The translations under genes were made by a program, and so were the position numbers. The notes beneath the pieces are model-generated. The model did not search any database and was not told the DNA's origin. It worked only from the letters and a program-made list of their open reading frames with translations. Below, piece after piece: positions 1 through 64,000 of a stretch of DNA of 64,000 nucleotides. Source of the stretch: Anaerocolumna aminovalerica. Lineage in GTDB: Bacteria > Bacillota > Clostridia > Lachnospirales > Lachnospiraceae. The first letter of the stretch is position 1. The number at the start of each line of letters is the position of its first letter. The stretch is from NCBI RefSeq assembly GCF_900115365.1, contig NZ_FOWD01000011.1, forward strand, positions 1 to 64,000. The letters run 5' to 3'.

Positions 1-196
1 CAAAAAACTCTCCCAAAGATATGGACAATGATTTTTGAGGAAGTGTTAAAAGAAAGTGAATAATATCTGTAAAAGCTAACTTCCTCGTTCTTGAAAATGC
101 TGAGTTGTTTACTCTGTGTTGTTCAATAAACTCACTAGAAGTAAGAAGAGTATTCATTTCTTGAAAAAAATCCTTTAAGTTATTACGAATAGACAT
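1..196 (-). CDS. IS4-type transposase, N-terminal fragment cut by the window edge
   Basis: Reading the minus strand from the ATG at 196 gives an uninterrupted frame to the window edge. It is preceded by a GGAGGG ribosome binding site (202-207). The translated start is rich in basic residues and includes SRTRKLAFTDIIHFLLTLP followed by QKSLSISL. From memory of the family, this pattern of an RKLxFxD stretch and a KSLxxxL stretch about 20 residues on is typical of the N-terminus of IS4-family (DDE) transposases in clostridia. The catalytic domain lies outside the window, so I cannot say whether the gene is intact. No neighbouring gene shares its transcription unit. Confidence 0.7.
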   Translation of the reverse strand, partial: MSIRNNLKDFFQEMNTLLTSSEFIEQHRVNNSAFSRTRKLAFTDIIHFLLTLPQKSLSISLGEFF

Positions 197-341
197 AAAA
201 ATCCCTCCAAAATTTAATAGATAAAATGTATCTAATAAAATTTTGAAGGGAACATTTGTTTGTCAATTCGCATTTTAACCAAAACACCTATAAATAAATA
301 TACAATATGACGGTAGTGTCCTTAAGTTGACGACATTGAGC
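1..341 (-). mobile_element. Left part of an IS4-family insertion sequence
   Basis: The transposase fragment is followed upstream by about 140 bp of non-coding sequence ending in a GTGTCCTTAAGTTGACGAC stretch (316-334) that resembles an IS terminal inverted repeat. Within it, 211-247 is an imperfect inverted repeat around the transposase start region. Directly after the probable end, 340-361 is identical to the outer flank of the palindromic repeat at 30855-30876, so the IS appears to have inserted into or beside such a repeat. The exact end is a guess because the other IS end is not in the window. Confidence 0.5.
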
Positions 342-391
342 GTCCTACTGCGACAAATTTTTATATCACTTACTTAAATATTTTGACTTGT

Positions 392-1576
392 TTATTTCAA
401 ACAACTTTCTAATATATGAATCATTTCATCAATATTTTCTTTCGTAATAATTAATGGCGGAACAAAACGAAGAATATTTACTCCTGCATTAATAATTATT
501 AATCCTTTATCCATAGCTGCTAAAATAGTATCTTTTACAGGCTTATTAAACTCTAAGCCTTGCATCAGGCCTTTACCTCTGCGTTCCAGGATAAAGTCAT
601 ATTTATTCACTAATTCCTCCAACTTTTCTTCTAAGTAACCAGAGACTTCATTTACGTGGTCAAGTATGTTCTCACTTTGGAATAAATCAAAGACTTTGCT
701 TACCCCAGTTGTTGCAAATGGATTCCCCCCATAGGTAGTTCCGTGGTCACCGGGTTCAAATGCACCGGCTATGCTTTCCACTGCTGCAAAAGCTCCAACA
801 GGAACACCACAGCCTAACGCTTTTGCTGTTGTAATAATATCAGGTTTTACACCATAACCTTGATAAGCAAACATGGTACCGGTTCTTCCCATACCACATT
901 GTATCTCATCAAATATAAGAACAATATCTTTTTCATCACATAGTTTTCTTAACCCTATAAGGAATTTTGAATCTGCAGGATAAAGCCCCCCTTCTCCTTG
1001 AATAGGTTCCACAATAATGGCACAGGTATTTTCATTTACTTTTTCTTTTACGCTGTCCAGATTATTGAATTCTGCAAATACCGCCCCTCCCACCAATGGT
1101 TCAAATGGCTCCCTGTATTTTACATTACCGGTAACGGATAACGCCCCCATGGTTCTTCCGTGGAAGGAGTGATTCATAGAGATTATTTCACCACCGGCAA
1201 AATTCTTATTTTTATAAAAATATTTCCGAGCCAGCTTAACAGCACCTTCCATTGCCTCCGTTCCGCTATTGGTAAAAAATATACGGTCCATACCGGAGGC
1301 TTTTGAAAGTTTGGCTGCTGCTTCAATAGCCGGAACATTATAATAATAATTAGAAGTATGCAAAAGCTTATCGATTTGACTTTTTAATGCATTATTATAC
1401 TCCTTATTCCCATATCCTAATGCAAATACGGCAATTCCTGCTGCAAAGTCCAGATATTTTTTTCCGTTCATATCATAAAGATACACACCTTCTCCTTTAT
1501 CAAGAAGGATTTTATATCTGCTATAGGTATGCATTAAGACCTTTTCTGCTTTATCAATATAGTCTTCCATTAACAT
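392..1576 (-). CDS. argD: Acetylornithine aminotransferase
   Basis: Class III PLP-dependent aminotransferase that converts N-acetylglutamate semialdehyde to N-acetylornithine in the cytoplasm. The 394-residue length is normal. The PLP-binding lysine is K252 in TTAKALGCGVPVGAF; the aspartate of the IFDEIQCGMGRTG motif (about 221-233) contacts the pyridine ring; GTEAMEGAVKLARK (about 105-118) is the phosphate-binding region. The start is set by GGAGG seven bases upstream. It is the last gene of argC-argJ-argB-argD, 11 bp after argB. Related ornithine or succinylornithine aminotransferases are similar, but the operon fixes the role. Confidence 0.95.
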   Translation of the reverse strand: MLMEDYIDKAEKVLMHTYSRYKILLDKGEGVYLYDMNGKKYLDFAAGIAVFALGYGNKEYNNALKSQIDKLLHTSNYYYNVPAIEAAAKLSKASGMDRIFFTNSGTEAMEGAVKLARKYFYKNKNFAGGEIISMNHSFHGRTMGALSVTGNVKYREPFEPLVGGAVFAEFNNLDSVKEKVNENTCAIIVEPIQGEGGLYPADSKFLIGLRKLCDEKDIVLIFDEIQCGMGRTGTMFAYQGYGVKPDIITTAKALGCGVPVGAFAAVESIAGAFEPGDHGTTYGGNPFATTGVSKVFDLFQSENILDHVNEVSGYLEEKLEELVNKYDFILERRGKGLMQGLEFNKPVKDTILAAMDKGLIIINAGVNILRFVPPLIITKENIDEMIHILESCLK

Positions 1577-1587
1577 CTAATTACCTC

Positions 1588-2481
1588 CTACTTTTCATGT
1601 TCAAATAATCTTTCGTAATTAATGATAGCAGTTCCAATTCCCCGGTTTGTAAAGAACTCCAGTAATAAGCAATGCTCCATCCTTCCATCCAAAATGTGAA
1701 CTCTTGATACACCATTCCTTACTGCATCAATACAATTTTTTATTTTTGGAAGCATCCCTCCTTCAATATAGCCTCCCTCAATAAGTTCGTCAGCTTGTTC
1801 TAAAGATAGCACCGATATTAAAGTCCTTTTATCCTCCGGATCTTTATACACCCCTTCCGTATCTGTCAGAAATGCTAATTTTTCTGCCCCAACCGCTGTA
1901 GCTATTGCACAGGCCACATCATCCGCATTAATATTGTAAGCATGAAAGCTCTCATCCAGACCAATAGGTGCAATGACAGGAATAAAGTTGTTATCAATCA
2001 AAGTATTGATTAAATCAACGTTTATATCAATGATATTACCAACATAGCCAATATCCTGTCCGTTCACCAGTTTCTTCTCTACTTTAATGGTTGCACCATC
2101 TTTTCCGCTTATACCAACTGCTTTTACTCCTAACTGCTCCACTTTCTGGACCAATCCCTTATTCACTTTTCCAAGAACCATTTCAGCTACTTCCATGGTT
2201 TCTTCATCTGTTACCCGTAAGCCTTCCACAAACTTTGATTCATGACCAAGAAGTCCTACCCATTTACTGATTTCCTTACCACCACCATGAACAATGATTG
2301 GCTGCATGCCTACTAATTTTAGCAATGCTACGTCTTTGATTACATTTAATTGAAGTTCTTCGTCTAACATGGCACTTCCGCCATATTTTACTACCACCTT
2401 TTTATTGTTGAATTTTTGTATGTATGGTAATGCTTCTATTAGAGTCTGAGCTTTTATCAGAAGCTGATCCATTTGTTCCAT
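1588..2481 (-). CDS. argB: Acetylglutamate kinase
   Basis: Phosphorylates N-acetylglutamate to N-acetylglutamyl phosphate, usually the feedback-regulated step when ArgJ recycles acetyl groups. The 297-residue amino-acid-kinase fold shows VVKYGGSAM near residue 28, [11 protein letters not shown] in the substrate/ATP region and the C-terminal [11 protein letters not shown] motif. The N-terminal helix, rich in L and I before KKVVVKYGG, matches the arginine-sensitive hexameric type; that sensitivity is inferred, not shown. A GGAGGAAA site precedes the ATG. It lies 86 bp downstream of argJ and 11 bp upstream of argD in the same operon. Confidence 0.95.
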
Positions 2482-2567
2482 TCTTGTTTCCTCCTATTAT
2501 ACCCTCTTTGCTATTCCGGCTCAGAATGACGGCAAAATTTTATTCCACCAACAACAATATCAATAAA

Positions 2568-3788
2568 TCAGGAACGGTAATCCGCATTTATTTTTACATA
2601 ATCAAAAGTTAAATCACAGCCCCAGGCAGTTGCTGTCTCATTTCCCATCTTTACGTCTGCAATAGCCCTCACTTCTTTAGCAGATAAAATTTTTGTTGCA
2701 TATTCTTCACTATATTGGGTTGCCATACCGTTTTCAACTAACTTTAATTTACCTTCTGAACTTTCTATATATAAATCTACCTTATCCGGATCAAAATCAG
2801 CTCCGGAGTAACCCATTGCACATAGAATTCTTCCCCAGTTTGCATCGTTACCGAATACTGCTGTCTTTACAAGATTGCTTGTGATAACGGATTTACTTAA
2901 GCTAACTGCTTGTTCTTTGCTTTCTGCACCAATTACTACCGTTTCAAATAATTTTGTGGCACCTTCTCCATCTGCTGCCATTTTCTTAGAAAGATTGGCC
3001 GTTACCGCTTTTAGTCCTTCACAAAAAGTATCATAATCTTTATTCTTTTCTGTAATCTCTTTATTACCTGCTAATCCATTTGCAAGAATAATTAAAGAGT
3101 CATTGGTTGAAGTATCACGATCAACGGATATCATATTAAAGGTTTCCTTTACATTGTTACTGATCGCTTCCTGTAACAATTCTTTGCTGATGGCTATATC
3201 CGTTGTAACCACACCAAGCATAGTTGCCATGTTGGGATGAATCATACCGGAACCTTTTGACATTCCCCCAATGGTAATTATCTTATCCTCTATCCTGATA
3301 GCCACTGCATATTCTTTGGAATAGGTATCGGTTGTCATAATGGCTTCGGCTGCTGCAGCGCCTGCATCAAGGCTTTCCTCCATATTTTCGGCTAATAATT
3401 TTGCACCTTCTATAATCACATCAATAGGAAGCTGCTTGCCGATAACACCTGTTGAACAGGTAAGTACTGTATTGGTTGCTATATCTAAATTAACCGCTAC
3501 CGCTTCTGCCATCTTATAATTATTTATTTCCCCCTCTTCACCGGTGCAGGCATTGGCAACGCCGCTGTTTAGAACAACTGCAACCGCTGTTTCATTTTCT
3601 TTGATCATCTTCATATCCCATTTTACAGGAGCAGCTTTTACAATGTTAGTGGTAAAGGTTCCTGCTGATTTTGCGGGAACTACACTATAAACCAAAGCCA
3701 TATCTTTTCTTTTTCTCTTTATTCCTGCATATACACCTGCTGCCTTAAATCCTTTTGCAGCAGTAACTCCGCCTTTTATAATATCCAT
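2568..3788 (-). CDS. argJ: Bifunctional ornithine acetyltransferase / N-acetylglutamate synthase
   Basis: Transfers the acetyl group from N-acetylornithine to glutamate and closes the acetyl cycle of arginine synthesis. The protein self-cleaves before a threonine in HPNMATMLGVVTTD (about T189 in this numbering), giving alpha and beta chains. The frame stays open up to 3848, but I place the start at 3788 (406 aa). MDIIKGGVTAAKGF is the normal family N-terminus, and a GAGGT site lies directly upstream inside the small hairpin repeat (3789-3818). The extra 20 upstream codons would merely translate that repeat. It sits between argC (140 bp upstream) and argB. Whether it has full synthase activity cannot be told from sequence. 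Confidence 0.94.
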   Translation of the reverse strand: MDIIKGGVTAAKGFKAAGVYAGIKRKRKDMALVYSVVPAKSAGTFTTNIVKAAPVKWDMKMIKENETAVAVVLNSGVANACTGEEGEINNYKMAEAVAVNLDIATNTVLTCSTGVIGKQLPIDVIIEGAKLLAENMEESLDAGAAAAEAIMTTDTYSKEYAVAIRIEDKIITIGGMSKGSGMIHPNMATMLGVVTTDIAISKELLQEAISNNVKETFNMISVDRDTSTNDSLIILANGLAGNKEITEKNKDYDTFCEGLKAVTANLSKKMAADGEGATKLFETVVIGAESKEQAVSLSKSVITSNLVKTAVFGNDANWGRILCAMGYSGADFDPDKVDLYIESSEGKLKLVENGMATQYSEEYATKILSAKEVRAIADVKMGNETATAWGCDLTFDYVKINADYRS

Positions 3789-3818
3789 ATTAACCTCGAT
3801 TCTGGTCGCATCAGCGCC
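3789..3818 (-). promoter_or_regulatory. Hairpin plus Shine-Dalgarno repeat upstream of argJ
   Basis: On the gene strand a hairpin with stem GGCGC / GCGaCC (one bulged A) and loop TGAT is followed by AGAATCGAGGTTAAT and then the ATG. The hairpin ends exactly 15 nt before the start codon and the spacer carries the GAGGT ribosome binding site. The same unit occurs before maf (5930-5958) and pflB (19779-19807), and in diverged form before hflK (11759-11785). Confidence 0.7.
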
Positions 3819-3928
3819 TCTTAATAATAACAAACCTTGGCGATACAAATTGCCAACTGGATTCGGTACTTTATCTTTAAAACTTACAGAAAAATTAATG
3901 TTATAAAGGACTTTATTATATCTATTCT

Positions 3929-4969
3929 TTATGGAAACATGGGAACTGCTTGTAGTCCTTCTGTTTCCTTTAAGTCAAAGAGTAGATTCATATTTTGCAC
4001 AGCCTGACCGGCTGCTCCTTTTATCAGATTATCCATAGCACCCATTATGATAATACGGTTTGTTCTCTTATCAATGACAAAATTTACATCCACAAAATTG
4101 CTGCCTTCAACCCATCTGGTTTCCGGGCAGATCCCCTTATCCAACACACGAATAAAATATTCATTCTTATAGTATTTATCATAAATTGCTTTTACTTCCT
4201 CATAAGTAACTTCTTTTAACAAGTTGCTGTAACAAGTTACTAATATTCCTCTGTTCATAGGAACTAAATGAGGAGTAAAATTCAAATAAATATTTTCTCT
4301 GGCAGCATAGGATAACTGCTCCTCAATCTCCGGTGTATGTCTGTGTTTGGCAACACCATAAGCTTTTATATTTTCATTGACTTCACAATACAAATTGTTG
4401 ACTTTAGCACTCCTTCCCCCACCTGAAGTTCCCGATTTTGCGTCTATAATAATAGAATCCGGTTCAAGAATTCCTTCCTTTAAAAGTGGATATACAGATA
4501 AGATGGAACAGGTGGGATAACAGCCTGGATTTGCTACCAGCCTTGCCTTTCTAATCCTTTCCCGATTGATTTCACATAATCCATAAACTGCTTCTTCTAT
4601 GAAATCAGGGCTTCTATGTTCTATACCATACCATTCTTCATATGTATTTACATTTTTTATTCTAAAATCAGCACTAAGATCAATCACCCTGACCTTGGAA
4701 AGTATCTTCTCATTTATTAAGGAAGCACAAAATCCCTGAGGTGTGGCCGTAAATATCACATCTGCCCTATCTGCCAGTTCTTCCATATTATCAGCCATAC
4801 AATCAGCATCTACTAACTGAAACATATTTTGAAATACTTCATAATATTTTTTATCTATGTAACTTTTGGAGCCGTACCAAATAATTTCTGCTTCTCTATG
4901 CTGTAACAAAATTCTGACTAATTCCTGTCCGGCATATCCAGTTGCACCAATAATACCTGCTTTAATCAT
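3929..4969 (-). CDS. argC: N-acetyl-gamma-glutamyl-phosphate reductase
   Basis: NADPH-dependent reductase that makes N-acetylglutamate semialdehyde. The 346-residue length is standard for type 1 ArgC. The N-terminal GIIGATGYAGQELVRIL is the dinucleotide-binding loop, and the catalytic cysteine is C150 in VANPGCYPTCS. Conserved HRHTPEIEEQL and FTPHLVPMNRG segments follow. The start has a strong GGAGG site (tandem GGAGGATAGGGAGGATTA). It is the first gene of the argCJBD operon, with a good sigma-A promoter at 5039-5067 and a small hairpin in its leader at 5002-5024. Confidence 0.95.
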   Translation of the reverse strand: MIKAGIIGATGYAGQELVRILLQHREAEIIWYGSKSYIDKKYYEVFQNMFQLVDADCMADNMEELADRADVIFTATPQGFCASLINEKILSKVRVIDLSADFRIKNVNTYEEWYGIEHRSPDFIEEAVYGLCEINRERIRKARLVANPGCYPTCSILSVYPLLKEGILEPDSIIIDAKSGTSGGGRSAKVNNLYCEVNENIKAYGVAKHRHTPEIEEQLSYAARENIYLNFTPHLVPMNRGILVTCYSNLLKEVTYEEVKAIYDKYYKNEYFIRVLDKGICPETRWVEGSNFVDVNFVIDKRTNRIIIMGAMDNLIKGAAGQAVQNMNLLFDLKETEGLQAVPMFP

Positions 4970-5001
4970 ATGTAATCCTCCCTATCCTCCGTTTTATCAA
5001 A

Positions 5002-5067
5002 AATGAAGCATTCCCTTCTTCATTATTAATTTTTTATAATTATACATCCAAATTAAATATTATTCAA
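5002..5067 (-). promoter_or_regulatory. argC promoter and leader hairpin
   Basis: On the minus strand TTGAAT (5062-5067), a 17-nt spacer and TATAAT (5039-5044) form a near-consensus sigma-A promoter. The leader contains the hairpin AATGAAG...CTTCATT (5002-5024), followed by TTTTGAT. That could be a weak attenuator, but the stem is short and AT-rich. I do not see a convincing ARG box, although arginine control would be expected here. Confidence 0.7.
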
Positions 5068-5140
5068 TACCTCATTTTAAAATTTTTCTAAACTAAAAAT
5101 TAAAACCAATATTTTATCTGTATATTTAAGAACTAAAAAA

Positions 5141-5273
5141 GACTGCTGCAAAACAATAGACTTGTCATCTCAAGCACCGATTTATCTATAAAAAGTCCAT
5201 TTTATCAATGAGTTTTTTCTTTAAATTCTGCATATCCGGTTCAATGCTCAGAATGACAGTTTTGCAACAGTCT
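5141..5273. repeat. Palindromic intergenic repeat, GTTGCAAAAC family
   Basis: The ends GACTGCTGCAAAAC and GTTTTGCAACAGTC are inverted copies, and the interior contains TGTCATCTCAAGC and GCTCAGAATGACA, which also pair. Related elements are at 36606-36733 and 20028-20122, and a fragment lies at 2518-2540. It sits between maf and argC and could end transcription from maf. It has no coding capacity. Confidence 0.7.
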
Positions 5274-5335
5274 TCTAATATAAAATATATTCAGTTTTAT
5301 AAAAATACATTTTGTAGTTATATTTTTTAATGTTA

Positions 5336-5929
5336 TTATTTAAAGGATAATAAATCAATTCCCTCTTTCATTAATGTCTGATAGAGTTTGGATATGGGAA
5401 ATCCTACGATATTTAAATATTCACCTTCCACTTTCTCAATATGAACCGCAAACTTTCCTTGAATTCCATATGCTCCTGCCTTGTCCATAGGTTCTCCTGT
5501 GGCAACATATGCATCTATCTGTTCTTCTGTCATTGGATATACCCATACATCAGTGCATTGGACAAAACGAATTATTCTTTCCTCTTTGCCGATTTCCTTA
5601 ATTACTGCACAAACTCCGGTATATACCTGATGCTTTTTACCTTGCAGCTTTCCAATCATATCTTTGGCATCCTGCTCATTTTTTGGTTTACCCATTACTT
5701 GTCCATCCAGAGCAACCATGGTATCGGCACCGATTACAATTGTTCCCTCTTCCATGTCAGCAGCTACACTACATGCTTTTTTGGTTGCCAGTTCTTCTAC
5801 GATTTCATCCGGTCTGGACTTTTGAATCACTTCTTCATCCTCACTTATTACTACACTAAAATCTATTCCTATCTGCTCAAATATCTCTTTCCTTCTGGGT
5901 GACCCTGATGCCAGAATAATCTTGTACAT
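5336..5929 (-). CDS. maf: Maf family nucleoside triphosphate pyrophosphatase
   Basis: Maf/HAM1-superfamily NTP pyrophosphatase, known to hydrolyse dTTP/UTP or modified nucleotides and implicated in septum inhibition. The N-terminal IILASGSPRRKEIFEQIG carries the ASxSPRR signature, and IVIGADTMVALDGQVMGKP (about 65-83) holds the catalytic aspartate. The GAYGIQGKFAVHIEKVEGEY segment near residue 150 is the conserved C-terminal motif. The 197-residue length is normal. The start is fixed by the hairpin/GAGGT repeat at 5930-5958. It is transcribed towards argC but separated from it by about 370 bp with a palindromic repeat and the argC promoter. Confidence 0.93.
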   Translation of the reverse strand: MYKIILASGSPRRKEIFEQIGIDFSVVISEDEEVIQKSRPDEIVEELATKKACSVAADMEEGTIVIGADTMVALDGQVMGKPKNEQDAKDMIGKLQGKKHQVYTGVCAVIKEIGKEERIIRFVQCTDVWVYPMTEEQIDAYVATGEPMDKAGAYGIQGKFAVHIEKVEGEYLNIVGFPISKLYQTLMKEGIDLLSFK

Positions 5930-5958
5930 GATAACCTCGATTCTGGCGCACTAGCGCC
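5930..5958 (-). promoter_or_regulatory. Hairpin plus Shine-Dalgarno repeat upstream of maf
   Basis: Gene-strand hairpin GGCGC-TAGT-GCGCC, then AGAATCGAGGTTATC and the ATG. The stem is perfect and ends 15 nt before the start codon. This is the cleanest member of the set, together with the one before pflB. Confidence 0.75.
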
Positions 5959-6176
5959 TTCTGTAATAGTATTATAATACCTTATTATAACGCATTTATA
6001 GTCTCCATAAAACAGATTTTTTTATCTAATTTAGATTTTTGTTGACATTTTTTATTTTTTTGAATCGAATAATGTCACAATTTTTATTTTACCGAATAAT
6101 ATATTACTATGAAAAGCAAATGAAATAGAAAAACCCCAAAGAAGAAAAATAAGAAATTAAATAAGACAAAAAGGGT

Positions 6177-6245
6177 AAGGTTGAAAGAAAATAATCTAAT
6201 AGAAAGGATGCCACAAATGCTTCTTTCAACCTGATTTTTTGTGGC
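6177..6245 (+). ncRNA. Candidate pseudoknot leader RNA (copy 1)
   Basis: GGTTGAAAGAA (6179-6189) pairs perfectly with TTCTTTCAACC (6221-6231). Inside the loop, GCCACAAA (6210-6217) pairs with TTTGTGGC (6238-6245), which lies beyond the first stem. The two helices interleave, as in an H-type pseudoknot. A further hairpin ATCACA (6249-6254) / TGTGAT (6267-6272) ends just before the ATG at 6278. A homologous element with a compensatory change in the second helix is at 27212-27278 on the minus strand. I do not recognise it as a known riboswitch class. Confidence 0.55.
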
Positions 6246-6277
6246 TACATCACATAAAAAAGAAAGTGTGATATGCA

Positions 6278-6769
6278 ATGGGTATAAAGATGATTGACTA
6301 TTTAAAATTAATATGTGACAGCTTAGGAATTCAATTGTTTTATAACAATAACAATGCATTGGTTTTATCAACAGATGTAAAAGAAGACGTACCCACTTTA
6401 AGAGCTTACAAAGCGTTTGAATTCTGCCCTGAATCTGTTGCAAAAGCAATTATCAATTATTATGTGGGAGAAGATGATAAAAAATCACATGAAGAAAAAA
6501 TAATGGAATATTTAAGAGGAGATTTAGAACCTGTCATTTTTGAAGCTTATGACCAAAACCCTTTCTTTAGAGATGCAATTATTAATAATATAAACACAGA
6601 GAAAAATTATGAGGAAGATACATCCTTAGTCGAATATGAAATTATAACTATAGTGTCAAAAGATTTCTTTGGAAAAGAAACACAATATAGCAGCAAAGAA
6701 CCGCTCACTTTATCTGATAGTAGTAGTCTATTAGAATTGGAAGTAAATATAAAGCCTCTTGATACATAA
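6278..6769 (+). CDS. Hypothetical protein behind the pseudoknot leader
   Basis: I do not recognise this 163-residue protein. It is acidic and soluble-looking, with no signal peptide or membrane segment. The first third reads like a small alpha/beta domain (IDYLKLICDSLGIQLFYNN), the middle is rich in charged residues (GEDDKKSHEEKIMEYLRGD), and the tail is Ser/Thr-rich. The start is uncertain: the ATG at 6278 has only a weak site (AAAGAAAGTG), and an in-frame ATG at 6290 is possible. It is followed 16 bp later by the gene at 6786, which has a strong ribosome binding site, so the two are probably cotranscribed. Confidence 0.75.
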   Translation: MGIKMIDYLKLICDSLGIQLFYNNNNALVLSTDVKEDVPTLRAYKAFEFCPESVAKAIINYYVGEDDKKSHEEKIMEYLRGDLEPVIFEAYDQNPFFRDAIINNINTEKNYEEDTSLVEYEIITIVSKDFFGKETQYSSKEPLTLSDSSSLLELEVNIKPLDT

Positions 6770-6785
6770 GAAAGGAGGTGAATAT

Positions 6786-7235
6786 ATGGGCTGGAAATTA
6801 AGCAGAATCGACTTAACCGGATGTCATCAAATTAAACCTAATGAAGAAATTGATCTTTGTATCGAATTAGAAAAAGAATTCAGAGCTGCAATTCACGGTG
6901 TTGTTAAATTCCCTAACGGAAAACCAGTTGAAGGTGCTGTAGTTAAACTTTTCAAGAAAAATAAAGAATATAAATCTTATGAATCAAAATGCGAAAAGAA
7001 ATATGAAGAAAAATGTGAAGAAAAATACGAAAAAGAATATGAAAAATTTGAAAAAGGTTATGACAAAGGATACGACAAATGTTTTGATAAAGACTGTGAT
7101 TTAATCCCAGTAACTTTTACATTTACTGATGAATGTGGTCAATTCTTATTTGGAGTTGAATCCGAAAAAGATTACGTTATAAAAGTTTTCTTTTACAAAC
7201 CTGAAAAATACCCTAATTGCCATGAAAAGAAATAA
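6786..7235 (+). CDS. Transthyretin-like / carboxypeptidase-regulatory-like small protein with a charged repeat
   Basis: The 149-residue product starts at the ATG 6786, chosen because AAAGGAGGTG lies at 6771-6780; the frame continues upstream but without a ribosome site. Residues about 35-60 (AIHGVVKFPNGKPVEGAVVK) and 110-140 (FTFTDECGQFLFGVESEKDY) look like the two halves of a Cna-B/CarboxypepD_reg beta-sandwich. They are split by a low-complexity insert of repeated K-Y-E-E-K and K-G-Y-D-K units with several cysteines (about 61-103). There is no signal peptide. It resembles small proteins near spore coat genes in clostridia, but that is memory only. A terminator follows at 7314-7345. Confidence 0.75.
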   Translation: MGWKLSRIDLTGCHQIKPNEEIDLCIELEKEFRAAIHGVVKFPNGKPVEGAVVKLFKKNKEYKSYESKCEKKYEEKCEEKYEKEYEKFEKGYDKGYDKCFDKDCDLIPVTFTFTDECGQFLFGVESEKDYVIKVFFYKPEKYPNCHEKK

Positions 7236-7313
7236 TTGAATTATTCTAAATATATTAATCTACGATAAATAGAAGTGTTTAGAGGTTTCTTAATTTTACT
7301 TCATAACGAGAAC

Positions 7314-7345
7314 ACAGCTCAGCAAAAATACTGGGCTGTTTTTTC
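7314..7345 (+). terminator. Rho-independent terminator after the 6278-7235 gene pair
   Basis: ACAGCTCAG and CTGGGCTGT form a 9-bp stem (one G-U pair) with an 8-nt loop, followed by six Ts. Confidence 0.88.
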
Positions 7346-7354
7346 AATTTCTTA

Positions 7355-7383
7355 TTGCATAAATTAACATTATGATGTATATT
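7355..7383 (+). promoter_or_regulatory. argG promoter
   Basis: TTGCAT (7355-7360), a 17-nt spacer and TATATT (7378-7383), about 45 bp before argG. The sequence around the -10 is AT-rich and partly palindromic, so an arginine operator could overlap it, but I cannot identify one with confidence. Confidence 0.55.
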
Positions 7384-7428
7384 TATAATAATAAAAAAAA
7401 TGAAGTAACATTATAAGGAGGAATTATT

Positions 7429-8643
7429 ATGAAAGAAAAGGTTATATTAGCTTATTCAGGCGGATTGGATACTACCATGATTATACCTTGGTTAAAGGAG
7501 AATTATGATTACGATGTTGTATGTGTATGTATTAATGTTGGTCAGGGAAATGAACTGGATGGCCTGGAAGAAAGAGCAAAATTATCTGGAGCTGTAAAAT
7601 TATACATAGAAGACGTAGTAGATGAATTTGTGGATGATTATGTTATGCCTTGCGTAAAAGCAGGTGCTGTTTATGAGAATAAATATCTATTAGGTACTTC
7701 CATGGCAAGGCCGGTTATTGCCAAAAGATTAGTAGAAATAGCAAGATTGGAACATGCTACTGCTATATGCCATGGTGCAACCGGTAAAGGTAATGATCAG
7801 GTTCGTTTTGAATTATCCATTAAAGCACTTGCCCCTGACTTAAAAATAATTGCTCCATGGAGAATCTGGAATGTATCCTCCAGAGAAGAAGAAATCGAAT
7901 ATTGTAAAAGTCACGGTATTGACTTACCCTTCTCTGCAAATAACAGCTATAGCCGGGACAGAAATCTATGGCATATCAGCCATGAGGGATTAGAATTAGA
8001 AAATCCTGCTGTCCCTCCAAATTATGACCATCTATTAGTGCTAAGTGTTTCTCCGGAGAATGCTCCTGAAGAAGGGGAGACCATTACTTTATCCTTCGAA
8101 AAAGGCATCCCCACAAAATTAAATGGAAAATCCATGAAAGTTTCCCATATTATAACGGAACTTAATACTCTAGGCGGAAAACATGGAATTGGTATTGTTG
8201 ATATTGTAGAAAACCGTGTTGTAGGTATGAAATCCCGTGGTGTATATGAAACTCCCGGGGGTACTATCCTTATGGAAGCTCACAACCAATTAGAAGAACT
8301 AATCTTAGACCGTGATACTTTTACTTATAAGAAAGGTATCGGTAATAAATTTGCTGACATTGTTTACGAAGGAAAATGGTTTACTCCCCTTCGTGAAGCT
8401 TTGCAGGCTTTTATAGATTCCACCCAGGAATATGTAACTGGTGAAGTAAAATTAAAGTTATATAAGGGAAACATTATTAAGCAAGGTACTACTTCTCCTT
8501 ATTCCCTATATAATGAAAGCATTGCTTCCTTTACTACAGGTGATCTTTATAATCATCATGATGCAGAAGGTTTTATTAATTTATTTGGGCTTTCTTTAAA
8601 GGTTCGTGCTATGAAGATGGCGGAAGTTGTAAAAAACCAATAG
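7429..8643 (+). CDS. argG: Argininosuccinate synthase
   Basis: ATP-dependent ligation of citrulline and aspartate. The P-loop [10 protein letters not shown] is at the N-terminus, and the conserved [12 protein letters not shown] (about 117-128) and [14 protein letters not shown] (about 181-194) segments are present. The 404 residues are full length. The start has TAAGGAGG. Unusually there is no argH behind it: the stop codon TAG is the first triplet of a long palindromic repeat (8641-8923), and the next gene is unrelated. It stands alone on the plus strand, about 2.5 kb from the divergent argCJBD operon. Confidence 0.96.
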
Positions 8644-8923
8644 GACGCTTTGCCTTTTAGGTGTTGAAACTTTCGGGAGTAGGGGGGATGTGTGTTTTAT
8701 GTTCCGCTTGGAGAATTCTATGGTTCTAATACTATAGTAATTGCTTAAAGAATATTAAGAAATTGCGAACTCGTCGGGGTTACACCCCTCCTCAAACATC
8801 ACAATTTCTAAATATAGGCGCAATTCCTATAGTATAAGGACCATAACGAATTCTTCCAAAGTCACATAAATCACACATCCCCCACTCTCGAAAGTCTATT
8901 TACTTATTGAGGGGCAAAGCTGG
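8641..8923. repeat. Long imperfect palindrome (about 285 bp), copy A
   Basis: The left arm begins AGGACGCTTTGCC and the right arm ends GGGGCAAAGCT. The arms pair over nearly the whole length: ACTTTCGGGAGTAGGGGGGA with the reverse complement of the stretch around 8878-8896, ATACTATAGTAATTGC with GCAATTCCTATAGTAT, and AGAAATTGCGA with CACAATTTCT. The centre is near 8785. It starts on the argG stop codon. The ends match copies at 30745-30863, 53926-54197 and 54330-54600, while the interior differs. Confidence 0.75.
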
Positions 8924-9224
8924 TTGTTGAATGTATTATATGGTGTAAAATCCCTTTTTTGAAGTGATAATAATACCATTTTTATCTTTATTTTTTTCTT
9001 AAACTGTTTTCTTTCATTTAATAAACTAACTAGCTTATTTTACTTTAATATGCAACCCTAATTTCATTTAAATTTACCTTCTACAGAAGCTTTTCTATTT
9101 TTTAAGAATTATAAACAATTTAAATTTACATTAAAAATATTTTAAAACTATTTCTATATATTTAATTGTATTATATAATGAGAACACTATATTTATTAGA
9201 TTTAATATGAGAAGGAGATAGGCT
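8924..9224. other. AT-rich intergenic region before the ybjQ-like gene
   Basis: No open frame with a ribosome binding site is visible on either strand. A TATAAT at 9174-9179, about 45 bp before the next start, is a plausible -10 box, but its -35 (TTTCTA) is poor. Nothing else is recognisable. Confidence 0.5.
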
Positions 9225-9545
9225 ATGATTATTACTACAACCCCAAGTATCGAGGGAAAAACGATTACGGAATACAGAGGTATTGTTTTTGGTGAAGTTG
9301 TTGCAGGTGTTAATTTTGTTAAGGACTTTGCAGCAGGTTTATCTAACTTCTTTGGCGGACGTTCAGGCAGTTATGAAGATGAATTGATCCAAGCCAGAGA
9401 AAATGCTCTTAGAGAAATGGAAGACCGTGCTAGACATTTAGGCGCAAATGCAGTTGTTGGTGTGGATGTTGATTATGAAGTACTTGGATCCGGCAATGGC
9501 ATGCTTATGGTAACTGCATGCGGTACCGCCGTAGTTTATATGTAA
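9225..9545 (+). CDS. YbjQ/UPF0145 family protein
   Basis: Small soluble protein of 106 residues matching the YbjQ (UPF0145, 'heavy-metal-binding domain') family. Signs are the start [20 protein letters not shown], the [13 protein letters not shown] segment, the [20 protein letters not shown] helix and the hydrophobic [10 protein letters not shown]...VTACGTAV strands. The family forms pentamers and its real function is not established; the metal-binding label comes from weak homology. It is a single gene, with GAGAAGGAGATA as ribosome site and a terminator at 9591-9622. Confidence 0.9.
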
Positions 9546-9590
9546 TTTACTTATTTTTTGATTGTCTTAATAATGTAAATACTAAATTTG

Positions 9591-9622
9591 TAGCAGAGTG
9601 TTTTGCTCTGCTATAATTTTTT
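9591..9622 (+). terminator. Terminator of the ybjQ-like gene
   Basis: Stem TAGCAGAG / CTCTGCTA with loop TGTTTTG, followed by TAATTTTTT. Confidence 0.88.
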
Positions 9623-9756
9623 CCTCATTTTCAATTTTTGATATGAATCCTCTCTCATTCCGCCTACGAACATGAGAACAATTGCATGCAATCTAATTGT
9701 TAGTAAATTTTTGATAGCAATTACTTTTATATCTGTTTTTAATATTTTAAATTATT

Positions 9757-9799
9757 AAAAAGGAATAAGTAGTCTTAAACAAGTTAAGATACTTATTCC
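9757..9799 (-). terminator. Terminator of the hydrolase gene (minus strand)
   Basis: On the minus strand GGAATAAGTATCTTA pairs with TAAGACTACTTATTCC (one bulge) and is followed by five Ts. It lies about 80 bp after the stop of the gene at 9877. The rest of 9546-9876 shows no gene. Confidence 0.8.
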
Positions 9800-9876
9800 A
9801 TCATATTTTCTAAATTCTATTCTTTTATTGGCTTATTATAATTATACCTTTTTATTACCAATTAGGTCTGCATCTA

Positions 9877-10821
9877 TTATTTAATACAATTAAAATAATA
9901 TTTATCGAGAAATTGATTCATTACTTTTTCGTATTCCTCATGATTTTTTAAGCAGGATTCAGCATGTTTGGCATGGGGAGCCAAATACAGTTCTTTCTTA
10001 TCTTCTTTTGCTCCAAACATTTCTTTTGACATATCATAAGGAATTAATTCATCTTCTAATCCATGTATAAATAGTATGGGTGTCTTGCTGGCTGCTCCTT
10101 GCTTTGGAAGGATATCGCCCAGCCAAAATCCTGCTCTTAGTTTAATGATCAGTTTTGCTAGGTGTACCAATGGGAATAAGGGAATGTGAAAGTTTTTCTT
10201 TATTATTATTTTAATCAGATCATTTACACTGGAATAAGCACAATCTGCAATAGTGCATAATACCCTATCGTCAATGGACAGATGGGATAACACTGTTGCC
10301 GCTCCCATTGACTCACCATGGGTAATAATAGCCAGGTTCTCTCCAAACTTTTGATAACACCAGTCAATAACAGTTTGAAGGTCATCCTTTTCATAATATC
10401 CCAATGATGTATATGCTTTTCCACTGAAACCATGATTTCGATGATCATAGGTAATTACAGTAATACCCCTTTTTATAAATAAGTCTGCATATATCATACT
10501 GCTGCATTTAGCACAAGTATAACCATGACATATGATAGCTATTTTTCTTTTCTCATAAGGCACTTCCCACTGTTTTTTACTAATTTCATTATTAATGACC
10601 TGGCAGGATAAATCATAACCGTATCTGGATTTAATACGATAATCTTCTTTTATCCAATTTTGGTAAAGTACCTCATTAAGGCGTCCATTTCCCATTTCTC
10701 TATTGTACAAAGATTCATAATCAAGAATTTTTGGTTTTAATATAATATTTGATAAAAACCAAGCGATGTTAATCAAGATGATCATTAATATTAAAAATAT
10801 CTCTGCTATAGTTAACCACAT
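9877..10821 (-). CDS. Membrane-anchored alpha/beta hydrolase
   Basis: 314 residues. A single hydrophobic helix at residues 3-27 (IAEIFLILMIILINIAWFL) probably anchors the protein, and the rest is an alpha/beta-hydrolase fold. KIAIICHGYTCAKCSSMIYA is the oxyanion region, THGESMGAATVL carries the nucleophile serine in GESMG, and FIHGLEDELIPYDMSKEM supplies the acid. APHAKHAESC holds the catalytic histidine. The type resembles Bacillus YqkD-like serine hydrolases/lysophospholipases; the substrate is unknown. It lies 62 bp after the azoreductase gene on the same strand and may be cotranscribed with it. Confidence 0.85.
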   Translation of the reverse strand: MWLTIAEIFLILMIILINIAWFLSNIILKPKILDYESLYNREMGNGRLNEVLYQNWIKEDYRIKSRYGYDLSCQVINNEISKKQWEVPYEKRKIAIICHGYTCAKCSSMIYADLFIKRGITVITYDHRNHGFSGKAYTSLGYYEKDDLQTVIDWCYQKFGENLAIITHGESMGAATVLSHLSIDDRVLCTIADCAYSSVNDLIKIIIKKNFHIPLFPLVHLAKLIIKLRAGFWLGDILPKQGAASKTPILFIHGLEDELIPYDMSKEMFGAKEDKKELYLAPHAKHAESCLKNHEEYEKVMNQFLDKYYFNCIK

Positions 10822-10883
10822 ATTAAATTCCTCTTAGTTTTTTCTGAACCAAAAATATTTTGTTAACTGATAATATGTCTTTA

Positions 10884-11489
10884 CTAGAAGTTTTTCGCTA
10901 ATTCTAAAGCTTGATCCATTGCCTTTTTCATTTCTGCTTCTTTGTCAACTTCAATTACATCAAGATTTTCTGCTGCAACCGTATTAAAATCAGTGATTCC
11001 CAAAAAGCCGAATATGGTTCGAATATATCGGTCTCCCATCTCGTATTCACTGAGAGGAGGTTGTGAATAGCTGCCGCCTCTTGTTACTATATGAACACCT
11101 TTCTTATTATGACATAACCCAACGGGACCATTGGCAGTGTAATTAAAGGTAACTCCCGGTACTGTAATATAATCAATATAGGCTTTTAAAATGGCAGGAA
11201 TACTTAAATTCCATAAAGGAGCGGCTATTACGTATTTGTCTGATTCTAAAAATTGATAGGCATATTTTAATATTGGATGTTCTCTGTCTTTTTTCGTTTC
11301 TGCTCCATGTAGTTCATCCAAATGACCAAAGGGTAGAAATTCAATATTCTCTTTATATAAGTCTAACGTGATTATTTCATCTTGAGGATGATTCTTTTTA
11401 TACTCTTCCATAAATATTTCTGAAATTTTGAAGGTTCTGGATTCTGAATCTTCTTTTGCATTTGCTTTCACATACAGTATTTTACTCAT
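10884..11489 (-). CDS. azoR: FMN-dependent NADH-azoreductase
   Basis: 201-residue flavodoxin-fold NAD(P)H quinone/azo reductase of the AcpD/AzoR family. The N-terminus KILYVKANAKEDSESRTFK holds the FMN phosphate-binding segment. APLWNLSIPAILKAYIDYI (about 92-110) and VTRGGSYSQPP near residue 137 are characteristic flavin-ring contacts. It likely handles quinones or electrophiles, with two-electron reduction. It is divergent from hflK across a 296-bp intergenic region and probably shares a transcript with the downstream hydrolase. Confidence 0.92.
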   Translation of the reverse strand: MSKILYVKANAKEDSESRTFKISEIFMEEYKKNHPQDEIITLDLYKENIEFLPFGHLDELHGAETKKDREHPILKYAYQFLESDKYVIAAPLWNLSIPAILKAYIDYITVPGVTFNYTANGPVGLCHNKKGVHIVTRGGSYSQPPLSEYEMGDRYIRTIFGFLGITDFNTVAAENLDVIEVDKEAEMKKAMDQALELAKNF

Positions 11490-11662
11490 ATTTTTTCTCC
11501 ATTCTTTTTACTTATATATCTATACAATCTCATATTCTTATTGGTTTTATTCAAGAAAAGCTTCATATAATGAAAGGAAAAGTAAATTCTTAAAGAAATC
11601 TTTTCAATTTCTAAAGAGCAGTTAAGATATGTTAAAAAATGATTAGAATCCCTTCTCACTTA

Positions 11663-11691
11663 TTTACTTACGAAAATCTCAATGCTATAAT
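11663..11691 (+). promoter_or_regulatory. hflK promoter
   Basis: TTTACT (11663-11668), a 17-nt spacer and TATAAT (11686-11691), with an extended -10 (TGCTATAAT). The leader of about 90 nt ends in the hairpin at 11759-11770. Confidence 0.65.
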
Positions 11692-11758
11692 ATGTGAAAA
11701 TAGTGGAAGAAAAGGGAATTATGAGGTTTTATCTTTTATCCGCCAATTTTATTTAATA

Positions 11759-11785
11759 GCGCTAATGCGCAGATTGGAGTAATGT
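11759..11785 (+). promoter_or_regulatory. Hairpin plus Shine-Dalgarno unit upstream of hflK
   Basis: GCGC-TAAT-GCGC (11759-11770) is followed by the 15-nt spacer AGATTGGAGTAATGT and the ATG at 11786. The spacer aligns with AGAATCGAGGTTATT of the other copies, and the 15-nt distance is identical. A competing ATG at 11782 is out of frame. Confidence 0.6.
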
Positions 11786-12772
11786 ATGAATATGTACGAA
11801 GATTTTAAGAACAAGGCTAGAAAGCCTTTGAAACACATAGGTTTGATTTTATTAGTAATAGTAGCAATCCTAATGTCATTTTCATCTGCATACACCATTA
11901 ATGAACAAGAGCAAGCTGTATTAACTACATTTGGTGTTGCAAAAACAGTAGCTGAACCAGGTTTGCATTTTAAGATCCCTTTTATTCAAAAGGTACAAAA
12001 GGTGAATACCACCATTAATGGTTTTTCTATTGGTTACGATACAGCTTCCAATGAAACCACGGAAGAAGAAGCGGTTATGATTACATCTGACTTTAACTTT
12101 GTGGATGTGGATTTTTTTGTAGAGTACAAAGTGATTGATCCGGTAAAAGCAGTATATGCTTCCCAGGAACCGGTATCTATTTTAAATAACCTTGCACAAA
12201 GTTGTATCCGTACTGTCATTGGAAGCTATGATGTAGATAGTGTTTTAACCACAGGTAAAAATGAGATTCAAAGTGTAATTAAAGAGAAAATCTTGGAACA
12301 ATTAGATTTTTATGATATAGGTATACAGTTAATTAGTATAACCATTCAAGACTCTGAACCACCAACCAAGGAAGTTATGGAATCTTTCAAAGCTGTAGAA
12401 ACTGCAAAACAGGATAAAGAAACCGCAATCAATAATGCAAATAAATACCGCAATGAAAAACTTCCTGCCGCAGAAGCAGAAGTGGATAAAATTATAAAAT
12501 CCGCAGAAGCACAAAAAGAAGAACGTATTAATGAGGCAAATGGTCAGGTAGCAAGATTTAATTCCATGTATAAAGAATACAAAAAAAATCCGGTAATTAC
12601 AAAAGAAAGAATGTTTTACGAAGCCATGGAAGAAGTACTTCCTGAGCTTGAAGTTATTATTGACGGAACTGACGGCATAGATAAGGTTCTTCCAATCAAG
12701 TCATTTTTTGAAGTAAAAAATAATGAAACTTCTACTGACACAGATACAAATTCCAAAAAGGGGGATGAATAA
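11786..12772 (+). CDS. hflK: Protease modulator HflK-like SPFH protein
   Basis: 328 residues. An N-terminal membrane helix (about 18-38, HIGLILLVIVAILMSF) is followed by an SPFH/band-7 domain (YTINEQEQAVLTTFGVAKTV... to about residue 190). A long alanine/glutamate/lysine-rich coiled coil follows (about 195-260), then a Thr/Asp-rich tail. In E. coli HflK pairs with HflC to cage the FtsH protease; no ftsH is in the window. The protein is shorter than the proteobacterial form, as usual in Gram-positives. The stop is immediately followed by the hflC ATG, so translation is coupled. Confidence 0.9.
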   Translation: MNMYEDFKNKARKPLKHIGLILLVIVAILMSFSSAYTINEQEQAVLTTFGVAKTVAEPGLHFKIPFIQKVQKVNTTINGFSIGYDTASNETTEEEAVMITSDFNFVDVDFFVEYKVIDPVKAVYASQEPVSILNNLAQSCIRTVIGSYDVDSVLTTGKNEIQSVIKEKILEQLDFYDIGIQLISITIQDSEPPTKEVMESFKAVETAKQDKETAINNANKYRNEKLPAAEAEVDKIIKSAEAQKEERINEANGQVARFNSMYKEYKKNPVITKERMFYEAMEEVLPELEVIIDGTDGIDKVLPIKSFFEVKNNETSTDTDTNSKKGDE

Positions 12773-13636
12773 ATGAAAAAGAAAATAGGTTTTAGTATAA
12801 TTTTGATTTTTGCAATTATTTTATTATTCTCTTCCATTATAATTACTAATGAGAATGAATATAAATTAGTTCGGGAATTCGGGAAGGTACAAAATGTTAT
12901 TGATAAACCGGGAATTAGTTTAATCGTTCCATTTATCCAAACAGCAGATACTTTACCAAAAGAAATCCTTCTTTATGATTTAGCACCCTCCGATGTTATA
13001 ACTATGGATAAAAAAACAATGATTAGTGACAGTTATGTATTATGGAGAATTACAGATCCCCTTAAATTTGCCCAATCACTTAATTCCTCAGTTACAAATG
13101 CAGAAAACAGGATCGACACCGTGGTCTATAACGCTCTTAAGAACGTTATAAGCAGTAATTCTCAAACTGAAATCATTAATGAAAGAGATGATAAAATAGC
13201 AGAAGCAATTATGGAAAATCTCGGTAACTCCATGGACCAATATGGTTTGACTATTCTTGCCGTAGAAACCAAACGTCTGGACCTTCCTGCTGATAATAAG
13301 TCTTCTGTATACCAGCGGATGATTTCCGAACGTGATAAGATTGCAGCTACTTACATAGCAGAAGGTAATTCTGAAGCTCAAGTTATTAAGAACACAACAG
13401 ACAAAGAAATATCTATTAGTCTTTCAACTGCAAAAGCAGAAGCAGAACGTATTATTGCAGAAGGTGAAGCAGAATACATGAAAATATTAGCGGAGGCTTA
13501 TGCTGACAATTCCCGTACGGAATTTTATTCCTTCGTCCGTTCTTTAGATGCAGCGAAAAGTTCCTTACAAGGAAATAATAAAACACTTATCCTCCCTGCC
13601 GATTCTCCTATTTCCCAAATTTTCTTAGGGAAATGA
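12773..13636 (+). CDS. hflC: Protease modulator HflC-like SPFH protein
   Basis: 287 residues with one N-terminal helix (IGFSIILIFAIILLFSSIII), then an SPFH domain beginning ENEYKLVREFGKVQNVIDKPGISLIVPFIQ. A coiled coil containing TAKAEAERIIAEGEAEYMKILAEAYA follows, with a short C-terminal segment ending ISQIFLGK. The pattern matches HflC. It starts directly after the hflK stop codon, so the two subunits are likely made in equal amounts and act at the membrane. No clear terminator follows before the gene at 13726. Confidence 0.92.
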   Translation: MKKKIGFSIILIFAIILLFSSIIITNENEYKLVREFGKVQNVIDKPGISLIVPFIQTADTLPKEILLYDLAPSDVITMDKKTMISDSYVLWRITDPLKFAQSLNSSVTNAENRIDTVVYNALKNVISSNSQTEIINERDDKIAEAIMENLGNSMDQYGLTILAVETKRLDLPADNKSSVYQRMISERDKIAATYIAEGNSEAQVIKNTTDKEISISLSTAKAEAERIIAEGEAEYMKILAEAYADNSRTEFYSFVRSLDAAKSSLQGNNKTLILPADSPISQIFLGK

Positions 13637-13725
13637 TTATTAAGAATCAATATATCATTGAATTTTTAGGCCAAAAGTACTATTATAAGAGATGGGTAAT
13701 AGATTATTTTTAGAGGAGAACTTTT

Positions 13726-14619
13726 ATGGAAAGAGATACTATTTTATTAGTGGATGATAGTGAGATTATATGTAGTATTATTAAAGATATATTAGAGTCT
13801 CCTGATTTACATATCGAAATTGCTCATACCGGAGAAAAGGGTATCCGAATGGCTAGGGAACTTCGGCCAACACTTATATTACTGGACATTATTATGTATG
13901 GTATGGATGGGTACGAAACCTGTAAGATTCTGAAGAAAGATGAAGAAACCAAAGATATACCGATCATTTTTATAACCGGTAACAATGATTCCAATTCTTT
14001 ATTAAAAGGCTTTGAGGTTGGTGCAGCTGATTATGTATCAAAGCCTTTTATTGCAGAAGAACTGAAAGCACGGGTTAAAGTACATATGCAAAATATTAAG
14101 AATCAGCGCAAATTACAAATATTGATGGAAGAATTACGTGAATTGGCAATTACGGATTCTTTGACAAAGTTATATAACCGCAGGTATTTTCTTGATAAAA
14201 TTAATGACCTTGTTAAAATGGATACTATCTTCTCTCTTATTTTATTTGATGTAGATTATTTTAAATCTATTAATGATACCTATGGCCATAATGCTGGTGA
14301 TTTAGTATTAACCGGGCTTTCACAAATCTTTAAATTGATTCTTCGTGAAGAAGATATTATAAGCAGATGGGGAGGAGAAGAATTTATGATATGCCTCCCT
14401 AATATGGCAGTAGAAGAAGCTTTCAAAGTTGCTGAAAAATTACGTTTGGAAGTTAGTAAATTCGAATTTCAATATGAAGATAACACCTTTCATTGTACCA
14501 TAACTGGCGGCATTGCTGAGTATGAGGCTAAATTGCCGGTAGACAGAAATATTACCAAAATTGATTTCGCCTTATATACCGGTAAATCCAGCGGAAAGAA
14601 TTGTTGTATATTAGCATAG
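13726..14619 (+). CDS. Response regulator with diguanylate cyclase (REC-GGDEF)
   Basis: 297 residues: receiver domain (about 1-125) with acidic pocket DDSE, phospho-acceptor D54 in ILLDIIM and the lysine in SKPF. A short helix linker leads to a GGDEF domain (about 140-297). The active site is the variant GGEEF in SRWGGEEFMICLP. REED lies exactly five residues upstream, which is the inhibitory (RxxD) site for product feedback. It should make c-di-GMP from two GTP when phosphorylated. No cognate histidine kinase is adjacent. A TAGAGGAG site precedes the start. Confidence 0.93.
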   Translation: MERDTILLVDDSEIICSIIKDILESPDLHIEIAHTGEKGIRMARELRPTLILLDIIMYGMDGYETCKILKKDEETKDIPIIFITGNNDSNSLLKGFEVGAADYVSKPFIAEELKARVKVHMQNIKNQRKLQILMEELRELAITDSLTKLYNRRYFLDKINDLVKMDTIFSLILFDVDYFKSINDTYGHNAGDLVLTGLSQIFKLILREEDIISRWGGEEFMICLPNMAVEEAFKVAEKLRLEVSKFEFQYEDNTFHCTITGGIAEYEAKLPVDRNITKIDFALYTGKSSGKNCCILA

Positions 14620-14718
14620 TCCAAGGATTATAATAGAAGGCTTCATATATAAGAAACTACTCAAGTAACAAAACAAGATTGATGGCCAATTGAAGGAAAT
14701 AATTTAATATAAATAATA

Positions 14719-14775
14719 TTGACAAATCAGATTTTAATTCATATAATACAAATGAATAATATTTTTTTTATTCAT
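14719..14775 (+). promoter_or_regulatory. Promoter and operator of the TetR-family gene
   Basis: TTGACA (14719-14724), a 17-nt spacer and TATAAT (14742-14747) make a consensus sigma-A promoter. A perfect inverted repeat ATGAATAA-(8 nt)-TTATTCAT at 14752-14775 covers the expected transcription start, so binding there would block initiation. A related inverted repeat lies upstream of the FMN-binding gene at 15416-15443. Confidence 0.75.
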
Positions 14776-14803
14776 ATTACCTGCGGAATCTGGAGGTACA
14801 ACC

Positions 14804-15385
14804 ATGGAAGACAAAAAGGCTTTAATCTACTACTGTGCAAAGGAATTATTCAGCGCAAAGGGATTTAAGGATACCAACATTTCGGAGATAACAAAAAAAG
14901 CCGGAATGGCCGTAGGAACTTTTTATAACTACTACCCCTCCAAGGAAAAACTTTTTATGGATATTTTCTTAGAGGAAAACACAAAACTGAAACAAACCTG
15001 TTTTCATTCTCTTGACCTTAATCAAATACCCCTGATGGTGGTTAAGCAAATGCTGATACTCAACGTGAAGGGTATGAAAGCAAATCCCATTTTAAAAGAG
15101 TGGTATAACAAAAGTGTTTTTGAAAAGCTTGAGCAAGTTTATCTAGAAGAAAATGGAGTTAATTCGGTAGATTTTTTGTACGACAATTTTCTTGAGTTAA
15201 TAACTCAATGGCAGGCTCAGGGAAAAATGCGAAAAGATATAGACAGCAAAATGATTATGATGATTTTCGCAGCAATTATAAACATTGATACACACAAAGA
15301 AGAAATTGGGCTTGAATATTTTCCGGAACTTTTGGAGAATATGACAGAATTAATTATGGAAAGCTTGATGAACTGCTCCAAATAA
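14804..15385 (+). CDS. TetR/AcrR family transcriptional regulator
   Basis: 193 residues. The N-terminal helix-turn-helix is clear: AKELFSAKGFKDTNISEITKK followed by AGMAVGTFYNYYPSKEKLF. The ligand-binding C-terminal half is not recognisable, as usual. The ribosome site TGGAGGTA precedes the ATG. Palindromes at its own promoter and before the next two genes (FMN-binding protein, flavodoxin) suggest that it represses itself and that pair, perhaps in response to a redox or quinone-like ligand; the ligand is a guess. A terminator overlaps the stop codon (15372-15407). Confidence 0.92.
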   Translation: MEDKKALIYYCAKELFSAKGFKDTNISEITKKAGMAVGTFYNYYPSKEKLFMDIFLEENTKLKQTCFHSLDLNQIPLMVVKQMLILNVKGMKANPILKEWYNKSVFEKLEQVYLEENGVNSVDFLYDNFLELITQWQAQGKMRKDIDSKMIMMIFAAIINIDTHKEEIGLEYFPELLENMTELIMESLMNCSK

Positions 15386-15407
15386 CATAAAAGGGGCAGT
15401 GTTTTTT
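15372..15407 (+). terminator. Terminator overlapping the end of the TetR gene
   Basis: ACTGCTCC (inside the last codons) pairs with GGGGCAGT (one G-U pair), followed by GTTTTTT. Confidence 0.75.
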
Positions 15408-15415
15408 ACAAAATA

Positions 15416-15443
15416 ATGAACGAATATTTTTTTATTCATTCAT
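15416..15443 (+). promoter_or_regulatory. Probable TetR operator before the flavoprotein pair
   Basis: ATGAACGAATA-(6 nt)-TATTCATTCAT, an 11-bp inverted repeat with one mismatch, built from the same GAATA / TATTCAT halves as the operator at 14752-14775 but with different spacing. It is about 90 bp before the start at 15532. A promoter for that gene is not obvious. Confidence 0.6.
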
Positions 15444-15531
15444 GTTTTAAAAGATAAAATGAGTATATAACAATTACTTCGGAGTTAAAAGACTTGAATG
15501 TATTTAATTTTAAGAGATTGGAGAAATGTAA

Positions 15532-15999
15532 ATGGGAACATCTAAATCTAGCGGTAATAGGATTCGAGTATGGCATATTATTCTGATTATACTGGGCTTG
15601 GGTATTTTAGGTGCAATTATTGCACTTCTTGCAGATACCCCCGAAAGACAAAAACTAAAAATCCTGACAATTGAAAGGATAGATTTTACAAATCTACAGG
15701 ATGGAATCTATGTTGGAGAATACAAAGGAAGAAAAAATCATTTCAGAGATGTAACTCTGGAGGTAACCATATCCACTGGTAAGATTACAGATATAAGAAT
15801 TCTAAAAGGTGCTTTGGACGGTAATGGTAATCCTGTGAAAATGACCGGTGGCATGACAATGGTTGATTTATTTCAGAAGGTAATTGGAGCCCAATCACTA
15901 CAGGTTGATACAATCAGTGGAGCAACACTTACTTCCAAAGCCCACTTGAAAGCATTAGAAAACGCGCTGAAACAGGCGATTAAAAATAGAAAAATTTAA
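15532..15999 (+). CDS. Membrane-anchored FMN-binding domain protein
   Basis: 155 residues. One transmembrane helix (about 14-35, HIILIILGLGILGAIIALLA) is followed by an FMN-binding domain (about 50-150) as in RnfG/NqrC. DTISGATLTSKAHLKAL contains the SGAT motif whose threonine carries covalently bound FMN in that family. The domain would lie outside the membrane. It is followed 11 bp later by a flavodoxin-like gene, so the pair may pass electrons, but no partner oxidoreductase is seen. The palindrome upstream links it to the TetR regulator. The start has a weak site (TTGGAGAAATG). Confidence 0.88.
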   Translation: MGTSKSSGNRIRVWHIILIILGLGILGAIIALLADTPERQKLKILTIERIDFTNLQDGIYVGEYKGRKNHFRDVTLEVTISTGKITDIRILKGALDGNGNPVKMTGGMTMVDLFQKVIGAQSLQVDTISGATLTSKAHLKALENALKQAIKNRKI

Positions 16000-16010
16000 A
16001 GGAGGTCTAC

Positions 16011-16532
16011 ATGAATATAGCAGTTCTATCCTATTCTTTTACAGGTAACAATGAGGCTTTGGCTGAAAGTGTTACTAAGAAATTGTCAGGGGAACATATC
16101 CGAATAACCACACTCAAACCCTTCAAGATGAGTACTCTCATAATGGATATGATTTTTGCCAGAGTACCAAAGGTGCAGCCTTTTCCGTACATTCTGCAGA
16201 AATATGACTTGGTACTTTTTTTTGGACCAATCTGGATGGGTCAGGTGGCTTCACCCCTTCGGGCATATTTAAATTATCTTAAACAAAACCCAATGCCTTA
16301 TGGCTTTTTATCCATAAGCGGCGGAGCTGATGGTGGAAATCATAAACTATCTGATGAACTTCTGCAAAGAACGGGAAAACATCCCCAATTATTGGTTGAC
16401 CAGCACATAGCCCTGTTATTTCCTTCAAACCACCAAGTTACGCGAAAAGAAACCTCTTTTTACAGAATTAATGAAACAGATATAAAGATACTGACAAATC
16501 TTGCAATTGAAAGAATTAATAAAATTCTCTAA
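16011..16532 (+). CDS. Flavodoxin-like protein
   Basis: 173 residues of flavodoxin fold. The N-terminus IAVLSYSFTGNNEALAESV is the FMN phosphate loop (S/T-x-T-G-N type), FFGPIWMGQVASPLRAYL (about 71-88) and SISGGADGGN near residue 103 are flavin-contact loops. There is no cysteine cluster. It is cytoplasmic and starts after AAAGGAGGTC, 11 bp behind the FMN-binding gene in the same operon. The electron donor and acceptor are unknown. A hairpin terminator follows at 16563-16605. Confidence 0.85.
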   Translation: MNIAVLSYSFTGNNEALAESVTKKLSGEHIRITTLKPFKMSTLIMDMIFARVPKVQPFPYILQKYDLVLFFGPIWMGQVASPLRAYLNYLKQNPMPYGFLSISGGADGGNHKLSDELLQRTGKHPQLLVDQHIALLFPSNHQVTRKETSFYRINETDIKILTNLAIERINKIL

Positions 16533-16562
16533 ATTTTTAACAGCTGACTATAATCATTTTTA

Positions 16563-16605
16563 AAGGCCTTCTAATAACAGAATAGGATTAGAGGCCTTAT
16601 TATCA
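16563..16605 (+). terminator. Terminator after the flavodoxin gene
   Basis: AAGGCCTTCTAAT pairs with ATTAGAGGCCTT (one bulge) around a loop of about 11 nt, followed by an interrupted T stretch (ATTATTATC). Confidence 0.7.
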
Positions 16606-16627
16606 TGGCCCTGTATTCTTATCAGTA

Positions 16628-16714
16628 CAAAAAAGCCGCCACTTTTGAATTAAACCCTTTTTGTCAGATAAAAACAGTCAAAGGAAAGAGGTTCAATTGA
16701 TTACTGTGACGGCT
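16628..16714 (-). terminator. Terminator of the pflB-pflA operon
   Basis: On the minus strand AGCCGTCAC...AATTGAACC pairs with GGTTTAATTCA...GTGGCGGCT, followed by TTTTTT. The stem is long and has interior mismatches. Confidence 0.75.
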
Positions 16715-16763
16715 GTTGTAATAGAAAATTTCCATTAATATTAGATGGTTAGTACTATACTCA

Positions 16764-17516
16764 TTATGAATTTAAAGAAACATTCTTTCCACTTCTGTCA
16801 AATATTTCTTTTACTTGTATTAACATTTCTTTAGCAGGCTCCTTTGTATCTGATAAGGTGTACTCCAAGCCTAACTCCTCCCACTTATACTCTCCCATTT
16901 TATGAAATCCCAAGAGTTCTATTTTGGATACATTGGAATATTCAGCTAAGTATTTTGACAGTTCCTCTATACTTTCTAAGTTATCCGTAAGATTAGGAAC
17001 CAGTACGTATCGAATCCAGGTATTTATATCTTTTTCTCTCAGGTAATCCATAAGGCGGAGGGTAGGGTCTAAAGGTACTCCTGCAACTTCCTTATATACC
17101 ATGGGATCAAAATTCTTAATATCCAAAAGTATAATATCCGTGTAATCCAATGCCCTTTGTACTGCACTATTCCATATAAATCCAGAAGTATCTATGGCTA
17201 CGGAGATTCCCTCTTCTTTGCACATTTTGCTTACCTCTGCAACAAAATCTGCCTGAACAAGGGGTTCTCCTCCCGTGAAGGTTACACCCCCTCCAGAGAA
17301 TTTCATATAGGATTTATACTTTCGTATCTCTGCCATTAATTCCTGTGGAGTGTATTCCTTACCCTTATTGATTTCCCATGTATCGGGATTATGGCAATAC
17401 CTGCATCTTAAGACACAGCCTTGCATAAACACAACGAATCTGATACCGGGTCCATCAACGGTACCGCAGCTTTCTAAAGAATGTATTCTGCCAATTATTT
17501 TATTATCCTTCATCAT
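16764..17516 (-). CDS. pflA: Pyruvate formate-lyase activating enzyme (radical SAM)
   Basis: Installs the glycyl radical on PflB using S-adenosylmethionine and a [4Fe-4S] cluster. The cluster motif CVLRCRYC (CxxxCxxC) is near residue 30, in VVFMQGCVLRCRYCHNPDTW, and SGGGVTFTGGEPLVQ is the SAM-binding GGE motif. The frame can open at a TTG at 17528, but GGAGG overlaps that position, so I take the ATG at 17516 (250 aa; 17513 is also possible). It is 36 bp downstream of pflB, the usual arrangement. It is oxygen sensitive, so it fits an anaerobe. Confidence 0.96.
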   Translation of the reverse strand: MMKDNKIIGRIHSLESCGTVDGPGIRFVVFMQGCVLRCRYCHNPDTWEINKGKEYTPQELMAEIRKYKSYMKFSGGGVTFTGGEPLVQADFVAEVSKMCKEEGISVAIDTSGFIWNSAVQRALDYTDIILLDIKNFDPMVYKEVAGVPLDPTLRLMDYLREKDINTWIRYVLVPNLTDNLESIEELSKYLAEYSNVSKIELLGFHKMGEYKWEELGLEYTLSDTKEPAKEMLIQVKEIFDRSGKNVSLNS

Positions 17517-17552
17517 ATCAGCCTCCAATCAGGCGTCTTATAGTACATTCCC

Positions 17553-19778
17553 TTATCTTTCATGGAAAGTACGGTGAATCACATCTAATTGCTGTTCGCG
17601 GTTTAACTTCACAAAATTAACTGCATAACCGGATACACGAATTGTAAGCTGAGGATATTTCTCAGGATGGTCCATAGCATCCAGTAAAGTCTCACGATCA
17701 AAGACATTTACATTAATATGATGTCCATTATCACAAAAATATCCGTCCAGCAGGCCTGCTAAGTTATTGACCCTTTCTTCCATACTCTTTCCTAAAGCTT
17801 TTGGAACTATAGAGAAGGTATAAGAAATACCATCTTCTGCATGTTTATAAGGTAATTTAGCAACAGATGCCATAGATGCAACTGCACCATTCTTATCCCT
17901 GCCGTGCATTGGGTTAGCACCGGGTGCAAATGGTTCTCCTGCCTTACGTCCATCTGGAGTGCTTCCGGTTTTCTTTCCATATACAACATTGGAAGTAATG
18001 GTTAATATAGATAAGGTTTGTTTCGCCTTACGGTAAGTCTTTACTTTACGAAGCTTATTCATAAAACGTTCTACGATTTCAATTGCAATGTTATCTACTC
18101 TGTCATCATTGTTGCCAAATGCAGGATAGTCTCCTTCGATTTCATAATCAACAGCCAAACCTGCTTCATTTCTAATGATCTTAACCTTTGCGTATTTGAT
18201 AGCTGATAAGGAGTCCGCAACTACTGACAGACCGGCTATACCGCATGCTTCCGTACGAAGTATGGATATGTCGTGAAGTGCCATCTGCAATCTTTCGTAG
18301 TTGTATTTGTCATGCATATAGTGGATGATATTTAAAGTATTAATGTAGAGTTCAGATAACCAATCCAAAGTTTGATCAAACTTAGAAATCACATCATCAT
18401 ACTCTAAATAGTCACCGGTTACCGGTGCAAATAATGGTCCAACCTGTTCTCCGGTTTTCTCATCTTTTCCTCCATTAATTGCATATAATAATGCTTTTGC
18501 CAGATTTGCACGTGCTCCAAAGAATTGCATCTGCTTTCCGATTCGCATAGCAGATACACAGCAAGCAATACCATAATCGTCGCCCCATACATCTCTCATA
18601 ATATCATCACTTTCATATTGAATGGAACTGGTATCGATAGAAACTTTGGCACAGAATTTTTTAAATTCTTCCGGCAATTGATTTGACCATAATACTGTTA
18701 AGTTTGGTTCCGGAGCAGGTCCAAGATTGTAAAGAGTATGAAGAATTCTAAAGCTACTCTTTGTTACCAAGGTTCTTCCATCCAATCCCATACCACCGAT
18801 GGACTCAGTAACCCAAGTGGGATCTCCGGAGAATAAGTCATTATAAGAAGGTGTTCTTAAGAAACGAACCATTCTTAATTTCATAACAAATTGATCCATG
18901 ATCTCCTGTGCTTCTTCTTCTGTCAGATTGCCGTTCTTTATATCCCGTTCAAAGTAGATATCAAGGAAAGTAGATACACGGCCTAAACTCATGGCAGCAC
19001 CATCCTGCTCTTTAATGGCTCCTAAATATCCAAAATAAGTCCATTGAGTAGCTTCTACTGCATTTTTTGCAGGTTGGCTAATATCAAAACCATAGGAACC
19101 TGCCATTTCTTTTAATTGATTTAATGCTTTAATTTGTTCCGATAGTTCTTCACGTAATCGTATGTCAGGTGATTGCAGCACCGGAATCTCTAATAATTTC
19201 TTTTGTTCTTTTCTTTCTTCAATAAGATAATCCACACCATATAAAGCTACACGTCTGTAATCGCCTATAATACGGCCTCTGCCATAGGCATCTGGAAGAC
19301 CGGTAATAATTCCGGTATGTCTGGCTTTTCTCATAGCCTCCGTATAAGCATCAAATACGCCATCATTATGAGTCTTTCTGTTATTCGTATAGATTTCTTC
19401 TGTAGTTTTATCCAATTCATAACCATAAGCCTCTAAAGCCTTTTGCACAACACGAACACCGCCATTTGGCATAATACCTCTTTTGAGGGGCTTATCTGTT
19501 TGAAAACCTACAATTACTTCCTTTTCTTTATCAATATAACCAGGACCAAAGGTAGTAATCGTTGATGGTTTCTTTGTCTCTGCATCAAGAATACCTTTTT
19601 CAGTCTCTATTTTCATTAATTTTAATACTTCATTCCATAATTCCGTTGTTCTTCCGGTAGGGCCGGTCAAGAACCTGTCATCCCCTTCATATGGGGTATA
19701 ATTAGTTTGAATAAAGTTTCTTACATCAATATCAGTAGTCCAGCTTCCTGGGTTAAAATCATACCATTCCTGTCTCAT
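17553..19778 (-). CDS. pflB: Formate C-acetyltransferase (pyruvate formate-lyase)
   Basis: Cleaves pyruvate with CoA into acetyl-CoA and formate under anaerobic conditions. The 741-residue protein has the two catalytic cysteines in [10 protein letters not shown] (about 420) and the glycyl-radical site G717 in [11 protein letters not shown] near the C-terminus. The [14 protein letters not shown]-like N-terminal region and [20 protein letters not shown] segment are typical of PflB rather than of glycerol dehydratase homologues. The start is set by the hairpin/GAGGT unit at 19779-19807. The promoter is at 19911-19939 with a leader of about 125 nt. Confidence 0.97.
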
Positions 19779-19807
19779 AATAACCTCGATTCCGGCGCTT
19801 TAGCGCC
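19779..19807 (-). promoter_or_regulatory. Hairpin plus Shine-Dalgarno repeat upstream of pflB
   Basis: Gene-strand hairpin GGCGC-TAAA-GCGCC, then GGAATCGAGGTTATT and the ATG. The stem is perfect and again ends 15 nt before the start codon. Confidence 0.75.
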
Positions 19808-19849
19808 TCAACTTGTCTTCTTGTCTAAGCTTTTGTAAACTAGTAACCA

Positions 19850-19939
19850 TAAAAACACAACTCTGCTTCAAAATCTGATAAATTTGAACAGTAAGTGTTT
19901 TTATGCTTTCATACTAAATAAATAAGAAGTATAAGTCAA
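19850..19939 (-). promoter_or_regulatory. pflB promoter and leader hairpin
   Basis: On the minus strand TTGACT (19934-19939), a 17-nt spacer and TAGTAT (19911-19916). In the leader CATAAAAACAC...GTGTTTTTATG forms a hairpin with a loop of about 35 nt (19850-19905). Upstream (about 19945-19965) TTGAGAATTATTATTAAT resembles a Fur- or Rex-like AT-rich palindrome only weakly. Confidence 0.65.
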
Positions 19940-20027
19940 TAGACTAATTAATAATAATTCTCAATAAGATTCATAAGCAACACTTTTTAGGTTACAAGAT
20001 ACTTTATTTTAATTAGTAAAACTAAAA

Positions 20028-20122
20028 ATATGCCATTCTGAGCAAAGTTCAACGAATTGAACTGACGAAACATCCCCAAGTATAAAGCAGGGAGATATTC
20101 GCATTGGCTCAAAATGACATAT
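20028..20122. repeat. Palindromic repeat, TGTCATTCTGAGC-like family, diverged copy
   Basis: ATATGCCATTCTGAGC and GGCTCAAAATGACATAT are inverted arms with a central part of about 60 nt. It lies 30 bp downstream of the ABC ATPase gene stop and may end its transcript. Confidence 0.55.
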
Positions 20123-20153
20123 GTTGTATATTGTGCCAATTTCCTTTCCGGCA

Positions 20154-20876
20154 CTATAATACTTTAGATAAGAAATCTTTTAATCTTGGATTTTGAGGAT
20201 TATCAAAAAATTCTTTTGGTGAATTCTGTTCTTGGATCTGCCCCTGATCTATAAATAGTATCCTGTTAGCAACTTCTCTGGCAAATCCCATTTCATGTGT
20301 TACCACAACCATAGTCATACCATCTTCTGCTAATTCCTTCATAAGTTCCAGCACCTCTCCAACCATCTCAGGATCCAGGGCTGATGTGGGTTCATCGAAT
20401 AACATAACATCTGGATTCATTGCTAAAGCCCGGATAATTGCAATACGCTGTTTTTGTCCCCCGGATAATTGTCTTGGATAAGCCATAGCCTTGTCTTCCA
20501 GACCTATTCGGTTTAATAATTCTTTTGCCTTTTTATCAGCCTCTTCTTGTGTCATAAGGCCCAACTTTACCGGTGCTAATGTAATATTTTTTTGAACTGT
20601 TAAATGTGGGAAAAGATTAAATTGTTGAAATACCATTCCCATCTTCTGTCTTAATTTATTAATATCTGTTTTGGAGTCAGTAATATTATTTCCTTCAAAC
20701 CATATCTCTCCTTCTGTAGGAGTCTCCAATAGATTTAGGCATCTTAAAAAAGTGGATTTACCTGAGCCGGAAGGCCCGATAATTACGACTTTTTCCCCTT
20801 TTTGAATGGTTTCATCAATACCATTCAGCACTACATGATCACCAAATGTTTTTTTCAAGTTCTTAGTTACGATCAC
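20154..20876 (-). CDS. Polar amino-acid ABC transporter, ATP-binding protein
   Basis: 240-residue ATPase with Walker [10 protein letters not shown] (about 34-42), Q-loop [16 protein letters not shown], signature [15 protein letters not shown], Walker [15 protein letters not shown] and the H-loop VVVTHEMGF. The family is the GlnQ/HisP type for polar amino acids. Its start overlaps the end of the permease gene by 14 nt, so translation is probably coupled. Downstream is only a palindromic repeat. The substrate cannot be read from this subunit. Confidence 0.94.
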
Positions 20877-21576
20877 CTTGATTCATCCTCCTTTCAAACA
20901 TACCTAATAATTTGGATAAGCCTAATACCATTACCAGATAGAATACTGCTGCAATAATTAATGGAGGAAGAATATCCCATGTACGGGATCCGACAAACTG
21001 TGCCGCCTGTAATAAATCAACTACTGCAATAATACTTGCAACGGATGTTTCTTTGATCAAAACAATAAATTCATTACCCAAAGCCGGTAAAATATTTCTA
21101 ATAGCCTGAGGCATAATAATATAAACCATAGTTTGATTTGCATTAAATCCTAAAGAACGGCCGGCTTCACTTTGACCTTTATCAATGGATTCAATACCTG
21201 CACGGACAATTTCTGCCACATATGCACCGGAGTTAATACCAAAACAAAGTCCTGCCACCAGAATTTCACTGGTATCTCTAGCAGTAAAAATCAAATTATA
21301 AATAATAAGTAACTGCAACATAACAGGGGTACCCCTGATTATATTAATATAGCCATTACATAAAACACCTAACCACTTTAATTTTTTATAATTACTAGCA
21401 GTTACTTTTAATATTGCCACGGTTACACCAATTAGAATACCTATTATGATAGCTATAAAAGAAATCTCTATGGTAACCCAGAGTCCTTTAAAATATGTTC
21501 TGTATCTGTCTCCTGCAATAAATGCATCATAATAACGGTTGCCTATGGACACAAACCAGTTAATTAATCCTTCCAC
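20863..21576 (-). CDS. Polar amino-acid ABC transporter, permease
   Basis: 237-residue His/Glu/Gln/Arg-type permease with about five membrane helices. The EAA loop [20 protein letters not shown] leads into [20 protein letters not shown] and docks on the ATPase. The N-terminal segment with [13 protein letters not shown] precedes the first helix. A single permease implies a homodimeric channel. It lies about 300 bp after the binding-protein gene with a hairpin in between, which could set lower expression than the binding protein. Confidence 0.93.
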
Positions 21577-21884
21577 TTTTTCTCTCCTTTGTCTTCCTCT
21601 ATGAATAAGATATTATTTATAATACCATATTTTTTATCAACTAGGAAGTATAAATATTAGACAAATTTAATTTTTAATCAAATAGAAATAATTTTCTAAA
21701 TTGTATACACTTTTATAAATATTCAAATATATTAATGTACATTTCTATATACATGAATATGCATTTTCAAGTACATTATATTGTATTTGATTTCTTACCA
21801 GGCAGCAAATAAGCAGCAGACAACTGATTGCCTGCTGCTTATGAAAAAATATAAGATAAAAGTAGATTACAAGATATGTTATAA
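21577..21884 (-). other. Region between the binding-protein and permease genes, with a strong hairpin
   Basis: ATAAGCAGCAG (21809-21819) pairs perfectly with CTGCTGCTTAT (21832-21842) just after the binding-protein stop. There is no T run, so it may protect mRNA ends rather than terminate. A perfect 8-bp inverted repeat TAATGTAC / GTACATTA lies farther on (about 21733-21779). No gene is visible. Confidence 0.6.
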
Positions 21885-22703
21885 CTATTTAGCGGTATGA
21901 TTAGCTGTAAATTCTTCAATCTTACCATCTTCAATCAATTGGTTAATTACCTCATTGATTTGGTCTAATAATTCCTGGTTTCCTTTTTTTACAGCAATTG
22001 CATATTTGTCTTCAAATAATACGCCGTCAAGAATTACTAAATTATCATTGGCTGCTGCTAATTCTTCAGCCGGATATAAATCCATTACGATACAATCAAT
22101 CTTACCATTCTTTAAATCTTCTGACGCTTGAGCAAATTTCTTATAACGTTTTACTTCTTTAGCCGTTATATTTTCTGGATTTGATACATAGATATCTGCA
22201 ATATTACCCTGTTGAACACCAATTACCTTATCATTCAGATCATCCACACTTGCAACTTTTGCATTATCTTTTAATGTAACAACAACCTCAGTAGAGTTTA
22301 CATAATCAACGGAAAAATCCATAACCTTTAGACGATCTTCATCTACAGATACACCTGCTGCAACGAAATCCACTTTACCCTGTTGTACAGCAAGCAAAGC
22401 GCCGTCAAAATCCATAGTTTTGATTTCAAGTTCTTTGCCCATAGCATCTGCAATTGCCTTTGCGATATCCATGTCTATACCAACAACCTTGTCACCTTCC
22501 ATATATTCATAAGGTGCAAATCCGGGTTCTGTTCCAACTATTAGCTTTTCTTTTGTTCCAGTCGAAGTATCTTTTCCTTCTGTATTTTCCTTTTCAGCTG
22601 TAGTATCTTTTCCTTTACCATTAGTTCCATCTTTTTTGGTTCCACAGGCAGCCAGAGAAATTGCCATAACCATAATAAAGATTATACTTAATATTTTTTT
22701 CAT
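21885..22703 (-). CDS. Polar amino-acid ABC transporter, substrate-binding lipoprotein
   Basis: 272 residues from the ATG at 22703; upstream codons overlap the GGAGGAG ribosome site. The signal peptide MKKILSIIFIMVMAISLAACG ends in the lipobox LAAC, so it is a lipoprotein on the outer face. A flexible Thr/Lys/Glu/Gly-rich linker (about 22-50) precedes the family-3 binding domain, which starts LIVGTEPGFAPYEYMEG. The segment DFVAAGVSVDEDRLKVMDFS is typical of the group. It feeds the permease and ATPase encoded next. The exact amino acid is unknown (glutamine, cystine or arginine types look alike). Confidence 0.93.
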   Translation of the reverse strand: MKKILSIIFIMVMAISLAACGTKKDGTNGKGKDTTAEKENTEGKDTSTGTKEKLIVGTEPGFAPYEYMEGDKVVGIDMDIAKAIADAMGKELEIKTMDFDGALLAVQQGKVDFVAAGVSVDEDRLKVMDFSVDYVNSTEVVVTLKDNAKVASVDDLNDKVIGVQQGNIADIYVSNPENITAKEVKRYKKFAQASEDLKNGKIDCIVMDLYPAEELAAANDNLVILDGVLFEDKYAIAVKKGNQELLDQINEVINQLIEDGKIEEFTANHTAK

Positions 22704-22823
22704 AATGATCTCCTCCACAATTTATATTTATTAACAAACATTTATTTTAATGCTAGTATTGTATCACTTTTTCAAAAAATATCAAGTATAAATTTTATTT
22801 TTTTTCATTCTTTATGTATTTTT

Positions 22824-24677
22824 TTACACATAATATTGTGCTTGGGCTGTCCAAAGCTTAGTGTACATTCCATTTTTATTCACTAGCTCCTGATGAGTTC
22901 CATATTCTTTTAATTCTCCATCATCGAATACCGCGATTTTATTGCAGAACTTACAGCTGGACAACCGGTGTGATATATAGATGGCAGTATGGTCACCAAT
23001 TAATTTGTTAAAAGAAGTATATATTTCATATTCTGCATATGGGTCCAATGCTGCTGTCGGTTCATCCAGAACAACTATAGGTGAATTTTTATAAACAGCT
23101 CTTGCAATAGCTAATTTTTGAGCCTGGCCTCCGGATAATTCAATTCCATTCTTATCAAAATTTTTATAAAGAGAAGTATGAATACCTTTTTCCAATTCTT
23201 CTATTCCCTCCAGCAGTCCAACCTTTTCTAGAGCCTTATTGACTGTCTCATCCGGTACCTGAAGCCCTTTATCAAATACAATGTTCTCTTTAATAGTGAA
23301 AGAAAATAATTTATAGTCCTGAAATACAACGGATAATAACTTCATGTACTCATCGTAGGAATATTCATTTATATTTACACCATTAAGAAGAATCTCTCCT
23401 TTATCAGGGGTATATAGTCTGCATAATAGTTTAATAAATGTAGTTTTGCCTGCACCGTTTGGCCCTACTACCGATAATTTTTCCCCGCTATGAATAGTTA
23501 TATTCACATCCTTTAAAGTGTATTCTTCACTTCTGGGATACTTAAAATATACATGTTTAAACTCAATGGTATTTGAATAACAATTTAAAATAGATTCCAC
23601 ACTTTTTGTACCTGTTTTCCTTTTTGATGGTATCTTTTCAAATTTCAGGTAGATATCCAGATATAAACACATCTGTCTTAATTGTACTACATTTTGTATA
23701 AATTCCGTAATATAGTTTGTGAAATTATTACCTGCTGAAATATACATGGAGAATTCCCCTATACTAATACTTCCAAGGATAACCTGATAAACCATATATC
23801 CATAGATTAATAGCATTTCCAGTGGCAAAGTTACACTGTTCAGTCCAAAATATTTTGCCGTTGTATTCATACTTTTTGACATGCTTTCTATGGATTCTTC
23901 CGTATAGTCGCGTATTTTCTTACCGATGTAGGGAGCCATATTATAGATTCTAATGTCCTTTGCCATGGAAAAGTCAGTTACTAGGCTGGCATAATATCCA
24001 AATTTTCGATTTAAAGGAATTAACTGCTGGAAAAAACGAAAGGTAATACGCTGGGCTTTCTTGCTTATAATACCATTAATTAGAACAATAGAAATGATTA
24101 AAGCTATAATAAGTGGATTTAATATTGCTATAATAGCTGCAAGTCCCAATATGGTTATTGATATTCGAATCACCGCAATTAAGCTCTCTATCATATTTCG
24201 CAAAGCATCCTGATTATAAATCGGAAAAATTGCCTGTTCCTTCATATCCAGAATCTTAGGATCCTCTAACTTTTCAAGATCCATATTCATAATATGTTTA
24301 CCAAGATGAAGTTCAAACCCATTGATTAATCTGATATTTGCCAATTCTACTTTTGTTGTGAAAAACTTATTAATCAGATTCAGGCATCCATTTCCTATTA
24401 TTAATATGCCTACATATAGAATAAGCATCTTAATTCTTTTCTGCTCCATTAACTCTTCAATGATATACTTGGGAATAATAATTCCAAAGAAAGGCGTGGC
24501 AGCCTGAAAAATAGCGGACACTAACATAAGAGGAATATAGCTTTTTTGTATCTTAAAAACAAGTTTTAAAAAGTAAATGGCCACTATAACATCATCTTTT
24601 AAAGATCTTTTTTCTTCAACGGAAGGATTATTTTCAGACTTCTCTTCTTTTTCCTTATGATTTTTCTTATGGTTCAT
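22824..24677 (-). CDS. ABC exporter half-transporter (membrane plus ATPase domain), subunit B
   Basis: 617 residues. A charged N-terminus (about 1-25) and six membrane helices (about 30-320) form the exporter transmembrane domain. The ATPase follows: Walker A GPNGAGKTT, signature ELSGGQAQKLAIARAVY, Walker B IVVLDEPTAALDP and H-loop YISHRL. Both consensus signature and catalytic glutamate are present. It lies 17 bp after the gene at 24695, and the two probably form a heterodimer. Such clostridial pairs export peptides, lipids or drugs; no substrate gene is adjacent except the bactofilin-like genes upstream. Confidence 0.93.
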   Translation of the reverse strand: MNHKKNHKEKEEKSENNPSVEEKRSLKDDVIVAIYFLKLVFKIQKSYIPLMLVSAIFQAATPFFGIIIPKYIIEELMEQKRIKMLILYVGILIIGNGCLNLINKFFTTKVELANIRLINGFELHLGKHIMNMDLEKLEDPKILDMKEQAIFPIYNQDALRNMIESLIAVIRISITILGLAAIIAILNPLIIALIISIVLINGIISKKAQRITFRFFQQLIPLNRKFGYYASLVTDFSMAKDIRIYNMAPYIGKKIRDYTEESIESMSKSMNTTAKYFGLNSVTLPLEMLLIYGYMVYQVILGSISIGEFSMYISAGNNFTNYITEFIQNVVQLRQMCLYLDIYLKFEKIPSKRKTGTKSVESILNCYSNTIEFKHVYFKYPRSEEYTLKDVNITIHSGEKLSVVGPNGAGKTTFIKLLCRLYTPDKGEILLNGVNINEYSYDEYMKLLSVVFQDYKLFSFTIKENIVFDKGLQVPDETVNKALEKVGLLEGIEELEKGIHTSLYKNFDKNGIELSGGQAQKLAIARAVYKNSPIVVLDEPTAALDPYAEYEIYTSFNKLIGDHTAIYISHRLSSCKFCNKIAVFDDGELKEYGTHQELVNKNGMYTKLWTAQAQYYV

Positions 24678-24694
24678 ATTTTTTCCTCCCTCCT

Positions 24695-26554
24695 CTAGTC
24701 ATACTGTAATAGGCCATCCGCAGCCACGTCTTCTGTAACCGCAACTTCATCTTCTTTGTAATATTGTGCCTGTACCTGAAACATCTCTGCATACTTCTGA
24801 TTTTTATCCAGCAATTCCTCATGAGTGCCATACTCAATTAATTCTCCTTCTTCAAACATGGCAATCACATCACAAAAAGAAGTACTTGCTAATCTATGGG
24901 AAATAAATATTGAAGTTTTACCCTCCACCATTTCATTAAACTTTTCATAAATACTGCGTTCTGCAATGGCATCCAAGGCTGCGGTGGGTTCGTCAAGTAT
25001 AACTATGCCTGCATCTTTATACAATGCTCTGGCCAGTATAATTCTTTGTGTTTCCCCGCCGGAAAACTCCACCCCTTCATCATCCAGTATTTTTTGCATA
25101 CCTGTATGAATTCCATTTCTCATTTTCAATACCTTTTCCTTCATATCTGCCTTTTCGAGACACCAAAGTACTTTACCTTCTTGCAAACTACCTTCTGATA
25201 CCGCAATATTTTCAGCTACGGAAAAAGCCAGAGTTTTAATTTCTTGAAATACCGCTGAGAACAGGGTGTAATAATCCCTTTTTGAGAATTCCTGAATATT
25301 AATTCCATTCAACAGGATTTCCCCGGATTCCGGTTCATACATTCGGCATAGCAATTTTATAAAGGTAGTTTTTCCTGCTCCGTTGTGACCTACAATAGCT
25401 AATTTTTGACCCGGTTTTATATGAAAAGATATGTCTTTATAAACGTATTTTTCACTTCCCGGATACCTGAAAGTTACATTCTTAAATTCTATTTCATATG
25501 GTCCATCCGGCAATGGTCTTGGATGATCCGGTTCTTTTTCTTCCTTCTTCTCCAGAAATACTCTAAAGTCACTTACGTACAGACTTTGTGCACGAATATG
25601 TGCCATATCATCCATAATTACCTTCATTGCATTTGCAAAACTTGCAACTGCCGCAAAATACATGGTAAAACTGCCAATACTCAAACCATTATTTATTACC
25701 TGGTATATTAGGTAAGCATAGACAATACCTTCTCTTATAATTAAGAAAATTACTTCACTTACTCCTACTCTGAAATATTTGTATTTAATTTTCTTCTCTA
25801 TATCAAAACGCTGTTTCTTAAATTTCTGAAATAAGCTTCCAATCCAATCTGTCAGACTGTAGATTCTCATATCTTTACCATATGCAAAATTATACATTAA
25901 ATCATAGGAATATTTTGAGTGGCGGTCTATATCTGATAATTCATCTGCCTTATTATATTCATATTTTTTTACGGAAAAGGTAAAATAATAAACGATGCCT
26001 ATGTTGGCTATTAAATATAGCAAAATAAATATATTCAGCCTACCGATAATCAGTATATAGCCTATGAGTACAATTATATTTCCTCCTAAAACAAATAACT
26101 TATGAAGGATGCCTTCCAGTCCGTTTATATTACTTTGTAAAGCACGAAATGCGGTTTCTACCGAATTCAAGAAGGAAGGATCTTCTGTATTTTTATAATC
26201 TGTAGTCATACATTTTATACTCAACATATGAATAAATTGAAAGCGGATATCTACCATCTTAGGCAGGTAGGAATTTTTAATAAATGTTACAATATATCCA
26301 ACAACAGCTGATGATAAAAAGAAACTTATCAATAATAGAATCAGTCTGTTTTTATCCTGACTACCCGTCAATTCATCTAATATATATTTAGGGAACAGGA
26401 TACCTATAAAGGGAAGTATTCCACCTGAAATAGTAAACACTATGAATATCCCAAATAAGGATTTATCGTATTTCCAACTATGAGAAATAATATATTTTAT
26501 ATTATTCCAGGTTGAATAGGATCTCTTTTCAGTTTCATCAATATGCCTGCCCAT
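24695..26554 (-). CDS. ABC exporter half-transporter, subunit A
   Basis: 619 residues with six membrane helices (about 30-320) and an ATPase: Walker A GHNGAGKTT, signature EFSGGETQRIILARALY (FSGGE instead of LSGGQ), Walker B IVILDEPTAALDA and H-loop FISHRL. The altered signature in one subunit is common in heterodimeric exporters. The tail after the ATPase is acidic (EDEVAVTEDVAADGLLQYD). Its start overlaps the end of the bactofilin-like gene by 17 nt, so the exporter is very probably translated from the same mRNA as yhbD and the two polymer-forming proteins. Confidence 0.92.
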   Translation of the reverse strand: MGRHIDETEKRSYSTWNNIKYIISHSWKYDKSLFGIFIVFTISGGILPFIGILFPKYILDELTGSQDKNRLILLLISFFLSSAVVGYIVTFIKNSYLPKMVDIRFQFIHMLSIKCMTTDYKNTEDPSFLNSVETAFRALQSNINGLEGILHKLFVLGGNIIVLIGYILIIGRLNIFILLYLIANIGIVYYFTFSVKKYEYNKADELSDIDRHSKYSYDLMYNFAYGKDMRIYSLTDWIGSLFQKFKKQRFDIEKKIKYKYFRVGVSEVIFLIIREGIVYAYLIYQVINNGLSIGSFTMYFAAVASFANAMKVIMDDMAHIRAQSLYVSDFRVFLEKKEEKEPDHPRPLPDGPYEIEFKNVTFRYPGSEKYVYKDISFHIKPGQKLAIVGHNGAGKTTFIKLLCRMYEPESGEILLNGINIQEFSKRDYYTLFSAVFQEIKTLAFSVAENIAVSEGSLQEGKVLWCLEKADMKEKVLKMRNGIHTGMQKILDDEGVEFSGGETQRIILARALYKDAGIVILDEPTAALDAIAERSIYEKFNEMVEGKTSIFISHRLASTSFCDVIAMFEEGELIEYGTHEELLDKNQKYAEMFQVQAQYYKEDEVAVTEDVAADGLLQYD

Positions 26555-27173
26555 TCACCTTACCTACCTTTGCACTGGGGTCAATGGATAAGTTACCATC
26601 GCATTCGACTTCTTCAATAACACAGTTTGCTCCGATGGTTACATTATTCCCTCTTACCGATCCTGCTTTTACATTACTAAGTTCAATGGTAGTAGCCTCC
26701 ATCAGATCCACAGAGGAACGTCCTTTTCCTTTTCTATTATGAAAGCCAAAGCCGAATATATTAAAATGCACATCTCTATCTAGCAAATGCTTATAATTAA
26801 CGATTTTAATGTATTCACCATAGATCTCCGGTGCGGATATATAACCTTCCACTTCAATCTTATCTGCCGATATTTCACCCTCTGAGTTTAGTACACCTTC
26901 ACAATATATATAGTCAGCTTCAATTTTTTCTTTTTTCTGATTCACTACACCCTCTATTTTTAAGTCTTTTACTCTAACCGATTTATTAAGAGTAATAACC
27001 CCTTCTATATTCATTTCATCAGATTCAACGGAACCGTTACACTTTAAGACACCTTCCACCATCAATTTGGAAGCTTTAATATCTCCGGTAAGATCACCTA
27101 CCCCTTCTACGCTAATAATGTCATATTCTCCACCGCTGATTTTACCAAGTCCTTCTATAGTTATATTTCTCAT
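26538..27173 (-). CDS. Polymer-forming (bactofilin-like) protein, YhbF type
   Basis: 211 residues from the ATG at 27173. It consists of short beta-helix repeats alternating E-G-V/L-x turns (IEGLGKISGGEYDIISVEG, then MVEGVLKCNGSVES, IEGVITLNKSVR, IEGVVNQ, CEGVLNSEGEIS), followed by a conserved tail ending VRGNNVTIGANCVIEEVEC. The frame runs 48 codons further upstream, but MRNITIEGLGKISGGEY is the usual N-terminus and the upstream part is the pseudoknot leader (27212-27278). The neighbours match yhbD-yhbE-yhbF of Bacillus, where YhbE/YhbF are bactofilins involved in motility. Membrane helices are absent. Confidence 0.82.
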   Translation of the reverse strand: MRNITIEGLGKISGGEYDIISVEGVGDLTGDIKASKLMVEGVLKCNGSVESDEMNIEGVITLNKSVRVKDLKIEGVVNQKKEKIEADYIYCEGVLNSEGEISADKIEVEGYISAPEIYGEYIKIVNYKHLLDRDVHFNIFGFGFHNRKGKGRSSVDLMEATTIELSNVKAGSVRGNNVTIGANCVIEEVECDGNLSIDPSAKVGKVNGQAY

Positions 27174-27211
27174 ATTTAACACCCATTCCACATCATTTAA
27201 AGATGTAATAC

Positions 27212-27278
27212 CACCACTAATATCCGGTTGAAAGAAGAGTTTTGTGGTGTCCTTTCTTAATTTATTTTCTTCAACCTT
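27212..27278 (-). ncRNA. Candidate pseudoknot leader RNA (copy 2)
   Basis: On the minus strand GGTTGAAGAA (27267-27276) pairs with TTCTTTCAACC (27226-27236) with one bulge. CACCAC in the loop (27244-27249) pairs with GTGGTG beyond the stem (27212-27217). Compared with copy 1 (6177-6245), the homology is high over the helices and loops and stops at the edges of the structure. The GCCAC/GTGGC pairing of copy 1 becomes ACCAC/GTGGT here, a compensatory change. The start codon is 38 nt downstream, against 32 nt in copy 1. Confidence 0.55.
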
Positions 27279-27409
27279 TGAAAGAATGATTATTGATATC
27301 TTTCTTCCTTCTTTCATTGATGCTTTTTGTGATACTAACTTATCAATCCCAAATGTCCTCTCTAATCGAATTTACATATTTGCAGCATTTAATACAACCC
27401 CACATATCT

Positions 27410-28426
27410 CTATATTTTAATTTTATTTTTTACTACTGATTTTGATGAAATCTCTATATTATTTTTATATTCAACACAATCTATTACACAATGATCTCCA
27501 ATAACTACATGATCCCCACTAACACGTTTAGCATGGACATGATCCAATACAATATCATCACCTTCTATGCTATCCAATTCCATAATAGTTGCTGATTTTG
27601 AAGCTTCTTTTTTATATATTTTGTTATCAGCTGACTTTGGTAACGATAAAAATGTCTGATCCATCAGAAAACTTTCTGTGATTCTTATATCACTACCCAT
27701 GACCTGTTTCACCTTAGATCTAGAATCCGGATGGATATAAACAACTTCTGCATTGATTTCTTCCATGTTTATATTACCAAAGCTATAAAGTTCTTCACAC
27801 TCCAGGACACCTTCCCCATGCAAGGAACCGATACTGAGGATATTTTTGAATTCATAAGCAAAATTCAAATGAAAGTCGCATAGATTTTCAAAAGTTTCTG
27901 CTTTTATTTTGCCTTTGTAAATACTGTCTTGCATGTGGTTAATTTCATTTCTGCCATATTGAAATTTCTTATTTTTCGATCCTAAATTAAACTGAATATT
28001 CACCTTTTCTTTTCTATATTCTTTCTGATTAATATTCAGGTCCCAATTATTATTAAAATCAATATTAACGTCTTTATCTATATTACCGTATATTTTCACA
28101 TTATTCTTTACGCTGAAATTACGCAAGATTCTTGCTTCAAGGGATTCCGCTTCCAGCTTCCCAATTATAATAAGGGTATCACCTTTGCAGTTTCCTAAAA
28201 GCCTTACTTCTCCAGCCATGTTAAGGTTTCCGAAACTACTGTCCGAAGCCGTTAAATCTCCTGCCAATTTGGTTTCAGCTATATAGCTGCTTTCTATATT
28301 CACATCTCCTGCTCCGGTTAATTTTTCAACATCTGCATTTGAAATATTTACATCACCTGCTGCAAGAATTTTACCTATTTCACCGGTAATGGTTTTACTT
28401 GTAAAAGATAAGATGTTTCTTCTCAT
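27410..28426 (-). CDS. Polymer-forming (bactofilin-like) protein, YhbE type
   Basis: 338 residues from the ATG at 28426, which overlaps the yhbD stop by 4 nt (ATGA) after a GGGAGGTG site; five upstream codons are therefore left out. The N-terminal part is an antiparallel repeat of about 20-residue units with A-G-D/E-V turns (KILAAGDVNISNADVEKLTG, AGDVNIESSYIAET, LAGDLTASDSSF, MAGEVRLLGN). A middle segment with many N and K residues follows (about 115-165), then a second repeat region ending VVIGDHCVIDCVEYKNNIEI. It is soluble and has no signal peptide. It should assemble with the 211-residue partner into filaments or patches; that is inferred from the family. Confidence 0.82.
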   Translation of the reverse strand: MRRNILSFTSKTITGEIGKILAAGDVNISNADVEKLTGAGDVNIESSYIAETKLAGDLTASDSSFGNLNMAGEVRLLGNCKGDTLIIIGKLEAESLEARILRNFSVKNNVKIYGNIDKDVNIDFNNNWDLNINQKEYRKEKVNIQFNLGSKNKKFQYGRNEINHMQDSIYKGKIKAETFENLCDFHLNFAYEFKNILSIGSLHGEGVLECEELYSFGNINMEEINAEVVYIHPDSRSKVKQVMGSDIRITESFLMDQTFLSLPKSADNKIYKKEASKSATIMELDSIEGDDIVLDHVHAKRVSGDHVVIGDHCVIDCVEYKNNIEISSKSVVKNKIKI

Positions 28427-29208
28427 AACCGCACCTCCCAATTATTAAATTTTAAAAATATATCTTCATTTTCTTTCTTTTTACTATTTGAGCGATTATT
28501 TTCTCCTTCTGATGAAGCTTGCCTATCTGAGTAAGATGGATCAGATGCTCCTTTAGAGGAATCCCCATTCTTATTTTCCATATCAGAATTAAATACTTTA
28601 CTATATTTAAATTTAATTTGATTGGAAACCTCGTTCATGCGTATTTTCTTTACAATTTCAAACCTGGTGTCTAAATAAATTGGCGATTGCTCTTGAGATA
28701 TTACTGCAAAATAATTCGTTTCCTGATTGAAAATAATCAATATATAATCGGTAGTCTTCATTCCTTCTAAATGCATCTTCAATCCTTCTAATAAAGTACC
28801 CGTCTGCTTTTCATTTAAATTCAGTTCTTCCTTTAACTTAGATAATATTACAAACATCAAAACATCTATATAGGAATATGTCTTTTTATCTAATATGGTT
28901 TGGAATATGGGTAACATATCACTGTTAATTTCTTCAATCTCTTTTAAATCTTCAAGGTCAAATCCTACTTCTGTAGATTCCGGTGATAACATTTTAGCCA
29001 GTTCTTCAAGAGAATAATTATCTTTTAATTCCTGTATCATTTTGATTCTATTTAAAATCTGCTCTTTAGGGAAAAATGTTTCTTGTCCGGTATAAGAGGA
29101 TTGTTTCATAAACCATTCTTCGGGAATCAATCGTTCTCTCTTCCAACGGTATAGTTGACCGTAAGATATTCCCGTCTGTGCCAGCAGTTCTTTTTTTGAT
29201 ATCAACAT
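28423..29208 (-). CDS. yhbD: YhbD-type (DUF4004) helix-turn-helix regulator
   Basis: 261 residues. The N-terminal MerR-like DNA-binding domain reads ISKKELLAQTGISYGQLYRW then KRERLIPEEWFMKQ, and SYTGQETFFPKEQILNRIKM follows; this is the signature of the YhbD/DUF4004 family. The rest (about 75-220) is a helical and beta domain of unknown role, ending in a Ser/Asn/Lys-rich tail. In Bacillus yhbD precedes the bactofilin genes yhbE-yhbF, the same order as here. It probably autoregulates through the palindromes at 29224-29236 and 29260-29272 in its own promoter. The ribosome site GGAGGG is 6 nt from the ATG. Confidence 0.88.
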   Translation of the reverse strand: MLISKKELLAQTGISYGQLYRWKRERLIPEEWFMKQSSYTGQETFFPKEQILNRIKMIQELKDNYSLEELAKMLSPESTEVGFDLEDLKEIEEINSDMLPIFQTILDKKTYSYIDVLMFVILSKLKEELNLNEKQTGTLLEGLKMHLEGMKTTDYILIIFNQETNYFAVISQEQSPIYLDTRFEIVKKIRMNEVSNQIKFKYSKVFNSDMENKNGDSSKGASDPSYSDRQASSEGENNRSNSKKKENEDIFLKFNNWEVRL

Positions 29209-29223
29209 CCTTTTCCCTCCTCC

Positions 29224-29280
29224 GTAACATTGTTACATTGATTCTAAAATCAGTGTAACATAACATTGTTACGCTGTCAA
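29224..29280 (-). promoter_or_regulatory. Promoter of the yhbD operon with two palindromic operators
   Basis: On the minus strand TTGACA (29275-29280), a 17-nt spacer and TACACT (29252-29257). The spacer contains GTAACAATGTTAT (29260-29272), and a second copy GTAACAATGTTAC lies at 29224-29236 between the start site and the ribosome site. Both are near-perfect 13-bp palindromes, well suited to a dimeric regulator, most simply YhbD itself. Confidence 0.8.
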
Positions 29281-29419
29281 CAAAGGTTAAATAAAAAAAT
29301 TAAAATATTACATTTGTCATATTAACTGTATCTTTATACATATAATGGTAGATTTCTACTCTATTTAGTACTATAATAGAACCGTATTATAAAATATAAT
29401 TGGTAAAAAGGGGTTCTGC

Positions 29420-30469
29420 ATGGGAGGAAAAACCGGGAATGTTTTAAAAAGATATTTGTTGCCAACCTGTCTTATGTGCGTAATCACACTGCTAATCTTT
29501 CTCTATCTTGCTGAAATGGAAAGTTTAGCTCTGGGATTTTTATTAATGGCTGTTTTGTTATTCATAATCAATGTGTCATTTCGTTTATTAGTCAGTAAAG
29601 GGATAAAAGGAACCAGTAAGATTTGTAAGACCATAAAGGGTTTTTTATTTCTTTTCATCCTACTTGTTAACTTAACAATAGCCTTCTCTGCTACTATTTT
29701 ACTTTTCTCAAATGAAATGTTTTTTTATCCGAATCATGATAGAGAATCCTATGAAGAAAATCAGAAGTTTATTAATTATGAAGAAATCCATTTTAATAAA
29801 GATAATAAAGAGTTCTCGGGCTGGTTATTAAAGAATGAAAAGGGCAGAGCACCTTTAGTCATATATTTTGGCGGAAATGGCGAATGTTCTGCCAGAAGGT
29901 TTCATACGAATAAAAAGTCTAATGATTGGGATTATTTTGAGGGCTATAATTTTATGATGATTGATTATCCCGGATATGGTAATAGCAAGGGGACTCCAAG
30001 TGATGAGTCTATGTTTGATATGGCTCTAATGTGCTATGATTATGCCATAACCCGGGAGGATGTAAATTCAGATAATATAGTATTAATGGGTTATAGTATA
30101 GGTACCGGAGTGGCTACTTATCTTGCCTCCCAGCGAAATATCCGTGGTTTAATATTAATGGCGCCTTATGATGAAGGCATTAGTTTATATAATAGTATGC
30201 TTAATATATTTCACGGACCTTTAAAATACTTAGTAAGGAATAAATTTGAATCCGTTAAATATGCAAAATCCGTTGACATACAACCATTATTACTGGTATC
30301 AAAAGCAGATGAAATAATACCGTATGAATCTTCAATTCTTCTCGCTGATACCTTTCCCAATGGCTCTATCCTTCATTCTTTAAATGGCATAAAACATAAT
30401 TTTTTCTGGGGAAATAAAGAAGTTCTTGAAAATGTAAATAAATATTTACAGGAGGTAAAGTATGAGTAA
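29420..30469 (+). CDS. Membrane-embedded alpha/beta hydrolase
   Basis: 349 residues. The first 100 contain about three membrane helices (LLPTCLMCVITLLIFLYLA, FLLMAVLLFIINVSF, FLFLFILLVNLTIAFSA), then comes a hydrolase domain facing outwards or inwards. LVIYFGGNGEC is the oxyanion loop, LMGYSIGTGVATYLA holds the nucleophile in GYSIG, SKADEIIPYESS the acid and LNGIKHNFFWG the histidine. It resembles BAAT/YfhR-like serine hydrolases with unknown substrate. It overlaps the next small membrane-protein gene by 8 nt. It is divergent from the yhbD operon. Confidence 0.82.
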   Translation: MGGKTGNVLKRYLLPTCLMCVITLLIFLYLAEMESLALGFLLMAVLLFIINVSFRLLVSKGIKGTSKICKTIKGFLFLFILLVNLTIAFSATILLFSNEMFFYPNHDRESYEENQKFINYEEIHFNKDNKEFSGWLLKNEKGRAPLVIYFGGNGECSARRFHTNKKSNDWDYFEGYNFMMIDYPGYGNSKGTPSDESMFDMALMCYDYAITREDVNSDNIVLMGYSIGTGVATYLASQRNIRGLILMAPYDEGISLYNSMLNIFHGPLKYLVRNKFESVKYAKSVDIQPLLLVSKADEIIPYESSILLADTFPNGSILHSLNGIKHNFFWGNKEVLENVNKYLQEVKYE

Positions 30470-30734
30470 AGAAATAAGGAAGGGATTAATTATAACATCA
30501 ATTTTTGTATTCATACCCGCCTGGTTTGTTCTGTTACTCTCAACAACTCATATATGGTTAATGTTGTCACCAGCTTGGTTGGGGATACTATATTTTTTGC
30601 TAAACTTCCTTTTAGATAAAATGACTGAATATAAAAATGCAAAATACATGAAGTATATTGTAAGAATTCTGATTGCTGCAGGAGTTGCTTTCCTGCTATA
30701 TGGAGCTTTGCTGATTATTCGCAAATATAGATAA
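30462..30734 (+). CDS. Small membrane protein (three helices)
   Basis: 90 residues with three probable membrane segments: LIITSIFVFIPAWFVLLL (about 9-26), a second around 31-50 starting IWLMLSPAWLGILYF, and a third near the C-terminus (about 66-86, RILIAAGVAFLLYGALLII). No known domain is recognised. Its overlap with the upstream hydrolase gene (30462 lies before that stop) and the GGAGG site inside the hydrolase end suggest a coupled pair, possibly a partner or chaperone of the hydrolase. A palindromic repeat follows. Confidence 0.75.
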   Translation: MSKEIRKGLIITSIFVFIPAWFVLLLSTTHIWLMLSPAWLGILYFLLNFLLDKMTEYKNAKYMKYIVRILIAAGVAFLLYGALLIIRKYR

Positions 30735-30744
30735 AATTTTAGTA

Positions 30745-30863
30745 TTAAAGGACGCTTTGCCCTATGTTATATGAAGAACTCAAAAAGTGTTAAGTGGGTC
30801 ATTAACGAAGACCTACTTAGCACTTTCTGAGTTTCTTCAAACTACAGAGCAAAGCGTCCTACT
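30745..30863. repeat. Imperfect palindrome (about 120 bp), copy B
   Basis: AAAGGACGCTTTGC and GAGCAAAGCGTCCT are inverted ends. The interior CAAAAAGTGTTAAGTGGGTC pairs with the reverse complement around 30804-30824. It is shorter than copies A, C and D, but its right arm shares about 45 nt with the left arm of copy C (from the end through AACTCAGAAAGTGCT). It lies between two convergent genes and may act as a bidirectional terminator. Confidence 0.75.
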
Positions 30864-30873
30864 GCGACAAATT

Positions 30874-31863
30874 TTATTCTTGCTTTGGCTTATCTTCCTT
30901 TAGTATAGGCTCATCCTTTGCAGTACTTTTTATTTTACCTTTCTTAACATATCTTCTGCTAATAATCGCAATCATAGCAATAATTACCGCCCAAATTAAA
31001 AGATATGGCAAGTTAACAATAAACCATACAAAGAAATTCTGAAGTCCCTCTCCAATGTTAAACATAGTATTTCCAAAACCGATTCTAATTCGCTCCCAAA
31101 CAGACAGTTTCTTCTCTGCAACTGCAGTCATTCGTTCCACTTCCTGTATGTTCATTGTTACAGTGCTGTATTCAACAAGATTGTCATAAGTTCTAAGCTG
31201 TGCTTCGTAACTTTCTAATTCATAGCGGACAGTACTTAAACGCCCTTCCAAAGTTATAATATCTTCTAAGGTCTCCACCTTTTCAAGAAGTACAAGCAAA
31301 CGTTCCTGCTCAATTTCCAAAGCCTTTTTGTGACTTTCTACATCCACGTATTTTATAGTCACATTTTCTGTTGTTTCGTTTCTGGTTACAACATTAGAGA
31401 TATCATCTACAGTGTTTAAAAACTCATTTAATCTGGCTTTTGGAATCCGGGCAACAATACTGCCATAACGGACGGAATTGTTACTGTAATAACTTCTTCC
31501 AGTCATATTAGAGTTTTCTACATAACCGCCCAGTTGATTAATATGTGTGTCAATGGAAGAAATAAATTTATCAAATTCCTGGGTTTCCACTTCCAAATTT
31601 ACACGTCTGATAATTTTATCCTGAGAATTATTCAAAGGATTATTCATATTGATAGAAGAAGTGTTTGTTATACTTTCATTAGATTTACTTTCTCCAGCTG
31701 CTTCTTCCGGAAGTGCTGGTTCCGTGCTGTTAGAATCAGTCCAGCCAGTATCTTCATAACCGTATTTCCCTTTTTCTGTTGCATGGTCCTTCTTACTACA
31801 GGCAGCTAATAACATGATAAAAGCCAGCAGTAATACCATGTAAAAAGATCTTTTTCTTTGCAT
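30874..31863 (-). CDS. DUF4349 lipoprotein
   Basis: 329 residues. The signal peptide ends in the lipobox LAAC (about 18-21), giving an outer-surface lipoprotein. A Ser/Asn/Glu-rich stretch follows. The DUF4349 domain runs from KIIRRVNLEVETQEFDKFIS (about 83) to the membrane segment, with a coiled-coil part (KKALEIEQERLLVLLEKVE to about residue 210). A C-terminal membrane helix LPYLLIWAVIIAMIAIISRR (about 280-300) and a basic tail end the protein. DUF4349 proteins have no settled function. It is a single gene, with GGGAGG before the ATG. Confidence 0.85.
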   Translation of the reverse strand: MQRKRSFYMVLLLAFIMLLAACSKKDHATEKGKYGYEDTGWTDSNSTEPALPEEAAGESKSNESITNTSSINMNNPLNNSQDKIIRRVNLEVETQEFDKFISSIDTHINQLGGYVENSNMTGRSYYSNNSVRYGSIVARIPKARLNEFLNTVDDISNVVTRNETTENVTIKYVDVESHKKALEIEQERLLVLLEKVETLEDIITLEGRLSTVRYELESYEAQLRTYDNLVEYSTVTMNIQEVERMTAVAEKKLSVWERIRIGFGNTMFNIGEGLQNFFVWFIVNLPYLLIWAVIIAMIAIISRRYVKKGKIKSTAKDEPILKEDKPKQE

Positions 31864-32035
31864 AAAACTCCTCCCTTTCCTTATACATATATTATTTATA
31901 TATTAGACGACAATACAACTAGAAGGGTTGCATTGATAATCTCCAAGGAGCGGATGGTTAGCGGCAACACTATTACGTTTTCATTATATCATGAATATTT
32001 TGGATTACAATGCTTCATTTTCTACGGAGCCAAAA

Positions 32036-32079
32036 TAAAAAACAGTTAGAAAGCACGCCCAAAACTTACTCTCTAACTG
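32036..32079 (-). terminator. Terminator after the histidine phosphatase gene
   Basis: On the minus strand CAGTTAGA pairs with TCTAACTG around a loop of about 20 nt, followed by TTTTTT. It lies 20 bp after the stop of the gene at 32099. Confidence 0.75.
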
Positions 32080-32098
32080 CCTATGAAAAAGCATCACT

Positions 32099-32725
32099 TT
32101 ACCAATTTCTTCGTAATAAAGATGGCTCTCCTTCTAAATGGCCATAATCATTAAATCTCTGCAAATAAAATCTTTTATACTCCTGATCATAAATTAATTG
32201 GGTAATACTGCAATTTTCTAAGGAGACTGCAAATAAAAGTTTTTTACTCATATTGACTTCCAATAAACCAGCTAATAAAGACCGAATCACTCCCCCGTGG
32301 GTAATGACCGCTACATTGTGTTTACCGCTTTTTCTTATTTCATCCATGGTAACCATTGCTCTCTTAAATACATCACTGCCGCATTCTCCACCCGGATAAG
32401 GAATATCATCTTCCAGTTTCATTTGCTCTAATTTAAAATCTCCAAAATGTTCCTGAATATATTCATCTGAATAGCCTTCCAGAATACCAAAGGATATTTC
32501 CCTTAAATCTCCCCGAATAATATGTTCCTGCTTAATATATTTATTTACAATTTGGGCTGTCTCTGTAGCCCGTATCAGATGACTGGAATATAATCCGTCA
32601 ATACGATATCCACTTAAACGCTTTCCCAGAAGTTCAGCCTGTCTTCTGCCTTCTTCTGCAAGACTCACATTCACATTACATAACTGACTGCTCTGCCTGC
32701 CATGTCTAATTAGATAAATATTCAT
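32099..32725 (-). CDS. Histidine phosphatase family protein (phosphoglycerate-mutase-like)
   Basis: 208 residues. IYLIRHGRQSSQL carries the RHG catalytic motif (histidine about residue 8), with further conserved arginine in YSSHLIRATETAQIV, glutamate in REISFGILEGY and the second histidine in VAVITHGGVIRSLLAG. The group includes CobC and GpmB, many with broad phosphatase activity; I cannot assign a substrate. It is a single gene, with weak links to its neighbours (140 bp to asnA). Confidence 0.88.
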   Translation of the reverse strand: MNIYLIRHGRQSSQLCNVNVSLAEEGRRQAELLGKRLSGYRIDGLYSSHLIRATETAQIVNKYIKQEHIIRGDLREISFGILEGYSDEYIQEHFGDFKLEQMKLEDDIPYPGGECGSDVFKRAMVTMDEIRKSGKHNVAVITHGGVIRSLLAGLLEVNMSKKLLFAVSLENCSITQLIYDQEYKRFYLQRFNDYGHLEGEPSLLRRNW

Positions 32726-32866
32726 AGGACTACCTTTCTCCTTTTCTAATGTAGATATTCATTCTAAATTATCTTATAATCCATTATTACTGATCCACCA
32801 TAGTTATATACGGTTTTCATATGGATATATCAGGAAAACAGCAGAGGTACGGTAGCACTTGTATTA

Positions 32867-33877
32867 TTATAACAAATGTAATCCATGAGTTTCCGCGAAG
32901 TCTACAATTTCTTCCGGCCATACAGAGGACTGTACCTCACCAATATGGGCTTTTCTTAAGAAAAACATACAGATTCTGGATTGTCCTATACCACCGCCTA
33001 TTGTGTATGGCAATTCGTGATTTAAAAGTGATTTTTGGAAAGGTAACTCTGCTCTTTCCGGACAGCGGCTGATTTCTAACTGCTTCCTTAAAGTTTCTTC
33101 ATCTACACGAATACCCATAGAGGACAATTCCAAAGATATATCCAAAACCGGATAATATACAATAATATCCCCATTTAACTTCCAATCATCATAATCCGGT
33201 GCTCTTCCATCGTGTCTTTCTCCAGAAGCCAATACCCCGCCAATTTGCATAATAAATACAGCACCTTTTAATTTTGCAATCTTATGTTCTCTTTCTTTCG
33301 GTGTACAATCCGGATATGCATCTTCTAATTCCTGTGAAGTAACAAAGGTGATTTCCTCAGGTAAAAATTCTTCTATGAAATTATATTCATGGGCAATATA
33401 CTTCTCCGTATTCTTTAAGGCCGCATATACCTTTCTGACAATATCCTTCAATGTTTCTTCATTACGCTCTTCTTTAAGGATTATCTTTTCCCAATCCCAC
33501 TGGTCAACAAAAATAGAGTGGATGTTATCAGTATCTTCATCACGGCGAATGGCATTCATATCCGTATAAAGTCCTTCCCCGTGTACGAATCCATATCTTT
33601 TAAGAGCCATCCTTTTCCATTTTGCAAGAGAATGGACAATTTCTACTTCTGCATCATTTTGTTCCTTAATGCCAAAACTTACAGGCCGCTCTACTCCGTT
33701 CAGATTATCATTCAAACCGGTTTCCGGCTTAACAAATAAAGGTGCGGAAACTCTGGTAAGATTCAATTGTTTTGCCAGTTCCCTTTCAAAAAAGTCTTTT
33801 ACAAGTTTAATACCAATTTCAGTTTCTTTAATTCCTAGTGCTGACTTATATCCCTCTGGTATAATTAAATGCTCCAT
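32867..33877 (-). CDS. asnA: Aspartate-ammonia ligase (asparagine synthetase A)
   Basis: 336 residues, close to E. coli AsnA. It makes asparagine from aspartate and ammonia with ATP, using a class II aminoacyl-tRNA synthetase-like fold. The conserved pieces are [19 protein letters not shown] (about 43-61), [19 protein letters not shown] (about 80-98), [16 protein letters not shown] (about 218-233) and the C-terminal [20 protein letters not shown]. There is a clean GGAGAAAT site. It is followed upstream by rlmH on the same strand after 15 bp, so cotranscription is likely. Confidence 0.95.
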
Positions 33878-33892
33878 TGTATTTCTCCTTCA

Positions 33893-34372
33893 TTATTTAT
33901 GATAAGGCTGGTTCGTATTGATACGAAATGCCCGGTATATCTGCTCTAATAAAACCACTCTCATCAACTGGTGGGGAAAGGTCATTTTAGAAAAGCTTAA
34001 TTTGTAATCTGCTTTAGATAAAACCTCACTGCTAAGTCCTAATGATCCGCCAATAATAAAAATAAGATGGCTAGCGCCATCTACGCCTAATTGTTCCACT
34101 TTATCTGCAAGATCAGTAGAAGATAACATAGTTCCTTCAATGGCTAAGGCAATTACATATCCATCATTTTTAATATGTTTTAATATCCTTTCACCTTCTA
34201 CTTTTTTTATCTGGTTTTCTTCTGCTTCACTTGCCTGATCCGGAGTCTTTTCATCGTTTACTTCTATAATTTCCAATTTGCAGTAACGGCTTAATCTTTT
34301 CCTATATTCATCGATTGCAAGAGTAAAATATTTTTCTTTTATCTTCCCTACTCCAATGATTGTAATTTTCAT
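33893..34372 (-). CDS. rlmH: 23S rRNA (pseudouridine1915-N3)-methyltransferase
   Basis: 159 residues, the standard length of the SPOUT-class RlmH (formerly YbeA). It methylates pseudouridine 1915 in helix 69 of 23S rRNA. The knot region [20 protein letters not shown] (about 105-124) and the C-terminal [20 protein letters not shown] are diagnostic, as is the terminal NQPYHK. The ATG overlaps the stop of the upstream phosphatase-like gene by 4 nt. The gene is almost universal in Bacillota. Confidence 0.96.
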
Positions 34373-34920
34373 GATTTCTTTTTCTTTTCTCCTATATATT
34401 GATATAATACACCATTTTTTACAACTTTTAATTTTTCTCCTTTAAATCCCCTTCTGCGCAATTCTTTCTGAAAATTATAAATCATAAACCCATGGCATAC
34501 AATTAATATATTTTCTTTTGACCAATCTATTCTGTCCAAAAATTTATTAATTCTTCTTCTGGTACCCTCAACGGTTTCCGGTTGGCTTTTGGACTTAAAA
34601 AACCAAGCCAGTCTCCCGCACACATGCCAAATTTCAAAGGGCAATTTAATTCTATCCGAACGCATGAAGGGTGCATTGTCAACTTCTCTTAATAATTTAT
34701 CTATCTGAAGATTACCGCTATACACCTCTTTTGCAGTGGTAATTGCTCTTGGCATATCACTGACATAGCAGATATCCCACTCAATACCATACATTTCAAC
34801 CGGCTTTTTAATTACTTTTGACCTTTCATACCTCTCAGACCATTCCCTGAATTCCTGAGAAGTCATGATTTTTTTATGTGGACAGTTTACCTTAAAGTGT
34901 CTTAATAATCCAATTCTCAT
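34369..34920 (-). CDS. Histidine phosphatase family protein
   Basis: 183 residues. The RH motif is at the N-terminus in [16 protein letters not shown]; glycine is replaced by phenylalanine in the usual [23 protein letters not shown] (about 49-68), the [10 protein letters not shown] acidic segment and [17 protein letters not shown] (second histidine) complete the family pattern. It therefore looks active, but its specificity is unknown. It overlaps rlmH by 4 nt; the pair and asnA may form one transcript. The region 34921-35155 upstream holds only AT-rich sequence and short repeats. Confidence 0.82.
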
Positions 34921-35107
34921 CTTATCTCCCGAATCTCTAACCTTATATGTATAAATGTAAAAGGTAAAAGAACCTCATAGTAATAATCCTATGTGATTCT
35001 GCTGTATGTTTCATTATGAATAAAATAAATAAGTATCGTGAAAAATATTTGTATTTCAAATGTATTACAAGCTATTTTTCACTTTACCATATTTTTTTTA
35101 ATAACTA

Positions 35108-35149
35108 TTGTAACTTTTTTTATAAATAATTGCAACTTTTTTTATAAAA
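35108..35149. repeat. Two tandem imperfect copies of a 20-nt AT-rich unit
   Basis: TTGTAACTTTTTTTATAAAT (35108-35127) and TTGCAACTTTTTTTATAAAA (35130-35149) lie just after the stop of the ThrE C-terminal-domain gene. They differ at two positions. No hairpin or gene is visible here. Confidence 0.6.
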
Positions 35150-35155
35150 TAGGTA

Positions 35156-35575
35156 CTATTTCTTTTGAAAAAATCGAAAAACAGTATCAATAATAAAGAT
35201 TGCCAAAGCAATCATTCCAGCTATTTGCATAGTTTGATTAAAGTAATAACCGGATAGCTTTTGATCATCGGTAATCAGATAGTATACAATCTGATACATT
35301 CCTACTCCCGGTACTAATGGCAATATACCGGTAATTAAGAATAAAGTAACTGGTGTTTTTAATATACGTGCATAACTATGGGATAAAAGTGCTATTGTTA
35401 AAGCTGCAAAAAACATGCTGGTAACAATAGGCAACCCCATGGAGCTTAGAATTAAATGAACCAACCAGCCAACCGCCCCAACCGTTCCTGCATGTATTAA
35501 AAACTTCTTAGGAACGCCGAAGGTAACAGCAATGGATATAACCGCTATAAAAGCACCCATAACCTGAATCATCAT
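35156..35575 (-). CDS. Threonine/serine exporter, DUF3815 (ThrE C-terminal) subunit
   Basis: 139 residues, an almost wholly hydrophobic protein with about four membrane helices (for example VMGAFIAVISIAVTFGV, MFFAALTIALLSHSYA). The conserved LVPGVGMYQIVYYLITDD loop marks the DUF3815 half of ThrE. I start it at the ATG 35575, which overlaps the preceding stop by 4 nt after GGAGGTGG; the longer frame has no ribosome site. It pairs with the DUF1212 half just upstream, so the exporter is split into two polypeptides. Confidence 0.9.
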   Translation of the reverse strand: MMIQVMGAFIAVISIAVTFGVPKKFLIHAGTVGAVGWLVHLILSSMGLPIVTSMFFAALTIALLSHSYARILKTPVTLFLITGILPLVPGVGMYQIVYYLITDDQKLSGYYFNQTMQIAGMIALAIFIIDTVFRFFQKK

Positions 35576-36348
35576 AGCACTCCACCTCCTATTATTAAGG
35601 AGAAGCAAAATAATCCAACACCAATACCTGCTGCAATGGTTGCCGCAGATACAAAAGCTTCAATGGCACGGGCTCCGCCTGAAAGATAATCTCCCTGAAG
35701 AATATCCCTGATTGCATTGGTAATTGCCACACCGGGAAGCAAGGGCATGGCAGAACCACTGATTAGTATATCCCTCTGTATTCCTATATCAAAGAAATGT
35801 GTTATTGCAACACTGGTAAATGCGATAACGATAGAACAAATCATATTTTTAATAAAACTTTTAATTTTGGTTGTTTTCGTAAGCATAAAAATAAGCGCTA
35901 TAAAACCACCGTTTATACTAGCAATAAAACAGTCAATCCACTTGCCCCCAAGCAAAATAGTAAAAGCGGCTGAACCTAAGACGATACAAATGTTATAAAT
36001 AGTAATATTGTATTTTTTAGCTTGATTAATATTTTTTAACATCTCATAGGCTTCAGTTAAAGATATGGAATTATTACATAATGCACGGGATACATTATTC
36101 ACTTCATAAATTTTGGAAAGATCTGTGATTCTTGTTTCTATCCTCTTTATTAAGGTTATGTTATCAATACTGGTATCTCCTAAGGTAAGAAAAATTCCAG
36201 TTGGAGTAACAAAGGTTTCTGTTTTTTCCAGACCGGAAGTCTTTAGTATTCTGCTCATGGTATCTTCTACGCGATATGTCTCCGCTCCGCTAACTAACAT
36301 TATTTCACCTGCTAACATCGCTGTATCAACTAAAAGTTTGTAATTCAT
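35572..36348 (-). CDS. Threonine/serine exporter, DUF1212 (ThrE N-terminal) subunit
   Basis: 258 residues. The N-terminal cytoplasmic part contains MLVSGAETYRVEDTMSRIL (about 18-36) and VTPTGIFLTLGD, the hallmarks of the ThrE N-domain. About five membrane helices follow from residue 115. The conserved SAMPLLPGVAITNAIRDILQ (about 196-215) is the loop common to ThrE family members. With the DUF3815 subunit it should export threonine and serine, or small peptides; the substrate is by homology. Confidence 0.92.
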   Translation of the reverse strand: MNYKLLVDTAMLAGEIMLVSGAETYRVEDTMSRILKTSGLEKTETFVTPTGIFLTLGDTSIDNITLIKRIETRITDLSKIYEVNNVSRALCNNSISLTEAYEMLKNINQAKKYNITIYNICIVLGSAAFTILLGGKWIDCFIASINGGFIALIFMLTKTTKIKSFIKNMICSIVIAFTSVAITHFFDIGIQRDILISGSAMPLLPGVAITNAIRDILQGDYLSGGARAIEAFVSAATIAAGIGVGLFCFSLIIGGGVL

Positions 36349-36433
36349 TCGGGAAAATTTCTCCTTTTAAGCATTTTAAATATGAACTAAATTGTTAACA
36401 AATTATTCTAATTATCTTCATACTTTACTCACA

Positions 36434-36553
36434 TATGAATTTTATAATAGAGGTAAGCTAGTGATATAGTTTCACTTTCTCCTCCCCTCTAATTTTATAA
36501 TAGATTGAGAAGGTCTTTTACAAATTGTTTTGTAACTGGCCTTTCTCTTTTTA
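36434..36553 (+). other. Hairpin with T run in a gene-free stretch (possible small RNA end)
   Basis: GAGAAGG (36507-36513) and CCTTTCTC (36540-36547), with the inner stem TTACAAA / TTTGTAA, are followed by TTTTTATT. It looks like a plus-strand terminator, yet no plus-strand gene lies before it. AATTTTATAATAG occurs twice just upstream (36438-36450 and 36491-36503), giving possible -10 boxes with poor -35 boxes. A transcript of about 100 nt is possible but unproven. Confidence 0.35.
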
Positions 36554-36605
36554 TTGTATTACCCTATATAATTGAAAATATTCGCATATTTTTGAACAAA
36601 AGTAG

Positions 36606-36733
36606 GAGCTGTTGCAAACCTGTCATTCTAAGCACTAATTCAGCTATGCTGAATTTCGTTCGAAGAATCTCACTTATAAATTAGATTCCTCAAGCTGCTC
36701 TTAAGAATAACAGTTATTGTTTGGCAACAGCTT
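36606..36733. repeat. Palindromic repeat, GTTGCAAAC family
   Basis: GAGCTGTTGCAAAC and GTTTGGCAACAGCTT are inverted ends, and the interior includes TGTCATTCTAAGCAC and a nested hairpin TTCAGCTATGCTGAA. It is related to the element at 5141-5273. It lies about 50 bp after the end of the PH-domain gene and could terminate it. Confidence 0.7.
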
Positions 36734-36781
36734 CTTTGATTTTATCCCTACATGATAGATTGATAACCATTAATAAATTAC

Positions 36782-37147
36782 TCACTCATTGTCCTCAATA
36801 TCAAAATTATCGATATCCATATTATGAATGGTTCTTCTCTTTCTTCTGGCTTCTTCCGAGGCCACCAGAAGAAAATCTTTTATTTCACTTGACCTTTTAA
36901 TATGTAGAAGTTTCAGTTCCGGATGAGTGGTATCACCGGTATAGCAGGTAATAGTTCCTAACTTGAATATTCTCTCCATCAAACTTCTTGTTAATTTTAC
37001 ATCCTGAACCTTATACATAAATGCGTCATCTACTGTAATACTAAGAAAACCGCTTGTAATCGTAATCTTTTCATCCGATATTGTATAAGTTGTAAAACAA
37101 ATAGGCAAAGCCAGAAACTTGGTTCTTTTCCTTTCTACATAAATCAT
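36782..37147 (-). CDS. PH-domain (bPH2-like) protein
   Basis: 121 residues with a bacterial pleckstrin-homology core: TTYTISDEKITITSGFLSITVDDAF, then KVQDVKLTRSLMERIFKLGTI with the typical IxxVxxV..R pattern of bPH2 proteins. No membrane segment is present, in contrast to YdbT-like proteins. The C-terminus is acidic (DIDNFDIEDNE). It lies 19 bp downstream of a lipoprotein gene on the same strand, which suggests a joint transcript. Function unknown. Confidence 0.8.
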   Translation of the reverse strand: MIYVERKRTKFLALPICFTTYTISDEKITITSGFLSITVDDAFMYKVQDVKLTRSLMERIFKLGTITCYTGDTTHPELKLLHIKRSSEIKDFLLVASEEARRKRRTIHNMDIDNFDIEDNE

Positions 37148-37166
37148 TTCTTTGCTCCTTATAAAT

Positions 37167-37919
37167 TTATTTCATGTTGACATTTAATGAGTTATCTTTG
37201 TTACTTACTATCATTTCTACATTAGATAAATCAATATCTTTGGGTATTTCAAAAAGAATAACCGCTTCCTTTGTTTCTTTGGCCGCAAAGTCCAGATTAA
37301 TGTATTGTATATCGTTTACTAATAAGGTTATTAATGGCTTGTAGGTGGTTTCTTTATCTACCTGTAAATGATATTCAAGGCCCGAATTGATTAAATTAAA
37401 GTTTTGGCTTGTCTTTGTTAAATTGGTTATATCAAAATAAGCTATCAGCAACTGATTCTTATCAGATGCATCAATAGAAAAAGCTTGATTGCTTATATTT
37501 CCATGATAGCTTTTACTGGTTTCATATTTTTGAAAAGATACTTTAAAATCCTTATTCCCTATGGTTTCATTTAGATTATAACTCTTACCTGTTTTTCCTG
37601 CTTTTTTTCCAGAAGTGACCATATCATCGGAGTTTGATTTATTCTTGTCTTTGTTTGCTTTTTGTCCGCCGGTAGTTAGGGTTGTCACTTCCAGATCCTT
37701 AGATTTTTTTTCTTTGGACTCTATTTCTGCTCTTAAATCTTTTGATTCTTGATAAATCAAATCACCTTCATAAGTTTTATCGTATTTTAATAATATACCT
37801 GCCATTGATTCTGCAATCATATTACTTTCCTGACCTGTCATGTCTACTGTCTGCATACAGCCTGTCAGCATTCCCCCGCAGAAAATCATCAGGCCTATCA
37901 TCTTTAGTTTCTTAAACAT
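37167..37919 (-). CDS. Lipoprotein with a DUF4352-like beta domain
   Basis: 250 residues from the ATG at 37919 (GGGAGG site; nine upstream codons dropped). Signal peptide with lipobox LTGC (about residue 21). A Lys/Asp/Ser-rich linker runs to about residue 115. The C-terminal part, NETIGNKDFKVSFQKYETSK onwards to about residue 240, has the pattern of DUF4352 immunoglobulin-like domains (LLIAYFDITNLTKTSQNF). It is a surface protein of unknown role. Paired with the PH-domain gene. Confidence 0.78.
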   Translation of the reverse strand: MFKKLKMIGLMIFCGGMLTGCMQTVDMTGQESNMIAESMAGILLKYDKTYEGDLIYQESKDLRAEIESKEKKSKDLEVTTLTTGGQKANKDKNKSNSDDMVTSGKKAGKTGKSYNLNETIGNKDFKVSFQKYETSKSYHGNISNQAFSIDASDKNQLLIAYFDITNLTKTSQNFNLINSGLEYHLQVDKETTYKPLITLLVNDIQYINLDFAAKETKEAVILFEIPKDIDLSNVEMIVSNKDNSLNVNMK

Positions 37920-38001
37920 TACATACCTCCCATGTTTTTTATCCATTTACATAGTACCACTATTTGTGAATTTCGGCAATAAGAATTATAATAATACAAA
38001 T

Positions 38002-39549
38002 TTAATTCATTTTTGTATCCAGTTCAAACCAGAACTCTACGCCTGTTTCCCGGTTCATAACACCACATTCTCTATTTAGAGAGTCCATAATAGCTTTTAC
38101 TATGGATAATCCAATACCGCTGCCGCCATACTCCCTGGTTCTTGCTTTATCAACTTTATAAAATTTTACCCAGATTTTATCTAATTCCTCTTCCGGGATA
38201 TTGGCTCCTGTGTTAAATACAGCGATTCTTACAACATCCTGCTCCTGAATTAATTTGATTTCTATAATCTTTTCCCCATCCACATGATTCAAGGCATTAC
38301 TGATATAATTGGTCAAAACTTCTTCTACCAAATATTCGTCTGCCCATACATATATCGGACTATATTCTTCAAAATGTAGTATTACATCCTTTTGCTGGAA
38401 TAAGATCTCTGTAGAATTTAGCACTGTTTTAATTAAAGCAACAACATCAAATCGTTCAATATTCACTTGATTGCCGCCAAATTCCAACTTATTCAGTGAA
38501 ATCAATTTTTGAACCATAGTATTCATCTTTTTTGCTTCATCAATAATGACATCACAGTAAAACTCCCTGCTTTCTTCATCCTCATTAACATTATCCTTTA
38601 AGCCTTCCGCATATCCTTGAATAAGAGCAATGGGAGTTTTCAATTCATGAGATACATTAGATAAGAAGTCTTTTCTCATCTCGTCAATCTGTGTTTTATT
38701 CTGAATATCAGAAAGCAGCTCATTATTAGCACTTTTTAACTCAGAAATGGTTTTCTCCAACTTCTCTGACAGGCTGTTAATGCTGCAGCCCAGTTCCCCT
38801 ATTTCGTCATGACCAATTACATCATATTTAATATCAAAATCCAGGTCACTCATTTTCTTTGCTATACCAGCTAATTGATGAATGGGTTTGGTAAATCTCT
38901 TGCTTACATAGAACATAATTAATGTACCGATAATGACAGACATAATACCTACATAAGCCAGGAACTTATTTGCAATAACTACACTTTCCTGCATGCTCTC
39001 CAGGTTCGTACGCAGATAAACAATATGTCCATTTTCAATGGTACCAAACAGATCAACATAATTAGACCCTATATGCTGATCATAGGACTTATAAATAGTA
39101 TAATCAGCGGTACTTTTAATGGCTCCTTGTTTGCTGTTAAAAATATAATTTTTTATCAAAAAGTCAATTCTGCTTAATACCTTTTCGCTATTCTCGCTTG
39201 GAGGATATTCTACAATAAACTTATCCGTAATAACATATATACTTAAGTTTCTATTTTCGCAGATTCTTTCTATTTGAATCAGCTCCGATTCTGATATTTT
39301 ATTATCTTTATATATGGCACCGATTTCATCAAAGGTTTTACCTAAGGTATTCATTTTACTATGAAGATAATAATCAACCAGAAATGTTCTGTTAAATATC
39401 CATATAGCAAAAATAGTTATAAAAACTAATGCTGTCAATATAGAGGTTAACTTTACTCTTAAGGAATAAGGATTAAAAATTCTATTATCTCTAAGACTTG
39501 AACAATAGGCTTTAAATTTTATTATTGGTTTACGAAAAATATATTTCAT
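38002..39549 (-). CDS. Two-component sensor histidine kinase
   Basis: 515 residues. First membrane helix about 36-57, external sensor of about 130 residues, second helix near 197-217 (AYVGIMSVIIGTLIMFYVSKR), HAMP domain, then HisKA with FLSNVSHELKTPIALIQGYA (histidine near 300). The ATPase has N-box EEVLTNYISNALNHV, FNTGANIPEEELDKIW and GGSGIGLSIVKAIM. This is the classical OmpR-coupled type. Its gene starts 20 bp after the response regulator gene, and the pair is cotranscribed. The ligand is unknown; a Gram-positive envelope role is usual. Confidence 0.94.
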   Translation of the reverse strand: MKYIFRKPIIKFKAYCSSLRDNRIFNPYSLRVKLTSILTALVFITIFAIWIFNRTFLVDYYLHSKMNTLGKTFDEIGAIYKDNKISESELIQIERICENRNLSIYVITDKFIVEYPPSENSEKVLSRIDFLIKNYIFNSKQGAIKSTADYTIYKSYDQHIGSNYVDLFGTIENGHIVYLRTNLESMQESVVIANKFLAYVGIMSVIIGTLIMFYVSKRFTKPIHQLAGIAKKMSDLDFDIKYDVIGHDEIGELGCSINSLSEKLEKTISELKSANNELLSDIQNKTQIDEMRKDFLSNVSHELKTPIALIQGYAEGLKDNVNEDEESREFYCDVIIDEAKKMNTMVQKLISLNKLEFGGNQVNIERFDVVALIKTVLNSTEILFQQKDVILHFEEYSPIYVWADEYLVEEVLTNYISNALNHVDGEKIIEIKLIQEQDVVRIAVFNTGANIPEEELDKIWVKFYKVDKARTREYGGSGIGLSIVKAIMDSLNRECGVMNRETGVEFWFELDTKMN

Positions 39550-39569
39550 TTTAAACTTGCTCCTGTCTA

Positions 39570-40241
39570 TTATACCTCGAATTTATATCCCATCCCCCAT
39601 ATAGTTTTAATGTAATCACCTTTTGAACCCATTTTACTTCTTAACTTTTTAACATGGGTATCAATGGTTCTGGCATCTCCAAAATAATCATAATTCCATA
39701 CATTATTCAATATTCTTTCTCTGGATAATGCCACTCCTTGATTTGCAATAAAGTAGGATAACAATTCAAATTCTTTAATACTTAAATCAATAATTTCACC
39801 TTCTATCCTTACCTGATGAGCTGCTTTATCTAAGATAATGCCTCCCACCTCAGTAACTTCTTCTTCTAAAGAATTGGTTCTCCTTAAAATTGCTTCCACT
39901 CTGGCTACCAAAATCTTTGGACTAAAGGGCTTAGAAATATATTCATCCACCCCTAATTCAAAACCAAGTAATTCATCTTTCTCATCACTTTTTGCTGTCA
40001 ACATAATTATAGGTACCTTGGAATATTGCCTAATTTCACGGCACACCTGCCAGCCATCCATTTTTGGCATCATCACATCTAAAATAATTAATGCAATATC
40101 TTTTACGGAGAAAAAGATATCAACAGCCTGTTCTCCATTTTCTGCTTCTATTACTTCAAAGTTCTGTTTGGTTAGAAAGTCCTTTACTAATTTTCGCATT
40201 CTGCTCTCATCATCAACCACTAATATTTTTAATCTATCCAT
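39570..40241 (-). CDS. OmpR-family response regulator
   Basis: 223 residues. The receiver has VVDDESRMRK, phospho-acceptor aspartate in LIILDVMMPKMDGWQVC (about residue 55) and the lysine in YISKPFSPK. The winged-helix DNA-binding domain (about 130-223) ends TIDTHVKKLRSKMGSKGDYI and GMGYKF. It precedes its cognate kinase by 20 bp. Targets are unknown; the two-gene unit may autoregulate. Confidence 0.95.
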   Translation of the reverse strand: MDRLKILVVDDESRMRKLVKDFLTKQNFEVIEAENGEQAVDIFFSVKDIALIILDVMMPKMDGWQVCREIRQYSKVPIIMLTAKSDEKDELLGFELGVDEYISKPFSPKILVARVEAILRRTNSLEEEVTEVGGIILDKAAHQVRIEGEIIDLSIKEFELLSYFIANQGVALSRERILNNVWNYDYFGDARTIDTHVKKLRSKMGSKGDYIKTIWGMGYKFEV

Positions 40242-40548
40242 AGTGCATCCCTCAATTCCATATAATATAACAGCAAGTTACAGGTTAATTATGATGTAAT
40301 TACAGCGAATAAGTATTATCTAAATAAAAGTAAACTAAAGAACATATAATACAAAACTGATAATACTATCCTTAAATAACATAACCAATGATTGCTTATT
40401 TATTTTATACTATATACTATAATTGTGAAAATTTTTTGATTTATACTATGTTTACTTAATTGTATCATTTTTTTCTTGTATTTTATTTTTTGCACTTTGT
40501 ATTTTATTTCTTAGTCATATACCTTATACTTATTAATTATATACTTTA
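40242..40548. other. AT-rich intergenic region
   Basis: No coding frame with a ribosome site is seen. The sequence near 40250-40290 probably contains the promoter of the response regulator gene (TATAAT-like blocks), but I cannot fix it. No clear hairpin. Confidence 0.4.
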
Positions 40549-41109
40549 CTATTCTTTGTTAAGCTTGGCTTCTCTTTCCTCTAGCTCCTTTTCTTTCAAC
40601 TTTAATTCTTCTTCCCAGCTTGCATAATGATCAATAACTTCATTCTCAAAATTAGTGAAAACAGTTTTATCACTATAGATTGCAATAATAATCATAGCAA
40701 TCACAATGACTAGAAAAAACAGATTAATAATTCTTGAATTTCGCAGTTTTATTTTTAAGTTCTGCACCATTTCTTTGTATTTATTCAAAGCCAAAGAATC
40801 TACTTCTTTTTTCACTGTCTTTGTACTTGGATTCTGAGAAATATAGTTAATTTTCTGCATTTCCTCCGGTTTAATAATACCGGATTTTAAAATGCTCTCC
40901 TGCAATTCCTTTAAGAACAGATATCCCACAGGTGTTTGGAAAGTGTTTTTTTCAATAAATCTATTATATAGTTTTAGAGTATCATTTGGATCAGATAAAT
41001 CTACTTTCGTTTTAAAGTGATCAATTACCTCTTGTTCTTCCTTTGCTCTGCTAAAGTCCTCGTTGGTATTAAAGATAAATCCATTTACTTGATTCTGGCT
41101 TTCTCCCAT
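40549..41109 (-). CDS. Hypothetical membrane protein with C-terminal coiled coil
   Basis: 186 residues. I do not recognise a family. The first 115 residues are hydrophilic and helical. One membrane helix lies at about 126-146 (INLFFLVIVIAMIIIAIYS), and the tail is a charged coiled coil (EEELKLKEKELEEREAKLNKE). TPVGYLFLKELQESIL is a conserved-looking block near residue 56. A GAGGTGAG site precedes the ATG. It is alone, and no operon link is evident. Confidence 0.75.
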   Translation of the reverse strand: MGESQNQVNGFIFNTNEDFSRAKEEQEVIDHFKTKVDLSDPNDTLKLYNRFIEKNTFQTPVGYLFLKELQESILKSGIIKPEEMQKINYISQNPSTKTVKKEVDSLALNKYKEMVQNLKIKLRNSRIINLFFLVIVIAMIIIAIYSDKTVFTNFENEVIDHYASWEEELKLKEKELEEREAKLNKE

Positions 41110-41413
41110 ATTCTCACCTCTTTGCTAATTTCATGTACTAATATAATACATCGGAATATTCACTACCATATTTAACAACTATGGTAAATGTACTATAAAA
41201 ATTATACCATATCCATTTCAATTATGTAATACTTCCCATATACGTAAAATAGTATAGTTTCCTACTAGAGTACTAAATTAACAATGCCTTTATTCTTTAA
41301 TTCTTATGAAAAGCCAGTATCATCTGATGTTATGGATAAAGGTACAGAAAAGGGATTATCACCATATATGTTGATAAATGGTACTATTTTCCCATTTTAC
41401 ATGTTCCAGTAAC
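41110..41413. other. Intergenic region without a recognised gene
   Basis: AT-rich. I see no hairpin-T-run terminator and no open frame with a ribosome site. The stretch ends 13 bp before the stop of the sugar-binding-protein gene. Confidence 0.4.
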
Positions 41414-42466
41414 TTATTGACCGATAATCTCTTCAACATTATCTTTTGTTACAATAATATAGGGCTTACGAATGTACTTGCCATCAATCAAATCCTCAGG
41501 AAGCTTTTTATCAAATACCAACGGATAAGCCAAGTCAATAATTCCAAATGCCTGCCCCTTACTGTCGTTTAAAACCGTTCCTATCATATCTCCATTCCTT
41601 ACAGCTTCCAGACCAACTGTTGTGCCATCAATTCCAACCACTGCCGGAGCATCCTCTATCATACTTTTTTTAATGGCATCAATTGCTCCTAACGCCATAT
41701 CATCATTATTCGCTATGACAATCTCTATCTCACCGTTATAGTTCTCAAGCAGTTTCGACATTCTAGTCTCTCCCTGAGCCCGAAACCAATTAGCAATTTC
41801 ATCGCCTAACTTTTCTACTTTAATACCGGCCTCTGTGATTGTTTTTATCACATATTCTGTTCGTATTAATGCATCTTGATGTCCCGGTTCACCTTCCAGG
41901 ATAACATATTGCAATATGCCATCACCGTTTTTATCTATTGAATTAAAATCCTTAGTACAAGCATCTACTACAATCTGCCCCTGCATGATTCCAGATTCAA
42001 AGGCTACTGCACCAACGTAGAATAATTTATCCCAGCGCTGCAAATCCTTTTCTACTAATTCCCTGTTGAAGAAAATGATTGGAATACCAGCATTCATTGC
42101 CATATCAATTGCTACGGAAGCATCTGTTCTATCAACCAGATTGATGCAAAGGATATCATAGTCTTCCTTAATAAAATTCTCCACCTGATAATTCTGGGAT
42201 ACCTGACTTCCACCGGCATTTGCTATGTCTAGTGTTATTGAGATTCCTTCTTCCTGTTCCTTGAGTTTCGCCGCTTCTATCAAATAATCTACCAGACCGG
42301 AAATAAAGGTATCATATTGATTATAGATACTTACTCCAATTTTCATACTTGTTTTCTGATCAGAATCTTCTTTACCCTCACTATTACCATTCCAATAATG
42401 AATCAGAAGAATACTGATAATAATAAATACAATAATCACCGGTAATATGGTTTTTTTAGAAGTCAT
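41414..42466 (-). CDS. Membrane-anchored galactose-type sugar-binding protein
   Basis: 350 residues from the ATG at 42466 (GGAGGG site; the longer frame starts at a TTG overlapping that site). The N-terminus has one helix (ILPVIIVFIIISILLIHYW) with no lipobox cysteine, so it is held by an uncleaved anchor. The rest is a type 1 periplasmic-binding-protein fold like MglB: KIGVSIYNQYDTFISG, INLVDRTDASVAI and a calcium loop SIDKNGDGILQYVILEG. The position after YesM/YesN and the missing lipobox suggest a ligand-sensing partner rather than the transport receptor; that is inference. Confidence 0.82.
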   Translation of the reverse strand: MTSKKTILPVIIVFIIISILLIHYWNGNSEGKEDSDQKTSMKIGVSIYNQYDTFISGLVDYLIEAAKLKEQEEGISITLDIANAGGSQVSQNYQVENFIKEDYDILCINLVDRTDASVAIDMAMNAGIPIIFFNRELVEKDLQRWDKLFYVGAVAFESGIMQGQIVVDACTKDFNSIDKNGDGILQYVILEGEPGHQDALIRTEYVIKTITEAGIKVEKLGDEIANWFRAQGETRMSKLLENYNGEIEIVIANNDDMALGAIDAIKKSMIEDAPAVVGIDGTTVGLEAVRNGDMIGTVLNDSKGQAFGIIDLAYPLVFDKKLPEDLIDGKYIRKPYIIVTKDNVEEIIGQ

Positions 42467-42476
42467 AAGGCCCTCC

Positions 42477-43442
42477 TTATTGTACAATTGGGAACACCAG
42501 TCTTTGATTTTTCGGTAAATACATGGTTTCCCTGTTTACTGTTCGAAACTCAACTTCAATATCCGGTACACCACCGTTGTGGTGAATATTACTAAGCACT
42601 TCCTGTAAACTTAAATAACCCATATTAAATTCATTCTGAAAAACAATAGAATTAATCACTCCATAATCAAGATTATGTACGATTTTACTCGTACTGCCAA
42701 TTCCATAAACTTCTAAAGAGGTTGCAGTACCTTGAACAGCATCGATAACCTCCTCTAAACTCATATCATCCAATGCAACTATCACATCCACCGGGTCTTC
42801 TTTTATCATTCTCTTCAGATACTCAGCAGGATCATCATCCTTTGCCAGTTCCCAGCCAGTTATTTTATTTTCCGTATATTTAAAGCTATCCATGAACCCC
42901 TGATATCTTTCATAAACACTGCTGCGCTGCATCTTTTTAACATAAACTGCAACTTTACTATTCTTTTTACTATTAAGATAAACAGATCTTCCAATATTCA
43001 ATCCCATACTGTAATTATCTGCAGAAATGTAGATAATATTATCCACATCATCAGCCTTGGTTTCAACCATAATGACCGGCACTTTCAGTGAAGCTTCCTG
43101 AATAGTTTCCGCCATATTCCTACTGTCTGTAACTGCTATAATAATACCCTTGGAGCCATTTTCAATTTCCCGCTCCAACAATAGTGTCTGTTCCTTTGCA
43201 TCAGTTTCAGAAGACATCAGGCAGAAATTCACTTCTGCCCCAAAATCCTCTGTGGCCTGATCAATCCCCTGCTTTAAAGTCGTCCACCGGTCACTGTTGC
43301 TTCCATATACAATTACAGATATCCTTGTTCTTGTTTCTTTTTTATTGGTATCATTGATATATAAATATGTACTGATAAACAATAATCCGAACAAACAGAA
43401 CAGAAGTGCCATTACCATGACGAATTTCTTATTTTTAATCAT
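42477..43442 (-). CDS. Membrane-anchored periplasmic-binding-protein-like sensor
   Basis: 321 residues. One N-terminal helix (VMVMALLFCLFGLLFISTYL) without a lipobox is followed by a periplasmic-binding fold: ISVIVYGSNSDRWTTLKQGI, then IIIAVTDSRNMAETIQEAS, PVIMVETKADDVDN and DVIVALDDMSLEEVIDAV. It is a sugar-binding (LacI-like) domain. It overlaps the kinase stop by 4 nt (ATGA) and lies 10 bp before the next binding-protein gene. It probably presents a sugar to the kinase. Confidence 0.82.
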   Translation of the reverse strand: MIKNKKFVMVMALLFCLFGLLFISTYLYINDTNKKETRTRISVIVYGSNSDRWTTLKQGIDQATEDFGAEVNFCLMSSETDAKEQTLLLEREIENGSKGIIIAVTDSRNMAETIQEASLKVPVIMVETKADDVDNIIYISADNYSMGLNIGRSVYLNSKKNSKVAVYVKKMQRSSVYERYQGFMDSFKYTENKITGWELAKDDDPAEYLKRMIKEDPVDVIVALDDMSLEEVIDAVQGTATSLEVYGIGSTSKIVHNLDYGVINSIVFQNEFNMGYLSLQEVLSNIHHNGGVPDIEVEFRTVNRETMYLPKNQRLVFPIVQ

Positions 43443-45250
43443 GAGTCTTCCTCCCCATTCAGAGTATTCCCATTATACTTAACACGGGGCAGATGTATAT
43501 GAACCGTTGTACCTTCATCCAGTTCACTGTCAATCAAAAGTCCATATTTCGGACCAAAATAAAGCTGAATCCTCTGATGAACATTACTTAACCCAATACC
43601 GGATCCTTTCTTGTGAACCCGTGTGTTATCCCTTAATATTAAATTTATTTCTTCCTCCGGCATACCAAGACCATTGTCTATGACATCAATATAGATATCT
43701 TCGTCTTTTAAGTAACCTTTAATTGTTATCTCTCCTTCACCGTCCATGTATTCCACTCCATGATAGATTGCGTTCTCCAATAAGGGCTGCACAATCAGCT
43801 TAATGGTACTGCATTCATAAATCTCTGAAGCAATATCTATTTTTACTTGAAAACGGTTTTTATAGCGGATTTTCTGAATATATAAGTAATTCTGTGCATG
43901 TTCAATTTCTTCCTGTATGGTTATAATATTCTTGCCCTTACTAAGACTAATTCGAAAAAGGCTTGCCAATGCGGTAACCATAGAAATTGCCTCCTGGTAC
44001 CTTTCACTTTCCACCATCCATACGATGGAATCTAATGTATTATAAAGGAAATGTGGGTTGATCTGAGCTTGGAGTGATTCGAATTCACTCTTTCTCTTCT
44101 TCTCTTGTTCTATAACAATTTCTTTCATTAACTCATGCATCTGTAATACAACAGAAGTAATGGTCCTGCCCAGATGCTGAATCTCGTATGAGCCACCGAT
44201 ATATATATTTAAGTCCAGCTTACCATATTCCAGATCTTTTACGGAGTCGTCCAGTTTTTTTAGCGGATTACTAATCAGATAGGATACAAACTGAATCGCA
44301 AAGGTAATAAGAAAGATGGTTAGTGCAATAATCATTCCGGTAAAAAATTTCATCTGATTATAACTCATATAAAATTCTTTTGCCGGTGTGACATTCACGA
44401 TTTTCCATCCGGTATAACCAACCGTTCTTACAGTAACAATTCGTTCCTCATCTTCAAAATCTTCTTCATGTGTACCATCTTTATAGGTGGCAGCAACTTT
44501 ATTATTTTCATGGAGCAAGCTGGAGTTTATAAGATTCTGTTTCGGGTGATAAATAATCTCACCATTACTGTCTATTAAATATACATAGCCTGAATTATTA
44601 GAATTCACCTTGGCAAATATCTGCTCTATACCGCTATAATTCATATCTACCAGCAGAATACCCCTGTTAATATTACCATTGTAAGTTAGTTCAACCACCC
44701 TGCTAAGTGAAATGACCCAATGATAATTAAAGCTGCTGTCATGAAAAAGATTTTGAACATGGGGTGTAGAAAAGTGCAGATTTTCTATCTCCTGATTGGC
44801 TTTGACAAACCAGTTCTGCTTAGTCACATGAAGATTTTTCTTAAGATTGTTAATTGGTGTAGCTGCTACTAAAGAGCCGTTACTACGAAAACAGACGATA
44901 CTTACCAGATTATCCTTATTCGCTTCATAAAGAAGATTCATTTCTTTATCCAAACTCTCGTTAGACAAATCTATCTTTTTAATCACACTATAATACATTG
45001 CATTGGAAATTCTCATCATATTCCTAAGGTATATATTTAAATTCAGATTAACCTGCTCAATTACCTGTTTATTATTCCCTATGATAATTTCCTTTGTGGA
45101 AGAAATAAAGCGGGAATAAATTATAGTGCCCATAAAGCCCATACCAGTTAACGCTACTAAGGTAAAGGAAATGGATAGCGTAAACTGAATGCTTTTATGC
45201 CTATAATAATGCACTGCTCTTTGCAGGAGTTTGATAATTTTTGCTTTCAT
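43439..45250 (-). CDS. YesM-type sensor histidine kinase
   Basis: 603 residues. N-terminal membrane helix (about 20-42), an external sensor of about 260 residues, second helix (about 300-322, FFTGMIIALTIFLITFAIQ), HAMP, then a His_kinase domain with phospho-histidine in SLQAQINPHFLYNTLDSIVW (about 396-415) and a HATPase with VQPLLENAIYHGVEYM, DNGLGMPEEEINL and GSGIGLSNVHQRIQLYFG. The HxN type of histidine box defines the YesM/LytS family. It acts with the AraC-type regulator at 45334. The arrangement recalls sugar-controlled YesMN/XylFII-LytS systems. Confidence 0.93.
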   Translation of the reverse strand: MKAKIIKLLQRAVHYYRHKSIQFTLSISFTLVALTGMGFMGTIIYSRFISSTKEIIIGNNKQVIEQVNLNLNIYLRNMMRISNAMYYSVIKKIDLSNESLDKEMNLLYEANKDNLVSIVCFRSNGSLVAATPINNLKKNLHVTKQNWFVKANQEIENLHFSTPHVQNLFHDSSFNYHWVISLSRVVELTYNGNINRGILLVDMNYSGIEQIFAKVNSNNSGYVYLIDSNGEIIYHPKQNLINSSLLHENNKVAATYKDGTHEEDFEDEERIVTVRTVGYTGWKIVNVTPAKEFYMSYNQMKFFTGMIIALTIFLITFAIQFVSYLISNPLKKLDDSVKDLEYGKLDLNIYIGGSYEIQHLGRTITSVVLQMHELMKEIVIEQEKKRKSEFESLQAQINPHFLYNTLDSIVWMVESERYQEAISMVTALASLFRISLSKGKNIITIQEEIEHAQNYLYIQKIRYKNRFQVKIDIASEIYECSTIKLIVQPLLENAIYHGVEYMDGEGEITIKGYLKDEDIYIDVIDNGLGMPEEEINLILRDNTRVHKKGSGIGLSNVHQRIQLYFGPKYGLLIDSELDEGTTVHIHLPRVKYNGNTLNGEEDS

Positions 45251-45333
45251 GATTTGTTAACCTTTCATATCTCTAACCGAAATACCTATTTGTTCTGCTT
45301 TCATGCTTCAATTCCTTTTCATTGAGTATAAAT

Positions 45334-46947
45334 TTATTTAGCGGAATATTTTTTACGATAATTAGAAGGTGAGACACCATATTGCTTTTTGAAAACATAA
45401 CTAAAATAATTCGGTTCCATATATCCAACCATTGTGGAAATATTATAGGTTTTCTCATCCGTTGTGTTTAACAATTGCAGAGCTTTATCCAACCGTACTT
45501 TGGTAAGGTAATTAACAAAACTCATACCCATTTCTCTCTTAAAGAGAGTTGAGAAATAGGTGGCACTGACATTCAAGTAATTGCATAAGGTATCCACTGA
45601 CAAATCACTATTTTGATAATGCTGGTCAATATATTCTACTGCCTTTTCAATCAGTAATTTGGCAGAATCAATTCGCTCCCTGCGGATACTCCCTCTTACT
45701 TTCATGCAGATATCTATCAGCCATTGTTTAAGTGCTTCGGAAGATTTAAATTGATAAATCTTATCATTGAAATTAAAGTCCATTCCAAACACCTTGTCCA
45801 TGTCTATTTGATAGGTACGGCCAAGTTTATATATTTCTGTAACCATTTCCATTAAGGATATCTGGAAAAGTTGAAATGAAATGGCAGTTTTTTTAATATA
45901 TCCAATCAGCTCCTGAATGGCTTTTTCTAAATGTTCCACTTCTCCTAATTTAATCTCCCGTAGTATGTTCTCCGTATAACTGCTGTCCCAGATATTCCCG
46001 TCATTTACCTGTGCCTCCACGTCCTGAATGTAGATCACCTGGTTCGGTTCAAATAGAATGCGGTAATCAATGGCATTTTGGGCACTTTGGTAAGAACGGC
46101 TTAATTCCATTAAATCACTACAGATAAAACCTATTCCCGCTGAAGTATTATTCTCAAGGATACGAAATGCACTTTTACAAATTTGATCCATAGTATGTAT
46201 GAAATCATTACTTTGTTTTAAATCTGTAAGTAATGCTATAACAACTACTGACTCCAGATAAATACAGCTATAAAACTCACAGCAGGAGGATAGATTCTCA
46301 TCTACGATCTGTTTTAATGATACTGTTATAAATCCCTCTGTCTCAAGAATATCTGCATTTTTTTTGGAGGATTTATCGATGTTAACAATTCCCGTCATGT
46401 AATATGGATAATTCAGATTTAATTCATAAGAATTCATTAATTCAACAAGTCGTTGTTTGGATAACCTTCCTTCCAGCAGACCAATCAGAAATTGTTCTTT
46501 CATTACCGGTAGACTTTCTAAGTAATATTTACGCAACTGTTCTATATCACGTTTCCTATTAATTTCATTATCCAGTTTTACTTTAATTCTGGCAAATACC
46601 GCTTTTAATTTAGCCGCATTTATTGGCTTTAAGATATACTCTTCTACTTCTAATTTAATTGCTTCTTGGGCATATTCAAATTCATCAAATCCAGAAAAAA
46701 CAATAATCTTAATATCTTTAGAAATCTGTTTCAATTTATTTGATAGAGTTAGGCCATCCATAAATGGCATTTTAATATCTGTCATTACAACATCCGGACG
46801 TAAACGCTCTGCAAGTTCCAAAGCATCTTCTCCATTGTCCGCAGCTCCGATTACCTGAAAGCCGATGGCTTCCCAATCTAATTTATTAATAATCGCCTGA
46901 CGAACTTCTTCTTCATCATCAACCAGAATAACGGTGTATCGCTTCAT
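45334..46947 (-). CDS. YesN-type response regulator with AraC DNA-binding domain
   Basis: 537 residues. Receiver (about 1-120): VDDEEEVRQAIINKLDW, phospho-aspartate in DVVMTDIKMPFMDG, and lysine in ILKPINAAK. A long middle helix and helper domain follow. The C-terminal AraC/XylS helix-turn-helix (about 435-537) contains LSVDTLCNYLNVSATYFSTL and NISTMVGYMEPNYFSYVFKK. It should activate transport genes, most simply mglBAC next to it (47266-51029). The start has AAGGAG. It is 83 bp upstream of the kinase, likely in one transcript. Confidence 0.94.
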   Translation of the reverse strand: MKRYTVILVDDEEEVRQAIINKLDWEAIGFQVIGAADNGEDALELAERLRPDVVMTDIKMPFMDGLTLSNKLKQISKDIKIIVFSGFDEFEYAQEAIKLEVEEYILKPINAAKLKAVFARIKVKLDNEINRKRDIEQLRKYYLESLPVMKEQFLIGLLEGRLSKQRLVELMNSYELNLNYPYYMTGIVNIDKSSKKNADILETEGFITVSLKQIVDENLSSCCEFYSCIYLESVVVIALLTDLKQSNDFIHTMDQICKSAFRILENNTSAGIGFICSDLMELSRSYQSAQNAIDYRILFEPNQVIYIQDVEAQVNDGNIWDSSYTENILREIKLGEVEHLEKAIQELIGYIKKTAISFQLFQISLMEMVTEIYKLGRTYQIDMDKVFGMDFNFNDKIYQFKSSEALKQWLIDICMKVRGSIRRERIDSAKLLIEKAVEYIDQHYQNSDLSVDTLCNYLNVSATYFSTLFKREMGMSFVNYLTKVRLDKALQLLNTTDEKTYNISTMVGYMEPNYFSYVFKKQYGVSPSNYRKKYSAK

Positions 46948-47205
46948 GTCCTGTCTCCTTTAAATACTTAATTAGCCTGATATATTACCGTTAGTTTATT
47001 TTAAAAAGAATACTTCGAGACAGCATAACTTGTACCATATAATACAAATACAAAATAAGGCATCTTAGTTTTGCTATTCTTTAAAAGTATACAAAATACA
47101 TTATATTCTTTTAAGATTGTTATACATTTTGTCCATAATCCATTATACCACAATCTTCCATATATGACACTTTAAAATTTTAAATTTTATGTACTGCAAA
47201 ATAAA
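46948..47205. other. Intergenic region before the YesN gene
   Basis: AT-rich. It should hold the promoter of the yesN-yesM-binding-protein transcript. No gene or operator is recognisable. Confidence 0.4.
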
Positions 47206-47250
47206 GGGATGTATAATCACTGTAATAGAACCCTAGTAATTATAATCCCT
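47206..47250 (-). terminator. Terminator of the mgl operon
   Basis: On the minus strand GGGATTATAATTACT pairs with AGTGATTATACATCCC (one mismatch and a bulge), followed by TTTATTTT. It lies about 15 bp after the mglC stop. Confidence 0.75.
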
Positions 47251-47265
47251 TTTTCCTTATCAAAA

Positions 47266-48264
47266 TTATTTCTTAGCCAAATATTTTCTTAAGTCAAGGG
47301 CAACTGCAATGATAATTACCAGACCCTGAACGATATAGGTATAGGATGATTCTACACCTAAGAACTGAAGAGAAATCTTTAATAATTCAAACACAAGTAC
47401 ACCAATTAAGATACCGGATACCTTACCAACACCACCATTGGTTGATACACCACCGATGGTACAGGCAGCAATTGCTTCCAATTCATAGCCTCCACCCATT
47501 TGGACTGATGTTCCACCAGCCTTTGCCGCTAACAAGATACCAGCCAGTCCATAAAGAACAGCCGCTAAAGTGTAAATTTTAATCTTAACTCTGCTTGTAT
47601 TAACACCTGCAACTTCAGCTGCACTTTCATTTCCACCAATTGCATACATATATTTGCCATGTCGGGTCTTATTGTATAAAATCCACATTAAAGCTCCACA
47701 AACAACCGCAAATATTAATAAATAAGGAATTTTGAATATACTACCTTGTGCAATTCTGGTATAATCCTTTCGTAAACTACCTATTGGTTTAGATCCGGTA
47801 TAAACAAGGCAGATACCATAGACTAGTGTCTGCATTCCTAAGGTTGTAATAAATGGTGGAACCTTAAGGAATGATATAATAGCACCGTTCATAAAACCAA
47901 ATACACCACAAATTGCTAGTGTTAATGCAAATACCAATAAGATATTCTGATCTGAAAGATTCGGATATACTTTACCTGAAGCATCTGAACTTTGTAATAA
48001 GCTAGCTGCAATACATGCACCAAGTCCAACAATACGGCCGGCTGACAAGTCGGTGCCCTTAGTAATTAAGCATCCACTGACACCTAAAGCAATAATAAAA
48101 CGTGGAGCTGTATTTACTGCCAGATTTTTAAAGTTATCCATGGATAAAAAATTATCTGTTTTAATACCTACAAATATAATAATCATTAATATTATAATTA
48201 TAATCGCATTATTTTGAACGAAACTAGATATTGCTTTTTTATTTATCTTCGATGATTTTTGCAT
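47266..48264 (-). CDS. mglC: Galactose/methylgalactoside ABC transporter, permease
   Basis: 332 residues, about nine membrane helices. The sequence NAIIIIILMIIIFVGIKTDN leads to the MglC/RbsC-type core: FIIALGVSGCLITKGTDLSAGRIVGL, KVPPFITTLGMQTLVYGICL, AIGGNESAAEVAGVNTSRVK (EAA-like coupling loop) and AIAACTIGGVSTNGGVGKVS. It forms the channel with MglA and is fed by MglB. It is the last gene of mglB-mglA-mglC. The assignment to galactose rests on MglB; ribose and xylose systems share this permease. Confidence 0.93.
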   Translation of the reverse strand: MQKSSKINKKAISSFVQNNAIIIIILMIIIFVGIKTDNFLSMDNFKNLAVNTAPRFIIALGVSGCLITKGTDLSAGRIVGLGACIAASLLQSSDASGKVYPNLSDQNILLVFALTLAICGVFGFMNGAIISFLKVPPFITTLGMQTLVYGICLVYTGSKPIGSLRKDYTRIAQGSIFKIPYLLIFAVVCGALMWILYNKTRHGKYMYAIGGNESAAEVAGVNTSRVKIKIYTLAAVLYGLAGILLAAKAGGTSVQMGGGYELEAIAACTIGGVSTNGGVGKVSGILIGVLVFELLKISLQFLGVESSYTYIVQGLVIIIAVALDLRKYLAKK

Positions 48265-48276
48265 TTTTTACCCTCC

Positions 48277-49773
48277 TTATGCAAATTTAGTAGCTAAACT
48301 CATGATATTCTCTTGGGTAGCATCTTCTTTTGAAACTTCGCCGCTTACTTTTCCGTTACACATAACTAATACTCTGTCTGACATTCCAATAAGCTCAGGA
48401 AGTTCGGATGAAATCATAATAATGCTCTTCCCCTGCTTAGCAAGATCTGCAATTATTGTATAAATTTCATATTTTGCACCAACATCGATACCACGAGTAG
48501 GCTCATCTAAGATAAATATATCAGGGTCATTGGCCAGCCAGCGGGAGATAATTACTTTCTGCTGATTACCACCGGAAAGTGTTTGTATCTTTGTTTTACT
48601 GCTTGGCGTTTTAATACTTAATTTTTTGACATTTTCCTGCACCAGATTTTCTACTTTCCGTTCATTCAAAAATCCAAGTTTTACATATTTATCCAAGGAG
48701 GCTACTGATATATTTTCAGCTATGGATAAAACTCCAAAGATGCCAGTTGCCCGTCTATCCTCTGTTAAAAGGGCGATACCTTGCTTTATGGCATCATGTG
48801 GACGTTTAATCTTAAGTTCTTTCCCTTTGTATGTAATCGTACCTTTCTTAATACCTCTGATACCAAAGACAGCTTCGAAAAGTTCCGAGCGCTGGGCACC
48901 AACCAGTCCCCCAATTCCTAACACTTCTCCCTTTCGTAACTGAAAGCTTACATCTTTAAAAGACTTCTCAGATATTGATGTCAATCCTTTCACTTCAAGT
49001 ACTACTTCCTCGGGTATATTGCTTTTCGGCGGATAGAGGTTTTTCAACTCACGACCCACCATCTTAGTTACTATCATATCAATGGTTAATTCCTTTGCTT
49101 CCCAGGTACCAATATATTGTCCATCCCGCATTATAGTGACATCATCAGAAATGCTGAGGATTTCATCCATTTTATGTGATATATATATAATAGAAATTCC
49201 TTTTTTTCGTAGTGAGTTTATAATTTCAAATAAATTGTCCACTTCGTTCTGTGTTAAAGAGGACGTAGGTTCATCCATAATAATTATTTTAGCATTGGCA
49301 GAAACTGCTTTTGCAATTTCTATAGCCTGCATTTGTGAAACAGATAATGTAGAAAGTTTCACCTTTGGATCAAAATTCATTTTTACTTCTTTTAGCAATC
49401 GTTCCGTATCTTCATACATTCTTTTATGATCTATAAATAGGCCATGCTTTAAAGGGAACCTTCCACAATAAATATTCTCAGCAACACTCCGTTCCATAAT
49501 TGGTTGCAATTCCTGATGAACCATGGCTATACCCTTGGTTAATGCATCATATGGATTCGCAATATGTATCGGTTTACCTTCAATAATGATTTCTCCCTCA
49601 TCTTTGGAATAAATTCCAAACAAACATTTCATTAAAGTAGACTTTCCGGCACCATTTTCGCCTACAAGAGCATGAACAGTACCCGGTCTGACTTTTAATG
49701 TTACATGATCAAGTGCTTTAACACCTGGGAAGCTTTTACTTATACCATTCATCTCCAACAAATACTCTGACAT
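48277..49773 (-). CDS. mglA: Galactose/methylgalactoside ABC transporter, ATP-binding protein
   Basis: 498 residues with two ATPase domains. The first has Walker A GENGAGKST, LSVSQMQAIEIAKAV and Walker B IIIMDEPTSSL; the second has a degenerate P-loop (GIGGLVGAQRSELFEAV), LSGGNQQKVIISRWL and IFILDEPTRGIDVG. This duplicated form is typical of MglA, RbsA and XylG. It is 12 bp before mglC and about 180 bp behind mglB, with a strong hairpin between that could lower the amount of MglA relative to MglB. Confidence 0.94.
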   Translation of the reverse strand: MSEYLLEMNGISKSFPGVKALDHVTLKVRPGTVHALVGENGAGKSTLMKCLFGIYSKDEGEIIIEGKPIHIANPYDALTKGIAMVHQELQPIMERSVAENIYCGRFPLKHGLFIDHKRMYEDTERLLKEVKMNFDPKVKLSTLSVSQMQAIEIAKAVSANAKIIIMDEPTSSLTQNEVDNLFEIINSLRKKGISIIYISHKMDEILSISDDVTIMRDGQYIGTWEAKELTIDMIVTKMVGRELKNLYPPKSNIPEEVVLEVKGLTSISEKSFKDVSFQLRKGEVLGIGGLVGAQRSELFEAVFGIRGIKKGTITYKGKELKIKRPHDAIKQGIALLTEDRRATGIFGVLSIAENISVASLDKYVKLGFLNERKVENLVQENVKKLSIKTPSSKTKIQTLSGGNQQKVIISRWLANDPDIFILDEPTRGIDVGAKYEIYTIIADLAKQGKSIIMISSELPELIGMSDRVLVMCNGKVSGEVSKEDATQENIMSLATKFA

Positions 49774-49876
49774 TGGTTCAACCTCCTATTCCAACGTATT
49801 AATGGAATTTTTCCAACGTTTCAATGGATTTTTTTCCATATAGCAATGGAATTTATGTCTTGTCTTTTATTACAAT

Positions 49877-49936
49877 AATGGACTGTCCAAAACGCATCGT
49901 AGAAATTTTGTTATTGACGTTTTGTAACAGCCCATT
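49877..49936 (-). terminator. Intercistronic hairpin between mglB and mglA
   Basis: AATGGGCTGTTACAAAACGT pairs with the stretch ACGCATTTTGGACAGTCCATT-like at 49877-49899, a long stem on the minus strand. It has no strong T run, so it may protect the mglB end or attenuate. Three short AATGGAAT/AATGGATT repeats lie downstream (49800-49855). Confidence 0.6.
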
Positions 49937-49955
49937 AAAAATTTGGATTATATTA

Positions 49956-51029
49956 TTACTTTGTTACTTTTACGTAGTCAACTGTATAATTCTTATCTAA
50001 TGCTTCGCCGTTAACAGCTTTAATAGCTACTACAGCAGCAGTATGAGCCTGACCATTGTGGTCATTCAAAACGGTACCGGTAATTTCACCTGATTGAACA
50101 CAAGCTACTACTTCATCAAGAGCATCAACACCTACTAAGTAAATGTCCTCACCAACTTTTCTTCCAGCAGATTCAATTGCCTGACGGGCACCTAGTGCCA
50201 TAGCGTCATTGTTACAGAATACAACTTCAATTGCATCACCATACTGTGTTAAAGCTGCTGCTACGATTTCCTGACCTTTTGCCTGATCCCAGTCGCCACG
50301 TTGAGCAACTAATTCTTCTACCTCTATACCTTTATCTGTAAGTGCTTTCACAGAGAACTCAGTTCTATATTGTGCATCAACGTTCTCAGGATCTCCAATT
50401 ACCATTACGTAGCTAACTTTACCATCACCATTCAGATCACCATGGTCTTTTAAATCATAAATGATTTCGCCCTGCATTGTGCCGGACTGTCTTGCATCTG
50501 CACCAACATATGCAACTTTATCCCAAAGATCTAAGTCTTCAGCGGTAGGCTCACGGTTAATGAATATAACAGGGATATTAGCATCTTTACACATATTAAT
50601 TACTGTGGAAGCTGACGATGATTGTACTAAGTTAGCAATAATTACATCATACTTATCAGCAATGAATGTCTGAATTTGATTTGTCTGTTCAGCCTGATCA
50701 TTTTTACCATCAACTACTGTTACTTCATATGTAACTTCGTCATTACTTAATTCTTCTTTAAAATATCTTTCTAGTTCTTCTCTGTATAGAGTCATGAAGT
50801 TGTCATCGAATTTGTAGATTGTAATACCAACTTTAACTGTCTTTGATCCAGTAGCAGGATCGTCTTTTGTAGTATCGTCTTTTGTATCGTCTTTCGCATC
50901 GTTGTCTTTTGCAGTATCGTCTGTTGTAGTATTACCTGAGTCAGTTGGTTTCTCTTTTTTTCCCCCGCAACCTGCCAATAGTGTAGTTAACATAACTAAA
51001 CTAAGAAGTAAAACTAAAAACTTTTTCAT
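49956..51029 (-). CDS. mglB: Galactose/glucose-binding lipoprotein
   Basis: 357 residues. The signal peptide ends LLAGCGG (lipobox LAGC, about 19-22), then a Thr/Asp/Lys-rich linker. The domain has VKVGITIYKFDDNFMTLYRE, INREPTAEDLDLWDKVAYVG and a calcium-binding loop DLNGDGKVSYVMVIG as in E. coli MglB (GGBP), plus FCNNDAMALGARQAI and LVGVDALDEVVACV. It delivers galactose or glucose to MglA/MglC. The promoter lies in 51030-51300 and is not resolved. The two anchored binding proteins at 41414 and 42477 resemble it but lack a lipobox. Confidence 0.94.
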   Translation of the reverse strand: MKKFLVLLLSLVMLTTLLAGCGGKKEKPTDSGNTTTDDTAKDNDAKDDTKDDTTKDDPATGSKTVKVGITIYKFDDNFMTLYREELERYFKEELSNDEVTYEVTVVDGKNDQAEQTNQIQTFIADKYDVIIANLVQSSSASTVINMCKDANIPVIFINREPTAEDLDLWDKVAYVGADARQSGTMQGEIIYDLKDHGDLNGDGKVSYVMVIGDPENVDAQYRTEFSVKALTDKGIEVEELVAQRGDWDQAKGQEIVAAALTQYGDAIEVVFCNNDAMALGARQAIESAGRKVGEDIYLVGVDALDEVVACVQSGEITGTVLNDHNGQAHTAAVVAIKAVNGEALDKNYTVDYVKVTK

Positions 51030-51300
51030 TACTTATCCTCCTTCATTGAAGTATAGACTTTGTTTTCCGCAATAAAATTACGGTACGTTTTTAATTACAA
51101 TAAAATAATAACAAATTAAATTTTTAAAATACATACGATTTTCTTCTATCTACCATAGAATTTATTAACTATTTATATTTTTCCTGTAGTTTTATTTGTT
51201 TTATTGTGCATCTTTTAATGAATAATCCACTTCATTATATTATGCTTAGCAATATTTTATAAATAGTTATATTTAAGTTGCCGCCAAGTGGTAATTTAGG
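51030..51300. other. Upstream region of mglB
   Basis: AT-rich, no gene. It should contain the mgl promoter and possibly a YesN or CcpA binding site. I cannot identify a cre-like box with confidence. Confidence 0.4.
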
Positions 51301-51306
51301 GTATAA

Positions 51307-51337
51307 AAAAAGTCATAGTACCTTGCTATGACTTTTT
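51307..51337 (-). terminator. Bidirectional terminator after the 40-residue gene
   Basis: AAAAAGTCATAG and CTATGACTTTTT are perfect inverted copies with a 7-nt loop. It ends the minus-strand small gene 11 bp after its stop and could also end plus-strand transcription. Confidence 0.88.
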
Positions 51338-51347
51338 AATAACATAT

Positions 51348-51470
51348 TCAATTTAATTTTTTAACCCTTAATTTAATATTTTTCCTTCCTTTATCCTTGG
51401 AAGATCTTGCTATTGATAATATTCCCCCCAGTGTTATTCCAAACACAATACACCATATTGCTATATTCAT
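51348..51470 (-). CDS. Very small single-helix membrane protein (40 aa)
   Basis: A short frame on the minus strand with a GGGGGGATAAT ribosome site directly before its ATG and a terminator 11 bp after its stop. The product starts MNIAIWCIVFGITLGGILSI, a probable membrane helix, then has a basic tail (SSKDKGRKNIKLRVKK). TATAAT with an extended -10 TG at 51502-51507 gives a plausible promoter. The complete gene architecture makes it believable. Function unknown; comparable small proteins may regulate a membrane complex. Confidence 0.65.
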   Translation of the reverse strand: MNIAIWCIVFGITLGGILSIARSSKDKGRKNIKLRVKKLN

Positions 51471-51703
51471 ATTATCCCCCCAATTCTTATCTTTAGAACT
51501 TATTATACCATACTATATTTACATATACAGTATTTATTATATTCTGAAATTATATCAAAAAATATAAATGAACCACATCCCATCCCCTACACACTATGAG
51601 GTAATCTTTCCACAAGCTTTATATAATGTGTCATAATTGTCTCTGACTGTTCATCATAAGTAAGACAATATGTAAAATTATATTTTTAGGTTTTATATAT
51701 ACA

Positions 51704-51747
51704 ACAAAAAATGCTTTAAACCATATATTTTACAAGGTTCAAAGCAC
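51704..51747 (-). terminator. tmRNA terminator
   Basis: On the minus strand GTGCTTTGAACC pairs with GGTTTAAAGCAT, followed by TTTTTT, about 27 bp after the tmRNA 3' end. Confidence 0.88.
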
Positions 51748-51773
51748 TTCTAAATGTTATTAATCTTTTAAAA

Positions 51774-52117
51774 TGGAGCTGAGGGGAATCGAACCCCTGT
51801 CCGAAAGCCCATTCATTGCAGCATCTCCCATTACAGTCAATCATTTGACATTCCCTCCATCAATCGCCGGTTGACAGGCTATTGACTTTAGTAGCTTCAT
51901 AAATTCTTTTATCTACTCAAAGCTTTGTAGACAAAGTGCCTTGCTAATTTGATGCCGAGATCTTAAGCCGCAAGTTGCTTAAGTTCGACAGCTGCCACTA
52001 GGCAGCGTACGCTAAATTTTCGTCTGCGTTTATATTTATTTCTAAGTTGTTGACGCGGTCCTAGTCCGCGAATGGCTTCCGCAACTTCAAAACCCCCGTC
52101 GAAACCAGTACAACCCC
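51774..52117 (-). ncRNA. ssrA: tmRNA (transfer-messenger RNA)
   Basis: The 5' end GGGGTTGTACTGGTTTCGAC pairs with the 3' CAGCTCC to make the acceptor stem, and the T-arm region contains GGGGTTCGATTCC. Length about 344 nt. The tag frame (51998-52027) reads A-D-E-N-L-A-Y-A-A followed by TAG, a clostridial-type hydrophobic degradation tag. After CAGCTCC the genome continues A-TTTT, so the terminal CCA does not seem to be encoded and would be added later. It is in the same region as smpB and rnr. Confidence 0.95.
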
Positions 52118-52247
52118 GTATAGTTACGGATGAATACTGCCGCTGCTATTTCATAGGCAGTAGATACTTGGCTTGCAGACGTGTATCTCAGTTACAAATT
52201 AAGTATAACCGAAATTTGTGTCTAAAATGTGACGTTTTAATAAATAT

Positions 52248-52499
52248 TTATTTTTTTCTATTTCGTTTAAAATTAACTTTAGATAAACGTATTCCTCTAG
52301 GCAAATCTTTTCCTTTTTCCATTGCTTTATACGCTTTATCCAGAAGATATTTCTTGTAATCCTCTGTATAGTCTTCGTCATATTCAAATATGTATTCTTT
52401 ATCATAAATGTTTAAAGCTATTTTTAATAAGGAACCTCCCTTATTACAATAATCCTCCACGCAGTGGCTGATTATCATCTTATATTCATCATATGTCAT
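52248..52499 (-). CDS. Hypothetical 83-residue protein between smpB and ssrA
   Basis: Start ATG 52499 with AGGAGGAG upstream. The sequence MTYDEYKMIISHCVEDYCNK is acidic and rich in Y, D and E, and the C-terminus is basic (LPRGIRLSKVNFKRNRKK). It has no membrane helix, no signal peptide and no recognised domain. The clear ribosome site and separate frame support a real gene. The overlapping frame in 52199-52405 is a shadow. Confidence 0.65.
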   Translation of the reverse strand: MTYDEYKMIISHCVEDYCNKGGSLLKIALNIYDKEYIFEYDEDYTEDYKKYLLDKAYKAMEKGKDLPRGIRLSKVNFKRNRKK

Positions 52500-52550
52500 T
52501 ATTACTCCTCCTGACTGGTTAATTCTCTATAAGAACAAAAAGATATATGT

Positions 52551-52600
52551 GCTAGTTTTTACAAAAAACTAGCAGGCGTACCCCATAGGATATAACGCCT
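52551..52600. other. Two adjacent hairpins
   Basis: GCTAGTTTTT (52551-52560) pairs with AAAAACTAGC (52564-52573), and AGGCGT (52574-52579) with ACGCCT (52595-52600). They lie upstream of the divergent pair at 52499 and 52816. Neither has a proper T run. The rest of 52500-52815 is AT-rich with no gene. Confidence 0.45.
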
Positions 52601-52815
52601 ACCTTACTTTTCATTATATGATGGATTTGTATATTTTATTCCAATATTTTGTAATTTTTATATAAAATTTATTATTTTTTTTATAAATACCATTATGATA
52701 GGATTTAATTTAACAGCTTTATTATAAAATTCTTTCATCCCATAGATTTAAGCTTTGTATCAATATTTTTCATCATTCATATCTTAGCAATATAATAAAA
52801 TAAAGGATTTTATAA

Positions 52816-53400
52816 ATGGACGGTAACCCCAATACAGCCCAACCACTTTATACTTCTGATGACTTAAGGAATTTATTAAGACAGCTTTTAAGCGAGCAAA
52901 GTCTTTGGACTAGATTCTTGATTATCAGTATAATATCTGGATTGGGAGATATAGAAGTTATAACCGATCGATTATACAAAAATGCCATCGATATTGGAAA
53001 TTTATTTCGTCTATATTATGGCGATGCCATAGGAAATGAAATTGAAAATAGCCTGCGTAATTACTATTCCCTTATAATAACTCTTATTAATGCTTATAAA
53101 ACAACGGTTTTTACTACTCCCTCTACTACCGACTATACACTGATTCATCAAGCAAACACTCCATTATGTGCTGCTGCCGGGCAATTTTCAATATTACTTT
53201 CCAGTATAAACCCTTATTGGAATCAAGAAACATTAGAAAATATTTTTAAGAATACCATAGATATGCTTAACGATGAAATATACAAACGAAGAACCAATCA
53301 ATATTATGCAGATGTTATTCAATATGATTTTATTGAATACTACTCTTTTATGACAGCAGATATTCTATGGAACGGCTTTATTAATCAATTTTACCATTAG
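52816..53400 (+). CDS. Hypothetical protein of a widespread Bacillota family
   Basis: 194 residues, helical, without signal peptide. The pattern LRNLLRQLLSEQSLWTRFLI, then ISGLGDIEVITDRLYKNAID and LLSSINPYWNQETLENIF, resembles a Bacillota family of about 150-190 residues with conserved W-T/x-R and INPYW blocks that is sometimes misnamed acetylglutamate kinase. It has no kinase motif. A weak AAGGA site precedes the ATG. Function unknown. Single gene. Confidence 0.75.
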   Translation: MDGNPNTAQPLYTSDDLRNLLRQLLSEQSLWTRFLIISIISGLGDIEVITDRLYKNAIDIGNLFRLYYGDAIGNEIENSLRNYYSLIITLINAYKTTVFTTPSTTDYTLIHQANTPLCAAAGQFSILLSSINPYWNQETLENIFKNTIDMLNDEIYKRRTNQYYADVIQYDFIEYYSFMTADILWNGFINQFYH

Positions 53401-53572
53401 ATGAATTTTTATCGACAACCGTCTGAATCCTATCACTTCTCTTATTATTCGACATATAATAAAATTATAATACTATATTTTTAATATATGTATTAATTAA
53501 CTTGTTTTTATACAGCATATCATTATTTTTGTTGAATATATAGTTGTATTTTGGCAGACGGGAGTTGATATC

Positions 53573-53905
53573 ATGAAGGGTATTAAAAAATTCAAAAATG
53601 AAACCTGTTTTAAATTAAAAGTTGAGTTGTCAATTAGGAAAGGCGAAGAAGTTGGTTGTACATTTAAAAAAGAAGAGTTCTGTTTAAAGCCTTTTGAAGC
53701 AAGAACTATTGAGTTTGGAAATGAATGTAACTTCCTTCTAAATGGAATTCACATTCAAACCATAGATTGTGAACAATGCAGCGAAACCGGATTATTCACT
53801 TGTAAATGTCATACCCCTATTGACAAACTACTAAATAAAAATGACCTGTTTAAAATCTTAATTGCTGCTCAATCACTGGTTATTTCAGGCTATTGTGTCA
53901 AATGA
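53573..53905 (+). CDS. Hypothetical cysteine-containing protein (110 aa)
   Basis: 110 residues with nine cysteines, including the cluster DCEQCSETGLFTCKCHT near residue 65. The N-terminal half is beta-like (VELSIRKGEEVGCTFKKEEF, ARTIEFGNECNFLLNGI), and the C-terminus is hydrophobic (FKILIAAQSLVISGYCVK). It could be a small zinc-binding or coat-like protein; there is no family I recognise. A GGGAG site precedes the ATG. It is followed by a palindromic repeat. Confidence 0.7.
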   Translation: MKGIKKFKNETCFKLKVELSIRKGEEVGCTFKKEEFCLKPFEARTIEFGNECNFLLNGIHIQTIDCEQCSETGLFTCKCHTPIDKLLNKNDLFKILIAAQSLVISGYCVK

Positions 53906-53925
53906 TAAACTTCTAATAAAAATGC

Positions 53926-54197
53926 CTAGTAGGATGCTTTGCTCTGTAGGTTGTGGGAACTCAGAAAGTGCTCATTAAAGCTTTCATAATGACGTAATTT
54001 ATGTGTTCAGGGATAACAGGGTGATATGATTAATTTTGCTACCCCAGATGCTTAGCATCTGATACCCTCGTCGGCCGGATTACGCAAAATTAATCATATA
54101 CACCCTGTTATCCTAATTTAGTTTATGAGAGTCATTATGAAAGGCTGATGAACACTTTCTTAATCAATTTATGTAGTGAAGCAAAGCTGTTATTAGC
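53926..54197. repeat. Long imperfect palindrome (about 272 bp), copy C
   Basis: The left arm begins AGTAGGATGCTTTGCTCTG and the right arm ends GAAGCAAAGCTGTTATT. Inner blocks TCATAATGAC / GTCATTATGA, GGGATAACAGGGTG / CACCCTGTTATCC and GATTAATTTTGC / GCAAAATTAATC pair. The centre (about 54045-54090) has an additional hairpin, AGATGC...GCATCT. The first 45 nt match the right arm of copy B, and the inner blocks match copy D. Confidence 0.75.
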
Positions 54198-54329
54198 AAA
54201 TTTATTTTATAAACTAGTATGAGCTATAGGTATAAATAAAATGTACTTACTTAATTATCTTATAAAGAGATTATTTTTATAGCAATGCTGTACTTAACGA
54301 ATTATTATTTTTTAATACAAATTATTAAT

Positions 54330-54600
54330 ACGCAGCTTTGCTTTAACATATAATTGAACTTTGAAAGGTATCCGTAGGCTTTCATAATGTCTTCAGAAAT
54401 GTAAATTAGGAAAACAGGTTGTGCGTTTTCTATTTGGCGTAATCCTGCCAAGAAGGTATGTCTAAAAGACATACCCCAGGAGGGTAACCACATGGAAAAA
54501 ACACAACCTGTTATCCTTAGTAATCATAAACATAGACATTATGAAAGTCTATGAATAACTCTGAAGTTCTTAATAAACACCAGGGCAAAGCATCCTATCG
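54330..54600. repeat. Long imperfect palindrome (about 270 bp), copy D
   Basis: GCAGCTTTGCTTTAAC...CTTTCATAATGTCT pairs with AGACATTATGAAAG and an outer arm ending GGGCAAAGCATCCT. GGAAAACAGGTTGTG pairs with CACAACCTGTTATCC. The centre holds GGTATGTC...GACATACC, also seen in copy C in altered form. C and D are 130 bp apart, between the genes at 53573 and smpB. Confidence 0.75.
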
Positions 54601-54615
54601 TTTAATAAACTGAAT

Positions 54616-55083
54616 TTAATACAAATTCTTCACTTTGAAATCTTTTTCTGCTTCTCTGCGCTGGTCTTTCTTGGCTATGTCTTCACGTTTATCGTATAGT
54701 TTTTTACCTCTTGCCAAACCAATTTCTACTTTTACCAGGCTGCCTTTTAGGTATACGGTAAGGGGAACTACTGTGTAGCCTTTTTGGGCTATTTTACCCA
54801 TTATTTTATTTATTTCATAATTATGAAGTAATAATTTTTTAATACGTAAAGGATCCTTATTAAATATATTACCTTTTTCATATGGGCTGATGTGCATGTT
54901 ATATACGTATACTTCCCCATTTTCTATACGGATATAGGCTTCCTTTATACTGCACTTTCCCATACGCAAGGATTTTACCTCGGTACCATGCAGGACAATT
55001 CCTGCTTCATAGGTATCTTCAATAAAATAGTCAAACCTTGCTTTTTTATTGTTAGCAATCATTTTAATACTTTCTTTTGACAT
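54616..55083 (-). CDS. smpB: SsrA-binding protein
   Basis: 155 residues from the ATG at 55083 (GGGAGGA site; five upstream codons dropped). It binds the tRNA-like part of tmRNA and delivers it to stalled ribosomes. [40 protein letters not shown] and [29 protein letters not shown] are the family blocks. Situated downstream of rnr and near ssrA, as is common in Bacillota. Confidence 0.96.
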
Positions 55084-55280
55084 ATATCCTCCCAACAATT
55101 AGACTATATACTAATTGCTTATAACAATAATTTATAAACTTTTATACAAAAGCTTTAAACCATTATAAAGTTAATTACATTCCATCTTTTGTTTTTTCTT
55201 TATTCTTATTTGTCAATGTTATTATTCTGCTATTATAATTCCGTTTTTTGGTGAGTCATCACTTATTTTCCCGAACCAAC

Positions 55281-57428
55281 TTATGGTTCTTCTAATATTT
55301 CTTTCTCTTCTACCAAGGCAAAGTCAATGGTTTTCATAAGCATATCGGTTCCTATAACTTCTACGGTAACCTTTTGACCTAATTTGAAGGTTTTCCTTGT
55401 GTGTTCTCCAATCATGGAATAGGTTCCTTCATCATAGATATAATAATCATCTTGTAAATCAACCACTTTAATCATGCCTTCCACCGTATTAGGCAGCTCC
55501 ACATACATCCCCCAGGAGGTAATTCCGGAGATGACTCCTTCAAAAGTATGGCCTATAAAACCACTCATATACTCTACTTTCTTAAGTTTCTCTACATCAC
55601 GTTCCGCATCATCAGCACGGCGTTCGGTCAAACTGGTCTGTCTGGCAACGTCAGCTAAGATTTTGTTATAATGTTTGATTCTCTTCTCCCTTAAGCCCCC
55701 GCGAAGATTCTCTTTTATGATTCGATGAATTTGTAAATCAGGATATCTTCTGATTGGAGAAGTAAAATGACAATAATACCGGGTAGCCAATCCAAAGTGT
55801 CCGTCACTGTCAGTGGTATATTTGGCCCGTTTCATAGAACGCAAGGTTAATCGGCTGATCAATGCTTCTTCTGGTGTTCCATCTATTTTTGCTAATAATT
55901 TCTGTAATTCCTTCGGATGTATTTCATCTTGCCCGATTTTAATATGGTATCCGAAATTGTTAATGAAGATGCCTAATTGCTGAATTTTTTCAGAGTCAGG
56001 ATTTTCATGACTGCGGTAGAGGAAAGGAAGTTCCTGCCAAAAGAAATTTTCTGCTATGGTTTCATTTGCAAGCAGCATAAAATCTTCAATTATTTTAGTT
56101 GCCGTATTCCTTTCATAGGGCTTTATCTCAATTGGATGCCCCTTCTTATCTAGTAGGATTTTACTTTCCGGAAAATCAAAATCTATAGAGCCTCGTTTTC
56201 TTCTTTTTTCACGAAGAATATCCGCCAATTCTTTCATTAATAGGAACATAGGAACCAGTTCTTCGTATTCTTTCATTTCTTCTTCATCGTGATCTTCCAA
56301 GATTTTCTTTACGCTGGTGTAAGTCATTCTTCTATCTACGTTGATAACGGTTTCTGCTATTTCATGACCAAGGACATTTCCCTTTTCATCAATATCCATA
56401 AAGCAACTAAGGGCTAAACGGTCTGTTCCTTGATTTAAAGAACATATACCGTTGGATAATTTATGAGGAAGCATAGGAATTACCCGATCTACCAGGTATA
56501 CACTGGTTCCTCGTTTCAGGGCTTCTTTATCCATAGGAGAATCTTCCGTAACATAATTGGTAACATCAGCAATATGGACTCCTAACCGATATAGATTCCC
56601 TTCCTTGGATATGGTTATGGCATCATCCAAATCTTTAGCATCTTCGCCATCAATGGTAACGGTCTGCAGATGGCGGATATCTTTTCTTCCGGCCATATCC
56701 TTGGAATCAATTTCATCAGGAACGGATTCCACCTGCTTCATAACTCCTTCCGGAAATTCAACGGGCAGATCATAAGCCATAATTACTGATAAAATATCTA
56801 CTCCAGGATCATTCATATGTCCAAGAATTTCAACTATTTTCCCTTCCGGATTCTTCTCCTGATTTCCAAAATCAGTTATCTTAACAACCACCTTATGGCC
56901 GGTAACTGCACCTTTTGTATGTTCTATGGGAATAAATATATCTTTACCCAACTTTTGATTATCTGCAATTACAAAGCCGAAGTTCTTGCTTTTTTCAAAG
57001 GTTCCAACAATTGTTGCATGTCCCCTCTCAATTATACGAATAATTTCTCCTTCTCTTCTTTTCCCTGTTTTTTCTTCTTTTATACTGACCATTACCTTGT
57101 CATTGTGAAGTGCACCTTTTGTACTGTTTTCTGGAATAAATATATCATCTTCCTCCCCTTCCACAATAACAAATCCATAACCTCTCTGGGTGCCGGAGAA
57201 TATTCCTGTTTTGGTATTCTCTTCTGCTGCCTTATATCTACCTTTTACATCCACCAGTATTTTACCCTCATCTTGTAAAGATAACAGCACTTCTTTTAAA
57301 TCCTGCTTTTCCGAACGAGGTACCTGCAAAATATTACATAGTTCTTTAAATTTCATAGGCTGGTACTCTTTGCTATTTATAAATTCTAAAAGAATCTTTT
57401 TTTTCTCGTTAAGTATGAAACTGTCCAT
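55281..57428 (-). CDS. rnr: Ribonuclease R
   Basis: 715 residues. Winged-helix N-terminus (about 1-60), two cold-shock/OB domains (about 65-220), catalytic RNB domain with TIDGEDAKDLDDAITISKEG (about 255-274) holding the metal aspartates, and a C-terminal S1 domain (about 620-710) with EGVISGITSWGMYVELP. It degrades structured RNA 3'-5' and in rescue decays the mRNA of tagged complexes. It lies 197 bp upstream of smpB, likely the same transcript. A GGAGGC site is close to the ATG. Confidence 0.96.
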   Translation of the reverse strand: MDSFILNEKKKILLEFINSKEYQPMKFKELCNILQVPRSEKQDLKEVLLSLQDEGKILVDVKGRYKAAEENTKTGIFSGTQRGYGFVIVEGEEDDIFIPENSTKGALHNDKVMVSIKEEKTGKRREGEIIRIIERGHATIVGTFEKSKNFGFVIADNQKLGKDIFIPIEHTKGAVTGHKVVVKITDFGNQEKNPEGKIVEILGHMNDPGVDILSVIMAYDLPVEFPEGVMKQVESVPDEIDSKDMAGRKDIRHLQTVTIDGEDAKDLDDAITISKEGNLYRLGVHIADVTNYVTEDSPMDKEALKRGTSVYLVDRVIPMLPHKLSNGICSLNQGTDRLALSCFMDIDEKGNVLGHEIAETVINVDRRMTYTSVKKILEDHDEEEMKEYEELVPMFLLMKELADILREKRRKRGSIDFDFPESKILLDKKGHPIEIKPYERNTATKIIEDFMLLANETIAENFFWQELPFLYRSHENPDSEKIQQLGIFINNFGYHIKIGQDEIHPKELQKLLAKIDGTPEEALISRLTLRSMKRAKYTTDSDGHFGLATRYYCHFTSPIRRYPDLQIHRIIKENLRGGLREKRIKHYNKILADVARQTSLTERRADDAERDVEKLKKVEYMSGFIGHTFEGVISGITSWGMYVELPNTVEGMIKVVDLQDDYYIYDEGTYSMIGEHTRKTFKLGQKVTVEVIGTDMLMKTIDFALVEEKEILEEP

Positions 57429-57660
57429 AAAGCCTCCAAATCTTTAAGTTGTTACACTTAAAAATATTCTTAAAATTATAGGTTTATAGTGTAGTATACC
57501 ATAATTCTCCTATAAATAATACAAATACTTTAGTATATTTTAAACCATTTTAAAAAGAGTTTCCAAAGCCACTCTAAAGTAATCAGTACCATCCGTCACT
57601 AAACAGGTGTGATGTTTTTTACTTCCTACTTCACCTCATAAGTGGTTAAAAGCCATTAAT

Positions 57661-57694
57661 AAAAGCACTCCACAATAGTAGAGTGCTTTTTTTG
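57661..57694. terminator. Bidirectional terminator between secG and rnr
   Basis: AAAAGCACTC and GAGTGCTTTT form a perfect stem with a 10-nt loop and T runs on both sides. It should end secG transcription, so rnr probably has its own promoter in 57429-57660. Confidence 0.85.
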
Positions 57695-57701
57695 TCTCAT
57701 A

Positions 57702-57938
57702 TTAAAGTAAATTAAGTATCACAGAAAGAAGAATAAATGCTATAGCAAGAGCTTTTGTAAATTTCTCCAAAGCACCTTCCATAGAACGTCCTTTATTCTT
57801 ACCCCAGTAGGTTTCAGAGGTACCGCCACCAATAGCACCTAAACCTGCAGATTTGCCCTCTTGCATTAAAACTACGATTACTAATGCGATACAAATCAGA
57901 ACGTAAACAACTGTTACGATCACTTTTAGTATATCCAT
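57702..57938 (-). CDS. secG: Preprotein translocase subunit SecG
   Basis: 78 residues from ATG 57938 (the ATG at 57941 is also possible; GGAGG is 7 or 4 nt away). Two membrane helices: VIVTVVYVLICIALVIVVLM (about 6-25) and the C-terminal ALAIAFILLSVILNLL. The loop LMQEGKSAGLGAIGGG with SETYWGKNKG is diagnostic for SecG. It stabilises SecYEG. The longer 90-residue frame starts before the ribosome site and is unlikely. It follows gpmI by about 113 bp. Confidence 0.95.
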   Translation of the reverse strand: MDILKVIVTVVYVLICIALVIVVLMQEGKSAGLGAIGGGTSETYWGKNKGRSMEGALEKFTKALAIAFILLSVILNLL

Positions 57939-58051
57939 CATCACACCTCCTAAAGCTAAAGGTAATTCTACCATACTAAGCCAAAGATTTCAACTACTTT
58001 TTGTACAAGTGGAACCATCAGAAAATCCATCAGAAAAAGGTTGTTTTCTGA

Positions 58052-59596
58052 TTATTTTCTTACTAATAAAGACTTTCCTGTCATTTCCCCAGGTTGTTTC
58101 AAACCCATCATTTCAATTAAAGTAGGAGCAATATCGGCTAAGCAACCACCTTCTTTTAAGGTATACTCTTTATCATAATTTACTAATATAAAAGGTACGT
58201 CATTCGTTGTGTGTGCTGTAAATGGTTCACCGTTGCTGTAATCGATTAATTGTTCAACATTACCGTGGTCTGCACAGATAAACATCTGACCGTCCACGGA
58301 AATTAAAGCATCATATGCCATTCCTACACATTTGTCTACTGCTTCCACAGCTTTGACAGCAGCATCCTGAATTCCGGTATGTCCTACCATGTCCGGATTT
58401 GCAAAGTTTATAATAATAACATCATATTTTTGAGATGTAATTGCTGTTACAAGATTTTCAGCTACTTCCAACGCACTCATTTCCGGCTGTAAGTCATAAG
58501 TTGCAACCTTAGGTGATTTCACCAATATTCTTTCTTCCCCTTCATTAGGAACTTCCACTCCTCCATTAAAGAAGAATGTAACATGGGCATATTTCTCTGT
58601 TTCTGCAAGTCTTAACTGTGTTTTATGATTAGCAGCCAAGAATTCTCCAAAAGTGTTTTCAACAGAAACTTTATGGAAAGCAACTATTTTATTTTCAATG
58701 GTTACGTCATATTCTGAGAAACATACATATGTTAGTGGGAATCTTCCCTTTTCTCTTTTAAATCCCTCAAATTTATCATCACAGAATGCTCTTGTAATTT
58801 CCCTTGCACGGTCAGGTCTGAAGTTGAAAAAGATAATAGAATCATTTTCTTTAATGGTAGCAACAGGCTTTCCATTCTCCATAACAACAGTAGGTTCAAC
58901 AAATTCATCATTTTTTCCGGCATCATAAGATTGCTGTATTGCATCAACTCCTGTGGATGCTGTTTCGCCTTTGCCTAAAACCATTGCATTATAAGCTTTT
59001 TCTACTCTGTCCCATCGGTTATCACGATCCATTACATAGTAACGTCCCATAACAGTAGCAATTTTACCTACTCCCAAAGCTTCCATCTTATCTGTTAATT
59101 CCTGGGCAAAGCCTTTTCCTGAAGTAGGAGGTGTATCTCTACCATCTAAGAATGCATGCACATAGATATTGGTTAATCCTTCTTTTTTTGCTAATTCCAA
59201 TAAAGCATATAAATGAGTGATATGGCTATGAACACCGCCATCTGATAACAATCCATATAAGTGAAGTGAAGAGTTATTTTTCTTACAATTTTTAATAGCT
59301 TCTAATAAAGCATCATTTTTGAAAAAATCTCCATCTTGAATTTCTTTTGTAATTCTGGTTAATTCCTGATATACAATTCTGCCTGCACCCATATTCAAGT
59401 GGCCTACTTCTGAATTACCCATCTGACCTTCTGGCAGACCTACTGCCATTCCGCTGGCATTACCTCGAACAAAAGGATATTCCTTCATAAGTTTATCCAT
59501 AACTGGTGTTTTGGCTAATTTAATTGCATTGCCTTCTGTCTTTTCATTTAATCCGTAGCCATCTAATATCATTAAAACCGTTGGTTTTTTACTCAT
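58052..59596 (-). CDS. gpmI: 2,3-bisphosphoglycerate-independent phosphoglycerate mutase
   Basis: 514 residues from the ATG at 59596; the in-frame ATG at 59602 is only 2 nt behind GGAG, while 59596 has normal 8-nt spacing. Manganese enzyme interconverting 3- and 2-phosphoglycerate. PTVLMILDGYGLN starts the metal-binding phosphatase fold, GQMGNSEVGHLNMGAGR carries the catalytic serine, and FICADHGNVEQLIDY is the distal metal site. It has its own promoter (59638-59666). Confidence 0.95.
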   Translation of the reverse strand: MSKKPTVLMILDGYGLNEKTEGNAIKLAKTPVMDKLMKEYPFVRGNASGMAVGLPEGQMGNSEVGHLNMGAGRIVYQELTRITKEIQDGDFFKNDALLEAIKNCKKNNSSLHLYGLLSDGGVHSHITHLYALLELAKKEGLTNIYVHAFLDGRDTPPTSGKGFAQELTDKMEALGVGKIATVMGRYYVMDRDNRWDRVEKAYNAMVLGKGETASTGVDAIQQSYDAGKNDEFVEPTVVMENGKPVATIKENDSIIFFNFRPDRAREITRAFCDDKFEGFKREKGRFPLTYVCFSEYDVTIENKIVAFHKVSVENTFGEFLAANHKTQLRLAETEKYAHVTFFFNGGVEVPNEGEERILVKSPKVATYDLQPEMSALEVAENLVTAITSQKYDVIIINFANPDMVGHTGIQDAAVKAVEAVDKCVGMAYDALISVDGQMFICADHGNVEQLIDYSNGEPFTAHTTNDVPFILVNYDKEYTLKEGGCLADIAPTLIEMMGLKQPGEMTGKSLLVRK

Positions 59597-59637
59597 ACTC
59601 ATTACTCCTTTACATTTATATCTTTAGGTATCAAATC

Positions 59638-59666
59638 ATAATAGCATAATATCTTCCATAAGTCAA
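59638..59666 (-). promoter_or_regulatory. gpmI promoter
   Basis: TTGACT (59661-59666), a 17-nt spacer and TATTAT (59638-59643) on the minus strand, about 40 bp upstream of the start. Confidence 0.7.
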
Positions 59667-59737
59667 AATGATTTACAAAAAGAGATTAATACTAATCTCA
59701 TAAGAATTCTTAATAAAAAACTTCCATAATACCATAT

Positions 59738-59822
59738 ACGAAACCATTTACAATGTATTTGGAAACTTATAAATGGAGTTTCGTATAATGAGTTCTTATA
59801 TAGGGTTATTCACCCTATATAA
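59738..59822. terminator. Hairpins between tpiA and gpmI
   Basis: ATACGAAACCATTTA pairs with TAAATGGAGTTTCGTAT (59738-59788, one bulge), and CTTATATAGGGT pairs with ACCCTATATAAG (59793-59822). They would end or attenuate tpiA transcripts. The region 59603-59936 otherwise shows only the gpmI promoter. Confidence 0.6.
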
Positions 59823-59936
59823 GATAGGTTGATGTCGTTCTGATATCATTTAATACAATTGAATTTATGTAAGAATCCCTACTAGTTACTTGAGATTCTT
59901 CTCCTTTCAGATTCATAACCACTATCAAATTTTAGT

Positions 59937-60683
59937 TTATTTATAATTTACAATTTTTCCAAAGTCAGGCTTTAAACTTGCTCCGCCTACTAAACCACCA
60001 TCGATGTCAGGCTGTGCAAATAATTCCGGAGCACTTGATGCAGATACGCTTCCGCCGTATTGAATACGGATTGCTTCTGCAGTAGCTTGATCATATACTT
60101 CTGCAATACATTCACGAATTGCTTTACATACTTCTTGGGCTTGCTCTGTTGTAGCTACTTTACCGGTTCCAATTGCCCAGATTGGTTCATAAGCAATAAC
60201 TGCCTTTTGAGCATCCTCTGCAGATACATTTAAAAATGCAATTTTAATCTGTTGACGGATAAAGTCAATGGTAACACCCTGTTCTCTCTGAGTTAAGGTT
60301 TCACCGCAACACACAATTGGAGTTAAACCGTGTTCAAATGCTTTTAATACTTTTTTATTTACTGTTTCATCAGTTTCAGCAAAATATTCTCTTCTTTCAG
60401 AATGTCCGATAATAACGAAATTAACACCGACGTCTGTTAGCATATTAGCAGCTATTTCTCCCGTATATGCACCATTTTCTTCATAGTGCATATTTTCAGC
60501 ACCTATTTGTATGTTAGTACCTTTTACAGCTTCTACTGCTGTTGTAAGTGATATAGCGGGTACACAAAATACAACATCCACATCATTACTTTCTACTAAA
60601 GGTTTTAATTCATTAATTAATGTAACTGTTTCACTTGGAGTCTTATTCATTTTCCAGTTACCTGCAATTATCTTTCTACGCAT
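59937..60683 (-). CDS. tpiA: Triosephosphate isomerase
   Basis: 248 residues from the ATG at 60683, with GGAGG 5 nt before it; the longer frame (27 more codons) translates the leader. [15 protein letters not shown] is the normal N-terminus. The catalytic histidine is in [11 protein letters not shown] (about 95-105), the glutamate in [15 protein letters not shown] (about 164-178), and the flexible loop is AIGTGKVAT. It is cytoplasmic and interconverts dihydroxyacetone phosphate and glyceraldehyde 3-phosphate. Hairpins separate it from pgk. Confidence 0.97.
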
Positions 60684-60717
60684 CTTTTCCTCCATTCCTG
60701 CGCAGGTTATTTGCGCA
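60684..60717 (-). promoter_or_regulatory. Hairpin and Shine-Dalgarno unit upstream of tpiA (diverged)
   Basis: Gene strand TGCGCA-aataacc-TGCGCA (60699-60717), then GGAATGGAGGAAAAG (15 nt) and the ATG. Spacing and the GGAAT-x-GAGG core agree with the pflB copy, but the stem sequence differs. Confidence 0.4.
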
Positions 60718-60730
60718 TCTGATTTTGTGT

Positions 60731-60897
60731 AAAACGCAATCTGCGTTTTAGAAACTAAGCACAAAGCATTGTGTGAAGATGCCTTTTCTTCACACTTCTT
60801 CTTTACAGAATATGTTTTGTATCCAACTTTTTTATCATTGAAACTATATAGAGGTTGTTGCTATTTGTCATATTAAAACAACTTGCAGCAACAACCC
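60731..60897. other. Hairpins between pgk and tpiA
   Basis: AAAACGCA / TGCGTTTT (60731-60748), GTGTGAAG / CTTCACAC (60773-60796) and GGTTGTTGC / GCAACAACC (60853-60897) lie between the two genes. None has a strong T run on the minus strand, so they may affect mRNA stability or attenuate. Confidence 0.5.
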
Positions 60898-60920
60898 TCA
60901 TTATTCAAAATAGTACAATA

Positions 60921-62114
60921 TTATTTATCATTAGCTGCTGCTACACCAGGAAGTTCTTTACCTTCTAAGAATTCCAGGGAAGCTCCGCCGCCTGTTGAAA
61001 TATGAGTCATCTTATCGCCGAAACCTAATTGATTTACGGCTGCTGCGGAATCTCCACCGCCAATGATTGTAGTTGCATCAATTTCTGCCAGCGCTTTTGC
61101 TACTGCAATAGTACCTTTTGCAAAGTTTGATAATTCGAATACACCCATTGGTCCGTTCCAAACAACAGTTTTAGCATCTTTTATAGCATCTGCATATAAT
61201 TCTTGTGTTTTTTCACCAATATCAAGACCTTCCCAGTCAGCAGGGATTTCTCCCCGGCCTACTGTCTTGAATTCAGTATCATTGGAGAATTCTTTGGCAA
61301 TAACGGTATCAACAGGAATTAATAAGTTAACTCCTTTTTGTTTTGCCTTATCCATCATTTCTTTTGCATATTCAAGATAATCCTCTTCTAATAAAGATTT
61401 ACCTACTTCTTCTCCTAATGCTTTCATGAAGGTATAGGCCATTCCACCCCCAATGATTAAAGTATCAACTTTATCTAATAAATTATTGATAACAGAAATC
61501 TTGCTGGATACTTTAGATCCGCCAAGAATAGCAACAAATGGTCTCTTTGGATTATCTACTGCATTTCCTAAGAAATCAATTTCTTTTTGCATTAAATAAC
61601 CTACAACAGCTGTATCAACAAATTGTGTTACACCAACGTTGGAACAGTGGGCTCTATGAGCAGTACCAAAAGCATCGTTTACGAATACATCACAAAGAGA
61701 AGCTAATTCTTTACTGAATTCTTCACCATTCTTTGTTTCTTCTGCTCTGTAACGAGTGTTTTCAAGAAGTACTACTTCTCCTTCTTCCATAGCAGTAACA
61801 GCAGCTTTTGCGTTATCACCTACTACAGTACTATCTGCAGCAAATTTAACCGGTTGTCCAAGAAGTTCAGCAAGTCTAACTGCAACCGGTGCCAAAGATA
61901 ATTCTGGTTTTGGTTCTCCCTTTGGTTTACCTAAATGAGAACAAAGAATAATCTTTCCACCGTCGTTAATTAATTTCTTTATTGTGGGAAGTGCTGCAAC
62001 AAGACGGTTCTCGTCTGTAATTTTACCTTCCTGCAAAGGTACGTTAAAATCACATCTAACTAAAACTCTTTTTCCTTTTACATTAATATCATCTACTGAT
62101 TTTTTATTTAGCAT
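60921..62114 (-). CDS. pgk: Phosphoglycerate kinase
   Basis: 397 residues. Transfers phosphate from 1,3-bisphosphoglycerate to [23 protein letters not shown] (about 16-35) binds phosphoglycerate, [15 protein letters not shown] follows, and [20 protein letters not shown] near residue 350 is the nucleotide-binding motif. The start has AAAGGAG. It follows gap after about 220 bp and an intercistronic hairpin (62153-62218). Confidence 0.97.
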
Positions 62115-62152
62115 ATGTGTAGCTCCTTTCAGTACGTTTTAATAAAAAATGA

Positions 62153-62218
62153 AAGTCCGGTTTTCATAAATAAGTGGGTTCGGTAAACGTTCCCAGACTT
62201 ATATACAAAGACCGGACC
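62153..62218 (-). terminator. Intercistronic hairpin between gap and pgk
   Basis: GTCCGGT...AAGT...GGG pairs with CCC...ACTTAT...ACCGGAC across 62153-62218 on the minus strand, followed by TTTCATTTTTTATT. It looks like a leaky terminator or an mRNA-end stabiliser that would favour gap over pgk. Confidence 0.65.
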
Positions 62219-62338
62219 CATAATTGGATCAATATTATGATGTTTTAAGTAAACCTTGTTTACTTTTATTCGTAAAAATTATCTGATTTGCAATATTTAA
62301 TACAAATTATTCCAATTAGAATTATACCAGATTACTAA

Positions 62339-63349
62339 CTAAGCTAATTCTGCAAAATACTTAATTGTTCTAACCATTTGGCTGGTATATGAATTCTCAT
62401 TATCATACCATGCAACGGTTTTAACTAATGTTTGACCATTTCCAAGATCAGTTACTCTTGTTTGAGTTGCATCGTATAAGGAACCTTCTGTAATACCAAT
62501 AACATCGGAAGATACAATTTCTTCTTCTGTATATCCAAAAGATGGACTAGCTGCTGCTTTCATAGCTGCATTAACATCTTCTACTGTTACAGTACCATTA
62601 ACAACGGATACTAATTCTGTTATAGAACCGGTTGGTACTGGAACTCTTTGTGCTGCTCCGTCTAATTTACCTGCTAATTCAGGAATTACTAAACCAATTG
62701 CTTTTGCTGCACCTGTAGAGTTTGGAACGATATTAACAGCTGCTGCACGAGCTCTTCTTAAATCACCTTTTCTATGTGGTCCGTCTAATACCATTTGGTC
62801 TCCGGTATATGCATGAATAGTGGTCATGAAACCTTTTTGGATAGGAGCTAATTTATTCAAAGTATTAGCCATAGGAGCTAAACAGTTTGTAGTACAAGAA
62901 GCTGCAGAAATAATAGTATCATCAGCTTTTAAGGTGTTTTCATTAACACCAAATACTACTGTAGGAAGATCATTACCAGCTGGAGCTGAAATAACAACTT
63001 TCTTTGCACCAGCATCCACATGAGCTTGTGCTTTTGCTTTTGATGTATAGAAGCCTGTACATTCAAGTACTACATCTACACCAATTTGTCCCCAAGGAAG
63101 ATTCTTTGCATCAGCTTCAGCATAAATTTTAATTTCTTTTCCATCAACAACGATAGATGCTTCTTTTGCCTCAACTGTATGATTTAAATATCTGCCTTGT
63201 GCTGAATCATATTTTAATAAGTGTGCTAACATTGCTGGGTTTGTTAAATCGTTAATAGCAACGACTTCATATCCTTCAGCGCCAAACATCTGTCTGAATG
63301 CAAGACGTCCAATACGTCCAAAACCATTAATTGCTACTTTTACTGCCAT
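62339..63349 (-). CDS. gap: Glyceraldehyde-3-phosphate dehydrogenase
   Basis: 336 residues. [20 protein letters not shown] is the NAD-binding N-terminus, and the catalytic cysteine is in [15 protein letters not shown] (about 150-165). The histidine is in [13 protein letters not shown]. The residues [10 protein letters not shown] suggest the NAD-linked glycolytic (GapA) type. It is the first gene of the glycolytic set on the minus strand. A strong AGGAGGAA precedes it, with a promoter at 63374-63401. No cggR regulator is adjacent. Confidence 0.97.
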
Positions 63350-63373
63350 AATTATATTCCTCCTAAATATATA

Positions 63374-63401
63374 TTTATAATAAACTGCCTAATTGCTTCA
63401 A
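63374..63401 (-). promoter_or_regulatory. gap promoter
   Basis: TTGAAG (63396-63401), a 16-nt spacer and TATAAA (63374-63379) on the minus strand. Confidence 0.6.
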
Positions 63402-63662
63402 GAATAAGTACTTATGCCCAAATATAGATATGAAACAAGACAGTTATTAATCTTTGATAAATTTTTCTCAAACCTCTTATATTTTACCTTTTTTAAGTGT
63501 AAAATTCAAGCGGAAAATAGGATTTGCTTTAATATTAATATTAATCACATATTTTTCAGGTTATTATTAAAATATTTGTGCAAAAACACTGTAAAAAAAA
63601 TCCAATTACGTACAATCCTATACTATGTAATATTATCACCAATTAATAATATGGTTATCCCC
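63402..63662. other. Intergenic region upstream of gap
   Basis: AT-rich, with no believable gene. I see no operator of the CggR type. Confidence 0.4.
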
Positions 63663-63691
63663 ACCCTTACTAAAAGATGTTTAGTAAGGGT
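63663..63691. terminator. Hairpin after the spore coat gene
   Basis: ACCCTTACTAAA and TTTAGTAAGGGT form a perfect 12-bp stem with a 5-nt loop. It lies 20 bp after the minus-strand stop. No T run follows on either strand, so its terminator role is uncertain. Confidence 0.6.
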
Positions 63692-63710
63692 GTGATACCA
63701 TATTCTAGAA

Positions 63711-63968
63711 TTACTGAGAAACTATACTATTTATAGTATTTTTAACATCTGCTATTTCCTGCTGGCTAACTTGTTTGGCCGGCTGATAATAATTTTTGCT
63801 TTTTGCAATTGTGTATAATTCATATTGGCATGTTTCTGACTGATTTCTCATTTGTTGTAATGTCTGACGTAATTCCTGGTTATCTGTTTGTGTGATCATG
63901 TCACTTAAAGATTTAATTCCATTATTAATTGAATTTAAAGCATCTGTTACCATTGCTTGCTCTTGCAT
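63711..63968 (-). CDS. Small spore coat protein (CotF-like)
   Basis: 85 residues, a helical bundle of the Coat F type: MVTDALNSINNGIKSLSDMI, then ELRQTLQQMRNQSETCQYEL and YTIAKSKNYYQPAKQ. These SxxxQ..L and Y.IA..K.YY.PA features are typical of short CotF-domain proteins of clostridia. There is no signal peptide. An AGGAGGAT site precedes the ATG. It supports a spore-forming host. The neighbouring gap gene is unrelated in function. Confidence 0.85.
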   Translation of the reverse strand: MQEQAMVTDALNSINNGIKSLSDMITQTDNQELRQTLQQMRNQSETCQYELYTIAKSKNYYQPAKQVSQQEIADVKNTINSIVSQ

Positions 63969-64000
63969 AGTAAAATCCTCCTATCTTAAAAATTGTAATA

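Follow-up and report, generated by a model that had tools for sequence, protein, structure and literature searches.

A dispersed pseudoknotted leader element at start codons of Lachnospiraceae genomes, with a proposed translation initiation signal of its own

We describe a mobile structured leader element of Lachnospiraceae which, fairly probably, is lodged between the Shine-Dalgarno sequence (SD) and the AUG of its host genes and brings its own initiation signal. The first copy was recognized in a stretch of 64,000 nucleotides of Anaerocolumna aminovalerica (assembly GCF_900115365.1, contig NZ_FOWD01000011.1, positions 1 to 64,000; hereafter the window). The element is almost certainly a conserved RNA of ~110 bp, built from two hairpins (P1 and P3), an SD-like loop, and a pseudoknot helix (P2); its tail, GGU(G)UAAAA, terminates on the start codon.

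A gene that receives an insert between its SD and its AUG is expected to fall silent, but the element precedes genes read as nusB, rbfA, and coaD. If initiation is restored by an SD held in place by the pseudoknot, the element would be a portable ribosome-entry device that occurs naturally in bacteria and of which one genome alone offers more than 100 natural variants for study. It would also show how spreading through ribosome-binding sites can cost a repeat and its host little. Ready-made test pairs exist in the form of filled and empty alleles in sister species.

Results

The element in the window

The original prediction described an H-type pseudoknot of no recognized class in the leader of a gene pair. 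The arms of its 11-bp helix (P1) and those of the interleaved helix (P2) are indeed perfect complements, the hairpin that we call P3 is present where it had been placed, and a second copy exists in the window on the minus strand (Table 1). Searches of Rfam 15 at the gathering score yielded no family for the element, in keeping with the prediction; they returned only a tmRNA gene elsewhere in the window (RF00023, 51771-52117, minus strand) and one sub-threshold chance match on the opposite strand.

Table 1. Features of the window copy, its host genes, and the second copy (positions counted from the first letter of the window)
Feature	Positions	Strand	Remarks
Purine tract AAAAAGGGT directly 5' of the element, read as remnant of the host gene's own SD	6168-6176	+	Alignment with the empty site in genome G013
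Whole element copy (match to model R1; final bases are the start codon)	6176-6292	+	
P1, 5' arm	6179-6189	+	GGTTGAAAGAA
TAGAAAGGA within the P1 loop, complementary to the 16S 3' tail TCCTTTCTA; proposed displaced SD	6200-6208	+	Duplex energies; role inferred
P2 (pseudoknot), 5' arm	6210-6217	+	GCCACAAA
P1, 3' arm	6221-6231	+	TTCTTTCAACC
P2 (pseudoknot), 3' arm	6238-6245	+	TTTGTGGC
P3 hairpin, ATCACAT...GTGTGAT	6249-6272	+	Variable, at times absent in relatives
Tail GGGT, weak SD-like site 5' of the start codon	6280-6283	+	
Host gene 1, no Pfam family above cut-off	6290-6769	+	In-frame ATG also at 6278
Gene 2, weak CarboxypepD_reg similarity below cut-off	6786-7235	+	
Second element copy, ends on the ATG of a 211-aa ORF	27171-27279	-	P2 is CACCAC/GTGGTG

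Folded without the pseudoknot, the window copy has z = -3.04, and 2 of 200 shuffles fold equally well or better. A chance origin of the structure is excluded by the 66 homologous matches (E<=0.01) in the same genome to a covariance model, R1, which was built from 16 copies of this genome with a structure that includes P1 and P3 and excludes P2. The window copy scores 114.9 bits with R1 but is among the 16 sequences used to build it; the second copy, which is independent of model building, matches with E 2.6e-11. The next best R1 match inside the window has E 0.21 (25613-25707, minus strand) and retains TTTGCGGCAGT and ATGCAATG parts; it is perhaps a decayed copy. Separately, an imperfect long inverted repeat was noticed by eye at ~8660-8910, 3' of an argG-like gene (CTTTCGGGAGTAGGGGGATGTGTG ... 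CACACATCCCCCACTCTCGAAAG), perhaps another miniature element.

The original prediction took as the start the ATG 32 nt downstream of the pseudoknot (6278). This ATG is in frame, but the start common to the rest of the family and to the ortholog in the sister genome G013 is the one at 6290. It was further suggested that P3 could sequester the weak ribosome site; as drawn, however, the hairpin leaves the tail GGGT uncovered, and we abandoned this reading. Two other candidates were also rejected: a conserved mini-ORF in the leader (ATG ATT CTT TCA ACC TGA) is broken in copies L009, L010, L012, and L013, and the loop stretch GGAUG, considered for CsrA-type binding, varies.

Family size and distribution

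An initial DNA search of the A. aminovalerica genome gave 43 matches at E<=10, corresponding to ~40 copies that have diverged from one another. The covariance model extended the search for further homologues to 79 matches at E<=1 when 150 candidates were scored. In a sample of relatives, with 91 candidates scored per genome, R1 matched 15 of 15 genomes of the genus and none of 26 others. A wider scan of the family found matches in at least 21 of 397 genomes, representing 19 genera counting that of A. aminovalerica (18 others), and in a class-wide sample, which drew many genomes from the same family, none of 390 other genomes matched and A. aminovalerica alone did; both scans scored 9 candidates per genome under stricter filters, which makes their counts lower bounds that weak copies can escape. 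The complete genome of Anaerocolumna sp. AGMB13025 (G010) contains at least 147 copies, as 147 of the 150 candidates scored there matched. A pattern scan of named genomes identified 62 stretches in Anaerocolumna species, Clostridium sp. KNHs205, related MAGs, and one Robinsoniella peoriensis; Anaerocolumna and Robinsoniella both belong to Lachnospiraceae. We also considered carriage by phages or plasmids and set it aside: one exact pattern had no match among viral contigs, and one AGMB13025 copy used as query had none among plasmids and phages.

Conservation of the structure

Across 99 aligned copies (98 distinct), the aligned cells are paired at 95.5% in P1, 78.5% in P2, and 95.4% in P3, and 198 cells carry double changes, compared to 57.3 in shuffled alignments and at most 57 when the partners are slid. 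All three helices, including the two that define the H-type geometry, exhibit compensatory changes among relatives. The alignment of the 16 own-genome copies (A1), in which GGT of the tail is invariant, contains no double change in P2, so the test of this helix rests on other lineages. There the covariation demanded of the second helix is present: P2 has been remade as CTGCCATAT/ATATGGCAG (G083), AATTGCCCA/TGGGCAGTT (G160), TGCAAACACA/TGTGTTTGTG (G305), and TACCACAA/TTGTGGTA (G048), and the second window copy has a further version (Table 1). A copy-by-copy control is more modest, with P2 better than shuffled downstream sequence (p<=0.05) in 51 of the 91 copies parsed as long. At one orthologous site, reading of the nusB copies of G005 and G007 reveals a compensated change in P1.

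Helices were parsed in 139 of 148 copies, and in 138 of these P2 measures 5 bp or more; the top-scoring helix is wrong in some (for example L016, L029, and L021), and the automatic list of copies lacking P3 contains artefacts. Reading of the sequences led us to accept L053, L094, L125, L126, L160, and L167, in which P2 and the ATG are 15-20 nt apart, as lacking P3, and likewise L178 (before nrnA). A short class in six genera (G071, G136, G180, G202, G293, and G330) has neither the loop nor the 5' arm of P2. In G329 (L127, L128) and G195 (L144), the best partner of the P2 5' arm is not in the usual place but is the tail GCATGG, which could hide the SD of the tail. Like this alternative pairing, the shortness of loop 3 relative to the 11-bp P1 that it accompanies counts against the explanation proposed below. 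Some copies are built of repeated modules: in L014, L026, and L035 of A. aminovalerica, tandem repeats of ~20 nt of the type ATCTGTAAACAGAGTATYAC lengthen P3; in L066, L064, and L097, tandem P1 hairpin units of ~52 nt, each with an SD-like loop, lie 5' of the terminal element; and L104 has a run of even shorter hairpins without the loop.

Position at start codons and genes served

The ends of the best 60 of the 66 A. aminovalerica copies with E<=0.01 were compared with the starts of ORFs of at least 60 aa: the end coincides with the ATG in 49 copies and is no more than 15 nt away from it in 53, and 5 have no such ORF. In other genomes the corresponding numbers are 66, 68, and 7 of 77 copies, a set that includes runs of incomplete hits and in which 25 aa were accepted where the end of the locus cuts the ORF. 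The ATG is part of R1, and the informative point is that this ATG opens a gene. The genes, as read from their N-termini, include nusB, coaD, proB, truA, ackA, polA, tsaD, rbfA, pth, nifH, DHFR, lplA, and others; TlyA was found above its profile cut-off and trigger factor just below.

A conserved structured leader before start codons is what one expects of a riboswitch, and the original prediction pointed to a small riboswitch belonging to the gene pair. The genes behind the copies are, however, functionally unrelated and suggest no common pathway or ligand, the same RNA stands before dozens of them, orthologs differ in whether they carry it, and it is absent from the G013 ortholog of the window gene; the riboswitch reading is not supported. 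A broader version, in which a ligand or a global RNA-binding protein controls translation of a large regulon through the element, would account for a conserved pseudoknot immediately before many start codons and for the conserved purine-rich loop. We consider it improbable, not only because of the unrelated genes but because the same gene has or lacks the element in sister species, copies have spread to new genes, and the loop sequence changes in G329 (L128) and G195 while remaining SD-like.

Mobility and insertion between SD and AUG

For 61 of 135 copies, the nearest neighbour is another copy of the genome in question (shuffled mean 33.3; maximum of 1000 shuffles 50), and AGMB13025 contains copies that are 96-99% identical before unrelated genes. 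Identity of the A. aminovalerica copies is 0.54 both within and between genomes; the copies of this genome therefore look old. Presence of the element at orthologous genes is patchy: 1 of 11 orthologs with a readable start for ackA, 5 of 13 for nusB, 7 of 15 plus two weak matches for rbfA, and 1 of 3 for the window's own gene. Orthologs without the element have other leaders in its place, and these frequently contain a conventional SD (AAAGGAG in the case of ackA, for example). A different leader, with a hairpin GAATATC...GATATTC followed by CACGAAAGGGGTTAAA or CAGGAAAGAGGTTAAA, was noticed before the orthologs of ackA (L219) and rbfA (L183, L184, and L186) in G009, G014, G011, and G012; it perhaps represents a second dispersed leader family.

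The near-identical copies have sharp boundaries, with identity beginning at AAGG and stopping around GGGTGTAA, and the bases directly 5' of them read as SD (GGGAGGAATT, GAGGAGAT, AGGAGGGGT, and AAAGGTGA). We examined this in 40 of the 147 AGMB13025 hits, chosen from the better-scoring ones and mostly without tandem neighbours. The choice favours young copies, which we define as sharing at least 0.92 identity with some other member of the set. The flank is SD-like (<=-6 kcal/mol) in 20 of 24 young copies, compared to 25 of 120 windows located farther 5' (p 1.5e-9) and to 6 of 16 older copies (young versus old, p 0.008). In a wider set (175 copies, reduced to 159 by removal of 16 flagged as tandem and to 132 by removal of 27 with an upstream hairpin), flanks reach -8 kcal/mol in 10 of the 24 young copies, as opposed to 14 of 108 among the older ones (p 0.0025); the tandem flags in both tests are rough patterns, and some copies are mislabelled (for example L237). 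The upstream hairpin, likewise recognized by a rough pattern, is of the type GATGCCGCAAAGCGGCATC and recurs directly 5' of 27 of the 175 copies (for example L010, L018, L027, L040, and L071). SD enrichment is not a general feature of the flanks: it is confined to recent copies, and the 5' flanks of the A. aminovalerica copies are not enriched (3 of 60 at <=-8 kcal/mol).

The ortholog in G013 provides the empty site of the window copy. It shares the upstream flank up to AGGAAGGTTAA, after which TGAA and the ATG follow directly, and its AGGAAGG, located 8 nt before the ATG, aligns with the purine tract of the window copy, which has a flank energy of -5.1 kcal/mol. Removal of young copies in silico restores a normal arrangement of SD, spacer, and AUG. 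This would also be expected of an intron-like insert that excises itself from the mRNA and rejoins the host SD to the AUG; such an insert would require the host SD flank to be kept, whereas it is not retained in older copies, and Rfam contains no matching known ribozyme, which leaves this explanation very unlikely indeed. Taken together, the placement at start codons, presence and absence at orthologs, near-identical copies, SD-like flanks, and the empty site argue that the element very probably spreads within genomes and comes to lie between the SD and the AUG of a gene, where pieces of the host spacer remain at either end of it.

The element resembles small interspersed repeats and MITEs in being short, non-coding, dispersed in many copies, and present or absent between genomes. 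The concern that the copies are relics of a transposon was thus partly justified, in that the element is dispersed and mobile, but as a conserved structured RNA it is more than a decayed relic. No terminal inverted repeats were seen by inspection, as neither of the two ends (AAGGTTGAAAG and CAATGGGTGTAA) repeats the other in inverted form. In 23 AGMB13025 copies with readable ends, the flanking bases are AA/AA in 14, TA/TA in 4, and unlike in 5; these bases may represent a target-site duplication or, alternatively, the ends of the element. Tandem full copies fit insertion behind the GGGTGT tail of an earlier copy. No transposase was found for the element. IS200/IS605 elements have hairpins near both ends, a Y1 transposase, and a fixed short target; here, too, hairpins (P1 and P3) lie near both ends, while the insertion target is rich in GG-purine motifs and not fixed.

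These properties invite the explanation that the element is a selfish repeat: an enzyme would target GG-purine motifs (at low GC content, for the most part the SDs of a genome), the structure would serve single-stranded DNA transposition, and the weak tail would drive translation alone. The position of young copies behind SD-like motifs, tails of earlier copies among them, agrees with this, as do the hairpins near both ends. It does not explain why the loop keeps its complementarity to the 16S tail while other parts change. The ratio of G-U to A-C in P1 and P3 (68 to 27, compared to 129 to 81 expected from column make-up) also speaks against it, weakly, and was discarded as proof of selection at the RNA level. 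On balance we regard the selfish explanation as unlikely.

The SD-like loop and proposed translation start

At the usual SD position, the A. aminovalerica genes behind the element reach a median of -6.3 kcal/mol (12 of 60 at <=-8), compared to -10.8 kcal/mol (34 of 38 at <=-8) for window ORFs of at least 200 aa, a control set of putative genes selected by length alone. The loop motif, scored as a fixed stretch against a 16S 3' tail that was located by pattern in 3 of 6 genomes, has a median of -9.1 kcal/mol in own copies (39 of 60 at <=-8; shuffled -4.7) and -10.8 kcal/mol in other genomes (73 of 77 at <=-8; shuffled -5.1). Outside the genus, the loop of long-class copies reaches -8 kcal/mol in 21 of 23 and the usual SD position in 1 of 23. 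The loop motif lies -1 to +2 nt from P2 in 118 of 138 parsed copies, and the distance from P2 to the AUG is 14-18 nt in 94 of 138 copies with P3 removed, as opposed to 11 of 138 with P3 counted. A distant SD-like motif, a weak SD at the start, and an intervening structure are, at the level of sequence, the hallmarks of a split or standby SD.

An inserted copy moves the host SD to a distance of over 100 nt from the AUG, so that initiation would have to be supplied by the element. We propose that the 30S subunit pairs with UAGAAAGGA in the loop of P1; P2 would start beside this motif and, with P3 looped out, end ~16 nt 5' of the AUG, thereby holding the loop SD next to the tail, whose GGUG would continue the same pairing with the anti-SD (CACC|UCCUUUCUA). 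We infer, at roughly even odds, that the element provides translation initiation via such a pseudoknot-held split or standby SD. The most specific form of the proposal, a mobile IRES-like start cassette that inserts between SD and AUG, tiles the anti-SD with loop and tail GGUG, and persists before housekeeping genes whose own SD decays, is more tentative, and we hold it as a possibility somewhat short of even. The short class stands at start codons despite having no loop, with a strong canonical SD in only 5 of 17 copies. A trade-off between a weak loop and gain of a canonical SD appears over 165 copies (p 0.03) but was rejected, as it is not significant among 55 own copies (p 0.32).

An SD-like loop inside a structured leader is also reminiscent of the stab-SD leaders of Bacillus, where 30S binding is proposed to block 5' to 3' exonuclease. 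The pseudoknot and loop could stabilize the mRNA in the same manner; stability alone, however, requires neither placement tied to the start codon nor a spacing from P2 to the AUG that is kept as P3 varies, and we judge stabilization a rather remote explanation compared with a role in initiation.

Comparison with known systems

No description of the element was found in the open-licence literature, and the main texts of two genome surveys of structured RNAs (PMC11109978, PMC8632094) contain neither Anaerocolumna nor words beginning with Lachno.

Abundant lineage-specific leaders, TD-1 and TD-2, occur in Treponema denticola; the open-licence literature yielded no paper on them, and the text of the 2010 survey does not contain that spelling.

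Both halves of our explanation have parallels, namely small interspersed repeats and standby or split SD sites, and their combination was not found in the literature searched. According to the parts of PMC3049150 consulted, the BOX, RUP, and SPRITE repeats of Streptococcus pneumoniae are, like the element, ~100-bp non-coding multicopy repeats that can fold as RNA, are modular with tandem units, and are judged parasitic; unlike it, they are not tied to start codons and have no SD-like loop, and BOX has IS-linked terminal inverted repeats, of which we saw none here. Many sets of the TAACTGA repeats of Beggiatoaceae lie directly 5' of start codons, where they overlap the place at which a ribosome site would be expected in genes that lack a clear SD, but these are seven-base tandem units with no predicted structure and little SD character in the sections of PMC4679880 available to us.

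On the side of translation, the excerpted account of phage T4 genes 25 and 38 (PMC3014915) describes RNA structures that bring a distant SD to a working distance from the AUG, as we propose here, although with gaps of 22-27 nt, simple structures, and one gene each, and with no mention of a pseudoknot or of mobility in that excerpt. The tisB mRNA of E. coli has a standby site with an essential 5' pseudoknot (PMC7708055, in part). It differs from the element in being a single, non-mobile toxin gene with a sequestered ribosome site and dependence on S1, and the portion of that article consulted states neither an SD-like loop nor a comparable spacing from P2 to the AUG; it shares with the element a pseudoknotted leader and a 30S-binding region ~100 nt 5' of the start region.
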